From contig NZ_JBBUKT010000012.1 in the NCBI RefSeq assembly GCF_038066715.1, positions 62,001 through 126,000 of the forward strand: a stretch of DNA of 64,000 bases. Direction: 5' to 3'. Shown here one piece after another: positions 1 through 64,000 of the stretch. How positions within the stretch are numbered: the stretch's first letter is position 1; each line of letters starts with the position of its first letter. The position numbers were made by a program, and so were the translations under genes. The notes beneath the pieces were generated by a model. The model made no database searches. It had not been told where the DNA came from and saw only the letters and a program-made list of their open reading frames with translations. This DNA is from Luteolibacter sp. Y139. Its GTDB lineage: Bacteria > Verrucomicrobiota > Verrucomicrobiia > Verrucomicrobiales > Akkermansiaceae.

Positions 1-2
1 CC

Positions 3-146
3 CGGAAAGGATTGCTTTCTCCAGTGAGCCAAATCTCGGTTCAGCAGATGGAGGTTCGCAATGGCGTGCCGGTCTTCCCGGCGAGGCTGGACGAGGTGGT
101 GACGCTCGATCATGTGGAGCGCTTGATGGATGAGGAGGGCATCTGA
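3..146 (+). CDS. C-terminal end of a VapB-like antitoxin (partial)
   Basis: An open frame enters from the left edge and ends at TGA 144-146, which overlaps the ATG of the toxin gene (TGATG). The visible 47 residues end in a motif typical of VapB-type antitoxins (GVPVFP, then VTLDHVERLMDEEGI). In such systems the C-terminal part binds and neutralises the PIN toxin while the missing N-terminal part binds DNA and represses the operon. The assignment rests on this tail plus translational coupling to a PIN-domain gene. The start and DNA-binding domain lie outside the window, so the antitoxin subfamily cannot be named. Confidence 0.7.
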   Translation, partial: RKGLLSPVSQISVQQMEVRNGVPVFPARLDEVVTLDHVERLMDEEGI

Positions 147-580
147 TGCGTGCCCTGCTGGATGTCAACGTGCTGATCGCGCTACTCGATGGCTCTCACG
201 CGTTTCACGCCAAGGCACATGGGTGGTGGGCTGCACAGTCGGCCAATGGTTGGGCAAGCTGTCCGCTTACCGAAAATGCGGTGGTGCGCATCATGTGCCA
301 TCCCTCTTACTCCGCAGCCCGTCGCTTCACCGCGGGGGAGATCATTGCGGCTCTCAGTGCTTTTGCCTCGGGAACGAACCATTGCTTCTGGCACGATGAT
401 CTCAGTTTCCGCGACTCTTCTCTTTTTGATCCGACGAGGATCCACGGCCCGAAACAATTGACCGACCTCTACCTGCTCGCTCTCGCCGTGGCAAACGGCG
501 GTTGTCTGGCTACCTTCGATCAAGCCATTCCCCTTTCGGTGGTGAAGGGAGCCGGACCAGCGCATTTGATCGTCCTCTAA
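146..580 (+). CDS. vapC: VapC-type PIN-domain ribonuclease toxin
   Basis: A 144-residue protein with the acidic residues expected of a PIN-domain nuclease: D6 in the N-terminal LLDVNVLIALLD strand, E43 in LTENAV, D107 in LTDLYLLALA and D125 in ATFDQAI. PIN toxins of type II systems are Mg-dependent endoribonucleases, usually cutting tRNA or rRNA, and are inhibited by the cognate VapB. The start overlaps the antitoxin stop, so the two are coupled in one operon and probably autoregulated by the antitoxin. Length is normal for the family. All four acidic positions are present, so it looks intact. Confidence 0.85.
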   Translation: MRALLDVNVLIALLDGSHAFHAKAHGWWAAQSANGWASCPLTENAVVRIMCHPSYSAARRFTAGEIIAALSAFASGTNHCFWHDDLSFRDSSLFDPTRIHGPKQLTDLYLLALAVANGGCLATFDQAIPLSVVKGAGPAHLIVL

Positions 581-588
581 CCGACGCG

Positions 589-1158
589 ATGGATCAGCAG
601 TTGTCATTTCCCGGCTTGGAAGCCTCTTCTTCCCGAAAGCATATCGTGTACGCCGCCTTCCTTCCGGATGATCGCGGCATTCGGTCGATATCCGACCACA
701 GGGGACAGCTCTCGCAAGCGCACGGTCGTCTGGGAAAGCTTGTCCCACTGGAGCAGCTCCACATGAGCTTGGTCTTCGTCGGAGAATTCCATGACCATGT
801 TCCGGCGAGCGTGATCAAGATGGCCTCGGATGGATGCGAAGCTGCGGCTAACGTACTACCCTTTCCCATCTTGCTCGATGGCATGGTAAGCTGGAGCCAT
901 CTGGTGATGACGGCCATCGAGAGCCCGGAATTGATCGAGTTCCAAGCGTCGTTGCTGAAATCAATCAGGAATCAAGGCCTTCGCTGCGATGGAAATCCTA
1001 AGTTCAGTCCCCATCTTACCTTGATCCGGGACTCAAGGAAGATCCCGCCTCAGCAAATTGAGCCAATCACGTGGACTGCCTCGGAAATCGTTTTGATCGA
1101 TAGCACGGAGGGCAAACACATTCATCTCGGCCGGTGGCCTTTGTCAGGCGCTCCCTAG
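589..1158 (+). CDS. thpR: 2H phosphoesterase, RNA 2',3'-cyclic phosphodiesterase (ThpR/LigT-like)
   Basis: A 189-residue protein with the two H-x-T/S motifs of the 2H phosphoesterase superfamily: H58-M-S60 (HMSLVF) and H142-L-T144 (HLTLIRD). Members open 2',3'-cyclic phosphates on RNA ends or act as 2'-5' RNA ligases; the physiological substrate is usually unknown. The frame stays open upstream to 502, but the ATG at 589 is preferred because it starts at the expected family length and avoids overlapping vapC by 79 bases. It lies 8 bases after the toxin stop, so co-transcription with vapBC is possible, though no functional link is established. Confidence 0.8.
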   Translation: MDQQLSFPGLEASSSRKHIVYAAFLPDDRGIRSISDHRGQLSQAHGRLGKLVPLEQLHMSLVFVGEFHDHVPASVIKMASDGCEAAANVLPFPILLDGMVSWSHLVMTAIESPELIEFQASLLKSIRNQGLRCDGNPKFSPHLTLIRDSRKIPPQQIEPITWTASEIVLIDSTEGKHIHLGRWPLSGAP

Positions 1159-1218
1159 TCCATCGTGACGGCAACGAAGCTCGACGCTTCGCTTGGCGGG
1201 TCCCTAGTTTTCCTGCCG

Positions 1219-2199
1219 ATGAACACGCGACCCTTCGGGCACTCAAGACGGCAAGTTTCTGAGATTGGCTTGGGCTGCTGGCAGCTGGGCGGGGCGGATT
1301 GGGGCGATCTCGATGATGCCCGGGCCTTTGAGATCCTGAACGCTGCGGCAGATGCGGGTGTGACTTTCCTCGATACGGCCGATGTCTATGGCCGTGGACG
1401 CAGTGAGACGCTGATCGGACGCTTTCTGAAAGAGCGGGGCGGTGAGTTTTTCGTGGCTACGAAGCTTGGGCGGATGCCCGACTTGTATCCTGATGGCTAC
1501 AGCGAGGCTGGTGTGCGCGCGGCGACCGAGGCTTCGTTGAAGCGGCTGGATGTGGAGGCGCTCGATCTCACGCAGCTTCACTGCGTGCCGCCCGCGCTGC
1601 TGGAACGTGGCGAGATTTTCGAATGGCTGCGCAAGCTGCGCGATGAAGGCAAGATCAGGGAGTTCGGGGCGAGTGTGGAGTCGATGGATGAGGCGCGAAC
1701 TTGCCTCGCCCAAGAGGGCCTTTGCTCGCTTCAGATCATTTTCAATGTCTTCCGCCAGAGTCCTGCGGAGATCTTCGACGAGTGCCTTGCGAAGCAGGTC
1801 GGCGTGATCGTGCGGCTGCCGCTTGCCAGTGGCTTGCTCGCCGGGAAGATGACGAAGGATCAGGCTTTCGCCGCCAGCGATCACCGGAACTACAACCGCG
1901 ATGGGCAGGCTTTCAACGTGGGCGAGACCTTCTCCGGCCTGCCTTTCGAGAAGGGCGTGGAGCTCGCGGATGCGCTTCGACCGTTCGTGCCGGCCGGCAT
2001 GACGATGGCCGATTTTGCACAGCGCTGGATCCTCGATCACGAAGCGGTATCCACCGTGATCACCGGAGCTTCCCGGCCGGATCAGGCACGGGCCAATGGG
2101 GCGGTGTCATCGCTCGCTCCCTTGCCGCCGGAACTTCACAAGCAGTTGGCGGCGTTTTACCGGAGCGAGGTCGCTCCTCATGTGCGAGGCCCGGTCTAG
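1219..2199 (+). CDS. Aldo/keto reductase
   Basis: A 326-residue TIM-barrel NADPH-dependent oxidoreductase. The catalytic tetrad is visible: D52 and Y57 in FLDTADVYG, K82 in VATKLG, and H121 in LTQLHC. The first strand carries the family GLGCWQLGG segment, and the C-terminal ITGASRPDQ resembles the cofactor-binding GASRxxQ segment. An ATG at 1165 would add 18 residues lacking family character, so MNTRPFG at 1219 is the likely start. Substrate cannot be deduced; closest in style are YdjG/YajO-like reductases acting on small aldehydes or sugars. No operon partner is obvious. Confidence 0.85.
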   Translation: MNTRPFGHSRRQVSEIGLGCWQLGGADWGDLDDARAFEILNAAADAGVTFLDTADVYGRGRSETLIGRFLKERGGEFFVATKLGRMPDLYPDGYSEAGVRAATEASLKRLDVEALDLTQLHCVPPALLERGEIFEWLRKLRDEGKIREFGASVESMDEARTCLAQEGLCSLQIIFNVFRQSPAEIFDECLAKQVGVIVRLPLASGLLAGKMTKDQAFAASDHRNYNRDGQAFNVGETFSGLPFEKGVELADALRPFVPAGMTMADFAQRWILDHEAVSTVITGASRPDQARANGAVSSLAPLPPELHKQLAAFYRSEVAPHVRGPV

Positions 2200-2230
2200 C
2201 CTCGATGAAGAGTCATCTGGATACCGATAT

Positions 2231-2250
2231 AAGCCAAAAAAGCGGCTTTT
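2231..2250 (+). terminator. Weak candidate terminator after the aldo/keto reductase
   Basis: AAGCC and GGCTT form a 5-bp stem around an 8-base A-rich loop and are followed by TTT, about 30 bases after the reductase stop. The stem is short, so this is only a candidate. Confidence 0.3.
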
Positions 2251-2299
2251 CATGAAGGCGCCTCTCGACTCGGGCGAGCGTGGTGCGTAGGGCTGGGAC

Positions 2300-3547
2300 G
2301 TGTCTGCTTCCCTGTCCATCGCCATCCTCGGCTGCGGTTCCCGTGGCCGGACTTATGCGAAAATCGCTGCGTCATTCGGTGGCCGTTATCGTCTTGCCGC
2401 AGCGGTGGATCCGGTGGCGGTGAGGCGCGAGGCAGTAGCTGCGTTGGCGGCGGAGGGAGAGGTGAAGATGTTCGATTCGGCGGAGTCGCTTTTCACGGCG
2501 GGGAAGCTGGCGGATGTGCTGATCATCGCGACGCAGGACTCGCAGCATTTCGGTCATGCGATGGCGGCGTTGGAAGTGGGATATGATGTTCTGTTAGAGA
2601 AGCCCGCGGCGGAGTCGTTGGAACGTTGTGAGGCGATCGATCGACGCGCGCGCGAGCTGGGGCGGCGGGTGGCACTGTGCTTCGTGCTGCGTTACACGCC
2701 GTTCTATTCGACGGCGAAGGCGGTGATCGAAAGCGGCCGGCTCGGGCGGGTGATTTCGATGCGCACGCATGAGGGCGTGGAGCCATTCCACCAGGCGCAT
2801 TCTTTCGTGCGGGGCCACTGGAGAAGTTCGCGCGGCTCGACGCCGATGATCGTGGCGAAGTGTTCGCACGATGCGGATCTGCTGTGCTGGCTTGGGGACT
2901 CACCGGCGGCGTCCCTTTCTTCCTATGGACATCGTGCTTGGTTCCGCGAGGAGAATGCGCCTGCCGGGGCACCCGCGCGCTGCACGGATGGTTGTCCGGT
3001 GGCGAAGGATTGCCTCTACGATGCGCATCGCTACCTCACTGACAAGCGCCGCTGGCTGGGCATGGTGATGGACGGTGCGGATGAGGCCGATGATGAGACG
3101 ATTCTCGATTTCCTGCGCACCTCGCCGTGGGGCCGCTGCGCGTATCGATGTGACAATGATGTGGTGGATCACCAGGTGCTCGCGTGCGTGCTGGAGAATG
3201 GCATCACGGCGACCCACACCATGACCGCCTTTGACTATGGTCGTGCGATCGAGATTTATGGCACGAAGGCATCGTTGAAGGGTGGCCTGCCTTATCACGA
3301 AGCGGGAGCGCCGGAGCTGTGGCTGCGGCATCACGACGATGGCCGGATCGAGCCGGTGGAAATCGTGAAGAACGCCGACGAAGGCTATGCCGGTCACGGA
3401 GGCGGTGACTATGGGATCGTGGATTCGCTCGACCGCCTGTTCCAAGGCTCTCATGCGCTGCCGCCGGGCCTGGATGGCTTGGCTGGTCATCGCCTTGCAT
3501 TCCAAGCGGAAGCTTCCCGTGTGCACCGGGGCGTGCCGATGGCTTAA
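2300..3547 (+). CDS. Gfo/Idh/MocA-family oxidoreductase
   Basis: A 415-residue NAD(P)-dependent sugar dehydrogenase-type protein starting at GTG. Residues 6-16 (SIAILGCGSRG) form the Rossmann nucleotide-binding loop. E100-K101-P102 is the family EKP motif, and KCSHDADLL around H190/D191 matches the catalytic region. A cysteine cluster (C228, C232, C238; CTDGCPVAKDC) in the middle resembles an insertion seen in verrucomicrobial/planctomycete members and could bind a metal. Such enzymes oxidise or epimerise sugars and inositols; the substrate is not evident. It is followed after 110 bases by a mutarotase gene, a fitting but unproven carbohydrate context. Confidence 0.85.
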   Translation: MSASLSIAILGCGSRGRTYAKIAASFGGRYRLAAAVDPVAVRREAVAALAAEGEVKMFDSAESLFTAGKLADVLIIATQDSQHFGHAMAALEVGYDVLLEKPAAESLERCEAIDRRARELGRRVALCFVLRYTPFYSTAKAVIESGRLGRVISMRTHEGVEPFHQAHSFVRGHWRSSRGSTPMIVAKCSHDADLLCWLGDSPAASLSSYGHRAWFREENAPAGAPARCTDGCPVAKDCLYDAHRYLTDKRRWLGMVMDGADEADDETILDFLRTSPWGRCAYRCDNDVVDHQVLACVLENGITATHTMTAFDYGRAIEIYGTKASLKGGLPYHEAGAPELWLRHHDDGRIEPVEIVKNADEGYAGHGGGDYGIVDSLDRLFQGSHALPPGLDGLAGHRLAFQAEASRVHRGVPMA

Positions 3548-3657
3548 AGGCAAAGACGCTTTTCCCGCGCGGCATGCATGGGTGGCATGGACGAATCTCA
3601 TCCCGCAGCCGCCACGTGCCCCTTGCGAGGCGAAGATCGGGGTTTAGCGTTGGCTCC

Positions 3658-4521
3658 ATGATCGCGCCGCCTGCCTGCATTCGCCTGACCTATCCTGCCA
3701 CGGATTACCCGGTGCTGGAGATCGATCACCCGTCCTGCCGGGCGCGGGTGGCGCTGCATGGGGCGCACGTGATGGAGTGGCAGCCTGCAGGCCACGCGCC
3801 GGTGCTGTATTGCAGCCCGGAGACCGTCTTGCGCGAAGGCAAGGCGATCCGCGGTGGCATCCCGATCTGCTGGCCGTGGTTCAATGCGCACCCGACCGAT
3901 CCATCGAAGCCTGCGCATGGCATCGCACGCACGCGGTTCTGGGAATTGACCGACAGTCAGGATGGCGGCGAGTCGGTGGAGCTGCGCTTCGAGCTGAGGT
4001 CGGATGAAAAGGCGCGGGCGATCTGGGACCAAGAGTTCCACGCCATCGTCGAAATCCGGCTGGGGGCGGAGCTGCAGGTGTCGCTGATCTCGCACAATAC
4101 CGGCAGCACCGCCTTTCGCGAGACAGGAGCGCTGCACACCTACCTGGCAGTGGATGACATCGCCAACGTGAAGGTCGCCGGGTTGGAAGGCCTGGCATTC
4201 GTCGAAACCGCCGGCGGAAAGCGAGAGAACGGCATGCAGGAGGGTGAAGTCCGGATCGAAGGCGAAGTCGACCGAATCTACGCTTCCACCTCCACAGCCA
4301 CCCTGCGCAATGGCGCGCGGACGATCCGCGTCCACAAGCACGGCAGCGCGTCCACCATCGTCTGGAATCCCGGTCCGGAGAAGGCAGCAAAGCTTGGTGA
4401 CATGCCAGCGGAGGATTTCCGACGCTTCGTGTGCGTCGAGACGGCGAATGCGCCCGGTGCGGAAATCACCGTGGCTCCGGGTGAGCGTCATGTGTTGCGG
4501 ACGCGAATCGCGCTCGGTTGA
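3658..4521 (+). CDS. D-hexose-6-phosphate mutarotase (YeaD-like aldose epimerase)
   Basis: A 287-residue member of the galactose mutarotase-like superfamily. Features are GGIPICWPWF (residues 66-75), the HGIARTRFW segment with H87, GALHTYL with H160, and the likely catalytic base E261 in FVCVETAN. This layout matches YeaD-type enzymes that interconvert anomers of hexose 6-phosphates. The ATG at 3658 is preferred over one at 3574, because the extra 28 residues have no family similarity. It converges with the beta-lactamase gene, the stops being only 6 bases apart. Confidence 0.85.
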   Translation: MIAPPACIRLTYPATDYPVLEIDHPSCRARVALHGAHVMEWQPAGHAPVLYCSPETVLREGKAIRGGIPICWPWFNAHPTDPSKPAHGIARTRFWELTDSQDGGESVELRFELRSDEKARAIWDQEFHAIVEIRLGAELQVSLISHNTGSTAFRETGALHTYLAVDDIANVKVAGLEGLAFVETAGGKRENGMQEGEVRIEGEVDRIYASTSTATLRNGARTIRVHKHGSASTIVWNPGPEKAAKLGDMPAEDFRRFVCVETANAPGAEITVAPGERHVLRTRIALG

Positions 4522-4527
4522 GGCGAT

Positions 4528-5427
4528 TCACTTCTCCACCACCAGCGCTTCGCGAACCAGCTTCGCCGCGTCGGCAATGACGGCGTCGCGTTGCTCGGGT
4601 GTCGCCGTAGCGGACTCGTAGAAGACTACGATGAGGAACGGTTTGCGATCGGCCGTCCAAACGACCGCGACGTCATTCGCGGCGCCGTTCTCGCCGGTGC
4701 CGGTTTTGTCGCCGACTTTCCAGGCGGGGTCCATCGCGGCGCGGATGCGCTTGTCGCCGGTGTGATTGGCGACTAGCCAGCCGATGAGCTTTCCCTTCGA
4801 CGGGTCCCTGAGGGGCTTGCCGAAGAGCAGTTTCTCCATGGTCGCGATCATTGTGTCCGGGGTACTGGTATCGCGTTCATCGCCGCTGACGTTTGAGTTG
4901 AGCTCCGGTTCATTGCGATCGAGTCGCGTGGTCGTGTCGCCGATCGAGCGGAGATAGCGTGTGAGGCCCTCCGGGCCGCCGACGGTGCCGAGGAGGAGAT
5001 TGGCAGCGGTATTGTCGCTCCACGTCATGGACGCCTCGCACAAGTCCGCGACGGTCATGGAGCCCGCCTTGAGGTTCTCCTCCTTGCCGGTCACCGGAGT
5101 CCACGGGATGAGGTCCTTTTTTCCGTAGGAGATCTTGCGGTCCCATTGCTCGTCACCGGCATCGACCCGTGCCGCGACGGCGGCGGCGAGGAGGAACTTG
5201 AAGGTGCTGCACATGGCGAAGCGCTCACCGCCGCGGTGGGAAAAGCTGATCCTGTCCCCGAGGTTCAGCGCAGCCACGCCGAGCCGGCCCTGGTGGCGGG
5301 ACTCCAGCTTCGCCATGCCTTCCGTGAACGCCTTTTCGCGGGCAGATGCATCATCCGCCACGGCAGATGCGATCCCACTGAAAAGCACGAGCGTGATGGT
5401 GGATAGAGTCCGGAGCGTGGCGGTCAT
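4528..5427 (-). CDS. Class A beta-lactamase, exported
   Basis: A 299-residue serine beta-lactamase with an N-terminal signal peptide (about residues 1-24, cleaved near ASAVADD). All class A motifs are present: S74-TF-K77 preceded by C73 (CSTFK), S137-D-N139, E173 in the omega loop (NEPELN) and K241-T-G243. It should hydrolyse penicillins and perhaps cephalosporins in the periplasm; the spectrum cannot be read from motifs. No integron, transposase or regulator such as ampR/blaI adjoins it, so it looks like an intrinsic chromosomal gene. It is transcribed divergently from the ATPase gene at 5518. Confidence 0.93.
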   Translation of the reverse strand: MTATLRTLSTITLVLFSGIASAVADDASAREKAFTEGMAKLESRHQGRLGVAALNLGDRISFSHRGGERFAMCSTFKFLLAAAVAARVDAGDEQWDRKISYGKKDLIPWTPVTGKEENLKAGSMTVADLCEASMTWSDNTAANLLLGTVGGPEGLTRYLRSIGDTTTRLDRNEPELNSNVSGDERDTSTPDTMIATMEKLLFGKPLRDPSKGKLIGWLVANHTGDKRIRAAMDPAWKVGDKTGTGENGAANDVAVVWTADRKPFLIVVFYESATATPEQRDAVIADAAKLVREALVVEK

Positions 5428-5517
5428 TTCCTTCCCCTAGGCCGGATTCCGCACGCCAACAAGGGGAAGCTGCCGCGGCTGCTTGCCATCGACGCCGGGA
5501 TCGGACAGGCATTCCGG

Positions 5518-6636
5518 GTGCTCCGCTCCCTCCATGTCCGCGGCTATCGCTCGCTCCGGGATTTCCGGGTGAAGTTCGGGCGGATCACCGTGATCACCGG
5601 CGAGAACGGCGTGGGGAAATCCAATCTCTATCGCTCGCTCGCGCTGCTCCAGCGGATGGCCGAGGGGCGCTTCGCCGAGGCGGTCGAGGCCGAGGGCGGC
5701 ATGCCGGGCCTGATGTGGGCGGGCACGCGGAGAAAGAAAGATGAACCGCGGCGGGTCGGCTGGGAGATCGAGGACGACCATTTCGTCTTCACCCATGAGT
5801 GCGGCCTGATCCCGACGACGCCGGGCGATCCCACGATGTTCCGCACCGACCCCGACATCAAAACGGAGGTCATCCGGCTCGGTGGCAAGCAAGGCCGGCC
5901 GATGGCGAAGCGAGCAGCGACCTCGATCAGCCTGCGCGGCGAAGATGGGAAAATGGGGACCATTCCCCTGCCCTTTCACTTGCCCGAGTCGATGCTCAAC
6001 GAAGTGCGCGACGGGCTGCGCTACCCTGCTCTGACGGCGGTGCGGGAGACGCTGTTGAGCTGGCGCTTCTACCACCACTTCCGCGTCGATCCGGAGTCGC
6101 CATTGCGCCGACCGCGGGTTGGATTCTGGTCGCCGATCCTGGCGAGCGATGGCGCGAATCTGGCGGCGAACTTGCAAAGCATCGCCGAATCCGGGCGGGA
6201 GGATTTGCTGGATGAAGCGGTGGGAAAGGCGTTTCCGGGGAGCCAATGGCGGGCGGTAGATGACCAGCACCGCTTCCAACTCCAGCTCTCCCGTGGTGAA
6301 CTCGGACGGTGGCTGGATGCGAGCGAGCTGTCCGATGGCACGCTGCGCTTCTTCTGCTTGTGCGCCGCATTGCTGACACCGAAGCCGCCGCCGCTGCTGG
6401 TTTTCAATGAACCCGAGAGCAGCCTGCACACCTCATTGCTGGAACCACTGGCGGACTTAATGGCGAAGGTGCCGAAGGAGACCCAGCTCATCGTAGTGAC
6501 CCACGCGCGGGAGCTGGCGGAGCAGATCCGCGAGCGAGCCGAGGCGAAATGGATCAAGCTGGTCTCTTTCCAAGGAGAAACCCGGCTGGAAGGTGACGAA
6601 GGGACCGGGAGGACCTGGACCTTCGACGAGGAATAG
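5518..6636 (+). CDS. AAA-family ATPase of the OLD/RecF-like (SMC-type) class
   Basis: A 372-residue ATPase starting at GTG with MLRSLHVRGYRSLRDF, the usual N-terminus of this group. Walker A is G28-ENGVGK-S35. An ABC-type signature (LSDGTLR) lies near residue 271, Walker B (LLVFNEPESS) near 292-300, and a switch histidine at H329 (VVTHARELAEQ). No TOPRIM or nuclease domain follows, so it is not a full OLD nuclease; stand-alone relatives are hypothetical ATPases often annotated as predicted ATPase. No partner gene such as an HNH or helicase adjoins it, so a defence role is not supported here. Confidence 0.8.
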   Translation: MLRSLHVRGYRSLRDFRVKFGRITVITGENGVGKSNLYRSLALLQRMAEGRFAEAVEAEGGMPGLMWAGTRRKKDEPRRVGWEIEDDHFVFTHECGLIPTTPGDPTMFRTDPDIKTEVIRLGGKQGRPMAKRAATSISLRGEDGKMGTIPLPFHLPESMLNEVRDGLRYPALTAVRETLLSWRFYHHFRVDPESPLRRPRVGFWSPILASDGANLAANLQSIAESGREDLLDEAVGKAFPGSQWRAVDDQHRFQLQLSRGELGRWLDASELSDGTLRFFCLCAALLTPKPPPLLVFNEPESSLHTSLLEPLADLMAKVPKETQLIVVTHARELAEQIRERAEAKWIKLVSFQGETRLEGDEGTGRTWTFDEE

Positions 6637-6702
6637 CCCTCGCTGAAACGTCGCGCCGCGGCGCTGGCATTCGTCCAAATCCTTGGGTATGTTGGCATTG
6701 CT

Positions 6703-8313
6703 GTGAAACAACCCTTCCGCCTTGCCGTGCTTGCGCTGGCGTTGCTGACGCCAGCCCGGGGACTGGTCATCCGCAACTACAACGCCGCCCTGCACAATCG
6801 CTTCTCTTCCGGCTTTCCCGGTAATCCGGTGATGAATGCCGGCTTCCTTCATGGTGCCGCGAAGTTCACCGGCGTGGGATGGTGGTACATCAGTGGCAAT
6901 CCGAGCGCGAGCGACGTCCAGTTCACGCTCGTTTCACCCCGTCACGTCCTGTGCGTGCGACACCATGCAGGCAACTTCAGCGGTGGGAACCAGCTGGTGA
7001 GATTCCTCGGCTCGGACAACCAAGTCTACACCCGGACCATTCAGCCCTTCACGAACATCGTGGATGGTACTGATAGCGTGGACCTGGCCATCGTTTCGCT
7101 GTCGTCGCCCTTGCCCGCAACCGTCAAGCGGATGCGCTACCGGAACAACCGGACCGAAGGGCAGTTCCAGAACGACACCGTCATGGTCCTAGGAAAAAAC
7201 CCGGTCAGCGGCAACTCCGTCACGGGTGGTACGTCCGCGATCGGTGGTTTCCTAGACGCCGTCTATCCTCCCTACTCCGACAACACCCGCATGTTCCACT
7301 TCGACTACACGGTGGCGAGCGGTGGTGGTGACGATTGCTACTATGGGCCAGGATCGGGGGATTCCAGTAGCCCGGTCTTCGAGGACTACAATGGCGAGCC
7401 GGCATTGGTCGGGCTCGCTGCCGTGTTCGATGATGAGGATCCCGACACGTACTATAGCTTCTGTACGTTCATTCCCCACTACATCACCCATCTGGATGCG
7501 ATCCTGAATCCTGCCGGCTATCGCATGCGCCCGGCCGATTATACGGCCACCACGCTGTCGCTCGCTTCGGCCGCATCTCCGGGCACGCTTCGCCAAGCTC
7601 ACCCGGGCAGTTTCACCTTCACGCTGGGAAATACCGGCGGCCAGACCACCGGGAACGCAGAGCTCACGCTCGTCTTCGATCCGGCTGAAGCCCCGAACTC
7701 GTTGAGTGCGCCGGGCTGGGTGGTGGAGTCGATGGGCGGCGGCGTGTGGTCGGTCCGCAAGGCGGTCATGTCCGCTGGTGATAGCATTGTGGCCACCGCT
7801 ACTTGGACGTCGTTGCCGGCCGTGGCAGCGCTGAATGTGAATGTGACCGTGGAATCCGACACCACCTCCACGACCACTTCGCAGCCTTCGTTCACACTGC
7901 TGCCATCCTATGCGGCGTGGGCAGCAGGATTGACCGAGGCCGCGGAGACCGACGATCCGGACGATGACGGACTGGAGAACCTGCTCGAGTATGCCTTCGG
8001 CGGGAATGCGGAGAACGGCCGCATGCTGATGCCTGCGGGACATCCGCTGCGGCCGGTGCTTTCGGTCGCGGGCGGGACGGTCACGCTCTCCTACCCGGAG
8101 CGCAGCGATGCCGTAGTACGAGGACTCTCGTACGTCGTGGAGACGGCCACGTCTCCGGCTTCGCTTCCCGGGGCGACGGCGTTGCCGGTGGGGGCTGCCT
8201 CCTCGACCGCGCCCTACGCGCCGGCCGAAGCGGGCTTCGTGAAGCGCACGATCACCTGGCCGTCCGATGGCCCGCGGCGCTTCGCCCGGGTGAAGGTGAC
8301 GCTTTCCGAGTGA
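6703..8313 (+). CDS. Exported trypsin-like serine protease, first of a tandem pair
   Basis: A 536-residue protein starting at GTG, with a signal peptide over residues 1-20. A chymotrypsin-fold catalytic triad can be proposed: H87 in SPRHVLCVRH, D127 in DSVDLAIVSL, and S221 in SGDSSSPVF, a variant of GDSGGP. From about 285 follows a CARDB-like beta domain (SFTFTLGNTGGQTTG). From about 405 comes a verrucomicrobial C-terminal module with a DDPDDDGLENLLEYAFGG segment and a beta-rich end (ARVKVTLSE). The fold assignment is by motif; substrate is unknown. The next gene is a close paralogue. Confidence 0.75.
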   Translation: MKQPFRLAVLALALLTPARGLVIRNYNAALHNRFSSGFPGNPVMNAGFLHGAAKFTGVGWWYISGNPSASDVQFTLVSPRHVLCVRHHAGNFSGGNQLVRFLGSDNQVYTRTIQPFTNIVDGTDSVDLAIVSLSSPLPATVKRMRYRNNRTEGQFQNDTVMVLGKNPVSGNSVTGGTSAIGGFLDAVYPPYSDNTRMFHFDYTVASGGGDDCYYGPGSGDSSSPVFEDYNGEPALVGLAAVFDDEDPDTYYSFCTFIPHYITHLDAILNPAGYRMRPADYTATTLSLASAASPGTLRQAHPGSFTFTLGNTGGQTTGNAELTLVFDPAEAPNSLSAPGWVVESMGGGVWSVRKAVMSAGDSIVATATWTSLPAVAALNVNVTVESDTTSTTTSQPSFTLLPSYAAWAAGLTEAAETDDPDDDGLENLLEYAFGGNAENGRMLMPAGHPLRPVLSVAGGTVTLSYPERSDAVVRGLSYVVETATSPASLPGATALPVGAASSTAPYAPAEAGFVKRTITWPSDGPRRFARVKVTLSE

Positions 8314-8453
8314 GGGTCTTTTCTGCTGCTTCGCTCCGGCTGGAGGGAGCTGGCGGAGGCGAGCTGGCCTCCCCACGGCGGGCCCACATTGTTTGCAACT
8401 GTCACAACATCAGGCTGGTGCAGCGGCTTCGGTTAGGTTAATTGTCCGCCGCT

Positions 8454-10061
8454 GTGAAATACCCTCTCCCTTTTTTGGCGGCCTTGGCGTGCGCTCTCCC
8501 GGCGCATGGCCTGATCCTCCGAAGTTATAATTCCGCCCAACATGATCGCTTCTCATCGGGTTTCCCAAACAACCCGGTGATGAACCCGACTTTCATCCAC
8601 AATGCCTCCCGGTTCACCGGAGTGGGCTGGTGGTACATCAGCGGAAATCCGTCGGCGAGCGATGTGCAGTTAACGGCGATCTCGCCCCGGCACATCATCT
8701 CGGTCCGGCACTTGTCCGGTAACTTTACCGGCGGAAACCAGTCCGTCCGCTTCCTGGGTTCCGACAATCAGGTCCAGACCCGGACCATCCTTCCCTTTAC
8801 CAACATCCTGAACGGCACGGATGTCGTGGATCTCTCGGTCGCTGAATTGTCCTCACCGCTTCCCGCCACGGTGGTTCCCATCCGCTATTGCAACAACCAG
8901 ACCGAGGTGCAGCTCACCGGCGACACCATCATGGTGCTCGGCAAACATGGCACCACCGGAACTTCGGCCTGCGGAGGAAAGGGCGTCATCGCGGGTTTCA
9001 CCGACCTGTCCTACACGCCTTACTCCAGTAACACGCGGATGTTCCACTTTGACTACGTGACGGGCCCGGGAGTTGTGGATGATTGTTACTACGGCCCATC
9101 GTCGGGGGATTCCAGCAGCCCGATCTTCGTCGAGTACAACAGTCAACCGGCGCTGGTCGGTGTCGCCACCGTCGTTTCCAATCCCAGCCCCCTCGTCTAT
9201 CAGAGCTATTGCACCTCCGTACAGAGCTACATCGGGCAGCTGGATGCGATCCTGAATCCGGCCGGCTACCGCATGCGGCCGGCCCAATACACGGCGACCG
9301 CCCTGTCGCTCGCCTCGTCAGCTGCTGCCGGCACGGCGCGACAAGGTCACCCGGCCAGCTTCACCTTCACTCTCGGAAACACCGGCGGACAAACCACCGG
9401 AAGCGTCGCCCTCACCCTCGCCTTCAATCCGGCCGAAGCTCCGAACTCGGTGAGTGCCCCCGGCTGGGTCGTCGAGCCGATGGGCGGCGGCGTGTGGTCT
9501 GTCCGCAAGGCCGTCATGTCAGCGGGCAATAGCATCGTGGCCACGGCGAACTGGGCATCGCTGCCCGCCGTGGCATCGCTGGGAGTAAACGTAACCGTGG
9601 AATCCGACACCACGTCCACCACCAGTTCGACTTCGTCCTTCACCGTGCTGCCATCCTACGCCGCGTGGGCCGCGGGTCTGAGCGAGGCTGGCGAAGGCGA
9701 TGATCCCGACGATGACGGGATGGAGAACCTCCTCGAGTATGCCTTCGGCGGAAATGCGGAAAACGGCACGATGGCGCTGCCGGCCGGTCATCCGCTGCGG
9801 CCGGTGCTTTCGGTCGCGGGCGGCAATGTTACCCTGACTTACCCCGAGCGCAGCGATGCCGGAGTACGAGGACTCTCGTACCTCGTGGAGACCGCCACCT
9901 CTCCGGCTTCCCTTCCCGGAGCTACGACCTTGCCAGCCGGAGCCGTATCCTCGACCGCAGCCTATGTGCCGGCCGAAGTTGGCTTCGTGAAGCGCACCAT
10001 CACCTGGCCATCCGATGGTCCACGACGCCATGCGCGAGTGAAGGTGGTGCTTGCGGAGTGA
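8454..10061 (+). CDS. Exported trypsin-like serine protease, second of a tandem pair
   Basis: A 535-residue paralogue of the preceding gene, alike over its whole length and collinear. The proposed triad keeps the same spacing: H86 in SPRHIISVRH, D126 in DVVDLSVAEL and S220 in SGDSSSPIF. The C-terminal module (DDPDDDGMENLLEYAFGG to ARVKVVLAE) is also shared. The GTG at 8454 mirrors the GTG start of the first copy and places the hydrophobic signal peptide (LPFLAALACALPAHG) at the N-terminus; a TTG at 8442 would add four residues. It converges on the next gene with only 3 bases between the stops. Confidence 0.75.
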   Translation: MKYPLPFLAALACALPAHGLILRSYNSAQHDRFSSGFPNNPVMNPTFIHNASRFTGVGWWYISGNPSASDVQLTAISPRHIISVRHLSGNFTGGNQSVRFLGSDNQVQTRTILPFTNILNGTDVVDLSVAELSSPLPATVVPIRYCNNQTEVQLTGDTIMVLGKHGTTGTSACGGKGVIAGFTDLSYTPYSSNTRMFHFDYVTGPGVVDDCYYGPSSGDSSSPIFVEYNSQPALVGVATVVSNPSPLVYQSYCTSVQSYIGQLDAILNPAGYRMRPAQYTATALSLASSAAAGTARQGHPASFTFTLGNTGGQTTGSVALTLAFNPAEAPNSVSAPGWVVEPMGGGVWSVRKAVMSAGNSIVATANWASLPAVASLGVNVTVESDTTSTTSSTSSFTVLPSYAAWAAGLSEAGEGDDPDDDGMENLLEYAFGGNAENGTMALPAGHPLRPVLSVAGGNVTLTYPERSDAGVRGLSYLVETATSPASLPGATTLPAGAVSSTAAYVPAEVGFVKRTITWPSDGPRRHARVKVVLAE

Positions 10062-10064
10062 GGG

Positions 10065-12032
10065 TTATCGCAAGGCGTCCAGCAGCGTCCGGCGGAGAGG
10101 CTCATTCAATCGCCGCTCCAGGACGGTCATGCCACTGCCTTCCGGGTCGCGGCGCATTAGCTCGTCTTTTGCCATCCAGGTCTGCTCTGCCTTTCGGAGG
10201 GCGGGCGTGGCCACGAGCAGGAGGATCGCCGCCGTCGCGGCAGCAGGGAGGATCGCACGGACCAGCAACTGGACGCCCAGGGAGTTTTCGCGAGAGAAGA
10301 ACACGATCACCACCGCCTCCCACAACAGCCATAGCAGGGCAATGCCACCCGCCGCACTGCCGAATAGCAGGAACTTCTCCTGATTCGACGGGAGGTATCG
10401 GACGATTCCCTGCACGGGAATGAACAGCGCCGCGACGATCGCCATGGTCCAGCCCATCCACATGCGATCCGGCCGCAGCGCCAAGAACGCCCCGCGCTTC
10501 GCCCAGCGCCAGCGCGCCACTTGAACGATCATGACGGCTGCAAACACCAAGCCTCCGAGGTCTTGCGAAAGCCACGGCTGCATCAATGGAAGCTGACCAA
10601 AATGGAAATAGGTGAGCCCGATATCGCGGCAACCGAGCGGCGACAGATGCACGATGCCTAGCCACCAGAGGAGCGGGAGACCCACTCCAAGCCCTAACAG
10701 CCACGCGGAATCCGAAACACGCCACAGGGGCATCAACCCCCGCGCCAAGCCACCGGCCAATCTCCGGCGCGATACTTCCATCAAGCATCCGGCGACCATG
10801 AGGAAGAAGGCAAGCACTCCTGCCACTGCGGCAAAGCGGTCAGCGACCGCATACTCCGCCATGCGCCCCGGCTCGATGTCTTCCGGAGCGAATTCATCGG
10901 CAAATCCATCCAGCCAGAGACGGGCGAAGCTGCTCGAGGGGCGCCCGAGCCCGCCTGACGAGCGCGCCTTCTTCGCTGCCGCAAGCAGCTGCTTGTCCGT
11001 ATCGTAAAGCCGCTCCAGCCACTCTGCTTCTGCGGTCACGCCTAGCGCGCGGCATTTGGCAGCCAGCCGGGGTATCACACTTCTTATCAAGCCGACGGAC
11101 ATGTATCCATTGGACGGACTGTCCAAAATCATCATCACGATGTTCCGGAAGTCCTTCATCAGTCGCTCCAACCCTTCCTTGTCGCCCGAAGTCACCAGGC
11201 GATCGGCCCTGACATCGATGGCTCTCAGGATACTGTAGAGATTCACCGAGTCGCCGCCGGCGATCTGGAGTAGCTGCTGCTCCATGTAAGCGCTCACCAG
11301 CGTGTTTTCCCTTCGGAATGACCGGAGCTCGCGGTCCTGGACGACGGCGGCATTTGACCGGCAGAACTCACGCGAAGCCGCATCGCTGAAGTAGTCGAGC
11401 GCCTGCTGGAAACGTGGTTCGTCCGTGACGGTGTGGACGCCGCGAGTGCTACTGATCGATTTCTCCGCGAGCTGGTTGGCGGCGGAGATGCCCCACCAGG
11501 CGTTGTCAGGATCAAGTGCCTGCCACTTGGACCGGTAGTCAGGCGGGAGGATTTCCTTGGGGTGCAGGTAGCTGAACCATCTCGCGTGAAATCGCCCATA
11601 CGCAGGATTGTCCGGAGCTTCTGCCAGCAACGAATCGACCTCGCGGGCCCAGGCTTTCTGATTGGTGTAGTAGATGGTCCGCAACGGCACGTCATCGGCG
11701 GCCGGACCGAGTGCGGCGAGCAAGCGGTCGATATGATTCCCGTCGTAGCCTTGATGATGAACGGGCGTTAGCAACCTGGCCTCCTTCCAGTGGGAAGGAA
11801 TCAGGAAAGCGAGCGCCGCGACCAAGCCAACCACCACCAGACTCGCCAGGAGCGGGAATCGCCACGGCGGGGCCGGCTTCGAGGATGCCAGTCTCGCGAC
11901 GGCGTGTGGGACTTCGCTTTCTCCACCGGCGTGGGCGATCCTGGCGGCAAGCTCATGCCCGGCTGCTTCACGTTCCGGCTCGCCGACAGCCCGTGTCGCC
12001 AAGGAAATGAATCGAGCCGTTTCTTCCGCCAT
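10065..12032 (-). CDS. Multi-pass membrane protein of unknown function
   Basis: A 655-residue protein I do not recognise. The N-terminal 50 residues are polar (MAEETARFISLATRAVGEP) and are followed by a membrane helix near 60-78. A long soluble, probably helical region spans about 85-400 and contains W/Y-rich segments. The C-terminal part has roughly six further hydrophobic helices (about 405-425, 445-465, 495-515, 540-560, 570-590 and 605-625). The layout suggests an extracytoplasmic domain held between membrane segments. No catalytic motif stands out, and neither neighbour gives a functional hint. Confidence 0.6.
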   Translation of the reverse strand: MAEETARFISLATRAVGEPEREAAGHELAARIAHAGGESEVPHAVARLASSKPAPPWRFPLLASLVVVGLVAALAFLIPSHWKEARLLTPVHHQGYDGNHIDRLLAALGPAADDVPLRTIYYTNQKAWAREVDSLLAEAPDNPAYGRFHARWFSYLHPKEILPPDYRSKWQALDPDNAWWGISAANQLAEKSISSTRGVHTVTDEPRFQQALDYFSDAASREFCRSNAAVVQDRELRSFRRENTLVSAYMEQQLLQIAGGDSVNLYSILRAIDVRADRLVTSGDKEGLERLMKDFRNIVMMILDSPSNGYMSVGLIRSVIPRLAAKCRALGVTAEAEWLERLYDTDKQLLAAAKKARSSGGLGRPSSSFARLWLDGFADEFAPEDIEPGRMAEYAVADRFAAVAGVLAFFLMVAGCLMEVSRRRLAGGLARGLMPLWRVSDSAWLLGLGVGLPLLWWLGIVHLSPLGCRDIGLTYFHFGQLPLMQPWLSQDLGGLVFAAVMIVQVARWRWAKRGAFLALRPDRMWMGWTMAIVAALFIPVQGIVRYLPSNQEKFLLFGSAAGGIALLWLLWEAVVIVFFSRENSLGVQLLVRAILPAAATAAILLLVATPALRKAEQTWMAKDELMRRDPEGSGMTVLERRLNEPLRRTLLDALR

Positions 12033-12083
12033 CTCCGCCTCATCTAGCAGATCGCTCTGCCGGATGGAAAGAGATGCATTGCC

Positions 12084-13961
12084 TCACGGCTGGATTTCCA
12101 CGCGGTCGCCGAGTTCGGTGAGGGCGAAAAGCTTCTGGGCATTCCCCTCGGGGACGCGAATGCAACCGTGAGATGCCGGATAACCGGGGACGACGCCTTG
12201 ATGGAAGCCGAAGTCTTCACAGCTCAGGCGCTGGAAGCATGGCATGCTCGCATCGTAGAGCGTGGAGGTCCACGTGCGATACTTGTTGGTAATGGCGAAG
12301 GTGCCGGTGCGGGTGGCGAAGCCCTTGCGGCCGGTAGAGATGGCCGTCTTGAAGAGCTCCAGGCCGGAGGAGTCGTATAATGTCGCGCGCTGGTCGGAGA
12401 GGTCGACGACGATGCGGCGTTGCTCGACCACGGGATCCTTCCCGAGCAGCACGCGCATCATCTTCACGTCACTCTTCCGCGCGGCGATATTGATCGGCCA
12501 CATGTGATTGCGCTTGGTCCAGACGCTGGAGCGCGCACCGGCGGCGAGCAGGGCGCGGGCGGTATCGGCGCAGCCGCTGTCGGCGGCGAGCATGATGGGC
12601 GTGACGTTGGTATCGTTCTTCAGCAGCCAGCGCACGGTGCCACCGCGGACCAGCTTGATGAAGGAGTCCGAGACCTTGGCAGGAAGCGCTGCATTCGGAT
12701 CGATGCCGCGCTTGAGCAGCTCCTTCACAATGCGGGGCTGGCGCAGGACGATGGCGAGATACAGCGGCGACTGGCCTTCGGCGACCGGCTGGTCCGGCCG
12801 CGCGCCATGGGAAAGCAAGCGAACGGCGCTACGCGAGTCTCCCTCGCGGATCGCCAGGCCCAGCGGTGTATCCAGAAACGGCGCGGGCAAGGTGGTCGGC
12901 TGTCCGCCATGCGCGGCAATCACCTCGGCATGGTAGCCGCGGTTCCTACGACAGGCCTCGTAGTAAAGCGATCGACCATCCGCGCCGTAGCAGAGGAAGA
13001 GGTGGAGGAAATCCACGCGATCATCGTCAAGCGCCGCCTCAAGGGGCCGGCGGCCGCGGGCGTCCCGGGTCTCCGGCGAGACGCCGAGCGAAAGCAGCAG
13101 CCGGCAGGCATCGATCTCACGATGGCTGTAGGCTTTCCAAAGGGCATTTCCCCAGGAGCCATCGAGCGGGCGGGCACCGACGGCAGCGAGGGTTTTAGCA
13201 AGGGCGAGGTCGTGGGAATCGATGGCCGTCTCCAGCGGCGTGCGGCCGGAGCGATCGGGTAGATTCGGATCGGAACCGGCCTTCACCAGCGGCGCAGCGA
13301 GGTCGCGCCAGTTTTTCCGGAGGGCGGCGACCAGGGATGATTCGTTCGCGGCATTGACCGCCGCGGCATCCGCGCCGAGCGATAGCAGCTCTTCCATGAG
13401 GTCGCGACGACCGGCCTCGATCGCGACGTGGAGCAGCGGATTTCCGGCGGCATCCTTCTGGTGAGGATCGGCCCCGCCTTCCATGAGACGACGGACGAAG
13501 GCGAGGCGGCCATTGCGGATCGCCCACGGCAGCACCTTGTCACCATCCGGCGTGAGACCTTCCGGCGGAGCACCGGCATCGAGCAGGCGATCCGCCATGG
13601 CGGTCTCGCCCTTGACCACGGAAAGGGAAACGGGCGTGACGCCCGAGGGATTCGCCGTCGTAAGGTCGGCGCCATGCTCGATCAGCTCCCAGGCGATGGC
13701 CGGGTAGCCGCGATCGATGGCGAGGTGGAGCGGTGAATTTCCCGCAGCATCGCGCTGGCCAGAGTAGACCTGCGCCTGGAGGAGAAGCTTGGCGAGGCTG
13801 GTGTCGCCATTCTGCACCGCGGTGAGAAGCGACGCCCCGGAGGCCTCGATATGGCGCTTTTCCAGCTCTCGCATGGCTTCGCGCTGCGGATTCTTGCACG
13901 CCGTCACGGACACCGCGAGCAAGGCGGTGACAGCGATCCGGATGGCGGAGCGGGTTAACAT
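12084..13961 (-). CDS. Ankyrin-repeat lipoprotein with C-terminal L,D-transpeptidase (YkuD) domain
   Basis: A 625-residue predicted lipoprotein. Residues 1-22 form a lipobox signal (LLAVSVTAC, C22). About residues 40-500 hold roughly a dozen ankyrin-type repeats (for example GNSPLHLAIDRGY, GRTPLETAIDSHD, GQSPLYLAIVLRQ). The last 115 residues are a YkuD domain that begins RRIVVDLSDQRATLYD and ends with the catalytic SHGCIRVP motif (H598, C600, R602). YkuD enzymes make 3-3 crosslinks in peptidoglycan or attach proteins to it. The ankyrin array may act as a periplasmic docking scaffold. ATG at 13961 is preferred to 13985 because it places the signal peptide at the N-terminus. Confidence 0.85.
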   Translation of the reverse strand: MLTRSAIRIAVTALLAVSVTACKNPQREAMRELEKRHIEASGASLLTAVQNGDTSLAKLLLQAQVYSGQRDAAGNSPLHLAIDRGYPAIAWELIEHGADLTTANPSGVTPVSLSVVKGETAMADRLLDAGAPPEGLTPDGDKVLPWAIRNGRLAFVRRLMEGGADPHQKDAAGNPLLHVAIEAGRRDLMEELLSLGADAAAVNAANESSLVAALRKNWRDLAAPLVKAGSDPNLPDRSGRTPLETAIDSHDLALAKTLAAVGARPLDGSWGNALWKAYSHREIDACRLLLSLGVSPETRDARGRRPLEAALDDDRVDFLHLFLCYGADGRSLYYEACRRNRGYHAEVIAAHGGQPTTLPAPFLDTPLGLAIREGDSRSAVRLLSHGARPDQPVAEGQSPLYLAIVLRQPRIVKELLKRGIDPNAALPAKVSDSFIKLVRGGTVRWLLKNDTNVTPIMLAADSGCADTARALLAAGARSSVWTKRNHMWPINIAARKSDVKMMRVLLGKDPVVEQRRIVVDLSDQRATLYDSSGLELFKTAISTGRKGFATRTGTFAITNKYRTWTSTLYDASMPCFQRLSCEDFGFHQGVVPGYPASHGCIRVPEGNAQKLFALTELGDRVEIQP

Positions 13962-14073
13962 TGGGCGACCGGAATCACTTAGCACGCGTCGGTTGCGCGG
14001 ACAAGATCCGACGCTAACAGAGATCCAAAATGGATTTCATGCATGCTGCAATTCGGCGAGGCCAGCCCTGACA

Positions 14074-14895
14074 CTAGAAATTCGACCGCATGAACGACTC
14101 CTCCGGCGGAGCGGGTGCCTCGGCGGCGGAATCGACTTCGAGCACGGGGACGAATCCCTCGCCTTCATCCGGGTAGCGAATGGTGCCGGTGAGTTTCATC
14201 CAGGTATTGTCTGCCACCTGCGGAACCCCGTTCTTGAAGCGGACAATGATCGGGATGGCCCGGCTATCGGCGGCACAGCAGGTGATGAAGAGGCGATAGA
14301 GCCGGCGCTGGGTCGGCACGGCGGCCTCGGGGTCCTTGATCACGCGGCCCTCGGTTTCCACCTGCATGCCCTCCACCAGCTCGCGCATCTCGGGATCGCC
14401 GGCGCTGAAGAACAGCTCCATGAGGCCGAAGCTGTGGTAGCCATCGGCGTTCTTCGGATGCTGTGTCGCGATCCGCTCCTTGGTCAGCTTCGGCAGCGAA
14501 GCGCTAAGGACCAGCGAGCTGGCATCGGCGGGGGTGTCCATGAGGCCCTTGCGCGTGAGTGCTCCGATCGAGACGAAGCCATCCTTGGTCCATGCCACAC
14601 CGATGCAAAGCGGCAGCAGCAAGATCAGGAAAGCGGCCACCGGGTGGACATCGGGGCTTTCGTGGTCATGCGTGTCGCCCGGTCCATGATCGTGGCCGCA
14701 GGACGCTTCCTGGGTGGCGGTGAGCAGATTGAAGAGTCCGACCACCGCGAGGCCGAGCCCCCCGATCATCACCAGCGGATGGAAGTCCGGCACGAGATAC
14801 TTCGAGATCCTGCCGCTGACGTGGAAGTAGATCAGCACTCCCGCCCAGACGAGCAGGGCGAGCGAGAAGAGCATGCGCTGGAATTTCGGATTCAC
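14074..14895 (-). CDS. TIGR03943-family membrane protein (YcgQ-like), partner of the permease
   Basis: A 273-residue protein with three or four N-terminal membrane helices within residues 8-110, a short His/Asp-rich stretch between them (CGHDHGPGDTHDHE), and a C-terminal exported domain containing FITCCAADSRAIP. This matches the TIGR03943/DUF1980 family, which is nearly always encoded next to a DUF318-type permease. Here its start overlaps the permease stop by 4 bases. The biochemical role of the pair is not settled; a link to metal ions is often suggested. The His-rich segments in both partners agree with that. Confidence 0.85.
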   Translation of the reverse strand: MNPKFQRMLFSLALLVWAGVLIYFHVSGRISKYLVPDFHPLVMIGGLGLAVVGLFNLLTATQEASCGHDHGPGDTHDHESPDVHPVAAFLILLLPLCIGVAWTKDGFVSIGALTRKGLMDTPADASSLVLSASLPKLTKERIATQHPKNADGYHSFGLMELFFSAGDPEMRELVEGMQVETEGRVIKDPEAAVPTQRRLYRLFITCCAADSRAIPIIVRFKNGVPQVADNTWMKLTGTIRYPDEGEGFVPVLEVDSAAEAPAPPEESFMRSNF

Positions 14896-15965
14896 GGCAA
14901 GTTGGGCGCAGGGGGACTAGCGAGCGTGAAGATGGCGGCTTGCCAGGCGATGGCCGCCGCTCCGATGACGACGAAAAGGCCAAGCGCCAGACACAGGATG
15001 AAGCGCTTTTTCAGCACCGTCTGATACAGGAAGAGCAGCTTCACGTCGAGCATCGGCCCGAAGACCAGGAACGCAAGTTTCGCGCCGTAGGTGAATTTGT
15101 CCAAGGTGGCGGCGATGAACGCGTCCGAGGTGCTGCAGAGGCTGAGGATGAAGGCCAAGGCCATCAGCGCGGCGGGGGCGACGACGTGATTCTTCGCCAA
15201 GGTATCAAGCCAGTCGGCACCGGGCGCGATGCCGGTATTGAAGAGCGCGGTGATCGCGATGCCGATGGTGAAGTAAACGCCGACGTCCACGAAATCGCGC
15301 ATCGCCGAGCGGAAGGCCGCGATCAGGCGGCTATCGTTCTCTTCGTGGTGGTGATGGTCGTGGCCGCAGCCTTCGTCATGATGGTGGTGATCGTGATCAT
15401 GATCATGGCCGCAGCACTCGTGACCGTGGTCATGCGAATGGGAGTGATCGCGATCATCGTCCTTCTGAATGCTCTCCACCAGCCGCTGGCGCAGGAGCTT
15501 CGCCATGGGAATCCGCGCGACGACCACGCCAACCAGGACCGCGACGAGGAAACCAAGGCCGAGGCGCGAGGCCGTCATCACCAGGCTGGCCGAATACGAA
15601 ACGCCCTCGCCGAATGGGATCTCCGGCCCCTTGAAGGCCTTCCACGTGCTCAAGGCCGTGATCGGATTCACGATCGGTGCGGCGAGCATGTAGGTCAGCG
15701 CGCAGGACACCGGCAGGCCCTTCTTCACCAGCCGACGGATCACCGGAACCACCGCGCATTCGCAGACCGGCAGGATCGCGCCTAACAAACCCGCCACCAG
15801 GATGGCCGGGAATTTCCGCTTCGGCAGCAGCCGGTCCATGGTGCCGGCCGGCAGGTAGATATCGATGAAGCCGCTGATCAGCGTGCCGAGCAAGATGAAC
15901 GGCGCGCCCTCGAACAAGATGCTCAGGAAGGCGAAAGCGAAGTCCTGTCGGGAGTCCGGCGACAC
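14892..15965 (-). CDS. DUF318/UPF0718-family permease with His-rich loop
   Basis: A 357-residue inner-membrane permease starting at GTG. It carries the family ILPVCEC motif (C68, C70) and the LAAPIVNPITALSTW segment, with about eight membrane helices. A loop at residues 173-207 contains 17 histidines plus several Cys and Asp residues and very probably binds divalent metal such as zinc or nickel. DUF318 proteins are predicted permeases, some (ArsP) exporting organoarsenicals. The coupled TIGR03943 gene directly follows. I looked for a Zur/Fur-like palindrome upstream (15966-16064) and did not find a convincing one. Confidence 0.85.
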   Translation of the reverse strand: MSPDSRQDFAFAFLSILFEGAPFILLGTLISGFIDIYLPAGTMDRLLPKRKFPAILVAGLLGAILPVCECAVVPVIRRLVKKGLPVSCALTYMLAAPIVNPITALSTWKAFKGPEIPFGEGVSYSASLVMTASRLGLGFLVAVLVGVVVARIPMAKLLRQRLVESIQKDDDRDHSHSHDHGHECCGHDHDHDHHHHDEGCGHDHHHHEENDSRLIAAFRSAMRDFVDVGVYFTIGIAITALFNTGIAPGADWLDTLAKNHVVAPAALMALAFILSLCSTSDAFIAATLDKFTYGAKLAFLVFGPMLDVKLLFLYQTVLKKRFILCLALGLFVVIGAAAIAWQAAIFTLASPPAPNLP

Positions 15966-16064
15966 GTCCGGAGGAAAGGTGCCGGAAGAGAGGCTGTCAA
16001 ACCCGCGACACGATCGATTGGCTGCTTGTGACGAATCGACGGAAACTTATCCTGTTGGAAGCAG

Positions 16065-16568
16065 ATGAATGACGATCTCGACCCGCTCTGGGAACTCGTT
16101 ACCCGTCAGTTCCATGGGCCGGAATATTCGGTCCACGGACCGGACCACTGGCGGCGCGTCGAGCGCAATGGCCTCCTGCTCGCCACTCGCACGGGCGCCG
16201 ATATCAGGGTCGTCCGTTTGTTCGCTCTCTTTCACGACAGCCGCCGGGAAAATGACTGGGAGGATCCCGGCCATGGGGCGCGGGGTGCCGAGTTTGCTGC
16301 GAGTCTTCGCGGAAGCGCCTACGAGCTCGATAACGAGCGCTTCGAACTGCTCCGCCATGCCTGCGAGTGGCATACCGAGGGCGAGTTTCACGAGAATACG
16401 ACCATCGCGACCTGTTGGGATGCCGACCGGCTCGATCTCGGCAGAGTCGGCATCGTTCCGGACCCGGCCTACATGAGCACGGAATTCGGGCGCGAAATTG
16501 CGGCCCACGGATCGATCCAGCCTTATCTCGACGCCGTCATGAGTCCCGGACGGGTGGAACTTTCGTAG
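16065..16568 (+). CDS. HD-domain phosphohydrolase
   Basis: A 167-residue protein with the HD metal-binding signature: H28 in VHGPDHW, H57-D58 in LFHDSRR, and D119 in CWDADRLDL. HD enzymes are metal-dependent phosphohydrolases acting on nucleotides or signalling nucleotides; this small stand-alone form has no defined substrate. Length and motif spacing fit small HD proteins and argue against a truncated fragment. It is divergent from the permease operon and precedes the exporter operon by 45 bases, so it may be co-transcribed with it. Confidence 0.8.
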   Translation: MNDDLDPLWELVTRQFHGPEYSVHGPDHWRRVERNGLLLATRTGADIRVVRLFALFHDSRRENDWEDPGHGARGAEFAASLRGSAYELDNERFELLRHACEWHTEGEFHENTTIATCWDADRLDLGRVGIVPDPAYMSTEFGREIAAHGSIQPYLDAVMSPGRVELS

Positions 16569-16613
16569 CACCTCCTGTCATCTCAAACGGTTGCCACGCG
16601 AGTCATCCCGGCT

Positions 16614-17351
16614 ATGGTCGCGCCGCTGATGAGCGTCCCGATTTCCACCGGTGTGGTGTTTCAAGCGCAGAAGTTGCGCAAGGTCTATCACACCGGTGAG
16701 CTCGATGTGGTCGCGCTCCATGGTGTGGATCTCGAAATGAGCGCGGGCGAGCTGGTCTGCTTGTTGGGCGCTTCCGGCAGCGGGAAATCGACGCTGCTCA
16801 ATATCCTCGGCGGCCTCGATGTGCCCACCTCCGGTCACTTGGTCTACAAGGGCTGGCCGCTTGATGGCGCGGACGAGAACATCCTCACCTCCTTCCGCCG
16901 CAACTGCGTCGGCTTCGTCTTCCAATTCTACAATCTCATCCCGAGCCTCACCGCGCGGGAGAACGTGGCGCTCATCACCGATATCTCCGCCGACCCTATG
17001 ACGCCGGAAGACGCGCTGGAAATGGTGGGCCTCGGCAAGCGGATGGACCACTTCCCGTCGCAGCTATCCGGTGGCGAGCAGCAGCGCGTCGCGATCGCGC
17101 GCGCCATCGCCAAGCGGCCGGAGGTCCTGCTCTGCGACGAGCCGACCGGCGCGCTCGACGTGACCACCGGCATCACGGTGTTAGAAGCGGTGGAGCGCAT
17201 CAACCGCGAGCTCGGCACGCTGACCGTGGTGATCACGCACAATGCCGCGATGGCGGAAATGGCGGACCGGGTGCTGCATCTTTCCGACGGCAAGATCGTC
17301 AGCGAAGAGCGCAATGCGGTGAGGCTTCCGGCGAAGGAACTGAAGTGGTGA
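16614..17351 (+). CDS. ABC transporter ATP-binding protein, LolD/MacB type
   Basis: A 245-residue ATPase with Walker A (residues 52-60, GASGSGKST), Q-loop ([12 protein letters not shown]), signature LSGGEQQR (151-158), Walker B ending D175-E176 ([11 protein letters not shown]) and switch H209 (VITHN). The FQxYNLxPxLTxxENV pattern is characteristic of the LolD/MacB/FtsE group, which pairs with FtsX-like permeases. Start may be ATG 16614 or ATG 16629. It is followed after 19 bases by the permease and then by a periplasmic adaptor, making a complete three-part exporter operon. Confidence 0.92.
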
Positions 17352-17370
17352 ACGAAGGGCCGAGTGATTC

Positions 17371-19740
17371 ATGATCCAACCGCTCGACCGCAAGCTGCTG
17401 CGCGATCTTGGCCGAATGAAGGGCCAGGTGTTCGCGGTCAGCCTGGTCATGGCTTGCGGGCTGGCGATGATGATCATGACGCGCAGCCTGATCCTCACGC
17501 TGGAGTCGACGCGCGATGCCTACTACCAGCAGTACGCGCTGGCAGATGTATTCGCCACCTTGAAGCGCGCGCCGCTCGCGATGGCGGAACGGGTGGCGGA
17601 ATTGCCAGGCGTCTCCACGCTCGAAGCCCGGGTAGCGGTGGATGTGACGCTGGACTTGCCGGGCCTCGCGGAGCCGGCGACCGGCCACATCATCTCATTG
17701 CCGGAAGATGGCAGTGAGCCGAAGCTCAACCGCATTTTCCTTCGCAACGGTCGCATGCCGGAGCCGGACTCGCGGCGCGAGGTGGTGGTCGGTGAAGCCT
17801 TCGCCACGGAGAACGGCCTGCGTCCGGGTGATTCACTGGTGGCGGTGATCAATGGTCACCGCGAGACGCTTCAAATTTGCGGCATCGGCCTGTCGCCGGA
17901 GTTCGTATTCGAAGCGCGGGCCGGCCAAACGCTGCCAGACCACAAGCGCTTCAGCGTGATCTGGATGCCCTATCGCGCACTCGCCGTGGCCTACAATCTC
18001 GACGGTGCCTTCAATGACATCTCGCTCGATATGGCACCCGGCGCGGCGGCGCAGCCGGTAATCGCGCAGATGGACCTGCTGCTGGCACCCTATGGCGCGG
18101 GCGGTGCCTACATGCGGAAGGACCAGGCATCCGCGCAGCGGCTCGATGACGAACTGCGGGTCCTGCACGCGCTCTCGGTGGCCTACCCGCTGGTGTTCCT
18201 GAGCGTGGCGGCCTTCATGGTGAATGCGGTGCTGGCCCGCATTGTCAGGCTCCAGCGCGAGCAGATCGCGCAGATGAAGGCGCTTGGTTATTCGTCGCGG
18301 CAGGTCGGCGTGCATTACCTGAAGTTCGTCTTCGTGATCGGCTTGCTGGGCACGATCATCGGGGGCATTGGGGGGCGCTTCATGGGGGGCGGGCTGGTGA
18401 ATATGTACACGCTCTTCTTCCGCTTTCCCTCGCTGGTATTCCGCATGGACTATGGCGCGCTCGGCCTGGCGCTCTTTATCAGCGCGGGCGCTTCGACTCT
18501 CGGCGTGTTGTCGGTGGTGTGGCAGGCGGTGAAGTTGCCGCCCGCCGAGGCGATGCGCCCGGAGCCGCCGGCGGACTTCAAGCCATCCTTCTTCGAGCGG
18601 ATCGGCCTCACCCGTTTCTTCAGCCCAGCTTTCCGGATGGCGCTGCGCAATATCGAGCGCAGGCCATGGCAGGCGGTCTTCACCACGGCCGGCCTGGCGC
18701 TCGCCACCGGCCTGATGGTACTGCCCGGCGCGATGGCCAATAGCATCGACTACCTGCTGACCTTCCAGTGGAACCGCGCGCAGCGGCAGGACGCCTCGGT
18801 CTTCCTCGTCGAACCCTCGTCGGAGAAAGGCTTCCATGATCTGGAGCACCTGCCCGGCGTGATCCGCGCGGAGCCGATCCGCAGCGTCTCCACGCGGCTG
18901 CGCTTCGCCCATCACCACCGCAAGCTCTCCATTATCGGCATCGCACCGGGGACCAATCTCAACCGCCTGTTAGACGAAAACGGCCAGCCCATCATCCTGC
19001 CGGAAGAAGGCCTGATCATGTCGAAGAAACTCGCCGAGGTCATCGGTGCCAGGGTGGGCGATGAGGTTCAGGTGGAGGTCATGGAGGGCCGCAGGCCAGT
19101 GTTGAGCATTCCGATCCGGGGACTGGTCACGGACTTCGCCGGCGTGGCCGCCTACATGGACATCCGCGCGCTGCGGCGACTGATGAAGGAGGGCGACACG
19201 ATCAATGGCGCCTACCTCAAGATCGATCATGCGCGCTGGGAAGACTTCATGCGCGAAGTGAAAGACACGCCGCGCGCCGCGGTGGTGATGGTGAAGCGAG
19301 ACCAGCTCGAGTCCTTCCGCGATACCACGGCCAAGAGCATCGGGCTGATCCGCAAGCTCTACTTCGTGCTCGCGGTGATCGTGGCCTTCGGCGTGGTTTA
19401 CAATAGCGCACGTATCGCCCTGTCCGAACGCAGCCGTGAACTTGCCACGCTGCGCGTCGTCGGCTTCCGCTTGAGCGAAGTCCGGGGCGTTCTGTTAGGC
19501 GAACTGGGGCTGCTGGTACTGTGCGCCCTGCCCTTCGGCCTGATGTTTGGCAAGGGCCTCGCCATGTTCATCATGGCTTCTTTCAGCACGGAGACCGTGC
19601 GCATGCCGATCGTGATCGAGACCTCGACCTACTCGATCGCCATCGGTGTGGTGCTGACCGCCGCGGCGCTGTCGTTCGCGATGGTCAGCCGTATGCTCTC
19701 GAAACTCGACCTCGTCGGCGTCTTGAAGGCGCGCGATTGA
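17371..19740 (+). CDS. FtsX-like ABC permease (large, two FtsX domains)
   Basis: A 789-residue inner-membrane permease with about eight membrane helices in two sets. The N-terminal half has helices near 25-45, 268-290, 318-340 and 362-385; the second half has one near 435-455 and three in the last 140 residues. Large extracytoplasmic domains follow the first helix of each half. The pattern matches the double-FtsX permeases that act with LolD/MacB-type ATPases on lipoproteins, lipids or peptides by mechanotransmission. It sits between the ATPase and the HlyD-like adaptor, which suggests export across the periplasm. The substrate is unknown. Confidence 0.88.
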   Translation: MIQPLDRKLLRDLGRMKGQVFAVSLVMACGLAMMIMTRSLILTLESTRDAYYQQYALADVFATLKRAPLAMAERVAELPGVSTLEARVAVDVTLDLPGLAEPATGHIISLPEDGSEPKLNRIFLRNGRMPEPDSRREVVVGEAFATENGLRPGDSLVAVINGHRETLQICGIGLSPEFVFEARAGQTLPDHKRFSVIWMPYRALAVAYNLDGAFNDISLDMAPGAAAQPVIAQMDLLLAPYGAGGAYMRKDQASAQRLDDELRVLHALSVAYPLVFLSVAAFMVNAVLARIVRLQREQIAQMKALGYSSRQVGVHYLKFVFVIGLLGTIIGGIGGRFMGGGLVNMYTLFFRFPSLVFRMDYGALGLALFISAGASTLGVLSVVWQAVKLPPAEAMRPEPPADFKPSFFERIGLTRFFSPAFRMALRNIERRPWQAVFTTAGLALATGLMVLPGAMANSIDYLLTFQWNRAQRQDASVFLVEPSSEKGFHDLEHLPGVIRAEPIRSVSTRLRFAHHHRKLSIIGIAPGTNLNRLLDENGQPIILPEEGLIMSKKLAEVIGARVGDEVQVEVMEGRRPVLSIPIRGLVTDFAGVAAYMDIRALRRLMKEGDTINGAYLKIDHARWEDFMREVKDTPRAAVVMVKRDQLESFRDTTAKSIGLIRKLYFVLAVIVAFGVVYNSARIALSERSRELATLRVVGFRLSEVRGVLLGELGLLVLCALPFGLMFGKGLAMFIMASFSTETVRMPIVIETSTYSIAIGVVLTAAALSFAMVSRMLSKLDLVGVLKARD

Positions 19741-19770
19741 TTTTCCACTCTCACCCACAAGCAAAGCATC

Positions 19771-21015
19771 ATGTCTGACGGCAAAAGCGACACACCACCC
19801 TGGGAAGGCAAACGCGGCGGCTCCGCCAAAGGACTGGTGCGACGGTTGATCCCCTGGCTCATCGTCGGCGCCCTGGTCGCGCTCGTGGCGATGGGCCTGA
19901 AGCCGAAGCCTGTCGAGGTGGAAACCGGCGTGGTGGCCCGCGCGCCGCTGACCGTCCGCGTTTCCGAGGAAGGCAAGACGCGCATCCGCAATCGCTACGT
20001 GGTCGCCGCACCGCTGGCCGGCCGCATGCGCCGCGTGCCCTTCAAGCCGGGCGACGAGATCAAGGCGGGCGACACCGTTGTCACGGCGATCGAACCTCTG
20101 GCTGCTCCCCTGCTCGATCCGCGTGCAAAGGCGCTGGCGGAAGCGATCCTCGCCACCCGTGAGGCAGCACGCAACCGTGCCAGTGAATCGCTCAAGGCGG
20201 CGCAGAGCGCCAAGACCATGGCGGACCTCAATCTCGATCGCATCCACACCTTGAAAGGCGGCGCTGTTTCGCAAGCCGACCGCGATCGCGCGGAGATGGA
20301 AGGCTCGATGCGCGCGGCCGACGTGCGCGCCGCGGAGTTCGCGCTGAAGGCCTCCGAGTATGAAGTGGCCCAGGCCCACGCCGCGCTCGACCGCCCGGCC
20401 GTCACGATCGAGGGCAATGCCATCGAAGTGAAATCGCCGGTCTCCGGTCGCCTTTTGAATGTGATGCAGGAAAGCGAGACCGTGGTCACCGCGGGCACTC
20501 CGATCGCCGAGATCGGTGACCCGGTGGACATCGAGATCGAAGCGGAGATCCTTTCACGCGACGCCGTGGCGATGAAGCCGGGCGACGCCGTCAGCATCGA
20601 GCAATGGGGCGGACCGCAGCCGCTGGAGGCGCGGGTGCGCCGGATCGAGCCCGCCGCCTTTACCAAGATCTCCGCGCTCGGCGTGGAAGAGCAGCGCGTC
20701 TTCGTGCTGTGCGATCTGGTGAACCCGACGGAGCAGGCCAAGGCGCTGGGTGATCGTTACCGCGTCGAAGTCCGCGTCGCCGTCTGGCATAGTGACGACG
20801 CACTGGTCGTGCCCGCGGGAGCCCTGTTCCGCGAAGGCAATCTGTGGAAGACCTTCGTCTTCCGCGATGGCAAGGCGCAGAGCATCACCCTGGAAGCTGG
20901 AAAGACCGATGGTCATTTCACGGAGGTGGTGTCCGGTCTCGCCGCCGGCGATGAAGTGCTGCTTCACCCGCCGGACACGGTGAAGGATGGCACGCCGGTG
21001 ACGAAGCGGAAGTAG
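19771..21015 (+). CDS. HlyD-family periplasmic adaptor (membrane fusion protein)
   Basis: A 414-residue adaptor with an N-terminal membrane anchor (residues 26-46), a split biotinyl-lipoyl-like domain (VAAPLAGRMRRVPFKPGDEI, then VKSPVSGRLLNV), a helical hairpin between them that includes TLKGGAVSQADRDRAE, and C-terminal beta-barrel and membrane-proximal domains (GLAAGDEVLLHPPD). It completes the exporter operon with the two preceding genes, starting 30 bases after the permease. No outer-membrane TolC-like gene follows, so the outer channel would have to come from elsewhere. Confidence 0.88.
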   Translation: MSDGKSDTPPWEGKRGGSAKGLVRRLIPWLIVGALVALVAMGLKPKPVEVETGVVARAPLTVRVSEEGKTRIRNRYVVAAPLAGRMRRVPFKPGDEIKAGDTVVTAIEPLAAPLLDPRAKALAEAILATREAARNRASESLKAAQSAKTMADLNLDRIHTLKGGAVSQADRDRAEMEGSMRAADVRAAEFALKASEYEVAQAHAALDRPAVTIEGNAIEVKSPVSGRLLNVMQESETVVTAGTPIAEIGDPVDIEIEAEILSRDAVAMKPGDAVSIEQWGGPQPLEARVRRIEPAAFTKISALGVEEQRVFVLCDLVNPTEQAKALGDRYRVEVRVAVWHSDDALVVPAGALFREGNLWKTFVFRDGKAQSITLEAGKTDGHFTEVVSGLAAGDEVLLHPPDTVKDGTPVTKRK

Positions 21016-21031
21016 GGCTACCGGAATCCAT

Positions 21032-21727
21032 TCACTTCGCCTTCACCCATGGCGGATCATCGCTCATCAGCTTTACCGCCAATTGCTTGAAGCGATCGTC
21101 GTAGGTGACCAATGCGATCTCACGCCGCTGGTCGCTCGCCTTCCAACTCGCGGCGTAAACCTTGGTCCACTCGGTGCCCTCGACCTTCGCTTCGAGGTTC
21201 ACCTGATACATCTCGTATTCATCGACCGCCTTCACCCGGGGATAGATAACGTTATCGCCGGCGGGCAAGGGCGGTAGCTCCTTCCCACCCATCGTGAAGC
21301 GGACTTCCTTCGGCGACAGATTGATGACGCGGATGGAGCCGAGCTTGAAAACATCGAGATCGTCATCGAAGGCGTGGATCTCATAGCTGCTCTCGCCCTG
21401 TTCATTTTTCACCGGCTGGAAGAGCAGCACCTGCCGCTTCGACTTCGCCAGCTTGCCTTTCGCAACCGGCTTGGTGGCATCACCCGCTTTCACGACGAAG
21501 ACCGCCTCGTCGCCTTTGAATTCGCCCTCCACGACAGGTGACAGCGCGGCGACGTAGAGAGTGGCCGTCACCGACTTGCCCTTTGGCGTGGCGGGCGGCA
21601 GTTGGAGTTCGTTCAAGCCGGGCAAGGGCTCAAGCGTGAGGGTGCGGAAGGCGATCTTGCGCACCTCCTGGGCAGATACGGCAGCGATCGAGAGCAGGAA
21701 GATGGCGGCCAAACGGAAGGATTTCAT
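21032..21727 (-). CDS. Exported protein of unknown function
   Basis: A 231-residue protein with a clear signal peptide (MKSFRLAAIFLLSIAAVSAQ). The mature part is beta-rich with no cysteines or catalytic motif I recognise. Repeated charged segments (AKGKLAKSKRQVLLF, HAFDDDLDVFKLG, VINLSPKEVRFTMGG) suggest a small immunoglobulin-like or carbohydrate-binding fold. It converges with the exporter adaptor (16 bases between stops) and lies 174 bases before the end of the first giant surface gene, which runs the same way but has its own terminator between them. Confidence 0.6.
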   Translation of the reverse strand: MKSFRLAAIFLLSIAAVSAQEVRKIAFRTLTLEPLPGLNELQLPPATPKGKSVTATLYVAALSPVVEGEFKGDEAVFVVKAGDATKPVAKGKLAKSKRQVLLFQPVKNEQGESSYEIHAFDDDLDVFKLGSIRVINLSPKEVRFTMGGKELPPLPAGDNVIYPRVKAVDEYEMYQVNLEAKVEGTEWTKVYAASWKASDQRREIALVTYDDRFKQLAVKLMSDDPPWVKAK

Positions 21728-21845
21728 GGCAACGGGTGGCTGGGTTACGGGTGCGGGAATTCTCCCGATCCTCCTTGGATAGCACCTGTTGGAAGCGGTG
21801 GGAAGAGCGCTGTTTTGCAGGAGCCCACATCCCGGGAAAAAGAAA

Positions 21846-21873
21846 GCCGGGAACCGCCCGCGCGATTCCCGGC
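21846..21873 (-). terminator. Conserved hairpin terminator of the first giant surface gene
   Basis: GCCGGGAA and TTCCCGGC form an 8-bp stem with a 12-base GC-rich loop, 28 bases after the stop on the minus strand. The minus strand continues into CTTTCTTTTT. The same arms and a CGCnnnCGC-type loop recur after the other three giant genes. Confidence 0.8.
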
Positions 21874-21901
21874 ACCCGATTAGCCCAGGGAAGGGTGAAG
21901 C

Positions 21902-24900
21902 TCAGGGATTGAGCGTGATCTTGTAAAAGGCGCGGCCGACCGGTGGCGAGGGATCGGTGTAGCTGGTCGAACCCGCGGTGCCTGGCCAGGTCGCTTGCAG
22001 CGTGGTCCATGAAGCCGCGCCCAGCGTGGTGCTGCGCTCGATCTTGAAGGTCACGCCTTCCACGCTCGGCCACTGGATGGCGCCGCCGCTGCGCGTCGCG
22101 ACGAACATCGAGCCGCCTTTGTTCGGGATCAGCCCGAGACGGAACTCGGTCAGGTTATCGGTCCCGTCGTTGTCGAAGTCGCCGGTGGCAGTCTGGCCAA
22201 GGCCACCGAAGTAAGTGGTTTCCCAAGCGTCCGCCATGCCGTCATTGTCGCTGTCCGATCCGCCGAGGCCCGGCTTGGTGGCGCCGGAGGGAATAGCGAG
22301 GTTCGAGGCGTTCGGATCGACGAAGATGTTGTCGATGTAGACCGGATTGTTCGCCGCCGCGTTGTCCACGATCAGGAAGGCGTTCAGCGCGTTCGTCCCC
22401 ACGCCATTGCGGAAGTCGAAGGCATTGCCGGGATTGACGATCTCCGTCTGCGATCCACCCGGGAGCTGGTAGTAGACCCGGATCGTGTCGGTCGTATTGT
22501 CCGCCACCATCCAGATGTTCATCCACGTGGCCGGCTGATAGGCGAGCAGGCTATCGTAAACCACCGCGCCATCACGAACCCGAAGGGTGCCTGCGTTGGC
22601 AACAAGCTGGCCCTCGAAGTCCCCGAAGGCTGCGGCCGCGGCGGTGTCGCTGAGGCCGAAGCTGTGGTCGAGCGTGGCGCTGGCACAGCGGAGCTGGAAG
22701 AACAGCGTGCCGGTATGGCCGTCGCGGATCTGGATGCCGGAGGCCGAGAGCGACTTCCGTAGTGGCGAACCGACAGCGCCCGGCTTCACGAGATAGCCGA
22801 CCTGATCGCCGCCACCCGCCACCGGTTCAGCGGCGACGGTGGCCCATGCGTTGAGGGTGGCAAACCAGCCGTTCACCCCATTGAAGGTCTGGCCGACGGT
22901 CATACCCGCTCCCTGGAAGTCTTCCAGCAGGGTGAAGCCAGCCGGTTGTGCCGGGAAGCTGTTCGCGTCGCTCGGATTGCTGCCGTGGTCGACCTCATAC
23001 TTGTCGCCGAAGCTGTCGCCATCGGTGTCGGGAGAGGTGGGGCTGGAGTTGGTTTCCTGTCCATCGAGCAGGCCATCACCATCGGTGTCCTGCACCAGCG
23101 GGTTTGCACCTGCGAGGATCTCAGGGCCGTCGTTCAGCCCGTCCCCGTCGGTGTCCCTGAGGTTCGGATTGGTATTGTAGAAATACTCATACTGGTTGGT
23201 AAGGCCGTCGCCCACCGGGTCACCGGCTTCCAAGTCATCCTGGCTGGTCTGGGCGGAGATGCCCCAGAAGGCCTTCCAGGAATCCGGAACCACATCCTCG
23301 GTGGAACTATAGAAGCTCATCCGGTCGGTCGGATTGGTGCCGTTGGTCTCTTCCATGGCATTGGTGTCATGGTCACCGTCCGGGTCGGCTCCGGGAGCGC
23401 CGTTCGGATTGGAGAGGCTTTGGAAATAGGCCATCTCCCATTCGTCATCGAGACCGTCCGCGTCGAGATCTCCGGGGATGGAGTTGGGGTTGGTGGGATC
23501 CGAGCCGGCGGCTTGTTCTTGGAGATTGGTGAAGCCGTCGTTGTCCGGAGCCTGATCAGAACCGCTGTAGAGCGCGATTTCCTGAGCCGTCGCAGTGCCG
23601 TCGTTATTTCCGAAATAGCGGTCTTCCCAGTAGTCGGCCAAGCCATCGTGATCCGCATCCGCCGCCGGAAGGGTCAGCTTCACGTTATCGATGTGGGGAT
23701 ACTCGATCACCGACTTCAGCGCGAAGCCGATCTTCTTGCCAATCGCAGGGCTGCCGGCAGGGATCACGTAGATGTTACCAAAGCCATTTCCGGTGCCGGT
23801 GGTGGTCGTCTCCGTGAGGGTCTGCTGGTCCGCCGGGAAACGAACGATGACCGGAGCTTCGTCGGTGCCCGAATTGTAAACCAGTCCTCCGCGGACCGAG
23901 GTTCCCGCGCGGGTTTGATCGAAGCTGAAGGCGATCATCTCGCCGGCTGCCGCGACGTGATCGGTGAGGTTGTAGGCGGCGTTGTTGATCTGCATGAAGG
24001 CGTGCTTCACCCCGTGCGTATTGTTCGCTCCGGTCTCCGTGCCACTGTTGATGTTGGTGGAGGTCGACTCCGTGGTCCATAGGTTCCAGTAGGTGACGTC
24101 GCCATTAGGATCGGTATCCCAGTGGGCCGCCCTTGCCGCATTCACGGTCCCGGGAACCGGGCCGAGCAGCTCGAAGCTGCCATTCCGGACTTCCGGGCCG
24201 ATCAACGTCAGCAGCATTGGCTTGCTGCTACCGTTGTTGGGATTCGTCGCGTAGAACACGATCTCCGCCCGGTCGGAAAAGCCGTCCTCGTCACTGTCGA
24301 TGGCGTTTGGATTCGTCGGCTGATTCCCGAACCCGGTATTGTGGGTTCCATTGATCTCCTGGAAGTCGGTAAAGCCATCACCATCCGAGTCGGCAGCTTT
24401 CGGATTGGTTGGCGTTTGATTGAAGGCGACGTTGAGAGTGCCGTAGAATTCCGCGCCGTCATTGAGACCGTCACCGTCGGTGTCAGCGACCGTGGGATTG
24501 GTGCCTAGGGTTTCCTCGTCTTCGTTGCTGAGTCCGTCATTGTCGGCATTGGTCACACCGTCGGTCCCGTTTTGGGTGGCGATGCTGCCGAAATAGAAGA
24601 CCTCCCACGCATCCTCGAGACCGTCATGGTCCGTGTCCGGATCGGAAACAAAGGTCGGGTCGGTGAGGTTCTGCCCGGTATTGTCGATGTAGAGATCATC
24701 GAAGTAGACCGAGGTCGCCGCGTTATTCGACGTGAACTGCGCGGTGACCAGCGCCGCGGAGGTGCCATTGCGGAAATTCCACACGGCATCCCCGGTCGGA
24801 AAGAACTCCGTCTGAGTCGAATAGGTCAGATCCTGATCGCTCTGGATGAACATCCGGTAGCGATCGTAGGTGGCGCCGTTCGTGGGCGGAGTCGTGGTGG

Positions 24901-25432
24901 GCGGATTCAGCCCGGGAGCATTCGTCACGACCAGCCACACCTTGTACCACGCCGTCGTCTGCATCGTCGGCACCACGTTCTGGGCGCTGCCGATATCGCG
25001 GCCCCGGAGGGCCAGGCCGTTGACGTTCGGTTGAACCTCGAAGGACGCGAAATTGTTGACGTTGGCTGCGTTGGCGGTGACGTCGGCTAGGCCAAACGAG
25101 TTGTCGTTGGTACCGCTGACCCGCTTCACGCGGATGAAAAAGGTGCCGGTCGAGTTCTCGGGAATCGTTACCGGCAAGGGCAGACCTGCACCCGCTGTGC
25201 CGGTGTGATTCATGATCTTGTTGATCGAGTTGCCCGGGTCGACCAGCACTTGGGCGGTCGTGGTGTTTGAGGTCACCCAGCCTCCCTGGCCGTTGATGTT
25301 GCCAAGCGGGCGGGTGTCGAACTTGTCCACCGTGGTCCACGCGGCGTGAACGGTGGCGATCAGGCCAAGCGTCAGGGACGCTCGGAGGAGGGCGGCGCGA
25401 TGGGTGTCCTGCGGAGGGATGGAGGGTTTCAT
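21902..25432 (-). CDS. Giant modular exported protein with thrombospondin type 3 repeats
   Basis: A 1176-residue protein with a signal peptide (to about residue 30, TLGLIATVHA). Modules in order: a jelly-roll-like domain (about 32-250, NINGQGGW); Ca-binding DxDxDGxxD repeats (260-400); a carbohydrate-binding-like module opening LIGPEVRNGSFELLG (410-590); more Ca repeats (590-830); a second jelly-roll domain (835-1050, MTVGQTFNGVNGW); one further Ca repeat; and a C-terminal module (LTEFRLGLIPNKGG to FYKITLNP). It is probably a rigid Ca-stabilised surface protein. ATG 25432 is chosen over 25609 because it puts the signal peptide first. It is closely related to the next gene. Confidence 0.85.
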   Translation of the reverse strand: MKPSIPPQDTHRAALLRASLTLGLIATVHAAWTTVDKFDTRPLGNINGQGGWVTSNTTTAQVLVDPGNSINKIMNHTGTAGAGLPLPVTIPENSTGTFFIRVKRVSGTNDNSFGLADVTANAANVNNFASFEVQPNVNGLALRGRDIGSAQNVVPTMQTTAWYKVWLVVTNAPGLNPPTTTPPTNGATYDRYRMFIQSDQDLTYSTQTEFFPTGDAVWNFRNGTSAALVTAQFTSNNAATSVYFDDLYIDNTGQNLTDPTFVSDPDTDHDGLEDAWEVFYFGSIATQNGTDGVTNADNDGLSNEDEETLGTNPTVADTDGDGLNDGAEFYGTLNVAFNQTPTNPKAADSDGDGFTDFQEINGTHNTGFGNQPTNPNAIDSDEDGFSDRAEIVFYATNPNNGSSKPMLLTLIGPEVRNGSFELLGPVPGTVNAARAAHWDTDPNGDVTYWNLWTTESTSTNINSGTETGANNTHGVKHAFMQINNAAYNLTDHVAAAGEMIAFSFDQTRAGTSVRGGLVYNSGTDEAPVIVRFPADQQTLTETTTTGTGNGFGNIYVIPAGSPAIGKKIGFALKSVIEYPHIDNVKLTLPAADADHDGLADYWEDRYFGNNDGTATAQEIALYSGSDQAPDNDGFTNLQEQAAGSDPTNPNSIPGDLDADGLDDEWEMAYFQSLSNPNGAPGADPDGDHDTNAMEETNGTNPTDRMSFYSSTEDVVPDSWKAFWGISAQTSQDDLEAGDPVGDGLTNQYEYFYNTNPNLRDTDGDGLNDGPEILAGANPLVQDTDGDGLLDGQETNSSPTSPDTDGDSFGDKYEVDHGSNPSDANSFPAQPAGFTLLEDFQGAGMTVGQTFNGVNGWFATLNAWATVAAEPVAGGGDQVGYLVKPGAVGSPLRKSLSASGIQIRDGHTGTLFFQLRCASATLDHSFGLSDTAAAAAFGDFEGQLVANAGTLRVRDGAVVYDSLLAYQPATWMNIWMVADNTTDTIRVYYQLPGGSQTEIVNPGNAFDFRNGVGTNALNAFLIVDNAAANNPVYIDNIFVDPNASNLAIPSGATKPGLGGSDSDNDGMADAWETTYFGGLGQTATGDFDNDGTDNLTEFRLGLIPNKGGSMFVATRSGGAIQWPSVEGVTFKIERSTTLGAASWTTLQATWPGTAGSTSYTDPSPPVGRAFYKITLNP
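21905..22250 (-). repeat. C-terminal module repeat, copy 1
   Basis: The DNA encoding the last 115 residues of this gene is very similar to 25734-26090 in the next gene, with long runs of identity around the EFRLGLIPNKGGSM region. This indicates recent duplication or gene conversion. A more distant copy ends the gene at 47117. Confidence 0.8.
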
Positions 25433-25542
25433 GGGTTGGTGTGCGGTAGGTTGGCAGGCAGTCCGCGCCGGGCCTTGGCGTCGGTTGCCTGAAATTGCAT
25501 CATTGGATTGAGGCAGGTGGCGGAAGGTTTTTGCCCGCTTCC

Positions 25543-25560
25543 ACCCCCCCCAAGTCCGCT
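25543..25560. promoter_or_regulatory. C-run half of the recurring palindrome (box A, degenerate)
   Basis: CACCCCCCCCAAG lies about 110-128 bases upstream of the giant gene starting at 25432. The C-run half matches boxes B-F, but the G-run half is degenerate here. It is listed for its position and shared left half. Confidence 0.35.
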
Positions 25561-25667
25561 GAAAGTCGTCATACAACTCTTGGGTAATGGACTCCCTAGC
25601 CGAACCCACCCGGAGGGCGCAAGATCTTTGTGCATAAAATTGCAGACACCGTCTGCACCAAGAAAAA

Positions 25668-25694
25668 CCGGGAACCGCTCTCGCGATCCCCGGC
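25668..25694 (-). terminator. Conserved hairpin terminator of the second giant surface gene
   Basis: CCGGGAACCGC, CTCTCGCG and ATCCCCGG form a hairpin with one mismatch or bulge, about 35 bases after the stop on the minus strand, followed there by GGTTTTTCTT. Arms and loop match the terminators at 21846, 30519 and 47054. Confidence 0.75.
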
Positions 25695-25728
25695 TTATGG
25701 CCCGATTAACCCAGGAAAGGGTCAGTGA

Positions 25729-28700
25729 TCACGGGTTCAGCGTGATCCTGTAGAACGCCTTGCCGACCGGCGGCGAGGGATCCGTGTAGGAGGTACTGGT
25801 GGCTGGCGAAGCCGCGGCAGGCCACGCGGCTTGCGCCTGCGACCAGGAGCCGCCGCCCAGCGTGGTGCTACGCTCGATCTTGAACGTCACACCCGCCTGG
25901 CTCGGCCACTGGATGGCGCCACCGCTGCGTGTCGCGATGAACATCGAGCCGCCTTTGTTCGGGATCAGCCCGAGACGGAACTCGGTCAGATTGTCCGTGC
26001 CGTCGTTGTCGAAGTCTCCCGTGGCGATCTGGCCAAGGCCACCGAAGTAGGTGGTTTCCCACGAATCCGTCATGCCATCGCCGTCGCTGTCCGTTCCAGC
26101 ATTGACCGGGTTGGTCAGGTTCTGGGCGGTCGCATCGACGTAGAGATTGTCGACCATGATGCTGTCGGTGTCGAAGTCGAGGAACAGGACCTGGATCAAC
26201 GGGTTGGCCGCCACTCCATTGCGGAAGGAACAGACCTGCGCGTCATTGAGCAGCACCTGGCCGGTCGCATTGGACGGGCTTTCGACCCACACCTTCACCG
26301 TGTCCGCATTGTTATCGGCGACCAGCCACACATTGAACCAAGTACCCATCGCATGGGTGTAAGGCGAAGTGTAGCTGGCACCGCCATTGCGCACGGTCAT
26401 GTTGCCATTGATATAGCCGGCCTGCGCTTCGTTATCACCGGTGCCGGTGCCGGTCGTGTCGCTCAAGCTGAAGGAGTGATCCAGCAGCGTGACGTCAGAG
26501 CCCGGCATGTACACCTGCATGAAAAGGGTGCCGGTGTTGCCATTGAGGATCTGGCGCGCCTGGTAGGTCAGTGATTTCCGCATCGCGCCATTGACCCAGT
26601 GGCCCGCCTGGCCGGTGCCGTTGGGCCGCGCAACGACGACGTTGGCAGCGTCCACCAGCCAGCCATTGATCCCGTTGAAGGTCTGGCCGATGGTCATGCC
26701 CGCACCTTCGAAGTCCTCGATCTTCTCAAACCCGGCGGTCTGCGTCGGGAAGACCGCGGCATTGGTCGGATTGCCGGCGTGATCCAGCTCATACTTGTCG
26801 GTGAAGGTGTCACCGTCGGTATCGGCGAGCACGGGACTGGTGCCGTACTGATTGACCTCCGCGCCATCGGTGAGTCCGTCGCCATCGGTATCCTGAACGA
26901 GCGGATTGCTGGTGGCGGTGACTTCCGCTCCGTCCGTAAGTCCGTCGCCGTCGGTATCGCGATTGATCGGGCTGGTGCCGTTGAGGAATTCATTCTCGTT
27001 GGTCACTCCGTCACCCACCGGACTGCCGGGGTCGAGGTCGCTCGCTCCGGTCTGGCCGGTGATACCGTAGAAGGTCTTCCAGGAGTCCGGCACGCTATCG
27101 GCGGTGGAGCTGTAGAAGCTGAGCTTGGAGGTCGGCACGTTGCCGTGGTCCTCTTCCACGGAATTCGTGTCGAAGTCGCCGTCAGGATCGCCCGTGGCGA
27201 TCTGGTCGAGGTTGCCGAAGTTGGCGAGTTCCCAGTCATCAGCCAGGGTATCGCCATCCACGTCGCCGGGTATGGAAGCCGCCACGGTCGGATTGCTGCC
27301 ACCCGCTTGCTCGGCTTCGTTGGTCGCGGAGTCGCCATCCGGATTGCCGCTGGCAGTCTGGGTGAGATTGCCGAAGTAGGCGGTTTCCCATGCGTCATAG
27401 AGACCGTCGCCATCGGAGTCTGCGAGTGATGGATTTTCGGGGCCCGCGGCGTGAAGCGTCTGCCGTGCGCCCGATGTCATGGAGCCGTCCCAAATACGAA
27501 CCTCATCGTAGGTCGCACTCGCATTGTTGTCCCCGAAAGGCGAGCGACCCAAAGCGTTGATCACATCATTCAAGCTGCTCAGCGTGTTCGTCGTGGTGAA
27601 GCTGCCCTTCTGCGGACCGAGCAGTCCCGTGGCGGAGGGTTTCGAATACCACGTAACCGTGGTGCCGGTGGTCAGCGCGCCACCGCTGTTCACCGCCGGG
27701 ATGATGCTCATCACGACGTGATACTTGGTGCCGAGGGTGTAAGGCGCGTTGGTGTTGTCCAGCGTCCCGGTCGTAGCATCGACCCACTGCACGCGGTCCT
27801 GGGTCAGCGTGGTCGTCTGCGTCCATGACATGTAGAGACTCTCGGTGGTCGATGAGTGGAAGTCCCAGATGCGGCTCCAATTTTGTGCCGCATTTTGGGT
27901 AGCCCACACCTCGATCGTCACCGGCGTCTTCTTGCCACCGATGAGATTGGTACCGAGCTTGACCCAGTCGGTGGTCGCCTTGACCCCGCCGGCAAGCGTC
28001 ACGCTCGTCGCGGAAAGCGTGTTCGAAAGGCCGAGGTTCGCAGGCGTATCGTTCTGGATCGTCGCGGGCGAGGTACCCACCGAATCATTGAGGTTGCCAT
28101 TGAAGCTCCAGCGATGCGTCAGCTTCGGCACCGAGGGCGTCCATGCGGCATCGACCGGACTGGAGCCGGCCTGCATCTCGGCGAGGTTGTTGAAGCCATC
28201 GCCATCAGGATTGCCCGTGGCCGTCTGGGCAAGGCTGCCGGAGAAGTAGAGCTTCTCCCAACCATCGTTCAGTGTGTCGGCGTCCGAGTCGGGCCATGAG
28301 GCGGCATCATTCGGTCCGGTGGCGGCCGTTTCCTCAGCTTCGTTGTTGTTGAAGTCGCCGTCGGGATCGCCGGAGCCATCCTGTGCGGTGATGCTGCTGA
28401 AGTTGTCGATTTCCCAAGTATCGGCCAGGCCGTCGCCATCCAAGTCCGTTGGGGTGGAGTTGATATTGGTCGGATTGGATCCCGCTGCGACTTCGGCGGC
28501 ATTCGAAACGCCATCGCCATCGGAATCGGCGGCACCCGTGGTGACAGCAAGCTCACCCGTAGTGGGGTTGTCGTCATTGTTGCCGAAATACTGGTCTTCG
28601 GCGAAGTCGCTCAGGCCATCGCCGTCGCTGTCAGCGTCCTGGACACTCAGGATCACCTTGTCCCAGCCCGGCCAGTTGCCGGTGCTCACATTGCGAATGC

Positions 28701-30315
28701 CGACACCGATCGAACGGCCGATCGCGGGGCTGCCGGCCGGCACCTTGAAGAGGATCTCATAGCTGCCATTCGAGGTTCCTGTCCTGGCGGTGCTGGTGGG
28801 GATCTGGACAAAGCCGGCACCGAGATCCGTGCCATCGTAAATCAGATAGGTATCCCCGGTCGCGTAGCCATTCACGCGGTCATAGGTGAGGCGGATGATA
28901 TCGTTTGCCTTCGGCTTGTAGGTCGACATGTTCTTCGCGCCATTGCCGCCTTGGCAGAAGCCCTTCATGGTCCCCTGGGTGGCAAGCGTGGCCTCCACGC
29001 CGCTGTCGGTGGAAATCGTCGTTTGCTCGGTCCACGTGGCCCAGGCATCGATATCGTCCACTCCGGCACTGCCGTCCCAACCGAGCTTGAAGTTGGTGAT
29101 CTTCACGGCGCCATCGCGGTACTCGAAGCTGCCGTTGCGCTTCACCAGGCCGATCAGCTCGTGCACCTTCGGTGTGCTGCTGTTGTTGTTCGGATTGGAG
29201 GGATAGGTGATCTCCGTTTTGTCCGCCCAGCCATCATTGTCGCTGTCCGCCAGGTTCGGATCCGTGGCTTGATTGGAGAAAGCGGTGTTGAGGGTGCCAT
29301 TGATCTCCTGGGAGTCGGTCAGGCCGTCGCCGTCCGTGTCGGCGAGTTTCGGATTGGTCGGCAGGTTCCCGAAGGCGACGTTGAGGGCACCGCTGACTTC
29401 CGTCCCGTCATTGATCGTGTCGCCGTCGGTATCGGCGAGCGTGGGGTTGGTGCCGCGGGTTTCTTCTTCCTCGTTGCTGAGGCCGTCATTGTCGCCATTG
29501 GTCACACCGTCGGTGCCATTCTGGGTGGCGATGCTACTGAAATAGAAGAGCTCCCACTTGTCCTCGAGGCCGTCACCGTCTGCATCCGGATTGGTGGTTA
29601 CGGTGGGATTGGTTAGATTCGCGATCGGAGTCGGATCGACGTAGATGTCGTCCATCAGGATATTCGAGGTCGTCGAATTCGAGAGGATCGCGAATGAGGC
29701 CAGCGGATTGGCGGCGACTCCATTGCGGAAGTTCCACGTGCCGTCGGACGAGACCAGTTCGGTACGGGTATTGTACGTCGGATCGCCATCGCGCTGCACG
29801 TAGATCCGGAACGTGTCGGTGGTGGTATTGATGACGCACCAGAAGTTGTACCACACGCCGGTGGTCATGGTGAACAAGGAGCGCGTCGTCGCGCCATCGC
29901 GCGCTTGGAAGGTCGTGCCGGACGGGCTGGCATTCTGAACCTCATAAGTCGCGAAATCGGTGAGCGATGGCGGGCTCACGTCGGAAAGGCCGAAGGAGAT
30001 GTTGTTGGAGGTTCCTTCAAGACGCAGGCGATAGAACAAGGTGCCTTCCGCCGCATCGGGAATCGCCGTCGGCAGGATCTTGTAGGCGTCATTGGTGCCA
30101 AGGTGCTTGAGCACCTTGTTCGCCGCATTGGAAGGATCGGCGATGACCGTGGAGGTGGTGGTGTCACCGGCGGTCACGACCCATCCGTTTTGTCCTCCGA
30201 TGGCGCCATTGGTGAGCGCATTGAAGGTTTCCACCGCGGAGAAGGCGGCGTGGGCTTGCCAGGTCGTGCCGAGCAACATCACGGCCGGCAGAACCGGCCT
30301 GATCGAGGTTTTCAT
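25729..30315 (-). CDS. Giant modular exported protein with TSP3 repeats and a LamG-like domain
   Basis: A 1528-residue paralogue of the preceding giant protein. It has a signal peptide to about residue 23 (MLLGTTWQAHA), a jelly-roll-like domain (25-235, IGGQNGW), Ca-binding DxDxDGxxD repeats (238-385), a carbohydrate-binding-like module (388-558, LIGLVKRNGSFEY), more Ca repeats, and a LamG/concanavalin-like domain (730-950, LTHRWSFNGNLNDSVG). Further Ca repeats follow (950-1180), then a second jelly-roll domain (1195-1400) and the shared C-terminal module ending FYRITLNP. Insertion of the LamG block is the main difference from its neighbour. ATG 30315 begins the signal peptide; upstream residues to 30426 are not expected to be translated. 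Confidence 0.85.
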   Translation of the reverse strand: MKTSIRPVLPAVMLLGTTWQAHAAFSAVETFNALTNGAIGGQNGWVVTAGDTTTSTVIADPSNAANKVLKHLGTNDAYKILPTAIPDAAEGTLFYRLRLEGTSNNISFGLSDVSPPSLTDFATYEVQNASPSGTTFQARDGATTRSLFTMTTGVWYNFWCVINTTTDTFRIYVQRDGDPTYNTRTELVSSDGTWNFRNGVAANPLASFAILSNSTTSNILMDDIYVDPTPIANLTNPTVTTNPDADGDGLEDKWELFYFSSIATQNGTDGVTNGDNDGLSNEEEETRGTNPTLADTDGDTINDGTEVSGALNVAFGNLPTNPKLADTDGDGLTDSQEINGTLNTAFSNQATDPNLADSDNDGWADKTEITYPSNPNNNSSTPKVHELIGLVKRNGSFEYRDGAVKITNFKLGWDGSAGVDDIDAWATWTEQTTISTDSGVEATLATQGTMKGFCQGGNGAKNMSTYKPKANDIIRLTYDRVNGYATGDTYLIYDGTDLGAGFVQIPTSTARTGTSNGSYEILFKVPAGSPAIGRSIGVGIRNVSTGNWPGWDKVILSVQDADSDGDGLSDFAEDQYFGNNDDNPTTGELAVTTGAADSDGDGVSNAAEVAAGSNPTNINSTPTDLDGDGLADTWEIDNFSSITAQDGSGDPDGDFNNNEAEETAATGPNDAASWPDSDADTLNDGWEKLYFSGSLAQTATGNPDGDGFNNLAEMQAGSSPVDAAWTPSVPKLTHRWSFNGNLNDSVGTSPATIQNDTPANLGLSNTLSATSVTLAGGVKATTDWVKLGTNLIGGKKTPVTIEVWATQNAAQNWSRIWDFHSSTTESLYMSWTQTTTLTQDRVQWVDATTGTLDNTNAPYTLGTKYHVVMSIIPAVNSGGALTTGTTVTWYSKPSATGLLGPQKGSFTTTNTLSSLNDVINALGRSPFGDNNASATYDEVRIWDGSMTSGARQTLHAAGPENPSLADSDGDGLYDAWETAYFGNLTQTASGNPDGDSATNEAEQAGGSNPTVAASIPGDVDGDTLADDWELANFGNLDQIATGDPDGDFDTNSVEEDHGNVPTSKLSFYSSTADSVPDSWKTFYGITGQTGASDLDPGSPVGDGVTNENEFLNGTSPINRDTDGDGLTDGAEVTATSNPLVQDTDGDGLTDGAEVNQYGTSPVLADTDGDTFTDKYELDHAGNPTNAAVFPTQTAGFEKIEDFEGAGMTIGQTFNGINGWLVDAANVVVARPNGTGQAGHWVNGAMRKSLTYQARQILNGNTGTLFMQVYMPGSDVTLLDHSFSLSDTTGTGTGDNEAQAGYINGNMTVRNGGASYTSPYTHAMGTWFNVWLVADNNADTVKVWVESPSNATGQVLLNDAQVCSFRNGVAANPLIQVLFLDFDTDSIMVDNLYVDATAQNLTNPVNAGTDSDGDGMTDSWETTYFGGLGQIATGDFDNDGTDNLTEFRLGLIPNKGGSMFIATRSGGAIQWPSQAGVTFKIERSTTLGGGSWSQAQAAWPAAASPATSTSYTDPSPPVGKAFYRITLNP
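25734..26090 (-). repeat. C-terminal module repeat, copy 2
   Basis: Nearly the same DNA as 21905-22250. It encodes the EFRLGLIPNKGGSMF, GAIQWPS, VTFKIERSTTLG and PPVGKAFYRITLNP segments of the C-terminal module. Confidence 0.8.
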
Positions 30316-30475
30316 GGGTTTGTTTCGGGAGGCGAATCCACACGCTTCGCAGAAGGTCCGGCGTGATGGCTTCGCGGTTTGGGTTTGCGAGCCGGGGACG
30401 GCCGGAACGCTGCCATGACGCAGCACTCCGGCTTTTCCCTTCTGTCATACAGATCCCTGAACCGCAGCGAATCCA

Positions 30476-30513
30476 CACCCCCCCAATCGGGGGGAAATCG
30501 GCAAACCCCCCGG
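30476..30513. promoter_or_regulatory. C-run/G-run palindrome (box B) with an extra C-run arm
   Basis: Seven C, AATC, then six G form an inverted repeat about 160-180 bases upstream of the start at 30315. A further six-C arm at 30506-30511 can pair with the same G-run, so two mutually exclusive hairpins are possible. The box also follows the terminator of the gene at 30591 on the minus strand by only a few bases. Confidence 0.5.
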
Positions 30514-30518
30514 CACGA

Positions 30519-30552
30519 AAAACCGGGAACCGCTTTCGCAGTTCCCGGTTTT
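30519..30552 (-). terminator. Conserved hairpin terminator of the third giant surface gene
   Basis: AAAACCGGGAAC and GTTCCCGGTTTT form a perfect 12-bp stem with loop CGCTTTCGCA, 38 bases after the stop on the minus strand, followed there by GTTTTTCG. This is the best-formed copy of the family and could work in both directions. Confidence 0.88.
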
Positions 30553-30590
30553 GAACCCTTAACTAACCCTGAAATTGGAACGCCGCTTCA

Positions 30591-33500
30591 TCACGGCTGG
30601 GTCACCCGCAAGCGGACGAAGTCCCTGACAAGCGGTCCCGGGAAGGTGTACGAGATCGCCGAGCCGCTGTTCACCGTCGGCGCGATCACGCTCCAGGCAT
30701 CGGCACCGCCGACATCGGAGGACTCCTCGATGGCGTAGCTCACGTCGCCATTGCTCACCGCGAGGGCGCGTTTTGCGAAGGTGACCGTGAGACCGCTCAT
30801 GCTGCCGACGCTGCCATTGGCCGCTGCGGGATTGAGGCCGTCCACGGCGTACTCGACCAGATTGCTGATGCCGTCATGGTCCGGATCGTCGGTGGGATCC
30901 TGATCGGCAACGGCGAGACCGAAGCCACTGATCCACCCCCCGAAGCCCGGCTGGGCCACATTGAGCGTGCCGGTGATCTCGTCGAACCGATAGTTGCCCA
31001 GGGACCATGACCGCGTTCCGGCAGCCCCGCCACTTGAGGTGAAGCCGGCGACGTTGAAGGTCGCGCCGTAGGTCTTGGTGCCGCTATTGGCCACGAGCGC
31101 CCAGCTATGGCCGATGGTCGTGCTGGCTCCGCTCAGGTCGATATTGAGCGTGCCATTGAGAGTCACTGCACCGGTTCCAGTGATGGAGTTCGTAGTGCCA
31201 TTCGTGGTGGGCACGAACTTCATGGAGCCGGTGTCGGTGAGCGTGAACGGACCGTTTGCCGTCAGGTTACCCGTCCACGTGCTGTTGCTGGCGAAGCTCA
31301 AGGTGCCGCCGCTGGCGGTCAGTCCGCCGCTGCCCGAGATCGGGCCGCTCAACGTGAGTGGACCATTCGATCCCGTGTAAGTGGACGCCGAGCGGATGGT
31401 GACATTGCCCGCCACGGTGATGAGGGCATTTCCACCGGCTTGGTTGAGGTTGCCGCCGTCCAGCATGAGCTTGTTGAAGGCGACCGTGTGCGCGCCCGTG
31501 GACTTGAAGTTCACCCTGCCGCCGGTGGCGACCACGAGACGGTTGCCTGGGAAGGTGATGGTGGTGTTGGCCGGCGTGCTGTCCGGAGTGCGGAAGCTAT
31601 CCACGGCGACGTAGTAGTTCATGCCGGCGAGCGGTCCGAAGCCATCGCTCCAGTGCCCGACATTGCCATTGAACGAGGTGGTCGCTCCATTGCCATCACC
31701 CGCGGTGAGGCGCGCGCCATCGGCAAAGCCATCGCCATTGTTGTCGATGAAGCTGCCGCTCGACTTCATGTCGGTGGAATCCACGACCAGCTCCTGCTTG
31801 TTGCTGGCGCCATCGCCGTCGAAGTCGGTGAAGGGCGCCTGCACCAGATCGGAGGGCTCCACGATGCCGTCATTGTCGCCGAAGGTGGCGTCCTCGAAGG
31901 TAAGGTCATCCCAGCCATCGCCATCGGTATCGAACGCCGTGGCGGTGGTGAGGTCGGAGGGCTCGATGATGCCATCGTGGTCACCGAAGGTCATGTCTTC
32001 CCAGCCGTCATTGAGACCGTCGAAATCGGTATCAGGCCAGCTCGATGGATTGACCGGATTGCTGCCGTAGGTGAACTCCATCAGGTTGGTCACCTGGTCG
32101 CCGTCATAGTCGGAGCCTGGCAAGACCTCGTTAATGTTGGTGATTCCGTCGCTTGGGTTTGCATTGATGATCTGCTGCTCCCAGGAATCGGCCATGCCAT
32201 CCAGATCGGTGTCAGGGTCCGTCACTCGGAACAAGCCGGTGGATTCGCTGAACTGGTACCACACCGAACCGGCAGTCTTGGTCCAGAGGCGGCTGCCCGC
32301 GACACCGGCATCCGCGGTGAAGCCCGGGATAGTGAAGTTCGCCCCGTAGCTCTCGGTCAAGGTGCCGGGCTCCAGGATGGACCACGTTTCATTCAGCGTG
32401 GTGCCAGTGAGACTCGTGTCGATATTGAACGGACCATTCAAAGTAACGGTGCCGGTGCCGCCAATACCGATCGGCGTGGTGGTATCGCCGTGCACCGGCT
32501 TGATGTTCACGCTGCCGGTGGTGCCATTGCCGACCACGAGCTTTCCAGTGACGGCATAGCGACCGGTGAAGCTGTTCGTGGCGGTGAGCGTCACGTTGTT
32601 GCCGCCCGTGATATTGAGAATGCCGGACCCACTGATCGGGGCATTGACGATCATCGGCCCGTTGTTGCCGGACAGGGTGGAGCCGGTGTTGCGAACGGAG
32701 ATTGCGCCATTGAGATTGACGGTGGTGCCATTCGGCGTAACCGCCTGATTCACCAGACCACCGGAGAGGACCAGATTTGAAATGGTCAACGTGCCGTTGT
32801 TCTTCCAAGCCAACTGTCCACCAGTCGCCACGAGCAGGCGGTCGCCGGGGAAAGTGAAGTCGGCAACAGTGTCACGGGTTCTCAGCCCGCTGACCGCGAC
32901 TACATACTTCTGTCCGGCTACGGTAGCGGCTTCATTGTCCCAATTGATGCCATCGATGAAGGAGGTGGTGGTGGCGCTGTTCACATCGCCTGCGCGCAGG
33001 TAGTGACCATCGCCGAGGCCGTCGCCATCGAGGTCCGGGAAATCGGCGGCATTGTGGGGATCGGTGAACGAGAGGGATTCCTGATAGTTGAAGGCGCCGT
33101 CACCATCCGGATCGCCGCCGGCATTCGCCGGGGTCAGGTCGGAAGGCTCGATGGTACCGTTGTTGTTCCCGAAGAAGGTGTCCTCATAGGCGTCGGAGAG
33201 GTAGTCGCCATCATTGTCGCTGCTCGTGGCGCGGGTGAGGTTCCCGAAGGTGAAGATCTCCCAGCCATCATTGAGGCCATCGAAGTCGGTGTCCGGCCAA
33301 CTGGTGTTGTCGTTCGGGTTGGTGTGAGCGACAGCTTCCTGGGCGTTGGTGTTGTGGTCGCCATCCGGGTCCGCGTTCTTGTCGTTCTGTACGGTCAAGT
33401 CGGAGGGTTCCACGAGCCCATTGTTGTTCCCGTAGTACTGGTCCTCCCAGAGGTCGTCCAGGCCATCGCCGTCATTGTCGAGCGCCGTGGCGGTGGTGAG

Positions 33501-35237
33501 GTCGGACGGCTCGATGATGCCATCGTGGTCGCCGAAGGTGGCGTCTTCCCAACCGTCATTGAGGCCGTCGAAATCGGTATCAGGCCACTCGTTCGGATTG
33601 GTCGGGCTCGTGCCGTAGGTGTACTCCATCAGGTTGGTCGCCTGGTCGCCATCGTAGTCGGAACCGGGAAGCACTTGAGCGATCGTGGTGATGCCATCGC
33701 TCGGATTGGCATTCACGATCTGAAGCTCCCACGAGTCCTCCATCCCGTCCGCGTCGCTGTCGAGGCTGACCAGCTTGCTATTCGCCGTGGTGAACTTCCA
33801 ACCGGAGCCGCGCCATTCACCGGGCGTTACTTCCGTCCAACCGGTCACGGTGAAGTTCGTGGTATAGGTCGGTGTCACGCCGCTCACCAAGGTGTAGCCC
33901 GAGGGATTCGGCGAGGTGACCCCGCTGATATCGATGGTGAAGTCGCCATCAAGGGTGACCGCGCCCGTGCCTTGGAGCTTGTTGCTTGTCGAATTGCCAA
34001 CGACGAACTTGAGGCCTGCATTGTCGGCGAGGACCAGGCTGCCTGCATTGAGAGTGGTACTGCCGGTGTAGGTATTGACGCCGGAAAGCGTCAGAATACC
34101 CGCACTGTTCTTGGTCAAGCCGCCGTCCGCGGTGCTGCCCAGTCCGCTGTCGTGAAGCAGGGGCTGACCGATCGTGAGGTCGAAGCTGTTCGTGTCGATG
34201 ATTGCGCCTCCGGCCTTCACGTTCGCGGCGGTCAGGCCGGTCATGAAGGCGGTGGTGGCGACAGTCGGTTTCAGGCTGCCGCCGTTGAAATTGAAGGTGC
34301 CGGTGCCTGCTCCCTTGAAGACCTTCAGGGTGGTCAAGGTGCCACCGTTCAGATTGACCGTGCCGATACCTCCAGAGACGGTGCCGATCTTGACGCCAGA
34401 CTGGGCATCGGTGGTGTTTGCATTCGAGCTGGTGACCGTTGCTCCGGAGCCGATGTTGAGCGTGCCTGTCGCACCGCTGACGTTGCCAAGCGAGATCGAA
34501 CCATTGGTATTGGTGGCACCGGTACTAGTGGTGCTGAGAATGCCGCCGCTGTTGACGTTCGCGATCACCTCGCCACCGGCGTTGCCAATGACAATGCCCG
34601 CAGTATCGCTGGCGACCGAACGGGTGATGGTGCCCGCGACGTTGATGTTCGCCGTTCCCCCAGTGACGCCTGCGAAGACCGTGTCGCGATTCGCTCCCGC
34701 GCTCTTGTCGATCTTCGCGCCGGCAGCGACGTTGAGCACCGCACCATTGTCCAGGCCGACGCGGCTGCCGAAGCCCGTGGCGGACAGGTTCACCGTCACG
34801 TTGTTGCCAAGCGTGGCGGTCTTGCCCGCAGCCACCCAGATGCCGGTATTGGCGGCAGTGGCGACGCCGCCGGTGGAATTGTTGATGGTGGCGGTGAGGA
34901 TGGTCGGAGCTGCCGCACTGATCGTGTAGCCGCTGTTGTTGAAATTGACGTTCACCGTCGAGAGCGCGGCATCCAGTGTAACCGCATAGGTGCCATCGGC
35001 TCCTCCGAACACGGCGGTATTGGCCGCAGCCCAGATGACGTTGGTTCCGGCGTTATTCCACACCACGTTTCCCGCGGTGGTATTCCAGTTGCCGTTGCCG
35101 GGATCGATGGTTGCCGCGTTGGTGGTATTGCCCGGATCCCAAGTGAAGTTCGCGGCGTGGGCGACGGTCAGGGTGAGCGCCACGACGACAGGGGCTACAA
35201 GGCCAGCGAGGAAGGGATTGGTGCGAGTGGGTTTCAT
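30591..35237 (-). CDS. Giant exported protein with autotransporter-associated beta-strand repeats and TSP3 repeats
   Basis: A 1548-residue exported protein with signal peptide MKPTRTNPFLAGLVAPVVVA to about residue 28. Three beta-helix-like blocks (about 40-480, 745-1000 and 1165-1410) hold repeats such as LTLSGVNTYTGSTTL and VTLTATNSFTGRY, the passenger-associated repeat of autotransporters. Between them lie Ca-binding blocks of the DTDFDGLNDGWE kind (490-740, 1007-1160). The C-terminus (LVEYAVDGLNP to VRLRVTQP) is a verrucomicrobial variant of the shared C-terminal module. There is no autotransporter beta-barrel at the end. It is probably an elongated surface or secreted protein. Confidence 0.82.
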   Translation of the reverse strand: MKPTRTNPFLAGLVAPVVVALTLTVAHAANFTWDPGNTTNAATIDPGNGNWNTTAGNVVWNNAGTNVIWAAANTAVFGGADGTYAVTLDAALSTVNVNFNNSGYTISAAAPTILTATINNSTGGVATAANTGIWVAAGKTATLGNNVTVNLSATGFGSRVGLDNGAVLNVAAGAKIDKSAGANRDTVFAGVTGGTANINVAGTITRSVASDTAGIVIGNAGGEVIANVNSGGILSTTSTGATNTNGSISLGNVSGATGTLNIGSGATVTSSNANTTDAQSGVKIGTVSGGIGTVNLNGGTLTTLKVFKGAGTGTFNFNGGSLKPTVATTAFMTGLTAANVKAGGAIIDTNSFDLTIGQPLLHDSGLGSTADGGLTKNSAGILTLSGVNTYTGSTTLNAGSLVLADNAGLKFVVGNSTSNKLQGTGAVTLDGDFTIDISGVTSPNPSGYTLVSGVTPTYTTNFTVTGWTEVTPGEWRGSGWKFTTANSKLVSLDSDADGMEDSWELQIVNANPSDGITTIAQVLPGSDYDGDQATNLMEYTYGTSPTNPNEWPDTDFDGLNDGWEDATFGDHDGIIEPSDLTTATALDNDGDGLDDLWEDQYYGNNNGLVEPSDLTVQNDKNADPDGDHNTNAQEAVAHTNPNDNTSWPDTDFDGLNDGWEIFTFGNLTRATSSDNDGDYLSDAYEDTFFGNNNGTIEPSDLTPANAGGDPDGDGAFNYQESLSFTDPHNAADFPDLDGDGLGDGHYLRAGDVNSATTTSFIDGINWDNEAATVAGQKYVVAVSGLRTRDTVADFTFPGDRLLVATGGQLAWKNNGTLTISNLVLSGGLVNQAVTPNGTTVNLNGAISVRNTGSTLSGNNGPMIVNAPISGSGILNITGGNNVTLTATNSFTGRYAVTGKLVVGNGTTGSVNIKPVHGDTTTPIGIGGTGTVTLNGPFNIDTSLTGTTLNETWSILEPGTLTESYGANFTIPGFTADAGVAGSRLWTKTAGSVWYQFSESTGLFRVTDPDTDLDGMADSWEQQIINANPSDGITNINEVLPGSDYDGDQVTNLMEFTYGSNPVNPSSWPDTDFDGLNDGWEDMTFGDHDGIIEPSDLTTATAFDTDGDGWDDLTFEDATFGDNDGIVEPSDLVQAPFTDFDGDGASNKQELVVDSTDMKSSGSFIDNNGDGFADGARLTAGDGNGATTSFNGNVGHWSDGFGPLAGMNYYVAVDSFRTPDSTPANTTITFPGNRLVVATGGRVNFKSTGAHTVAFNKLMLDGGNLNQAGGNALITVAGNVTIRSASTYTGSNGPLTLSGPISGSGGLTASGGTLSFASNSTWTGNLTANGPFTLTDTGSMKFVPTTNGTTNSITGTGAVTLNGTLNIDLSGASTTIGHSWALVANSGTKTYGATFNVAGFTSSGGAAGTRSWSLGNYRFDEITGTLNVAQPGFGGWISGFGLAVADQDPTDDPDHDGISNLVEYAVDGLNPAAANGSVGSMSGLTVTFAKRALAVSNGDVSYAIEESSDVGGADAWSVIAPTVNSGSAISYTFPGPLVRDFVRLRVTQP

Positions 35238-35390
35238 GAATGCTCTTCAGGTTCTCAATGAACGGCCAAGAGGCAGCCGGTCGATACGGGAGAGGAAGCG
35301 GTTGCCGTTAGGCAGGGTTTCACGGAGCCCGATGGAATTGGAACGGGCGGTTCCGATGCTCGCAAATGAACGTCGGTGCTTCGGAGAAAT

Positions 35391-35413
35391 CACCCCCCCA
35401 TGAGGGGGGAATT
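35391..35413. promoter_or_regulatory. C-run/G-run palindrome (box C)
   Basis: Seven C, ATGA, then six G and AATT, about 155-175 bases upstream of the start at 35237. It shares the C-run/ATGA/G-run layout with box E and the G6-AATT right edge with box D. Confidence 0.55.
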
Positions 35414-35466
35414 CCCGCTGCCACAAGCGTTTCAGCTCGTTTCAAATGTACGCGCCTGTTCCGGGC

Positions 35467-35485
35467 AACGATCTGTTAGATCGTT
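35467..35485 (-). terminator. Hairpin just after the moxR-type operon
   Basis: AACGATC and GATCGTT form a 7-bp stem around TGTTA, starting 7 bases after the last stop of the operon on the minus strand. There is no T-run on that strand; the T-run lies on the plus-strand side. Termination is therefore possible but not certain. Confidence 0.4.
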
Positions 35486-35492
35486 TTCTTTC

Positions 35493-36308
35493 TCACGGAT
35501 GACAAATCCACGGCGTTGCATTCACCGTGAAAGGAATCGCCTTGTCGCCGGTTGAAACCGGCACCTTTTTGGCCTTCACTTGAAAGACCGGGAGGATCGG
35601 AAAGCGCTGCCCTGACTTCGGGTCGGTGAAGGTCTGGTAGCTCTCTCCCTGCTTCTCGATGAGGAGCCATGCCCCGAACAAACTGCCCGGAATCTCGCCG
35701 ATGAGGATGTCCAGGTCGATGATCTCGCCCTTCTTGCAAGTGAACCAATCGCCTCGCTTCATTTTGCCGGCCCAGCAGGGAATCGCGTCGTTCGGTGCGG
35801 GCTCTTTCCACTTGCTGTAGTTCTTGTGGGCGCCGAAGAGCGAGACCAGCTCGGTCTTGTCATTCACGCCCACTGCAAGAACATCGTCCGCAATGCCGAC
35901 GAATCGGTAGGTGCCATCTTCCGGTGGTGAGACCTGTGCCTTGTAGATGACGAACCACTGCGAAGGCTGGACGATACCTTCGAGCCCGAAGGCTTGTGGC
36001 GCGCCCCAGGCGCTCATCGTCGGAATGAGCACCTCTGTGGCATACAGCGGCTTGGTCGCGCGAAAATAGCGGCTGAGCACATTCTCGTCCCAGCCGCTGT
36101 CGAGGAATGCGGCGAGGGTTTCCAGGTGATTGACCCCCGCAGGCAATGGCTGGCGTTTCTGGTTCTGCTTGAGGTCGTAGAAGATGCCGAGCATCGAGCC
36201 TTCCGTCTTCTTCGAGGAGCCGAATGCACTCTCCGTTTCCTCCTGCGCGCGAGCCGGACCAGTCGTGAGTAACGCACCTACGATGAATGTCGTAATTCGA
36301 GCGATCAT
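35493..36308 (-). CDS. Exported PA14-like domain protein, last gene of the MoxR-type operon
   Basis: A 271-residue protein with signal peptide MIARITTFIVGALLTTGPARA. The core resembles a PA14-type beta domain (SPPEDGTYRFVGIADDVLAVGVND), a carbohydrate-binding or ligand-binding fold, followed by a segment with GSLFGAWLLIEKQ and an end containing LPVFQVKAKK. Its start overlaps the stop of the coiled-coil gene by 4 bases (ATGA), so the two are translationally coupled. Similar coil and PA14 parts are fused into one chain at 52780. Its role in the operon is unknown; an outer sensor or cargo-binding part is plausible. Confidence 0.7.
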   Translation of the reverse strand: MIARITTFIVGALLTTGPARAQEETESAFGSSKKTEGSMLGIFYDLKQNQKRQPLPAGVNHLETLAAFLDSGWDENVLSRYFRATKPLYATEVLIPTMSAWGAPQAFGLEGIVQPSQWFVIYKAQVSPPEDGTYRFVGIADDVLAVGVNDKTELVSLFGAHKNYSKWKEPAPNDAIPCWAGKMKRGDWFTCKKGEIIDLDILIGEIPGSLFGAWLLIEKQGESYQTFTDPKSGQRFPILPVFQVKAKKVPVSTGDKAIPFTVNATPWICHP

Positions 36309-38152
36309 GGCGAGGCGGCGTCCTGGGTTTCTTCCGCGAGGTTCTTGATGTACTGGTTCACCATCGTCTCGTACTCCGGCGCGGTCTTCTCCTGCTTGAG
36401 CAGTGAGAGCGCATCCCGCTGAGCATCGCTGGCTTCCGTGAGATTGGAAAAGACCGGGCCACCGGCTTGAATCGCGGCGGCGAACGGGCTCTCTCCACCT
36501 TGCCCTTGTTGCTGCTGTTGTTGCGCAGCCAGCTTGATCGCCGCTTCTTGAAGACCGGCGAGGGCTTCGTTGATCTTCTCGTTCGTGTGGTAGAGGTTGT
36601 GCTCCACCTTGTCGCCAGTGGCCGCGAGCTTTGAGAACTGGTCGGCGTCCGCCAAAGCTTGATGGACTTCCTGACCGACGGCCGCGCCCGCTTTCTTCGC
36701 TTCCTCAGTCCCACTGGCAAGGTTCTGCCGGGACTGCTCGACGCGAGACTTGGAATCGAGCTTCTCGGCATTCTGGCGGCGGGCGAGCTCGACATTGATG
36801 CGCGCGTCCACCAGTTGCTTCATGGCCGCCTGGATGGCGGCGGCTTCCGGGCTGAGTTGGGGTTCTTGTGCAGGCTGGGCGGACCCGTTTGCATTGGCGG
36901 CGAGTTGATTGGCCTGGGCCTCCAAGGCCTCGCTCATGGCGCTCATGTCCTTGGCGAGTTGCTTCTGCCCATCCGCAGTGCTGGACACCAGCGGGACGTT
37001 GTCATGGAAGTCCTCATGCTTCAGGGCCTCACCAAGCTCTCCTGCACGGGTGGAGGCCTCGGCGGTCTTGGCTCCATTCCCTGAATCGAGTGACTTGATG
37101 CGGTCCTGCAGGACTTCCAGCCGGTCACCGATCGCGAACTGGTCGCGCATCGAGCGGTTCTTCTGCTCGCCCCAGACCTTCGGTGTCCGGTTGGCGAGGC
37201 CATCTTCCTTCACGGACAAGTCCGAAAGCTGGGAGGCCAGATCGCGCAGGCGTTCTTCATTCGAGCGAGCGCCATCGAGCGCGGCGATGATCGAACGAAG
37301 CGTGCCGGATACGCCCTCTTGAGCCGGGATTGCGGAGATGGAATCGCCCGCCTGGACCGCAGACCTGGCTTGTTCCTCGAGTTTGTTAGAGCGCGCGGTT
37401 TCGAAGGCCTGCTTGAAGTGAGTGGCCGCCGGGGCCATTGGATCCTCCGCCACTTTCGCCAATGCCGTCGTGACAAGCCCGGTTTCCTTCTCCAGTGCCG
37501 CCTGCTCCGCCGCCACGCGCGCCATCTCCGTGGTCAGACGCTGCTTCTTCCGATTCAATTCGAAGACGCGCTTGCCTTCCTCGTCGCCACGCTGAGGCCC
37601 GGGCAAGTCGGCAGGGAGCGCGGCGACTTCCTTCTTCAGTTGCTCCGCGGTGAGGCCGAGGCCGGCCAGTTCCTTCGCGATGCCGCGATTTACACGCAAT
37701 GCGGCTGCCTGCCGCACCGCCAGATCCTCCACCCGCTTCTGCATCGCCGCTTGATCGGAATACAGGGATAGCTGATCGGCCAAGGCCCGCAGGCGGGTCT
37801 GGATCTGCTTCTGTCCACCGTCGGCCTTTTCAAGATTGTCCCGAAAACCCGTTCCCTCGGACGAACGGCTGGCATCTAACAAAAGCTGCACCAGCTCCGG
37901 CATGTCGTGTCCGGAAATACCGTCGAGCGAGGCCACCGATTCCTTCAGTTTGGCGACTTCCACGGCAGCGATCCCATACCGCTCGTAGTCATGAATAATG
38001 GCGGCCAAGTCCTCCTTCATGCGGGCGGTATTTGTCTGAAGTGTCGTTTGCGAGACGCTCGCCCGATAGGCACCGGTCCTCTCATCCTCCTGCTGAGCCA
38101 GCACGGGCAGGAGAAGAATGGTCACTGAGGCGATGAAGGAGATGGATTTCAC
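36305..38152 (-). CDS. Exported coiled-coil protein in the MoxR-type operon
   Basis: A 615-residue protein with a signal peptide ending near LLPVLAQ, then almost entirely charged helical sequence with heptad character (Glu, Lys, Gln, Ala rich). Near residue 545 lies a Q-rich stretch (AAQQQQQQGQGG). No enzyme motif is visible. Proteins of this kind follow BatA/vWA genes in planctomycete and verrucomicrobial operons but have no defined function. It lies 11 bases after the DUF4175-like gene and overlaps the PA14-like gene, so it belongs to the same transcript. A periplasmic structural or tethering role is my inference. Confidence 0.7.
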   Translation of the reverse strand: MKSISFIASVTILLLPVLAQQEDERTGAYRASVSQTTLQTNTARMKEDLAAIIHDYERYGIAAVEVAKLKESVASLDGISGHDMPELVQLLLDASRSSEGTGFRDNLEKADGGQKQIQTRLRALADQLSLYSDQAAMQKRVEDLAVRQAAALRVNRGIAKELAGLGLTAEQLKKEVAALPADLPGPQRGDEEGKRVFELNRKKQRLTTEMARVAAEQAALEKETGLVTTALAKVAEDPMAPAATHFKQAFETARSNKLEEQARSAVQAGDSISAIPAQEGVSGTLRSIIAALDGARSNEERLRDLASQLSDLSVKEDGLANRTPKVWGEQKNRSMRDQFAIGDRLEVLQDRIKSLDSGNGAKTAEASTRAGELGEALKHEDFHDNVPLVSSTADGQKQLAKDMSAMSEALEAQANQLAANANGSAQPAQEPQLSPEAAAIQAAMKQLVDARINVELARRQNAEKLDSKSRVEQSRQNLASGTEEAKKAGAAVGQEVHQALADADQFSKLAATGDKVEHNLYHTNEKINEALAGLQEAAIKLAAQQQQQQGQGGESPFAAAIQAGGPVFSNLTEASDAQRDALSLLKQEKTAPEYETMVNQYIKNLAEETQDAASP

Positions 38153-38163
38153 AGTCGTTCGGC

Positions 38164-39858
38164 TCAGGGGTTGGAATGTTGCAGGCGTTCGTTGACCGAG
38201 CGTTGCTGTTCGTAGAGGCGTTCGATCTCGGCGGCCTTTTGCCCCAGCAGCTCAAGGAGCTCCAAGCGCTTCTCTTGCTCGGAAACGACCTTCAGCGTGC
38301 GCTCGGCACTGCGGCCGATGCGAGGCGCGTCCGCGTGGTTGTCGGTCGCTTCGATCGAGAAAGTGATGCTGTAACCGGTGCTTACTTCCGGGACGAGAAG
38401 GGCGAGGTTCCAGGAGAAGGTGTGCTTCCATGTCGTCTTTCCCGGTGGCACCGCCAACGGCACTTGGCCTTCTTCGCCTTCCTCGGTACTTCCGTCCGGC
38501 ATCATGCGGTAAACCCGATAAACCAGCTTCGCGGTGTGAATCCCGAAGTCATCGCTGACCTCGAAGGAAACCGGCACCGTGTCATTGGCGATGACCGTGG
38601 ATGCCTCGTCCTTCGGCGTGTGGATGGTCACCGCCGGTGCACGATCGCGAACCAACTCTACCGGATACACCGGGTCCTTCACCGACTCCACCTCTTCATT
38701 GCTTGTCATATGGATGCCGAGGGATTTCCACCCTTCGCTCGACACCGCGACTTCCGCGCGGAAACTACGGCGATCTGCCTCAATGGTCAGCGGTAGCGCT
38801 TGCGCTACCCCACCGATTCGCAACTCACCCGCACGCAGAGGTCTTGTGGCCGTTCCTTCGATCCGCAAGGTCGAGCCTTCGAGCAGCTTCAATGAGGTCG
38901 GGGTGAGCTCCGACTCCGACAAGCCAGTGTATGCAGGTGGAACCTGTACGAACTTCAGCCCCTCTGCCACTGGCGGAAAGCGCACGCTCACCTGATGCTC
39001 GCGTCCCACGCCGTCATTGAGCAAGAAGTGGTAGCTGAAACCTTCGCGAAGGTTTGCCATCGGCAGGCTGAATTCGTCCGGTGACTTGTCGGAACGTGGA
39101 ACCATCACGGTTTCCGCGGGCCTGCCCGCATACGAGATGACCACCTTGCCATCCGGCGGAATCTCGCCGGACGCATTGGCTGTTAGAATAGCCTGGCCAC
39201 CTTCATCCACCGTGAGGTCCTCCGTCACCGAAACGACCTGGGTGGCCGCTGGCAGCGCCACATCGGCGAGCAGGATCCTTTGCACCAGCAAGCCGGAGAG
39301 AGGCTGGCATAGCACGATGGCCAATGCGGCGAGAGCCACCGGCGCCACTGCGCGGGTCAACAGCTTCTTCAAGCGATCGGGCCGCACGACCTGACGAACC
39401 ACTTCCGCTGACGAGACACGTTCTTCGACATCAGAAATCAGCCGCGCGACCAGCGGTCGCGAGCGCACCGAAACGTCCGCATCAGGCGATGTCAGTTCCA
39501 CCACCGACACCAAGGCGCTGCGGAAATCCGGAATGCCTCTTTCCACCAACAGGGCCGCGCCTTTGCGATTGAGACGTCGTTTCCATGCGCGGACCGCGAA
39601 TCGATCTAACAGAATCAGCGCGCCGATCACATCAAGCACCAGCAGCACACAACGGGCGCTCCACGGCAGATGAAACACGCGGTCGGCCACGGCTTGCAGC
39701 AACCAGGCCGTGGCGAGCGTCGCCACAAGCAGCACCGGAAACAGGGCCAGTGCGAATGCCAGTTGCCGGCGCCTCACTCGATCCAGCGTGCGCGCCACCG
39801 TCGCGGGCAAGTGGAGCTCGCGGGATGCGTCAGAGGAAGGAGGTGGTGCGCTCATCAT
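38164..39858 (-). CDS. DUF4175-like membrane protein in the MoxR-type operon
   Basis: A 564-residue protein with two close N-terminal helices (about 32-55 and 65-85), a cytoplasmic or loop segment, a third helix near 170-190, and a long beta-rich periplasmic region. The latter includes VQVPPAYTGL, typical of this family, and ends in a helical tail (LELLGQKAAEIERLYEQQ). It matches the DUF4175-type proteins found downstream of BatA/vWA genes. The ATG at 39858 overlaps the stop of the preceding gene; upstream residues to 39990 lie inside that gene and are unlikely to be used. Confidence 0.7.
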   Translation of the reverse strand: MMSAPPPSSDASRELHLPATVARTLDRVRRRQLAFALALFPVLLVATLATAWLLQAVADRVFHLPWSARCVLLVLDVIGALILLDRFAVRAWKRRLNRKGAALLVERGIPDFRSALVSVVELTSPDADVSVRSRPLVARLISDVEERVSSAEVVRQVVRPDRLKKLLTRAVAPVALAALAIVLCQPLSGLLVQRILLADVALPAATQVVSVTEDLTVDEGGQAILTANASGEIPPDGKVVISYAGRPAETVMVPRSDKSPDEFSLPMANLREGFSYHFLLNDGVGREHQVSVRFPPVAEGLKFVQVPPAYTGLSESELTPTSLKLLEGSTLRIEGTATRPLRAGELRIGGVAQALPLTIEADRRSFRAEVAVSSEGWKSLGIHMTSNEEVESVKDPVYPVELVRDRAPAVTIHTPKDEASTVIANDTVPVSFEVSDDFGIHTAKLVYRVYRMMPDGSTEEGEEGQVPLAVPPGKTTWKHTFSWNLALLVPEVSTGYSITFSIEATDNHADAPRIGRSAERTLKVVSEQEKRLELLELLGQKAAEIERLYEQQRSVNERLQHSNP

Positions 39859-42284
39859 TTCAGACGGGACAACCGGCGCAGGGTCCATTCGGCGAAAAGC
39901 AGCAGGCACAGGCCGCCGAGAATCCATGTCGAATAGTAGAGTTCCAGCTTGCGATGACTCGCAACGCGAACGCTGGTCGCGGCGATCCATTCGGGCAGAT
40001 GGTGAAGATCTTCCTCACGTAGAAAGCGTCCACCGGCCGCAGCGGCCATGTTCCTCAGCAAGCGGTCATCGAGCTGCGTTTGCTTGCCTTCCAGATCGGG
40101 ATCGGTCACCTCGAACTTCAGCACGCCCTCCGGATCGTGCACGGTGTGGAAAGCGTAGCTGCCGGGTTCTTCCGCAATGAACTCGGCACGGAAGAAGTTC
40201 TTTCCGGTAGCGAAGAGATTGATGCTGCGCGTCGATGAGGGTGTGGACCCGCCCGGCTTGGTGTAGACGAGTTGCGCTTCGAGCGACGGAACGATCAGCG
40301 GTTCGTAGTTGCCGGTGTAGGCATTGCCGGAAATGACCACGCGCTCGCCGGCCTCGTAGTGCTTGCGATCGGTGCGGAGCTGGGTAAGTGGCGATGCTCC
40401 GTCCAACAACTGCAGCGCGAGAGTCTGCATGATCTGGCCCCAGAGGATCGAGTAGTACTTTTCTCCCGTGCGGCTGCGCCAGCGGTAGGTCTCGTCGGTG
40501 CCGAAGTAAACGCACTTGCCGGAGCCGTAGCCTTGCATCGCGAAGACGGGCTGCTTGCCGTAGCGACCCGCGGTGGACGAACGCGAGTCGGTCAACAGCA
40601 CGTCCGCACCCGGCTTCACCCGGGCAACCGGTGCGACCCAGCGGACGCCGGGAAAGTTCGCCCAGATCCGCTCGTTCTCCGCGGCATCGCCATCCATCTG
40701 GAGGTAAGGCGAACGACGGCCTGCAGGCGACAACTCCAGCGGGAACGGCGCGGAATCGCGCTGCATCCGCATGGCCCGCGGCTTGGTGGTGTCGGGCAAG
40801 ACCGGCAGCAGGATTTCCAACGGGGTGCCAAGGTAGGACGAGGGATTGAAGTTCGGCCCCGCGAGGAAGATGATGCCACCGCCAGCTTCCACCCACTCGA
40901 CGATCATTTCCATGCGGTCCTGGCCGAGGTCCCTCGGACTGACGTCACCAAGGATGAGCACCTGTGATTCAAAGAGACCTTCGCGCGTCGATGGTAGCGA
41001 CGGAAGGAAGGGCGAGTCGGGTTTGTTAGAAAGACCGGGCTCGCCATCAATCATCACGCTCTTCACCACGAGCCGCTGGTCGCGCTGGAGGTAATCGAGC
41101 AAGAAGCGGAAGTCCCAGCGTGGCTCCTGCTCCACCAGCAGGACACGGAACTTCTTGTCGGTGATGCGGGTGGTAGTGGCCGCGCTGTTGTTTTCTCGAC
41201 CAACCTCTTCATCGCGCAACGGCACCGCAATCTCCAGCTTCGCTTCGCCCGGCTTGGATGGCACGTAGCTCAGCGAGACCTCGCGCGTTTCATCGCCGCC
41301 CAGGGTGAGTTCGGCTTTCGCCACGACTTCACCATCCGCCTTCAGCTCGACCACCGATGGCTTCTCCTCGAGGGCACGCGAAATGACCTTGGCGTGCACT
41401 TCAAGGCGTTCGTCCACGAAGGCGAGGCTCTGGGCCGTAACCTCGGCCACCTCGATGTCCGGCGGCGAGCTGACGCCCACGCCGTAGATGAAAAGCGGGA
41501 CGTTCTTCTCGCGGGCAATCTGCGCGGCCTCGATCGGCGAAGAGCCGCTGTTGTTGCCACCATCGGTGATGAGCACCACGCCACCGAGCGGTTGGCTGCG
41601 GGGCTCTTGGATCACCTGTCGCAGCGCCTCGCCGATCGCGGTGGTGGGTCCACTACTCTCGATGACGGGAAACTTTACCGAAGGCGGAGCCTTGTCTTTG
41701 CCCGCGATCATCTCGGGCGAGCCGAGAGGCTTGAGCACGTTCCCGAATTGATAGAAGCGCAGGTCGGAGCCAGCGGAAAGGCGCGTCCACAAGTCCAGCT
41801 TGCGGTTGTCACCGAGGCGCTGGATGAGTTCATGGCGGCTCAGGTTCTTTACCTGTTCCACCACGTTCGCATCGGTCTTGGCCTCGATATCGCTGGCCGG
41901 ATCAATGAGTCCCGCGGCGATGGCCGCCCGATTGATGTCGGCGGGAGTGTCGCGCCGATCGGGCAGACTCATGCTACGCGAGCTGTCCACCACCATGGCC
42001 AGCGGCTGCTTCACCGGATGATACTCGGTGAAGTGAATCACCGGCTTCGCGAGCAAGGCCGCTAGCACCGCGACGGCGACCAGCCGCAGGGTGGCCAATA
42101 TGGATTTCTTCGGCCGCGAGACGCCGGAAGCGCACCGGAGATACGCAACGACCGTCAATGCCGCGAGAAGGACGAAGATCAGAAACGCCCATGCCGGTGC
42201 CAGACCTTCGTAACCCCACGTCCACGTGCGCTGGACGCCGGTGGCATCCGCGAGCAGGAACGAAGATGGAGCGGGAAGGTTCAT
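39855..42284 (-). CDS. Membrane-anchored vWA-domain protein with glutamine amidotransferase-like region
   Basis: An 809-residue protein with membrane helices near 30-50 and 63-82, then a von Willebrand A domain whose MIDAS starts VVDSSRSM (D100, S102, S104) and carries a TDGGNN loop. A beta-rich middle and a class I glutamine amidotransferase-like fold (near SQVLILGDVSPRDLG, AGGGIIFLAGP) follow, and the last helix is at the C-terminus (ILGGLCLLLFAEW). This fits the large vWA partner of BatA proteins. It starts 1 base after the preceding stop and overlaps the next gene, so translation is coupled. Confidence 0.8.
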   Translation of the reverse strand: MNLPAPSSFLLADATGVQRTWTWGYEGLAPAWAFLIFVLLAALTVVAYLRCASGVSRPKKSILATLRLVAVAVLAALLAKPVIHFTEYHPVKQPLAMVVDSSRSMSLPDRRDTPADINRAAIAAGLIDPASDIEAKTDANVVEQVKNLSRHELIQRLGDNRKLDLWTRLSAGSDLRFYQFGNVLKPLGSPEMIAGKDKAPPSVKFPVIESSGPTTAIGEALRQVIQEPRSQPLGGVVLITDGGNNSGSSPIEAAQIAREKNVPLFIYGVGVSSPPDIEVAEVTAQSLAFVDERLEVHAKVISRALEEKPSVVELKADGEVVAKAELTLGGDETREVSLSYVPSKPGEAKLEIAVPLRDEEVGRENNSAATTTRITDKKFRVLLVEQEPRWDFRFLLDYLQRDQRLVVKSVMIDGEPGLSNKPDSPFLPSLPSTREGLFESQVLILGDVSPRDLGQDRMEMIVEWVEAGGGIIFLAGPNFNPSSYLGTPLEILLPVLPDTTKPRAMRMQRDSAPFPLELSPAGRRSPYLQMDGDAAENERIWANFPGVRWVAPVARVKPGADVLLTDSRSSTAGRYGKQPVFAMQGYGSGKCVYFGTDETYRWRSRTGEKYYSILWGQIMQTLALQLLDGASPLTQLRTDRKHYEAGERVVISGNAYTGNYEPLIVPSLEAQLVYTKPGGSTPSSTRSINLFATGKNFFRAEFIAEEPGSYAFHTVHDPEGVLKFEVTDPDLEGKQTQLDDRLLRNMAAAAGGRFLREEDLHHLPEWIAATSVRVASHRKLELYYSTWILGGLCLLLFAEWTLRRLSRLK

Positions 42285-42285
42285 G

Positions 42286-44391
42286 CTAGCGGGCGTAGCT
42301 CATGCGATGGGCCATGGCGGCTTCTGCTACGAATAATGCAACCACCGCCCAAATCAGCGTGGTCCAGAATTCCTTCTTCACCACCATGCGGGCGTCGCCG
42401 CCGGTCGCGCTGGTGCGCGGCACCTCGGCAAGTTCGGTCATCACGGCGGGATCCACCGGTCGCAAGTCCGACTCACTGGAAGCAAGCTGCACCGCAAAGT
42501 CAGCTACCGGTTCATTCGCGACTTCGATCTGATAGACACCCGCCTTCTCCGTGGCGCCATAGCGAAGGTAGCTGCCCGACTCATCGCTGGCGACTTGGCC
42601 GGCGGTGCGGGCATTGGCAGCATCCGGTGCCTTCACCGTGAAATCCTTGCCAGCCAGCGAATCATCGACGGGCATGCGAAGGGTCTCTCCCGGAGCCAGA
42701 TTGAGGTTCGCGCGGTTGCGGTCGTGGACGAATCCCGTGATGCGTTGAAGAAAGGGAACGAAGGCCGGATGCAGCGGCAGGTTCGTCCATTCACGAGTCA
42801 GGTTGGCATTGAAGAGCAGCACCGTGCCCTTGCCATGCCGCCACTCGGCGAGCGATGGCTTGCCATCGGCAAAGGCGAGCACTGTAGCCGCATCGCTCTT
42901 CAGCGTGAGAGGGCAATGCCGCGTGAACTTCACCGAGCCAAGGCCACCGTTCGACGATTCGTTCCAGAAGCGGGTGATCTCATGTGTGAAGCCATCCTTT
43001 TGCCATGCCACCGGCGCCTCGTTGGCTGCTGCTTCCACGGGTGCGCCCAAAGTGCCGGGAAGCATCTTCACCAGCCCCTCCGGCGTGCCTTCGGCTCCGA
43101 GCCCGCTGGCAGAGCCTGGGAAAACCACGACATTGCCGCCGCTCGTCACGTAGGTATCCAGTGCTTCCGCCGCCTCGCCTGTTAGACCGGCGGGCTCGCA
43201 GAGGAAGACGATCTCGGGTCGCTCGTCTTTCGCGGCGGCAATCATCGTCGCCAGTTCCGCAGCATTGGCGAATCGCGGCGCAAGGAAGTAATGCTCCGCC
43301 TGCTCGCGTGGCACCGGCACCAAGGCACGGGAAAGGAAGTAGCCCGCCTGTGCCATTGCTTCACCGGCCACAATCACCACGTCCATGCGTCCGGCGACGT
43401 CCAGCGCTACATTTCTCTGATTGTCGCACGCCAGTGCATCGGCTGGCACGGTGGCGGTGACGAAATGCGGACCGGCATCGGTGAAGCTGAGATTCATGGT
43501 CACCGCCTGAGTTTCACCGGGCGCGATTGCCGGAATAGTCGCCGAGCCCGCAGGCTGTGAGCCATCGATCGTGAAGTTCACCGCGAGCCCGTTCACCGGA
43601 GCAGCGCCGGAGTTTAGCACTTCCGCGCGGATGCGCACCGGCTGTCCGACCGAAGGAACGCCGCCCTCCTGACTCAAGCTCGTGATCCCGAGGTTCTCAC
43701 TCGCCGCTTCTCCAACGACGACAGGCCGGATGACGATCTCCGGATGCTCGCGAGCCAGTAGCTTCAATTCATCGCGCTTCAGAAAGGCAGTGGCTTGGCC
43801 GTCGGTGTAGATGCGGATCTCGCGCGGATGGCCGGTTACGTTCTGCAGCGCTTCCACGGCCGAGCGCAGCGCTTGAGAGAAGTCGCTGGCGTAGTCGCTC
43901 ACCACCGCCTCATCGAGGGACTTGCGGACCATCGCAAAGTCATTCTCCGGCTTGCCGATCAAGGGAACCGTCCGCGACCCAGCGAGATAGAGCCCGACCA
44001 ATGACTGCGAATCCTGTTGATCAAGCCACGAGCGAATTTCCGATTTGGCGCGATCGAAGCGGCTTTGCGCGCCATCCGATTGTCCCATGCTTGCCGAGTG
44101 ATCTAACAAAATCACGGCGGCCACCGGCTCGCTGCCGCCACCCACACCGAGGCCTTTCAATACCGGCCGCGCGAACGCGAGCACCGCCAGCGCGATCACG
44201 AGGCAGCGCAGGACCAGCAGGATCAGCTCATCCAGCTTCACGCGGCGCTGGTTCTTGAGCACCGCATCGTTGAGGAACCTCATTGCGCCCCAGGCGGTCG
44301 ATTTGACCCGGAACTTGTTGAGCAGGTGAATGAGGATCGGCACGCCCACCGCGGCCAATCCACCGAGCACCCATGGAGAAAGGAAGCTCAT
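42286..44391 (-). CDS. BatA-type vWA-domain membrane protein
   Basis: A 701-residue protein beginning with the BatA/aerotolerance-regulator N-terminal motif (MSFLSPWVLGGLAAVGVPIL, then IHLLNKFR), which forms the first membrane helix. A second helix lies at about 55-75. The vWA domain has MIDAS D97-x-S99-x-S101 (LLDHSASM). A CARDB-like beta segment and a GATase-like region follow, and the C-terminal helix is near 680-695. In known MoxR operons such proteins recruit substrates or partners at the membrane. It starts 3 bases after the DUF58 gene. Confidence 0.85.
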   Translation of the reverse strand: MSFLSPWVLGGLAAVGVPILIHLLNKFRVKSTAWGAMRFLNDAVLKNQRRVKLDELILLVLRCLVIALAVLAFARPVLKGLGVGGGSEPVAAVILLDHSASMGQSDGAQSRFDRAKSEIRSWLDQQDSQSLVGLYLAGSRTVPLIGKPENDFAMVRKSLDEAVVSDYASDFSQALRSAVEALQNVTGHPREIRIYTDGQATAFLKRDELKLLAREHPEIVIRPVVVGEAASENLGITSLSQEGGVPSVGQPVRIRAEVLNSGAAPVNGLAVNFTIDGSQPAGSATIPAIAPGETQAVTMNLSFTDAGPHFVTATVPADALACDNQRNVALDVAGRMDVVIVAGEAMAQAGYFLSRALVPVPREQAEHYFLAPRFANAAELATMIAAAKDERPEIVFLCEPAGLTGEAAEALDTYVTSGGNVVVFPGSASGLGAEGTPEGLVKMLPGTLGAPVEAAANEAPVAWQKDGFTHEITRFWNESSNGGLGSVKFTRHCPLTLKSDAATVLAFADGKPSLAEWRHGKGTVLLFNANLTREWTNLPLHPAFVPFLQRITGFVHDRNRANLNLAPGETLRMPVDDSLAGKDFTVKAPDAANARTAGQVASDESGSYLRYGATEKAGVYQIEVANEPVADFAVQLASSESDLRPVDPAVMTELAEVPRTSATGGDARMVVKKEFWTTLIWAVVALFVAEAAMAHRMSYAR

Positions 44392-44394
44392 GGC

Positions 44395-45285
44395 CTATTT
44401 GCCGACCTTCTGCCGGAAGGCGAGGTAGCCGCTCAGGGTTTCAGCGAGATCCTTGCCGGTATCGACCAGCAGGTAGTGGGCTTGATATTTGTCGCAAATG
44501 CGGCGGACGCGCGTCTGGAACGCCCCGATGTTTTCAAGATACGAGCGCCGGAAATCGTCGGGAGAAATCTTGAGCCGGTCTGCGCCTTCGAGATTGCGGA
44601 ACTCCCAGGTTCCATCGAAAGGGAAGGTCAGCTCGTAGGGATCGAGCGTGTGGAAGACGATCACCTCGTGGCCACTGTAGGTGAAACGTTCCAGCGCGCG
44701 GCCGAAGCCTTCTTCATCATCGATGAGATCGCTGATGATGATGACGATGCCACGACGACCTGCTCCGCGAGAGACTTGTTGAAGGGCAGTGCCGAGATTG
44801 GTTCCGCCAGTGGCCTTGAAGGCGGAAAGGCGGTCCATGATGTGCTGGATCCGCTGGAGGTTGTCCGTACGTGGGATGGACTCACGGATCTCACCATCCA
44901 CGAGCGCGAGCGCCACGGCATCGCGCTGCAGCAGGATGATGTGCGCCAGGCAGGCGGCCATGATCTTGGCGAACTGGAGCTTGGTCAGCTTGCCCGAGCC
45001 GTAGTTCATCGAGGCGCTGCCATCGACCACCAGATGAGTGACGAAGTTCGTGTCCTGCTCGTACTGGCGGATGTAGTAGCGGTCGGAGCGGCCGAGCACC
45101 TTCCAGTCGAGATGCCGCGTGTCATCACCCGGCGCGTATTCACGGTGTTGCGCGAACTCGATGGCGAAACCATGAAAAGGCGAGCGGTGTTCGCCGACAC
45201 GATAGCCTTCAACGATCTTGCGCGCCATGATGCCGAGCGCTTCGCCCCGCGACACGGCATCCGGATCCAGTAGGTCAGCGTTCAT
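44395..45285 (-). CDS. DUF58 / vWA-like protein of the MoxR operon
   Basis: A 296-residue soluble protein with the DUF58 signature REYAPGDDTRHLDWK (about 48-62) and a vWA-like MIDAS (VVDGSASM, D88, S90, S92). DUF58 proteins are almost always encoded directly after MoxR ATPases and are thought to be adaptors. The start overlaps the moxR stop by 11 bases in another frame, showing tight coupling. Length and motifs are normal. Confidence 0.9.
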   Translation of the reverse strand: MNADLLDPDAVSRGEALGIMARKIVEGYRVGEHRSPFHGFAIEFAQHREYAPGDDTRHLDWKVLGRSDRYYIRQYEQDTNFVTHLVVDGSASMNYGSGKLTKLQFAKIMAACLAHIILLQRDAVALALVDGEIRESIPRTDNLQRIQHIMDRLSAFKATGGTNLGTALQQVSRGAGRRGIVIIISDLIDDEEGFGRALERFTYSGHEVIVFHTLDPYELTFPFDGTWEFRNLEGADRLKISPDDFRRSYLENIGAFQTRVRRICDKYQAHYLLVDTGKDLAETLSGYLAFRQKVGK

Positions 45286-46315
45286 GTTTCGGAACAGCCG
45301 CGAGGACGCGCTTCACGATCTCGTCCGAGGTGATGTTCTCGCTCTGCGCGCTGAAGTTCACCGCGATGCGGTGGCGCAGGATCGATGGAGTCACCGCCGC
45401 CACGTTGTCGCAACCGGCATAGACCTGGCCATGGATCATCGCATGCGCCTTTGCCGCCATGATCAGGCTGAGGCTGGCGCGGGGACCTGCGCCAAAGCTC
45501 AGGTAGCGGGCGCAATCGGCCAGCGCGTATTCCTCATGTGGACGGGTGGCGCGGACGAGGTTGAGCGCGTATTGGTACACGTGATCGGCGACCGGCAGGG
45601 CCTTCACGGTTTCTTGCATCGATTCGATCATGGTGCCGTCGAGCACGGCTTGGGGCTTTTCGCTCTTCGCGCCGGTGCCGCGCTTCATCACCTCAAGTTC
45701 CTCCTTCTCCTTGGGATAGCCGACGTGGATGAGGAACATGAAGCGATCGAGCTGCGCTTCTGGCAGTGGATAGGTGCCTTCCTGTTCCAGCGGATTCTGC
45801 GTCGCCAGCACGAAGAACGGCGATGGCAGCGGACGAGTGACCCCACCCACGGTCACGCGGCGCTCCTGCATCGCCTCCAGCATCGCGGCCTGCGTCTTCG
45901 GCGGGGTGCGATTGATTTCGTCGGCGAGCACGATGTTAGAGAACAAGGGCCCGGGGTGGAACTTGAACTCCTTCGCGCCGGTCACGGGGTCCTGATGAAT
46001 GACCTCGGTACCCGTAATATCGCTCGGCATCAGGTCGGGCGTGAATTGGATGCGGCGGAAGGTGAGATGAAGCGTGTCCGCGAGCGTGGAAATCAAGAGC
46101 GTCTTCGCCAGTCCGGGCACACCGACGAGTAGCGAATGGCTCTTGGTCAGGATCGAGATCATGATCTGCTCGATCACGTCCTTCTGGCCAACAATCACCT
46201 TCTCCAACTCCTTCTGCACCGCGGCATACACCCGGCGGCATTCGTTGATGGCATCCGGAGTCACGGGAGCAACATCCGCCGGCTTCGGCTGGGCAAGGGT
46301 TTCAGACATGTTCAT
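45275..46315 (-). CDS. MoxR-family AAA+ ATPase
   Basis: A 346-residue MoxR ATPase. Walker A is G65-VPGLAK-T72, Walker B ends D132-E133 (IVLADEINR), and the family stretches PPKTQAAMLEAMQE, FVLATQNPLEQEGTYPLPEAQLDRF and FGAGPRASL are present. MoxR proteins act as chaperones that mature protein complexes, often with vWA partners. It is the first gene of a seven-gene operon running to 35493. Box D lies 103-120 bases upstream. A second possible start is ATG at 46309. Confidence 0.93.
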   Translation of the reverse strand: MNMSETLAQPKPADVAPVTPDAINECRRVYAAVQKELEKVIVGQKDVIEQIMISILTKSHSLLVGVPGLAKTLLISTLADTLHLTFRRIQFTPDLMPSDITGTEVIHQDPVTGAKEFKFHPGPLFSNIVLADEINRTPPKTQAAMLEAMQERRVTVGGVTRPLPSPFFVLATQNPLEQEGTYPLPEAQLDRFMFLIHVGYPKEKEELEVMKRGTGAKSEKPQAVLDGTMIESMQETVKALPVADHVYQYALNLVRATRPHEEYALADCARYLSFGAGPRASLSLIMAAKAHAMIHGQVYAGCDNVAAVTPSILRHRIAVNFSAQSENITSDEIVKRVLAAVPKHER

Positions 46316-46417
46316 GGAAGACGGGTTCGGAGAATGTAGGACGCTGCCAGCGCGGTGGCAATCTCACCCCGGGGGCGCGTGTCAGGATGTGACGATATTT
46401 GCGGGCAGAACGTTGCT

Positions 46418-46435
46418 CCCCAATCGGGGGGAATT
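46418..46435. promoter_or_regulatory. C-run/G-run palindrome (box D)
   Basis: Four C, AATC, six G and AATT lie in the divergent region between the moxR operon and the lipoprotein gene, 103-120 bases from one start and 81-98 from the other. Core AATCGGGGGG is shared with box B. Confidence 0.5.
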
Positions 46436-46515
46436 CACGACCGGAACCCTGCCGATCGTCGCGGGGAATCCTCTCGCTTCCAGACCCCTTCCGGATAATC
46501 TCCGTTGCCATCAAA

Positions 46516-47004
46516 ATGAGACTTCATTTCAAGTCGCTCGCTGCCTCGCTGACCGCCCTTGGATTGCTCGGCTCCTGCGCGCTCATCACGAAGACCCCAT
46601 CTGCGAGTGCAACGAAACGCAGCCATGGCCATGCCATCACCTTCCAGGCGGGAGAATTCCTGCCAGACCGGCGGCCGCTCAAACCGGAGGACAACCGGGA
46701 TCTCCGCGAGATGGCACTCAGCCTTCCTATCTGGGACAGCAAGTCCGAGGAATCGGTCCGCTGGGTCTATCAGAACAGTTTCCCCGCTCTCAAAACGAAT
46801 ACCTGGAGAACGCCGACGGATGGAGGGCAGCTTCCCATCCAGGTGAAGCGTCTTCCGGATTCCTGGACGGGAGCCCAGAGGATCGAGCTTTGGACTCCTC
46901 CGTCGATGGCCGAGCGATCTCCACGAGATCGAGGTTGGACCTTCATCCTCAAGCGCAAGAAGGGTGGCTGGTTGGTCGAAAGGGGAGCCAACAAGAAAGA
47001 GTAG
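46516..47004 (+). CDS. Small lipoprotein of unknown function
   Basis: A 162-residue protein with a lipobox signal (ALGLLGSC) and no recognised domain. The mature part is basic and Trp-rich (PIWDSKSEESVRWVYQ, ELWTPPSMAERSPRDRGW). ATG 46516 is chosen over 46399 because it starts the signal peptide. It is divergent from the moxR operon and shares the region carrying box D. It may be an envelope protein co-controlled with the operon. It ends 112 bases before the stop of the fourth giant gene. Confidence 0.65.
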   Translation: MRLHFKSLAASLTALGLLGSCALITKTPSASATKRSHGHAITFQAGEFLPDRRPLKPEDNRDLREMALSLPIWDSKSEESVRWVYQNSFPALKTNTWRTPTDGGQLPIQVKRLPDSWTGAQRIELWTPPSMAERSPRDRGWTFILKRKKGGWLVERGANKKE

Positions 47005-47053
47005 CCACCCCGCCAGTCCCAGCCATGCCAGTGGGAACGTGATGAATGGAAAA

Positions 47054-47081
47054 GCCGGGAACCGCTTGCGCAGTTCCCGGC
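47054..47081 (-). terminator. Conserved hairpin terminator of the fourth giant surface gene
   Basis: GCCGGGAAC and GTTCCCGGC form a 9-bp stem with loop CGCTTGCGCA, 35 bases after the stop on the minus strand, followed there by CTTTTCC. On the plus strand it may also end the lipoprotein gene. Confidence 0.85.
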
Positions 47082-47116
47082 CTCCTTGCCCATGATACGT
47101 CTGAAGGGGGCTACCG

Positions 47117-50100
47117 TTACGGGTTCAAGGTGACCTTGTAGAAGGCCTTGGCTCCGGCGGGCAGGCTGTTGTCCGTATAGGTCGTCGTTCCTGCGGCGCC
47201 CGGGAACGCGGCGTCCAAGGAAGTCCACGATCCGGCACCCAGGGTGGTGCTGCGTTCGATCTTGAACGTGACACCGGTGGCGCTCGGCCAGGTCAGGCTG
47301 AAGCTCGACGGGTCTTTCTGCAGCGCCGTGACCTTGAAGCCCGACGTGCCGTCGGCCGGATTCAGTCCGAGGCGGAACTCGGTGAGATTGTCCGTGCCGT
47401 CGCCATCCGGATCGGCACTTCCGGGAAGGGCCTGGGCAGCCGTTCCCTTCGCCTGATTGAGCTCACCGGCAAGGACCAGATCATCGCCACCGCCCCAGTA
47501 GAGGTCCTCCCAGAAGTCGCTGAGACCATCGGCATCGGTATCGCGGTCCTGAACGGACAGGGCCACCTTATCCACGCCGGGGAAGGTATTGCCGCCGCCG
47601 GTGTTCTTGAAGGCGACACCGAGCGACTGACCGATGCTGGCGTGGCCATTCGGCACCACGAATACCATCTCGTATCCGTCCTTGGCATCAGTCGTCACCT
47701 GAATGGTGCTACCCGGGAGCTGGACGATGCCGGAGCCCGTGTTCACCACCAGATAGGCACTGAGGGTGCCAGCAACGGTGCGGGAATAGGTCAGGCGAAT
47801 CGTGTCGCCCGCCTTCAGCTGGTAGGAGGTCGGATTGTAGACCGCATTGCCCGACTGGAGGAAGGCGTGCTTGGCCCCATGACGGAAGGTCGAGGCGGTC
47901 GTCTCCGTGCCGCTGTCATTGGATGCGGTCGATTGCTCGGTCCAGATCGTCCAGTAGGTCACGTCCCCTGCCGCGGCAGTGTCCCAGTTGCCGGCCTTCG
48001 CAGCATTGACGGTTCCCGGAACGGGTCCGAGCAGTTCGAAGCTGCCATTGTGCTTGGTGAGACCGATCAGCTCATGGACGTTCGGCACGCTGTTGATGTC
48101 GTTCGGATTGGTGCCGTAGTAGAGCGCCTCCACGCCGTCAGCGAATCCATCGAAGTCCGAGTCCACGGCCAATGGGTTCGTGCCGTAGGTATTCACCTCG
48201 AGCCCGTCGTTCAATCCATCGCCATCGGTATCCGCGACGTTGGGATTGGTCTGGGTTCCCGTGGTCAGATTCATCTCCACGCCATCGCTCAGGCCATCGC
48301 CGTCGGAGTCGGCGAGATTGGGCTTGGTCGGCTGATTGCCGTAGAGCGTGTTCGCGGAGCCATTCAGTTCGACAAGCGTCGGGATGCCATCGCCATCGAC
48401 ATCACCCGCCGGTCCGGCGGCGCGGTCCGAGGCTTCGATCACGCCGTCATTGTCGCCCCACACGAGGTCTTCGTAGGTGTCGTCGTAGCCGTCGGCATCG
48501 ACATCACTTGGAGTCACACCAAGCCGGACATTGTCAAAGGCTGCCCAGCTTGAGAACGACCTGAAGCCGATGCCGATCCTGCGGCCGATCGCCGGGCTTC
48601 CGGCCGGGATCTGGTAGCCCTTGAGCTGGTTGTTGCCCGCAGTCGTCGAACTGAACAGGGAGGCCGTGATCGGCTGGATCGCCCCGTTGGCGTCCTCATA
48701 GACGAGATAGGCGTCCAGCTGGTTGCCATTCGACTTGTCGAAGGCGAACCAATAGATGGTTCCCTGGGCGGCCTTGTAGTCGGTGAGGTTATACATCGCA
48801 TTGCCGCTCTCCATGAAGGCATGCTGGAGGCCGGTGCCGCCTTCGACGCCGCTGTTGTTAGGCGTGGTGTTGTAGGGCGCCCATTCGGTCCAGTAGGTGA
48901 CATCGGCTGCTCCGGCCTGGTCCCAGCTTGCCCGCTTGGTGCCGCTGGCCACTCCCGGTGGTGGTCCTTGCAACTCGAACTGGCCATTGCGAGTCGAACC
49001 ATCGATCAGGGCGAACAAGCTCGGCACCACCGCGCGGCTGAACCAATCGGTGGGATTGGTGCGGTTGTTGTATTCGGTCGCATTGTCCTCGCCGTCGCCA
49101 TCCGGATCGCCGGTGGCGATCTGAGCCAGCTCACCGGCCTCGATCACACCATCACGATCGCCGAAGTAGTACTCTTCCCAGCCATCGTTCAGGCCATCAC
49201 CCACACCGTCTTCGGTATCCGGCCAGCTGAGGTTATTCAGCGGGCTGGTGAAGGAACTTTCCTCAAGCTCGTTGTTGGCGAAGTCGCCGTCGGAATCACC
49301 GCTGCCGGTCTCATCAAGATCGCCGAAGTAGTAGAGTTCGAAATCGACATCGTTCAGGCCATCGCCATCACGATCCGCCGAGTTGGAAGCGGTATCCTTC
49401 GGATTGGTGTGAGCCAGGAATTCCGCCAGATTGTTCTCGCCGTCCCCGTCATCCTGGGCGGTTGGTGAGGTTATCCCGTAGCGGGCTTCCCATGAATCCA
49501 CCATGCCGTCGCCATCCGCATCGGTCGTAAGGTTGGTGACTCCGGTTCCCACCGCTTGCGCGACTTCGCGCTCCGTTTCGCCAAGGACGCCGTGCCAGAT
49601 GCGGACCTCGTCATAGGTGGCGCTGGCGGTATTGTCCCCGCTTGAGGCTTGGCCGAGGGCACCGATGGCATCGCTAAGCTGGCTCAGCTGATTCGAGGTG
49701 TCGAAGGTGCCGCGCTGGGTCCATAGGGGAGAGTGCGAGGTAGGTCCATCGGCGGGTGCCTTGTACCAGACGACGCGGGTGCCGCTGGTAAGCGCGCCGC
49801 CGGTGAACTCGGCAGGAATCAAGGTCACCACGATGTGATACTTCTTACCCAGGACATAAGGCGCATTGGTCGAGGCCAGTGAAGGAGTGGTGACGAAATC
49901 CTTCCACTCGAGCTTGTCGGAGTTGAGGTTGGTTCCCTCGGTCCAATTCATGAACAGGTACTCCGAGTTGCTGCCGGCATTGAAATCGAAGATGCGGCTG
50001 GAGTTCTGCACCGCGTTCTGGGTGGCCCAGAGCTCGATCGTAACCGGGAATCCCTCGCTGATCAGATTGGAGCCCAGGTTGATTGCTTCCGAGGATGCCT

Positions 50101-52441
50101 TGGCTCCACCGGCGAGGGTGACGGCATCGCCCGAGAACGTGGCCGGATTCGCGGCTCCGGGATTGAGGATGGTGGCATTGGACGTGCCCACCGAGTCGTT
50201 GAGTTGGCCCGCACCGGTGGTGAAGCTCCAGCGGTGCTTCAGGCTCGCTTGATTCGGCTTCCAGGAAGCGTCCGCCGGCGAGGAGTTGCCGGTGTACTCG
50301 GCGAGGTCGGAGATTCCATCGCCGTCCTTGTCGGCACCTCCCAAGCCGCTGAGCTTGGTGAGATCGCCGGGGTAGAAGATATTTTCCCAAGCATCCGGCA
50401 GACTGTCTCCATCCACGTCGCCGGGGACGGAGGCGGCATTCTTCGGATTCGAGCCACCGGCATACTCCTGTTCGTCGTAAGCACCATCATTGTCGAAATC
50501 GCCGCCGGTGAAGAGCTTGGTAAGATCCCCGGGGAAGAAGCTGCGTTCCCAAGCGTCAGGCAAGCCGTCGGCATCGGAGTCCGCGGCGAAGGTCACCGTC
50601 TTGGTTGCCTGATTGTAGGTATAGATCCCGCTCCCGCTGTCGTACGTCCAGAGTCCGCTGACCGCGCTGCCGGACCATTGGAAGAAAGCCGGATCCACCA
50701 CGGTGAATGAACCGGTATTGTAGCTGACGGCCTGGGTAAAGAGCGTGAAGCTCGAGCCATCCGGAGGATTGGTGACCGGCAGGTCGATCATCAGCAAACC
50801 GTTCATCGAGATCGCGCCGCTGCCGGTGATCTTGTCATTCACGCCATTCGTGGAACCCAAGCCGAGGCGCAGCACACCGCCGGTGGCGACCGTGAGCGGA
50901 CCATTGACGGTGTAGGTCAAGTTTCCGTCGGGCTGCAAGGTGCCGCCCGAGGTGACGCTGATGGTATTGCTGCTGGCACCGAAGGCCGCGCTATTCGTGC
51001 CGATGAGCCGGCCACCACTGACGGTCAGCGTTCCCGCGAAGGTATTGGCATTCGAGAGCGTGAGATCACCACCGCCGATTTTGGTAAAGCCCATGGGATT
51101 GGTCGAGGCACCACCACCGGCGAGGTTTTGCACCACGCCGCTGATGAGGCTGGCACCCGCCACCGGATCAACGCTCACCGTCAGCGTTTGAGTCGCATCG
51201 GTAGAAAGGTCGGTTAGAGAAACCGTGCCGGACAACGTGGTCGTGCCGGTATTGTTGATGATGAGCGTGCGGCTGTTCGCGCCGTTGCTCAGGATGTAGG
51301 AACCGCTGAGGGTGAGATTGTTCGCACCGCCAAGGGTCGCGTTGTTGGTGGCGTGGACGATCGTGGTCGGCAGGGTCAATGGCGTGCTAGCCTGGAGGGT
51401 GGCGCGGAAGTCGAGAGCGCCGCCGAGAACGGCTGCATTGCCCACTTCGAGGATCCCCGCATTCGCCCGCCATGGGCAGTTGTTGTAAACGACACCGCCG
51501 ATCGTTTGATTGAGGCCAGTGCCGGTCATCGTGCCGGTGAGCCCGAGGGCTCCCGGGCCGTCCTTGATGTGCTGCCGGGTTCCCGTGCCCACATCGACGG
51601 CACCGGAGAAGATCAGCTTGCCGCCCGCCGTGGTCGTGTTGACCGTGCGATTGCCTCCCGACATGTTGAGGTTGCCGCTGAAGGTGAGGTTGGAGTTCGC
51701 ATCGGCGCCGGAGTAAGTGAAGTTCGTCCCGATCGTCTGGGCATTGGCGATCGTGATCGGAGCGCCCGAGGTGTTGTTGAAGCGCGGGTTGTTACTATAG
51801 ACGATCGTGCCGGTCGAGAAGGCACCCGGATTGTTCACGTTGAACGTGGCGAATCCCAGCGTGCTAGTGCCGGCGAAGGTATTGTTCGCCGCCAAGGTGA
51901 AGACGCTGGCGACGTTGTTGCTGATCGGCTCGAACCGGGTGCCGGTGATCGCATTCGTACTGGAGATGACTCCGTTGAGAGCGAGGGTGCCGTTGGTGCC
52001 TTGATTGAAGCGGGCGGTGGTGGCGGCGGCTCCTCCGAGAACGATCGGTGCCGAGATGGTATTGGTTCCGCTGGTGTTTGCCGAGTGAACCGCGCTCGTG
52101 GTGGCACCGGTGCCAGTGCTCGTCAGCGTGAGCGCGGATCCGGAAATCGTGTAGCTTGCCGCCGCCGTGTCGGAGAATGCGATCCCTCCGATCGTGACCG
52201 GGGCCGCAACCGCAGGCTGAGTGGTGGCAGCACCGGTGAACGTGGCGACATCGGTGGTTCCAGCGGTTCCCGGAAAGCCGGTGGCCGGCGTCCAGCTTGC
52301 ATCGGCATTCCAGTTGGTGCCGGTATTGGCCCAGGTAGCGCTGCCACCTTGGGCAGATGCACTGAGAATCGCCCATGCCGCAGGTGCGGCCAAAGTCACG
52401 TTGGCGAGGTGGAGGAGTTGGCTTCTTCGATTGGGTTTCAT
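47117..52441 (-). CDS. Giant exported protein with beta-strand repeats, LamG, TSP3 and two carbohydrate-binding-like modules
   Basis: A 1774-residue exported protein, the largest in the window. After the signal peptide (to about 31) comes a beta-helix block (37-615) with autotransporter-associated repeats such as LTLSNANTFAGTLTV. Ca-binding repeats follow (618-730), then a LamG-like domain (730-957, LKHRWSFTTGAGQLNDSVG), more Ca repeats, and two carbohydrate-binding-like modules (1150-1300, NGQFELQGPPPG; 1465-1627, NGSFELLGPVPG) around Ca repeats. It ends in the shared C-terminal module (LTEFRLGLNPADG to FYKVTLNP). It combines modules of the other three giant genes, and has no membrane barrel. 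ATG 52441 begins the signal peptide. Confidence 0.84.
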   Translation of the reverse strand: MKPNRRSQLLHLANVTLAAPAAWAILSASAQGGSATWANTGTNWNADASWTPATGFPGTAGTTDVATFTGAATTQPAVAAPVTIGGIAFSDTAAASYTISGSALTLTSTGTGATTSAVHSANTSGTNTISAPIVLGGAAATTARFNQGTNGTLALNGVISSTNAITGTRFEPISNNVASVFTLAANNTFAGTSTLGFATFNVNNPGAFSTGTIVYSNNPRFNNTSGAPITIANAQTIGTNFTYSGADANSNLTFSGNLNMSGGNRTVNTTTAGGKLIFSGAVDVGTGTRQHIKDGPGALGLTGTMTGTGLNQTIGGVVYNNCPWRANAGILEVGNAAVLGGALDFRATLQASTPLTLPTTIVHATNNATLGGANNLTLSGSYILSNGANSRTLIINNTGTTTLSGTVSLTDLSTDATQTLTVSVDPVAGASLISGVVQNLAGGGASTNPMGFTKIGGGDLTLSNANTFAGTLTVSGGRLIGTNSAAFGASSNTISVTSGGTLQPDGNLTYTVNGPLTVATGGVLRLGLGSTNGVNDKITGSGAISMNGLLMIDLPVTNPPDGSSFTLFTQAVSYNTGSFTVVDPAFFQWSGSAVSGLWTYDSGSGIYTYNQATKTVTFAADSDADGLPDAWERSFFPGDLTKLFTGGDFDNDGAYDEQEYAGGSNPKNAASVPGDVDGDSLPDAWENIFYPGDLTKLSGLGGADKDGDGISDLAEYTGNSSPADASWKPNQASLKHRWSFTTGAGQLNDSVGTSNATILNPGAANPATFSGDAVTLAGGAKASSEAINLGSNLISEGFPVTIELWATQNAVQNSSRIFDFNAGSNSEYLFMNWTEGTNLNSDKLEWKDFVTTPSLASTNAPYVLGKKYHIVVTLIPAEFTGGALTSGTRVVWYKAPADGPTSHSPLWTQRGTFDTSNQLSQLSDAIGALGQASSGDNTASATYDEVRIWHGVLGETEREVAQAVGTGVTNLTTDADGDGMVDSWEARYGITSPTAQDDGDGENNLAEFLAHTNPKDTASNSADRDGDGLNDVDFELYYFGDLDETGSGDSDGDFANNELEESSFTSPLNNLSWPDTEDGVGDGLNDGWEEYYFGDRDGVIEAGELAQIATGDPDGDGEDNATEYNNRTNPTDWFSRAVVPSLFALIDGSTRNGQFELQGPPPGVASGTKRASWDQAGAADVTYWTEWAPYNTTPNNSGVEGGTGLQHAFMESGNAMYNLTDYKAAQGTIYWFAFDKSNGNQLDAYLVYEDANGAIQPITASLFSSTTAGNNQLKGYQIPAGSPAIGRRIGIGFRSFSSWAAFDNVRLGVTPSDVDADGYDDTYEDLVWGDNDGVIEASDRAAGPAGDVDGDGIPTLVELNGSANTLYGNQPTKPNLADSDGDGLSDGVEMNLTTGTQTNPNVADTDGDGLNDGLEVNTYGTNPLAVDSDFDGFADGVEALYYGTNPNDINSVPNVHELIGLTKHNGSFELLGPVPGTVNAAKAGNWDTAAAGDVTYWTIWTEQSTASNDSGTETTASTFRHGAKHAFLQSGNAVYNPTSYQLKAGDTIRLTYSRTVAGTLSAYLVVNTGSGIVQLPGSTIQVTTDAKDGYEMVFVVPNGHASIGQSLGVAFKNTGGGNTFPGVDKVALSVQDRDTDADGLSDFWEDLYWGGGDDLVLAGELNQAKGTAAQALPGSADPDGDGTDNLTEFRLGLNPADGTSGFKVTALQKDPSSFSLTWPSATGVTFKIERSTTLGAGSWTSLDAAFPGAAGTTTYTDNSLPAGAKAFYKVTLNP

Positions 52442-52779
52442 GGGATCTTGGGTAATTCGCGGTGGAGGTTCATCACCGATGGGTGCGGTGATAGCCCGGG
52501 GCAGGCGTGGATTCATCACGAGCCCGGGGGTTCAAAGCGGGCTTCCAACATCGCCAACGTAGAAGGCAACCCGGGTGATATTCACCCCCCATGAGGGTGG
52601 ATCTGAATTACCAATCTGTTAGTCCACTCCATGCGCGATCAACGCGCACCGCAGCGACTTTCCTGAATCTTTCACCACAACGCCGAAAGTTCGTGGAATA
52701 GATTTCTGTTAGATTAAGGGCATCGAAAGACGCGGGAGCTACCAACGTGCGAAATCACGCTGCTCCTGCTTTGACAGGA
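52442..52779. other. Gene-free stretch upstream of the fourth giant gene
   Basis: 338 bases between the start of the giant gene and the end of the coiled-coil/PA14 gene. Apart from box E it is A/T-richer near 52600-52720. No open frame, RNA gene or clear hairpin terminator was found. It is probably the promoter and untranslated leader of the giant gene. Confidence 0.5.
52583..52601. promoter_or_regulatory. C-run/G-run palindrome (box E)
   Basis: Six C, ATGA, GGGTGG lie about 142-160 bases upstream of the start at 52441. It shares the C-run/ATGA/G-run layout with box C and the GGGTGG right arm with box F. Confidence 0.55.
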
Positions 52780-54900
52780 TCAAGGCTGCATGCCGACCAG
52801 CAGCGAGAACTCGGTGCGGTCATCGCCATTCTCAACGCGATAGAGCACGCGATTGGCACCGGCCTTGAAGTGGACCTTGCGATAGCCTTCATCCACTCGC
52901 CACGCCTTCGCGTCCTTGCCACTGCTCCACACCGGATCGCCATTGATCCAGATCTTCGAGTGATCGTCGCTGCCGATGGCCAGCCAGCGGTCGCAGTCCT
53001 GCTCGAAGTGGAGCTCGGCATACGCGTAGTAGATCGTGTAGCGGAGATTCGAGCGGTAGGCCGTTTGCTCGTCGAGACCGTCGATCTTGCGTGCCTGATT
53101 GTAGCCGCGAAAGGGCGGCATCACATTCGGCGCGGGGGAGTCGACCGTCTCCCATCGAATGGGAACCCCATTCTTGCCGGGATAGGTGGCGGTGAGATCG
53201 ACGAGAGACTCAGGAGGAAACGAGGTATCGATGTTCGCCCGCTGCGGATTGTCGAAAGGACCGAGGACCTGCCAGTGATCGACGAACAACCAGGCTGGGG
53301 GCGGCGAAAACTCACGCTGATTCAGCAGGGAAAAAGCCGGCAGCGAGACCGTCTTCGCATCCAATGGCGGCGGCCCTCCCGGACCACCGGGCATCAGGCG
53401 GGTCACGCCTTCATCGCGGCCAGCCAGCAAACCGGTCAGGTCACGGGCGGGATCCTCACGGACGGCAGCGACGAAGGATTCGAGTTTCCCCAGCATCGCG
53501 CCGCGTTGCACGGCAGTCTCCTTCGCGATCACCAGACGACGGGCTTGATCCAACAAAGCGTGCGCACCGGCCACCACCGAATCGATCTCCGCACTCGCGC
53601 GGTCGTCCTGCGCCGAAAGCTCCGCACGCGGCAAGGGCGCGGGCTCCATCGATGCCATCGCCTCCGCCAGGGGAAGGCTGCGAGTCATGGCCAGATCCAT
53701 CGCTTGGATCTTGCGGAAGCTGGCGCGAAGCTCTTGTTCCAACGCGATGGCGCGATGGTAGGCATCGGCCCGGAAATCCGCAGTGGCCGCGGTACCAAGC
53801 GCCGCCATGGCATCGTTCACACATTGGGAATTGGCGAGCGAGGGAAAGTCCTTCAAGGCAGCAGCTGCAGCGACTTGCAGGTTGATTGCCTGGCGTTGGA
53901 GTTCGACGAGCTCGCGCTGCAGCCCGATCACCTTGAGATCTTCGGGAGTGGGCGGCGTGGGCTCGCGGGAAAGGACCGCTTCGAGTTCAGCAACCTTCGG
54001 GGCGTGCTTGGCCAAGGTGGAAGCGGCGGAAGCGAGTTGCTTTTCGGCATCGCCCTTGCGCTTCGAAAGATCCGCCAGCGCACGGGTCACGGTGACCGCC
54101 TCGCCTTCCAGTCGAGAGCGGGTCGTTTCATCTGTGGCAACGGCCAGCTCATGAGCCACGCTTTTCTGCATCGCAGCCAATTCGCTCGCACGGCCGGTCA
54201 TCGTCTCGAGGTCGCGAGGAATCTGCGCAAGGCGGCGTTCGGCGCGCTCCTTGTTATAGGTGTGGTGGTCATATTCGCGCTCGCTGGCGGTGCGAAGACG
54301 CGAGCCGCGGGCAAGGTCGCGGGCAGCGATCAGTTCGCCCAGCTTGGTGCCGATCGAAACCTGGGCCTCGCGGGCCGCTTGCTGTGCGGCCACGGCGGGA
54401 TGGCCGGGATGGAGCAGTGAAAGCTCGCCGAGCGCTCTCTGTTGGGAGGAAAGGATTTCCTCCTGGCACCCAGCGACCAACTCGTGCGCTTGAAAGACGC
54501 GATCGAAGTTCACGTTCGCGCGTTTCGCGGAAAACTCGGTGAGGTCGCCCAAGGTGCCCTCGAGCGCCTGTGCGATCTTCCGCTGGGCGGTGAGGGCGGC
54601 ATCCTGCATCACTGCAACTTCACCGGCGGCCCGTGGGGCGATGGTGGCCACATGCAGGGAAAGTTCGTCACGCTTGGACGTTTCGAGGCCGGAGAATTCC
54701 TGGCGCACCGCTTCCAGCTGCCGGAGGCCCTCTGCCAAAGAGGAGGCCAGATGTTCCCGGCGGGCCTCCTTCTCCGCGTGCGACCGCTGCATCGGCACCG
54801 CGACGCCAATGGCGGCCCCGATCACGAGCACGGCCACGGCGGCACCGCGCTTCACGGCGCGGCGGCGATGGTTCACGGGCTCGGGTTTCTGGGACATCAC
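52780..54900 (-). CDS. Membrane-anchored coiled-coil protein with C-terminal PA14-like domain
   Basis: A 706-residue protein with an N-terminal membrane anchor (about 18-37, GAAVAVLVIGAAIGVAV), a long Ala/Glu/Arg/Lys-rich coiled-coil region (45-500), a Gly/Pro hinge (GGPGGPPP near 512) and a beta-rich C-terminal domain (from about 535, WQVLGPFDNPQR to DDRTEFSLLVG). The end has the YAYAELHFEQDCDRWLAIG and IWINGD segments of PA14/GH2-like ligand-binding folds. It resembles a fusion of the coil and PA14-like proteins of the MoxR operon. Its upstream region carries box F and is shared divergently with the sensor kinase. Function unknown. Confidence 0.65.
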   Translation of the reverse strand: MMSQKPEPVNHRRRAVKRGAAVAVLVIGAAIGVAVPMQRSHAEKEARREHLASSLAEGLRQLEAVRQEFSGLETSKRDELSLHVATIAPRAAGEVAVMQDAALTAQRKIAQALEGTLGDLTEFSAKRANVNFDRVFQAHELVAGCQEEILSSQQRALGELSLLHPGHPAVAAQQAAREAQVSIGTKLGELIAARDLARGSRLRTASEREYDHHTYNKERAERRLAQIPRDLETMTGRASELAAMQKSVAHELAVATDETTRSRLEGEAVTVTRALADLSKRKGDAEKQLASAASTLAKHAPKVAELEAVLSREPTPPTPEDLKVIGLQRELVELQRQAINLQVAAAAALKDFPSLANSQCVNDAMAALGTAATADFRADAYHRAIALEQELRASFRKIQAMDLAMTRSLPLAEAMASMEPAPLPRAELSAQDDRASAEIDSVVAGAHALLDQARRLVIAKETAVQRGAMLGKLESFVAAVREDPARDLTGLLAGRDEGVTRLMPGGPGGPPPLDAKTVSLPAFSLLNQREFSPPPAWLFVDHWQVLGPFDNPQRANIDTSFPPESLVDLTATYPGKNGVPIRWETVDSPAPNVMPPFRGYNQARKIDGLDEQTAYRSNLRYTIYYAYAELHFEQDCDRWLAIGSDDHSKIWINGDPVWSSGKDAKAWRVDEGYRKVHFKAGANRVLYRVENGDDRTEFSLLVGMQP

Positions 54901-54954
54901 GGAGGCCTCTCAAAGGAGCGGCAGAAAATGAAGGCACGGCAAGGGAGGATTTTC

Positions 54955-54974
54955 GCCCCCCCGTGCGGGTGGAA
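54955..54974. promoter_or_regulatory. C-run/G-run palindrome (box F)
   Basis: Seven C, GTGC, GGGTGG lie between the coiled-coil gene (start 54900) and the histidine kinase gene (start 55067). The position would allow control of either or both. Confidence 0.45.
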
Positions 54975-55066
54975 GTGGTCCGCACGCCGTGGAAACGGTT
55001 GCCCGGAACCCGCCGTAGGAGTCATAGTACCGGAACCATCCGCAAAACCGCCTTCGCTTCGCTTTC

Positions 55067-58030
55067 ATGGGAAACCCTTTCCGCGCGGCCGCCATCCGCC
55101 TGCACGTCTGCCTCGCCCTCGCGGTGGCAGCCGTCGCGCCGCTACGGGGAGCATCGTACTTGAGCCGCGCTTGGCAGACCGGCGAAGGCATGCCGAGCAA
55201 TGTGGTGAATGGCGTGGCTCGCGACGACAATGGCTTCCTCTGGATCGCGACGGGGAATGGCGTGGCGCGTTTCGATGGGCTGCGCTTCGAGCTCTTCTCG
55301 CTGCCCGATGGCCTGCCGGACACGCAGATCCACTCGCTGCACATCGACCGCCGCGGCCGGGTCTGGGTGGGCACGCGGAAAGGTGCGGCGTATCGCGAGA
55401 ATGGAACGTGGCACATCCCGGCGGGTGTGCCGGTGGAGCAGATCTATTCGCTCGGCGAAGCACAGGACGGCTCGATCTGGCTCGGCATGTATCAGGCGTG
55501 CTGGCGCTGGGCGGAAGGAAAGGCCACCCAGGTGGATCTCGGCGACATCCCGGCGGACACCCGCAGCTTCCTGGATGATGGCTATGGCGGCCTGTGGATT
55601 CTCACCCGCGGCCACCTGTGCCGCTGGCATCCTGACCGGCCCGGCGAGGCACGCTCGGTCCCCGGCCCGTGGAATGGCTACGAGCTTCGCCAACTCTGCC
55701 GCGACGGCGAAGGCCGCATGGTGATCGCGGGCACGGGCCTCCTGCTGCGCCAGCGTGGCAGCACGTGGGAAGATCTCGGCGAATCGATGCCCGGCGGCCA
55801 AGCGGGGCCGAACCTCGCCTGCTCTGCCGGACCGAATGGCGAGCTGTGGGTCGCGACCCGTGACCGCGGTGCGCTGGTGCTGAATGACGGCAAGTGGACC
55901 ACGCTTGATTCGACCGGCCAGCTTTCGCTCGATGACGTGCGCGCATTGGTGATCGATGACGACGGGCTGGTCTGGCTCGGCACCAATGGTGGCGGTCTCA
56001 ACCTGCTGCGCCGCCGGCCCTTTGAAAGCTTCGCCGCGAAGGAGGGCCTGGGGCGCACGGTGACCTCCGCGCTGGTCATCGATCGCGATGGCACGGTGTG
56101 GGCAGGCACCGATGGCGCGGGCATCTTCCGGCTCCAGAACCACCGCTTCGTGCCGGCGTTCTCCTACTTCGAGCAGCCGGACAAAGGCCTGATCTGGTCG
56201 CTGAGCACCACCCGAGATGGCACCCTGTGGGCCGGCACCTATCGGGATGGCCTGCTGCGAATCCGCAATGGCGAGATCGAGCGGCTGGCAGTAGCCGAGG
56301 CCGGCTTTGAAAAGGAAGTCTCCGCCCTTCATGAAATGCGCGATGGCTCGCTGCTCGTGGGCGTCCAGAAGTTCGGCATCCACCGCCTGAAGGATGGCAG
56401 CTTCGATCCCGCCTACCGTGGTCCGGAAGGTCCGGAGATGCGCTTTCACGACACGCTGGAAGACCGGGACGGCAATGTGTGGGCCGCCTGTGGATCGGAC
56501 GGCCTGTGGCGGCGAGTGGACGGCAAGTGGACCCGCGTGGGTGAAGAGCCGGGGAAGGACGTCCTGAATCCGGTGGCGTTGTTAGAAGACAGCGGCGGCG
56601 ATCTCTTGATCGGGACGCTGGGCCAGGGACTCGTCCGCTTTCGTAACGGCGCGATGACCCGCTGGGACACCGACCGGGGACTGGTGAGCAGCACGGTGGT
56701 GCAGTTGTTAGAAGACAACGGGAAGAACCTGTGGCTCGGCACCGACGCCGGTTTGCAGCGGCTATCTCGCGATGAACTGGAATCGGGCATCCGCTTTTCC
56801 GGGATCCGCCTCGGTCGCGAGGACGGGCTGCCGACGCCGCAGTTCAGCGGCGAGCACGGCAACCTGTGTGCGAAGGCAGCGGACGGCACCCTGTGGTTCT
56901 CACTTGCTTCCGGTGCGATCCATCTCGACCCGAAGGACTTCTCGAAAGCGCCGCGCGCGCCGGTGGTGCGGATCGACTCCGCCGCGACGGACAGCGGGCA
57001 GCTTTGGGACCGCTCGCGGCCGCAGGCGCTGGAGCAGATCGAGGTGCCCGCTGGCGCTGGGACGCTGCGGATTCGCTTCACCTCGCCGGAATTCGTCGCG
57101 CCGGAGCGCGTGCGTTTCCGCTGCCGCATGGACGGCCTGGAGAAGGAGTGGCAGGAGATCGAGGGCGCGCGCACGGTCAGCTACGCCGCGCTGCCGCCGG
57201 GCGAGTATCGCTTCGACCTGATGGTCGCCGGCCGCGATGGCTCGTGGAATCCCAAGGCAGCGACGATCCAAGTACGACAGGAGCCGTACTTCTGGCAGCG
57301 GCTCGCTTTCCAATTCGCCGCCTCGGTGGCCACGGCGATGCTGCTGGCCACTGTCGTCTACAAGTGGTCCCGCCGCCGGCTGCGCCGGAAGGTCGAAGCG
57401 CTGCGCCAGGAACGCCGCGTGGAAATGGAGCGCGCGCGCATCGCCCGCGACCTGCACGATGACCTCGGTGCCAGCCTCACCGAGATCAATTTCCTCGGCA
57501 CCCTTGCCGGTGTAGCGATGGAAGCAGGCCCGCCGCGCGACAAGGTGCTGGGCATGGTCGAGCGAGCGCGCCACATGGCGAAATCGCTGGATGAGATCGT
57601 GTGGACGGTAAATCCGCACAACGACACGCTTTCCTCCACGGTTCATTACCTGTGCTCGCGGGTCCGCGAAAGCCTCACCGCCGCCGGCATTCGCTGCCGG
57701 CTGGAGGTGGATGAGGACCTGCCCGAGTGCACGCTGGATTCCCAACAGCGCCACAACCTGCTGATGACCGTGAACGAAGCCGTGAACAATACCATGAAGC
57801 ACTCGGGCGCCACCGAGGTCGGCCTGACCTTGCGCTGCCGCTATGGCCGATTGCTCGTGGACATCGTGGACAATGGCAAGAGCTTCGACCCTGCCGCCGC
57901 TTCGGCAGAGCGGAATGGTCTCCTCAACATGCAGCGCCGGATGGAATCGGCCGGCGGCACCTTTCAAATCACATCCGCGCCCACTGGCACCGTGGTCGCG
58001 CTCGAACTCCCGCTCACGCTTCCCAAATGA
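55067..58030 (+). CDS. Two-component regulator-propeller sensor histidine kinase
   Basis: A 987-residue sensor. A signal or anchor (about 5-27) is followed by an exported double beta-propeller with repeated motifs such as GFLWIATGNGVARFDG, GLVWLGTNGGGLNLL and GTVWAGTDGAGIFRL, then a Y_Y_Y-type domain (about 650-740, RFRCRMDGLEKEWQEIEG). A membrane helix lies near 745-765. The HisKA_3 box has H797 (ARDLHDDLGASL) and the HATPase domain includes NEAVNNTMKHS and ends near 985. Related Bacteroidetes proteins sense polysaccharide pieces. The response regulator overlaps its stop. Confidence 0.9.
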   Translation: MGNPFRAAAIRLHVCLALAVAAVAPLRGASYLSRAWQTGEGMPSNVVNGVARDDNGFLWIATGNGVARFDGLRFELFSLPDGLPDTQIHSLHIDRRGRVWVGTRKGAAYRENGTWHIPAGVPVEQIYSLGEAQDGSIWLGMYQACWRWAEGKATQVDLGDIPADTRSFLDDGYGGLWILTRGHLCRWHPDRPGEARSVPGPWNGYELRQLCRDGEGRMVIAGTGLLLRQRGSTWEDLGESMPGGQAGPNLACSAGPNGELWVATRDRGALVLNDGKWTTLDSTGQLSLDDVRALVIDDDGLVWLGTNGGGLNLLRRRPFESFAAKEGLGRTVTSALVIDRDGTVWAGTDGAGIFRLQNHRFVPAFSYFEQPDKGLIWSLSTTRDGTLWAGTYRDGLLRIRNGEIERLAVAEAGFEKEVSALHEMRDGSLLVGVQKFGIHRLKDGSFDPAYRGPEGPEMRFHDTLEDRDGNVWAACGSDGLWRRVDGKWTRVGEEPGKDVLNPVALLEDSGGDLLIGTLGQGLVRFRNGAMTRWDTDRGLVSSTVVQLLEDNGKNLWLGTDAGLQRLSRDELESGIRFSGIRLGREDGLPTPQFSGEHGNLCAKAADGTLWFSLASGAIHLDPKDFSKAPRAPVVRIDSAATDSGQLWDRSRPQALEQIEVPAGAGTLRIRFTSPEFVAPERVRFRCRMDGLEKEWQEIEGARTVSYAALPPGEYRFDLMVAGRDGSWNPKAATIQVRQEPYFWQRLAFQFAASVATAMLLATVVYKWSRRRLRRKVEALRQERRVEMERARIARDLHDDLGASLTEINFLGTLAGVAMEAGPPRDKVLGMVERARHMAKSLDEIVWTVNPHNDTLSSTVHYLCSRVRESLTAAGIRCRLEVDEDLPECTLDSQQRHNLLMTVNEAVNNTMKHSGATEVGLTLRCRYGRLLVDIVDNGKSFDPAAASAERNGLLNMQRRMESAGGTFQITSAPTGTVVALELPLTLPK

Positions 58031-58674
58031 ACCGCATCGCCATCGTCGAAGACAATACCACCGTCCGCGCCAGCCTCGCCGAATTGGTCGAGTCGATCCC
58101 GGGTTGCGAATGCGTCGGCACCTTCGCTTCGGGCGAAGAAGGCATCCGCCTCATCCCGAAGCTGACGCCCGATCTGGTGATGATGGACATTCACCTGCCG
58201 AATCTTTCCGGCATCGAGTGCACGGCGAAGCTCAAGCAATTGCTGCCCGAGCTGCGGGTGCTGATCCTCACGGTCTATGAAGACGGCGACAAGATCTTCG
58301 ACGCGCTCAAGGCCGGCGCGAGCGGCTACATTCTCAAGCGCAGCAAGCCCCAGGACATCATCGAGGCGATCCGCGAAATCCTCGCTGGTGGCGCACCGAT
58401 GACGCCGGAGATCGCGCTCAAGGTCGTGGAATCCTTCCGCAAGACTGCCGCTGCTGCTCCCGCGGAAACAGTAAATCTGTCCCGCCGCGAAATCGAGGTG
58501 CTCCAAGGGCTGGCCAAGGGTCTGGCGAACAAGGAAATCGCCGATGAACTGTCAGTAGGGGTCGAGACCGTCCGCTGGCACCTCAAGCAGATCTACGAAA
58601 AGCTGCACGTCCGCTGCCGCACGGAAGCAGCGCTGAAATTCCTGGGGATGAAGGATGTCGGTGGCGGGACATGA
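58027..58674 (+). CDS. LuxR/NarL-type response regulator
   Basis: A 215-residue regulator with receiver domain (phospho-acceptor D54 in MMDIHLPN, conserved lysine in LKRSK) and a C-terminal LuxR-type helix-turn-helix (LSRREIEVLQGLAKGLANKE, then VRWHLKQIYEKLHV). Its ATG overlaps the kinase stop (ATGA), so the pair is translated together. Regulators of this type bind palindromic sites as dimers. Box F near its operon and boxes A-E near the surface genes are my candidate sites. No direct evidence links them. Confidence 0.93.
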   Translation: MNRIAIVEDNTTVRASLAELVESIPGCECVGTFASGEEGIRLIPKLTPDLVMMDIHLPNLSGIECTAKLKQLLPELRVLILTVYEDGDKIFDALKAGASGYILKRSKPQDIIEAIREILAGGAPMTPEIALKVVESFRKTAAAAPAETVNLSRREIEVLQGLAKGLANKEIADELSVGVETVRWHLKQIYEKLHVRCRTEAALKFLGMKDVGGGT

Positions 58675-58724
58675 AGGGAGCTTGCCGAAACATCGGCATG
58701 CTGACATCGGTAACGAGCCTCGCC

Positions 58725-59618
58725 ATGAAACCGCTGCTCGCGCTCTGCTGCCTCGTGACCGCCCTCTCCGCCGCCGATGACTGGAAGCCCCTGTGGCCCG
58801 GCGGTGAGGCACCTGGTGCCAAGCGGCCACCTGCGGGCACGGAAAACGTCACCGATGGGTGGCGCTACGGCGACATCGAGGTGCCGCAGTATTCCGTCCA
58901 TCTCGCTCCTGCCGACAAGCGCACCGGCCAAGCGGTCGTGATTTTTCCCGGTGGCGGCTACGGCGTGCTCGCGATGAACCACGAGGGCCACGACTATGCG
59001 AAGTGGCTCAATGAGCGCGGCATCACCGGCGTGGTCGTGAAGTACCGCGTCACCGGCAAGGCCGAGCTCGGCTACCAATTTCCCGTGCCTTTCCTCGATG
59101 CGCGCCGCGCGATCCGCACCGTGCGGGCGAATGCCAAGGAGTGGGGCGTGGATCCCGCGAAGGTGGGCGTGATGGGCTCGTCCGCCGGTGGCCATCTCGC
59201 CAGCCTCTGCACCACCCGCTTCGCCGATACCTTCCCGGAAGAGGGCAAGGACGAGATCGACAAACAAAGCGCACGTCCGGATTTCTCGATCCTGATCTAC
59301 CCGGTCATCAGCATGGGTCCGCTCGCCCACACCGGGTCGCGGACGAATCTGTTAGGCAAGGATCCGTCGCCCGAGATGATCGAGAAGTGCTCGACCGAAA
59401 AGCAGGTCAGCAAGGAGACACCGCCGGTATTCCTGCTGACCACGGCGGATGACATGGTCGATTGCCGGAACAGTTTCGAGTTCGCCGCCGCCTGCAAGGC
59501 GAACGGCGTGCCGGTCAGCCTGCATTGCTTTGAAAAAGGCGGCCACGGGTATGGCATGAACGGCAAGGGCGATCTCGCGGTATGGCCGACGCTGCTGGAC
59601 GCGTGGCTGAAGCGCTGA
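58725..59618 (+). CDS. Exported alpha/beta hydrolase (BD-FAE/Aes-type esterase)
   Basis: A 297-residue hydrolase with a signal peptide (MKPLLALCCLVTALSAA), an oxyanion-hole region FPGGGYG (74-80), nucleophile S153 in G-S-S-A-G, an acid near D242/D243 (TTADDMVD) and H274 (GGHGYG). Such enzymes deacetylate or cleave esters of plant sugars such as xylan. An ATG at 58671, which overlaps the regulator stop, would add 18 residues ahead of the signal peptide. I prefer 58725, although coupling from 58671 is possible. Its place after a propeller kinase/regulator pair suits a polysaccharide-response role. Confidence 0.82.
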   Translation: MKPLLALCCLVTALSAADDWKPLWPGGEAPGAKRPPAGTENVTDGWRYGDIEVPQYSVHLAPADKRTGQAVVIFPGGGYGVLAMNHEGHDYAKWLNERGITGVVVKYRVTGKAELGYQFPVPFLDARRAIRTVRANAKEWGVDPAKVGVMGSSAGGHLASLCTTRFADTFPEEGKDEIDKQSARPDFSILIYPVISMGPLAHTGSRTNLLGKDPSPEMIEKCSTEKQVSKETPPVFLLTTADDMVDCRNSFEFAAACKANGVPVSLHCFEKGGHGYGMNGKGDLAVWPTLLDAWLKR

Positions 59619-59620
59619 CT

Positions 59621-59644
59621 GCTTGTCTGCAAACAGGCGATTTT
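59621..59644 (+). terminator. Weak candidate terminator after the hydrolase
   Basis: GCTTGT and ACAGGC pair (with one G-T) around CTGCAA and are followed by GATTTT, 3 bases after the stop. The stem is short, so support is modest. Confidence 0.35.
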
Positions 59645-59685
59645 GAGGTTGGAATCTCGGGCCGGACGCCACCACCTTCCGCGGC

Positions 59686-60939
59686 GTGGACCCTGCCGCC
59701 ACCGCCCTAGCCCCGCTCGACGGCCTGACGCCGGCCGAGGTGGCGGCGTCGCTCGCGCATTTGCCGGGGCTGGTGTTCTTTGACACCGCGGGAAACCTGC
59801 CGGCGAGCTACGGCGCGCCGGTGTCGATCATCGCGGCCCGGCCGCGGGAGGTGATCGAGGGCTCGATCCACGCCGCCGCGGACCGCGCGAAATTGCGGGC
59901 GACGCTGGCAAAAGGGGCCGCCTCGCCAGCACCGGACCGCGGCTTCCCGCTCGGCGGCCTGTGCGGTTGGGTCGGCTACGACGGCGAATTCGTCTTCGGC
60001 GATTTCCCCGAAATGCTGGTCCATGACCACCGCAGCGGGCGCTGGCACGAGACCGGCCGGCTTTCCGCGGAACGGCGGCCGGCACCGATGCCACGCCAGG
60101 AGATCGGGCCGTTCCGGGCAATGATGGAGCGGGAGACCTTCCTTGGAGCCGTGCGGCGCATCCACGAGTGGATCGCGGCGGGCGACATTTATCAGGTGAA
60201 CCTGACCCAAGCCTTCGCGGCGCAGGTTCGCGGTGAGCATCTCTTCGGGCTCTACGAGACGCTGCGCGAGTGCTCCCCTGCCCCGCTGGCGTCCTACCTT
60301 TCACTCGGTGGAAAAGAGATCCTCTCCTCCTCACCGGAGACTTTCCTGCGGCTCTCCGGCCAAGGCATCGAGACCCGCCCCATCAAGGGCACCCGCCCCC
60401 GCTTCGCCGATCCGGACGAGGACCGGCGGTCCGCCTACGAACTCCAGACCAGCCCGAAGGAGATCGCCGAGCTGGTGATGATCACCGACTTGCTGCGCAA
60501 TGACCTCGGCCAAGTCAGCGAATTCGGCAGCGTGCAGGTCGCCGAGATGCTGCAGCTCGAAACGCTCGGGCAAGTCCACCATCTCGTCTCGACGGTGACC
60601 GGCACACTGCGCGCCGAAATCGATCACCCGGCGGCGCTGGCGGCCTGCTTCCCCGGTGGCAGCATCACCGGCGCGCCGAAAAAGCGCGCGATGGAGATCA
60701 TCGCGGAGCTGGAGGAAGTCCCGCGCGGCGTCTACTGCGGGGCGCTCGGCTACTTCGGCTACCACGGCGAAAGTCAGTTCAACATTGCGATCCGCACGCT
60801 GGTTCGTGAGGGCGAAACGCTGAGCTATCACGTCGGTGCCGGCATCGTGGCCGACTCGGATCCGGAGAAGGAATACGACGAAACCCTCCACAAGGCCGCC
60901 GGGATCCGGCTGGCGGTGGAGCGGTTCACGCTTTGTTGA
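59686..60939 (+). CDS. pabB: Aminodeoxychorismate synthase component I
   Basis: A 417-residue chorismate-utilising enzyme starting at GTG. Diagnostic segments are GDIYQVNLTQAF, SSSPETFLRL, RPIKGTRPRF (the PIKGT pattern of PabB), ELVMITDLLRNDLGQV and GGSITGAPKKRAMEIIAELE. PabB aminates chorismate to aminodeoxychorismate with ammonia from PabA, on the way to p-aminobenzoate and folate. It is chosen over TrpE because of PIKGT and its shorter N-terminus. No pabA or pabC gene adjoins it. It converges on and overlaps the next gene by 14 bases. Confidence 0.9.
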   Translation: MDPAATALAPLDGLTPAEVAASLAHLPGLVFFDTAGNLPASYGAPVSIIAARPREVIEGSIHAAADRAKLRATLAKGAASPAPDRGFPLGGLCGWVGYDGEFVFGDFPEMLVHDHRSGRWHETGRLSAERRPAPMPRQEIGPFRAMMERETFLGAVRRIHEWIAAGDIYQVNLTQAFAAQVRGEHLFGLYETLRECSPAPLASYLSLGGKEILSSSPETFLRLSGQGIETRPIKGTRPRFADPDEDRRSAYELQTSPKEIAELVMITDLLRNDLGQVSEFGSVQVAEMLQLETLGQVHHLVSTVTGTLRAEIDHPAALAACFPGGSITGAPKKRAMEIIAELEEVPRGVYCGALGYFGYHGESQFNIAIRTLVREGETLSYHVGAGIVADSDPEKEYDETLHKAAGIRLAVERFTLC

Positions 60940-61492
60940 GTCGAACTGGCCTACGCTCTGGCGAAGGACCTCCGCGACCGGCAATCACAAGGACTCCCCA
61001 CGCAATCATTTCCGCCACGGTGGCCGTCAAGATCCAAGGCGTGAGATCTCTGATCGTTCCGCCGGGCCCGTCTGCGATCACCAGAACAAGCACCACGGGA
61101 GAAATCCCATAGACGACAAGGTTTCCCGTCCTCCGGACCAGCTGGTGCTTCGTCCCAACTGCAGCCAAAAGGCCGACGACCATCGGGATCGAAAGGATCG
61201 CCATTCCTATCCGCAGCTCGGAAAGTTCGCTGCCCATTAGCAGCTGACCTCCTCTCCAGAATGAGGTGGCCACGTAGAGGAACAAAGACATCGCCGAGCT
61301 GAAGATGACGCCCGCCGCGCAGATGGAACACCGTAACCAGCCGTAACCCTTCGGAGGATCGAAAAACGCCACAACGATCGAAACCACCAGGAAACCGAAT
61401 GTCCCGATCATCGCCCCGCACAGTACGACGGCGATGATATTCAGGTCGAGGACGAGGGCCATGGGAGTGAAAGTGTCTCGGAGCAGGATCAC
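60926..61492 (-). CDS. Small membrane protein of unknown function
   Basis: A 188-residue protein with about five hydrophobic helices (within residues 14-42, 55-78, 94-114, 124-143 and 150-172). No known family motif was recognised. The start may be GTG 61492, which has a GGAAGGGG-like ribosome site 5 bases upstream, or ATG 61462. Its end overlaps the end of pabB by 14 bases on the opposite strand. Function cannot be predicted. Confidence 0.6.
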   Translation of the reverse strand: MILLRDTFTPMALVLDLNIIAVVLCGAMIGTFGFLVVSIVVAFFDPPKGYGWLRCSICAAGVIFSSAMSLFLYVATSFWRGGQLLMGSELSELRIGMAILSIPMVVGLLAAVGTKHQLVRRTGNLVVYGISPVVLVLVIADGPGGTIRDLTPWILTATVAEMIAWGVLVIAGRGGPSPERRPVRLNKA

Positions 61493-61597
61493 TACACCCC
61501 TTCCACCACCGGGCTTTCAGGCTCCTCCGCCGGCGATGGAACTCTCTCAATCTGCGGGTTTTCCCGACCTCTTGTCCCCGGTTTAGGGAGTTGCACG

Positions 61598-61626
61598 AAT
61601 GTGAATTGTGAACAGGGTGTCACATT
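61598..61626. promoter_or_regulatory. Inverted repeat upstream of the CotH-type gene
   Basis: AATGTGA and TCACATT form a 7-base inverted repeat with a 15-base spacer, 28-56 bases before the start at 61654. It could be an operator or a leader hairpin. Confidence 0.35.
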
Positions 61627-61634
61627 TCGATCCG

Positions 61635-61642
61635 TAAGGAGG
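61635..61642 (+). promoter_or_regulatory. Strong Shine-Dalgarno site
   Basis: TAAGGAGG lies 11 bases before ATG 61654 and settles the start of the gene. Few genes in this window show so full a match. Confidence 0.75.
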
Positions 61643-61653
61643 CCCCAAACCCA

Positions 61654-64000
61654 ATGCGACCCACCCTGTTTTTCTGCGCCCTCGTGTCCCTATGCTCCGG
61701 CCTGGCGGCAGCCAACCCGGTGATCACCGAGTTCATGGCGAGCAACAAGGCGACCGCGGTGGATGAGGACGGCGACTTTTCCGACTGGATCGAGATCCAC
61801 AATCCGACCACCGCGCCGGTGTCGCTGGACGGTTGGTATCTGACCGACACCGCGACGGATCTCAAAAAGTGGAAATTCCCGAATGTGACCCTCGCACCGG
61901 GCGAGTTCCGCCTCGTGTGGGCATCGGGGAAGAACCGCAGGTTTCCGAACCAGCCGCTGCACGCGAATTTCTCGCTGTCGGCCGATGGCGAGTATCTCGC
62001 CCTGGTGCAGCCGGACGGCACCACGGTGGCACAGGATTTCGGCGCGCAATACCCCGCGCAAAAGGGCGATGAATCCTACGGCGGACGCTTCCTGCGCACC
62101 GTCTATATCGCGCCGGGAGCCAATACCCGCTACCGGGTGCCGGCGAGTGCGAGCGATCCGGGCGCGACCTGGACGCAGACGGCATTTGCCGATGGCACAT
62201 GGTCGGTCGGGCCGAGCGGCCTGGGCCACGGGCTGACCGTGCCCGGCATCACGGTGCGGCAGGTGTGCAAAAATGGTTCCATCGGCGGCATGGGAGATGC
62301 GGATACCCTGCTCGCGCAGCCCACGGGTAGTTCCCTCATTCTCAGCGAAACCACGGTCACGGAGCCGATAGTCAACTATCTGGGTGAAGGGTCCGACGGT
62401 CGCTTCGAGCTGAACACCTCTCCTCCGCTGGGCGCGAGTGACAACTACGCGATCAAGCTGACCGGCTGGGTCGATATTCCATCGGCCGGCTACTACACCT
62501 TTGGCACGAACTCGGACGACGGTGTCCGCGTGAAGATCGACAACACGACCGTCATCAACGACGACACGTTTCACGGGCCGATCGACAACTACGGATCGCG
62601 CAACCTGACCGCCGGCTTGCACACCTTCGAAGTGGTGATGTTCCAGGGCACCGGCGGCGACTCGCTCGAGTTCTTCGCCGCGCCGGGACAGTACACAACG
62701 TGGAATGCGAATGTCTTCCGTCTGGTGGGAGACACCGCCAATGGCGGGCTGGCCGCGAGCACCCTGCCAGCGGGCAGTGGCAGCGTCTTCGCCACGAACA
62801 CGCAGACCCTGCTGGATGGCAAACCCGGAGCCTTCTTCCGCACGGCCTTTTCGGCCAGCGGCCCGGGTACCTACACCGCGATGTCCCTGGTCACGCGCCA
62901 CAACGACGGCTTCGCCGCATGGCTCAACGGCACCAAGGTGGCCAGCGACAACGTCCCGGGAAACCCGGCATGGAACTCGAATGCCAGCGGCGCCCGCTCG
63001 AATGCCGACAGCCTGCGGCGCATGGCCTTCAATGTGACGGCCCAGCTCCCGCTGATCGCCAGCGGCAACAATGTGCTCGCCGTCCACGGGATGAAGAACA
63101 CGGCCAACGATCCCAGCTTCCTGATCCTGCCTGAGCTGATCGCCGGCACCTACATTCCCACGGCAGCGCCTGCCTTCTACGGCAATGACCGCGCCACTCC
63201 GGGATGGATCAACGGCCAGCCCAGTTCGCTCGGCAAGGTGGAAGACACCCAGTTCAGCGTGAAGCGTGGTTTCTTCACCGCACCCGTCACCGTCGCGATC
63301 ACCTCGCCCACGCCAGGAGTCACGATCAACTACACCCTCGACGGCTCCACGCCTTCCGCCACCGCGGGCACCACCTACACCGGCCCGCTGACGATTTCCT
63401 CCACGTCAGTGCTGCGTGCCATCGCCACCAAGCCCGGCTGGGAGTCCACCGACGTCGATACGCAAACGTATCTCTTCCTCAATGACGTGATCACCCAGTC
63501 CTCCACTGGCACGCCGCCGCCCGGTTGGCCGTCGGCCAGCGGTACCTCGCAGGTGCTCGACTACGGAATGGACCCGGATATCGTGAATCACTCGAACCCG
63601 GACATCGGCGGGCAGGCATCGGTGAAGGCTGCGATCGCCTCGTTGCCAGCAGTTTCGATCACCACCGACTTGCCGAATCTGTTCAACATGAACGGATCAC
63701 AAGGCATCTATTCAAATCCTAACAACCGCGGCTTCGCGTGGGAGCGGCCTGCTTCGCTGGAGTGGATCAATCCACCCAATGGCACCAATCCGAACGGTAC
63801 CAGCGAATTCCAGGTCAATGCCGGCCTGCGGCTGCGCGGCGGCTACTCGCGCAGCACGGACAATCCGAAGCACTCCTTCCGCGCGTTCTTCCGCGGCGAG
63901 TATGGTGACTCGAAGCTGACCTATCCGCTCTTCGGCCGCTACGGAGCGCAGGAGTTCGACCAGATCGACTTCCGCACCGCGCAGAACTACTCATGGTCCT
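61654..64000 (+). CDS. Exported lamin-tail / PA14 / CotH-type protein (cut by the window end)
   Basis: An open frame of 782 codons runs off the right edge. A signal peptide (MRPTLFFCALVSLCSGLAAA) is followed by a lamin-tail domain (ITEFMASNKATAVDEDGDFSDWIEIHN, about 23-125), a beta segment, a PA14 domain (about 265-345, SAGYYTFGTNSDDGVRVKID), a second sugar-binding-like segment, a chitobiase-type FN3 domain (near 540-610, INYTLDGSTPS) and the beginning of a CotH-kinase-like region (near 720-782, RLRGGYSRSTDNPKHSF). CotH-type proteins are secreted or surface-bound kinases. Whether the kinase motif is complete cannot be seen. Confidence 0.85.
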   Translation, partial: MRPTLFFCALVSLCSGLAAANPVITEFMASNKATAVDEDGDFSDWIEIHNPTTAPVSLDGWYLTDTATDLKKWKFPNVTLAPGEFRLVWASGKNRRFPNQPLHANFSLSADGEYLALVQPDGTTVAQDFGAQYPAQKGDESYGGRFLRTVYIAPGANTRYRVPASASDPGATWTQTAFADGTWSVGPSGLGHGLTVPGITVRQVCKNGSIGGMGDADTLLAQPTGSSLILSETTVTEPIVNYLGEGSDGRFELNTSPPLGASDNYAIKLTGWVDIPSAGYYTFGTNSDDGVRVKIDNTTVINDDTFHGPIDNYGSRNLTAGLHTFEVVMFQGTGGDSLEFFAAPGQYTTWNANVFRLVGDTANGGLAASTLPAGSGSVFATNTQTLLDGKPGAFFRTAFSASGPGTYTAMSLVTRHNDGFAAWLNGTKVASDNVPGNPAWNSNASGARSNADSLRRMAFNVTAQLPLIASGNNVLAVHGMKNTANDPSFLILPELIAGTYIPTAAPAFYGNDRATPGWINGQPSSLGKVEDTQFSVKRGFFTAPVTVAITSPTPGVTINYTLDGSTPSATAGTTYTGPLTISSTSVLRAIATKPGWESTDVDTQTYLFLNDVITQSSTGTPPPGWPSASGTSQVLDYGMDPDIVNHSNPDIGGQASVKAAIASLPAVSITTDLPNLFNMNGSQGIYSNPNNRGFAWERPASLEWINPPNGTNPNGTSEFQVNAGLRLRGGYSRSTDNPKHSFRAFFRGEYGDSKLTYPLFGRYGAQEFDQIDFRTAQNYSWS

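Follow-up and report, generated by a model that had tools for sequence, protein, structure and literature searches.

What does a cell-wall enzyme do with a long array of ankyrin repeats? The question is raised by a gene in a 64,000-nucleotide stretch of DNA from Luteolibacter sp. Y139 (hereafter the window, meaning the whole stretch analysed, to which all positions refer). The gene lies on the minus strand (12084..13961) and encodes a protein of 625 amino acids, with an ATG start at 13961 and a stop codon at 12084-12086. An alternative in-frame GTG at 13985, upstream of the ATG, would give 633 amino acids; the ATG is preferred because it places a standard signal peptide and the lipobox VTA/C22 (residues 1-22; 13896..13961, minus), whose Cys22 is invariant in a 19-row alignment. 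The ORF is not a chance one, since an orthologue is present in all 18 genus genomes at E <= 1e-60. Pfam identifies both Ank_2 (168.4 bits against a cut-off of 27.3, 5.3e-50) and YkuD (60.5 bits against a curated cut-off of 23.4, E 3.6e-16). The initial annotation had proposed an ankyrin array and an L,D-transpeptidase in one lipoprotein, with an intact SHGCIRVP motif, and both statements hold: the motif occupies residues 597-604 (12150..12173, minus), with the catalytic Cys600 at 12162-12164.

Structure prediction, suggested at the outset as a check on whether the repeats fold as ankyrins, models the array (residues 30-506; 12444..13874, minus) as an ankyrin solenoid. The first AlphaFold model, whose input was three sequences (the window protein, L009 and L010), contains 15 helix-turn-helix pairs between residues 42 and 506, with a mean pLDDT near 87 over residues 30-330, and a Foldseek search with it finds that the repeats resemble DARPins and ankyrin-B. 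The original count of roughly a dozen repeats was of the right order and slightly low: a repeat profile built from the protein's own family gives 11 matches (row L076) and the model gives about 15. The solenoid begins a few residues past the lipid anchor and stops a few residues before YkuD, with no long linker at either end, so that the order along the protein reads anchor, arm, enzyme.

The catalytic domain (residues 515-623; 12093..12419, minus) carries the His and SxGCxR catalytic motif. In an alignment of 50 homologues, H587, S597, G599, C600 and R602, together with S566 and R578, are invariant in every sequence. YkuD falls mostly below pLDDT 50 in the first AlphaFold model; a second model, restricted to residues 418-625 and built with another 18 YkuD rows, places it at pLDDT 68-92 per 10-residue block. 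Repeats 13-15 are mostly below 50 in this second model. Compared with solved L,D-transpeptidases, the YkuD model matches 5bmq of Stackebrandtia best (Z 18.4, rmsd 1.5 over 112 residues), tied with Mycobacterium enzymes. The fold (Z 17-18) and catalytic motif are thus common to the YkuD L,D-transpeptidases (PF03734: 5bmq, LdtMt1 and LdtMt2 of Mycobacterium, B. subtilis YkuD); the ankyrin repeats distinguish the window protein, and no title among the structure matches listed names ankyrin. The closest YkuD sequence subgroup found is that of stand-alone L,D-transpeptidases of Alphaproteobacteria and others (NCBIfam PRK06132 / PRK12472). All 50 homologues match the PRK06132.1-2 models, and the window protein scores below the curated NCBIfam cut-offs for PRK06132 and PRK12472.

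ElsL, another YkuD protein, has orthologues reported in all orders of Verrucomicrobia (in a section of PMC8649774). It is leaderless and cytoplasmic, whereas the window protein carries a lipoprotein signal and ankyrin repeats; an ElsL-type protein is therefore ruled out by the signal peptide and lipobox, and by the lack of an ElsL-model match for the window protein. With its lipoprotein signal, ankyrin fold and intact YkuD active site, the window protein is probably an exported peptidoglycan enzyme carried on a protein-binding scaffold. YkuD occurs at 13 places in this 7.1 Mb genome (G000), a high number of L,D-transpeptidase-like genes.

The initial annotation held that ankyrin repeats are uncommon in periplasmic cell-wall enzymes. 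In the class surveyed here, probably Verrucomicrobiae, the fusion is not rare but widespread. Ank_2 and YkuD are both found at E <= 0.001 in all 50 sampled homologues (loci L061-L110, of which L076 is the window gene itself and is represented by the window row). A profile of repeats 12-15 plus YkuD matches 111 of 384 class genomes at E <= 1e-25. At least 69 of the 384, from 14 families, match across both repeats and YkuD (alignment starting at query position 44 or before and ending at 228 or beyond, counted among the matches listed); about seven candidates per genome were scored, which makes this a lower bound. In the window genome, only the window gene matches both parts among the matches listed for the profile with the last repeats. 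Within the genus, 17 of the 18 genomes have a single match and the remaining one (G015) has two non-overlapping pieces; the match in G012 spans only query residues 360-625. In a phylum-wide draw of 288 genomes, class included, all 18 matching genomes fall in the class, a result that, with nine candidates scored per genome, does not prove rarity outside it. Contig scanning with patterns from one protein reaches near relatives only. No match in the 23 plasmid records reaches 80% query coverage; in the 15 rows listed the alignment is confined to the YkuD side, at 38.8-49.5% identity. Similarly, alignment of the 80 viral-contig loci kept begins no earlier than profile residue 89 and lies mainly on the YkuD side.

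The family is also diverse. Ten of 19 further ankyrin-type proteins were scanned with Pfam and eight have Ank_2 and YkuD above cut-off. In two members of family f23 (L129 and L140) Ank_2 falls below it, which would fit degraded or divergent repeats. Genomes of genus g2 contain ORFs of 1051-1320 amino acids that end in YkuD (L122-L125), and the two scanned carry 11-12 Ank_2 stretches; this long type may be of separate origin. The YkuD-domain tree (77 sequences: 69 ankyrin-type, seven other YkuD of the window genome and one non-ankyrin relative; L007, the eighth fetched window-genome locus, was left out as it has no motif match) is poorly resolved and is compatible with one origin of the fusion or with several. 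Next to the ankyrin-YkuD ORF, loci L122, L123 and L124 have a further ORF of 1004-1225 amino acids, ankyrin-like by sequence in L122 and L123. Two g4 genomes (G104, locus L136, and G107, contig C10) have a second ankyrin-YkuD paralogue; that of L136 has an N-terminal membrane helix in place of the lipobox.

The enzyme and the repeat are each known; their fusion as a class-wide family is undescribed in the literature found. The architecture is common in the class, without a published characterisation that we could find. Searches for ankyrin with YkuD, transpeptidase, peptidoglycan, lipoprotein and Verrucomicrobia, in largely open-access literature, returned no published description, and the fusion is not described in the literature on diaminopimelate aminotransferase with transpeptidase, on Verrucomicrobia and Akkermansia walls, or on tethering. 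By term search, 'ankyrin' and 'Verrucomicrobi' are absent from the searchable text of a 2025 L,D-transpeptidase review (PMC12729407), and that of PMC3482391 and PMC8406291 contains no ankyrin-transpeptidase fusion. The ankyrin and YkuD entries in the relevant part of PMC12502724 are separate proteins.

Conservation varies along the arm. Among 19 sequences from the genus and g3, mean conservation is highest in repeats 4-5 (0.78 and 0.79) and 14-15 (0.76 and 0.80), compared with 0.60-0.71 in the rest. Across all 50 sequences only repeats 14-15 stand out (means of 0.60 and 0.58, against 0.34-0.48 for repeats 1-13). Because they are the most conserved repeats family-wide, repeats 14-15 (residues 450-506; 12444..12614, minus), which adjoin YkuD, appear to belong to the enzyme module. 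For the groove face as such, ankyrin consensus residues inflate the apparent conservation. Repeats 4-6 (residues 129-227; 13281..13577, minus) include W146, R149, H167 and W218, which we take to lie outside the ankyrin consensus and which are invariant in the 19 genus and g3 sequences. They are a candidate docking site, one not retained in many distant members, where the patch is weaker (W146 in 24 and W218 in 22 of the 50).

The number of repeats also changes. Estimated by length, it ranges from about 5 to about 33 across the class and is steady, at about 13.4-14.4, in 15 of the 16 genus loci measured. The exception is L071, from the smallest genome of the genus sample (G012, 3.3 Mb), which retains only about 4-5 repeats and has no recognised lipobox. 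Since repeat number varies so widely and the patch on repeats 4-6 is not kept throughout, a single partner common to all members is not to be expected.

The anchor is more variable than its position. In loci L061-L110 a lipobox was counted in 31 of 50 (30 by an automated rule with a start codon in range, plus L082 by motif), which leaves 19 without one by these rules. Several members of family f2 (for example, L089, L092 and L095) have one uncleaved N-terminal membrane helix. Judged from these N-termini, an anchor beside the array, lipid or helix, is a shared feature of the lipobox and helix-bearing homologues. The residue at +2 of the 31 lipoboxes is Arg or Lys in 13, Asp in nine, Ser in five and another residue in four; the window protein has Lys. 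Asp at +2 is an inner-membrane retention signal in E. coli. LolA is encoded in the window genome, so that delivery of the window protein to the outer membrane is possible. The initial annotation went further and proposed that the enzyme is held at the outer membrane, a location that the nine Asp +2 homologues and the uncleaved anchors of others do not support for the family.

The gene neighbourhood provides independent support for a role in peptidoglycan. Neighbour clustering, which worked on stop-to-stop frames and therefore picks up some spurious antisense ones in GC-rich DNA, first indicated one strongly conserved upstream gene in several genera. This is dapL, which the TIGR03542 model places independently in 115 of the 127 family genomes. 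The ankyrin-YkuD gene was listed in 47 family genomes, 40 of them with dapL located, and 14 of these 40 have dapL as the directly upstream neighbour on the same strand. The adjacency occurs in g3 (1/8), g4 (3/4), g5 (3/4), g8 (4/5) and g11 (3/3), and is absent in the window genus, g1 (0/12), and in g10 (0/3) and g13 (0/1). The adjoining dapL sits 1.3-2.0 kb from the YkuD match, and its stop codon is followed by a gap of 67-196 bases at the seven loci where this was measured. All 14 adjacencies may descend from one ancestral arrangement. DapL makes L,L-diaminopimelate, the precursor of the stem-peptide residue on which L,D-transpeptidases act, and it is for this reason that the adjacency bears on function. 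In Verrucomicrobium spinosum, DapL is reported as the sole route to diaminopimelate (in a part of PMC3681970).

Other neighbours are less constant. Among the neighbours listed, neither the ArsP_1 permease and DUF1980 genes upstream nor the 655-amino-acid membrane protein downstream is a conserved neighbour beyond close relatives. The initial annotation had named the giant exported proteins of the window as possible partners; no gene of that size recurs among the neighbour clusters within about 9 kb in relatives, and the suggestion is not borne out. The 655-amino-acid protein (10065-12032, minus; no Pfam match) lies directly downstream of the ankyrin-YkuD gene on the same strand, and a protein that resembles it by eye adjoins the gene in L010 (1807-3696). 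Further along are tandem paralogues on the plus strand (6703-8313 and 8442-10061) of 536 and 539 amino acids, secreted and trypsin-like in appearance, with no Pfam match; homologues of the pair are found close to the gene in other loci of the genus, for the most part immediately downstream and in convergent orientation. Both g5 loci (L078 and L081) have a gene downstream of the transpeptidase gene that reads from sequence as pyridoxamine-phosphate-oxidase-like.

The reading that we favour, and consider moderately probable, is a membrane-tethered L,D-transpeptidase whose ankyrin arm docks an envelope partner. The protein would leave the cytoplasm through Sec, receive a lipid on Cys22 and stay attached to the periplasmic face of a membrane. 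About 15 ankyrin repeats between the lipid anchor and the catalytic domain would then carry the enzyme on an arm. Cys600 of YkuD would attack meso-diaminopimelate in the stem peptide of peptidoglycan and form L,D bonds, by transpeptidation rather than hydrolysis, the outcome being either 3-3 cross-links or protein attachment. The partner, whether a substrate protein or a component of wall synthesis, would dock in the ankyrin groove, with repeats 4-6 as the most likely site, and this docking would decide where the bond is made.

A more specific version of this reading is attractive. It places the lipoprotein in the outer membrane, where a docked protein, either secreted or from that membrane itself, would become attached to peptidoglycan, in the way that LdtA/B/C attach Lpp in E. 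coli or Coxiella LDT2 attaches beta-barrel proteins (passages of PMC11841132). OutB of Dickeya, an inner-membrane protein, is a further tethering precedent (in part of PMC12274547). The window protein would be of the same activity class as E. coli LdtA/B/C, Coxiella LDT2 and Dickeya Ldt03/Ldt84, a docked protein substrate being one proposal made here; the difference lies in the ankyrin arm, none being mentioned for those enzymes in the relevant passages of PMC11841132 and PMC12274547. The Lys at +2, the LolA gene and the 13 YkuD places all suit this version, beta-barrel-tethering proteobacteria having 10 or more L,D-transpeptidases (according to a passage of PMC11841132). We nevertheless consider it rather unlikely in this specific form, as the Asp +2 lipoboxes and uncleaved anchors of homologues suit the inner membrane and no recurring outer-membrane substrate appears among the neighbours in general clustering, which was not a dedicated search.

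Alternatively, the array might bind nothing specific and merely set the reach from membrane to wall. The lack of a long linker at either end of the solenoid agrees with such a spacer, as does the steady repeat number within the genus (L071 excepted), and one protein of family f4 (L104) pairs few repeats with a long proline-rich stretch past the anchor. A spacer is nonetheless improbable. Arms of anything between about 5 and about 33 repeats occur in the class, and repeats 4-6 contain invariant residues outside the consensus; an arm that changes while the enzyme stays constant is easier to reconcile with partner choice than with a ruler of fixed length.

The enzyme itself might be an L,D-carboxypeptidase or a D-amino-acid exchange enzyme and not a cross-linker. 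Csd6 and Pgp2, YkuD proteins with carboxypeptidase activity, appear among the structural matches at lower rank (Z 13.5 and 12.8), and ElsL is a further YkuD protein with such activity (as described in part of PMC8649774). We regard this as highly doubtful, however, since the nearest folds are transpeptidases and the ElsL model matches only one of the 50 homologues, which is not the window protein. Finally, an L,D-transpeptidase is listed as the antibacterial toxin EAT6 of a contractile injection system (in an excerpt of PMC8213781), but delivery of the present protein as a toxin is very improbable given one match per genome in nearly all genus genomes, the lipobox or membrane anchor, and the lack of a recurrent small immunity-like neighbour in general clustering, which is not a dedicated test. 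The ruler, carboxypeptidase and toxin readings are all less likely than a docking transpeptidase.

L,D-transpeptidases affect envelope stiffness, beta-lactam tolerance and links between proteins and the wall, but little is known of how each of them reaches its site. In a little-studied class, a conserved family with an evident protein-docking arm offers a direct handle on this problem: the bait domain is contained within the enzyme. The family suggests, too, that in free-living bacteria ankyrin repeats are ordinary scaffolds of the envelope, beyond their use in host-directed effectors. The docking reading can be extended, speculatively and with considerable doubt, to a dedicated family, in this class, of ankyrin-docking L,D-transpeptidases that would fix groove-selected envelope proteins covalently to peptidoglycan, in some lineages apparently co-expressed with diaminopimelate synthesis, the groove being exchangeable and the enzyme constant. 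If true, this would be a tethering system peculiar to the lineage, its docking arm evolving and its enzyme remaining the same.
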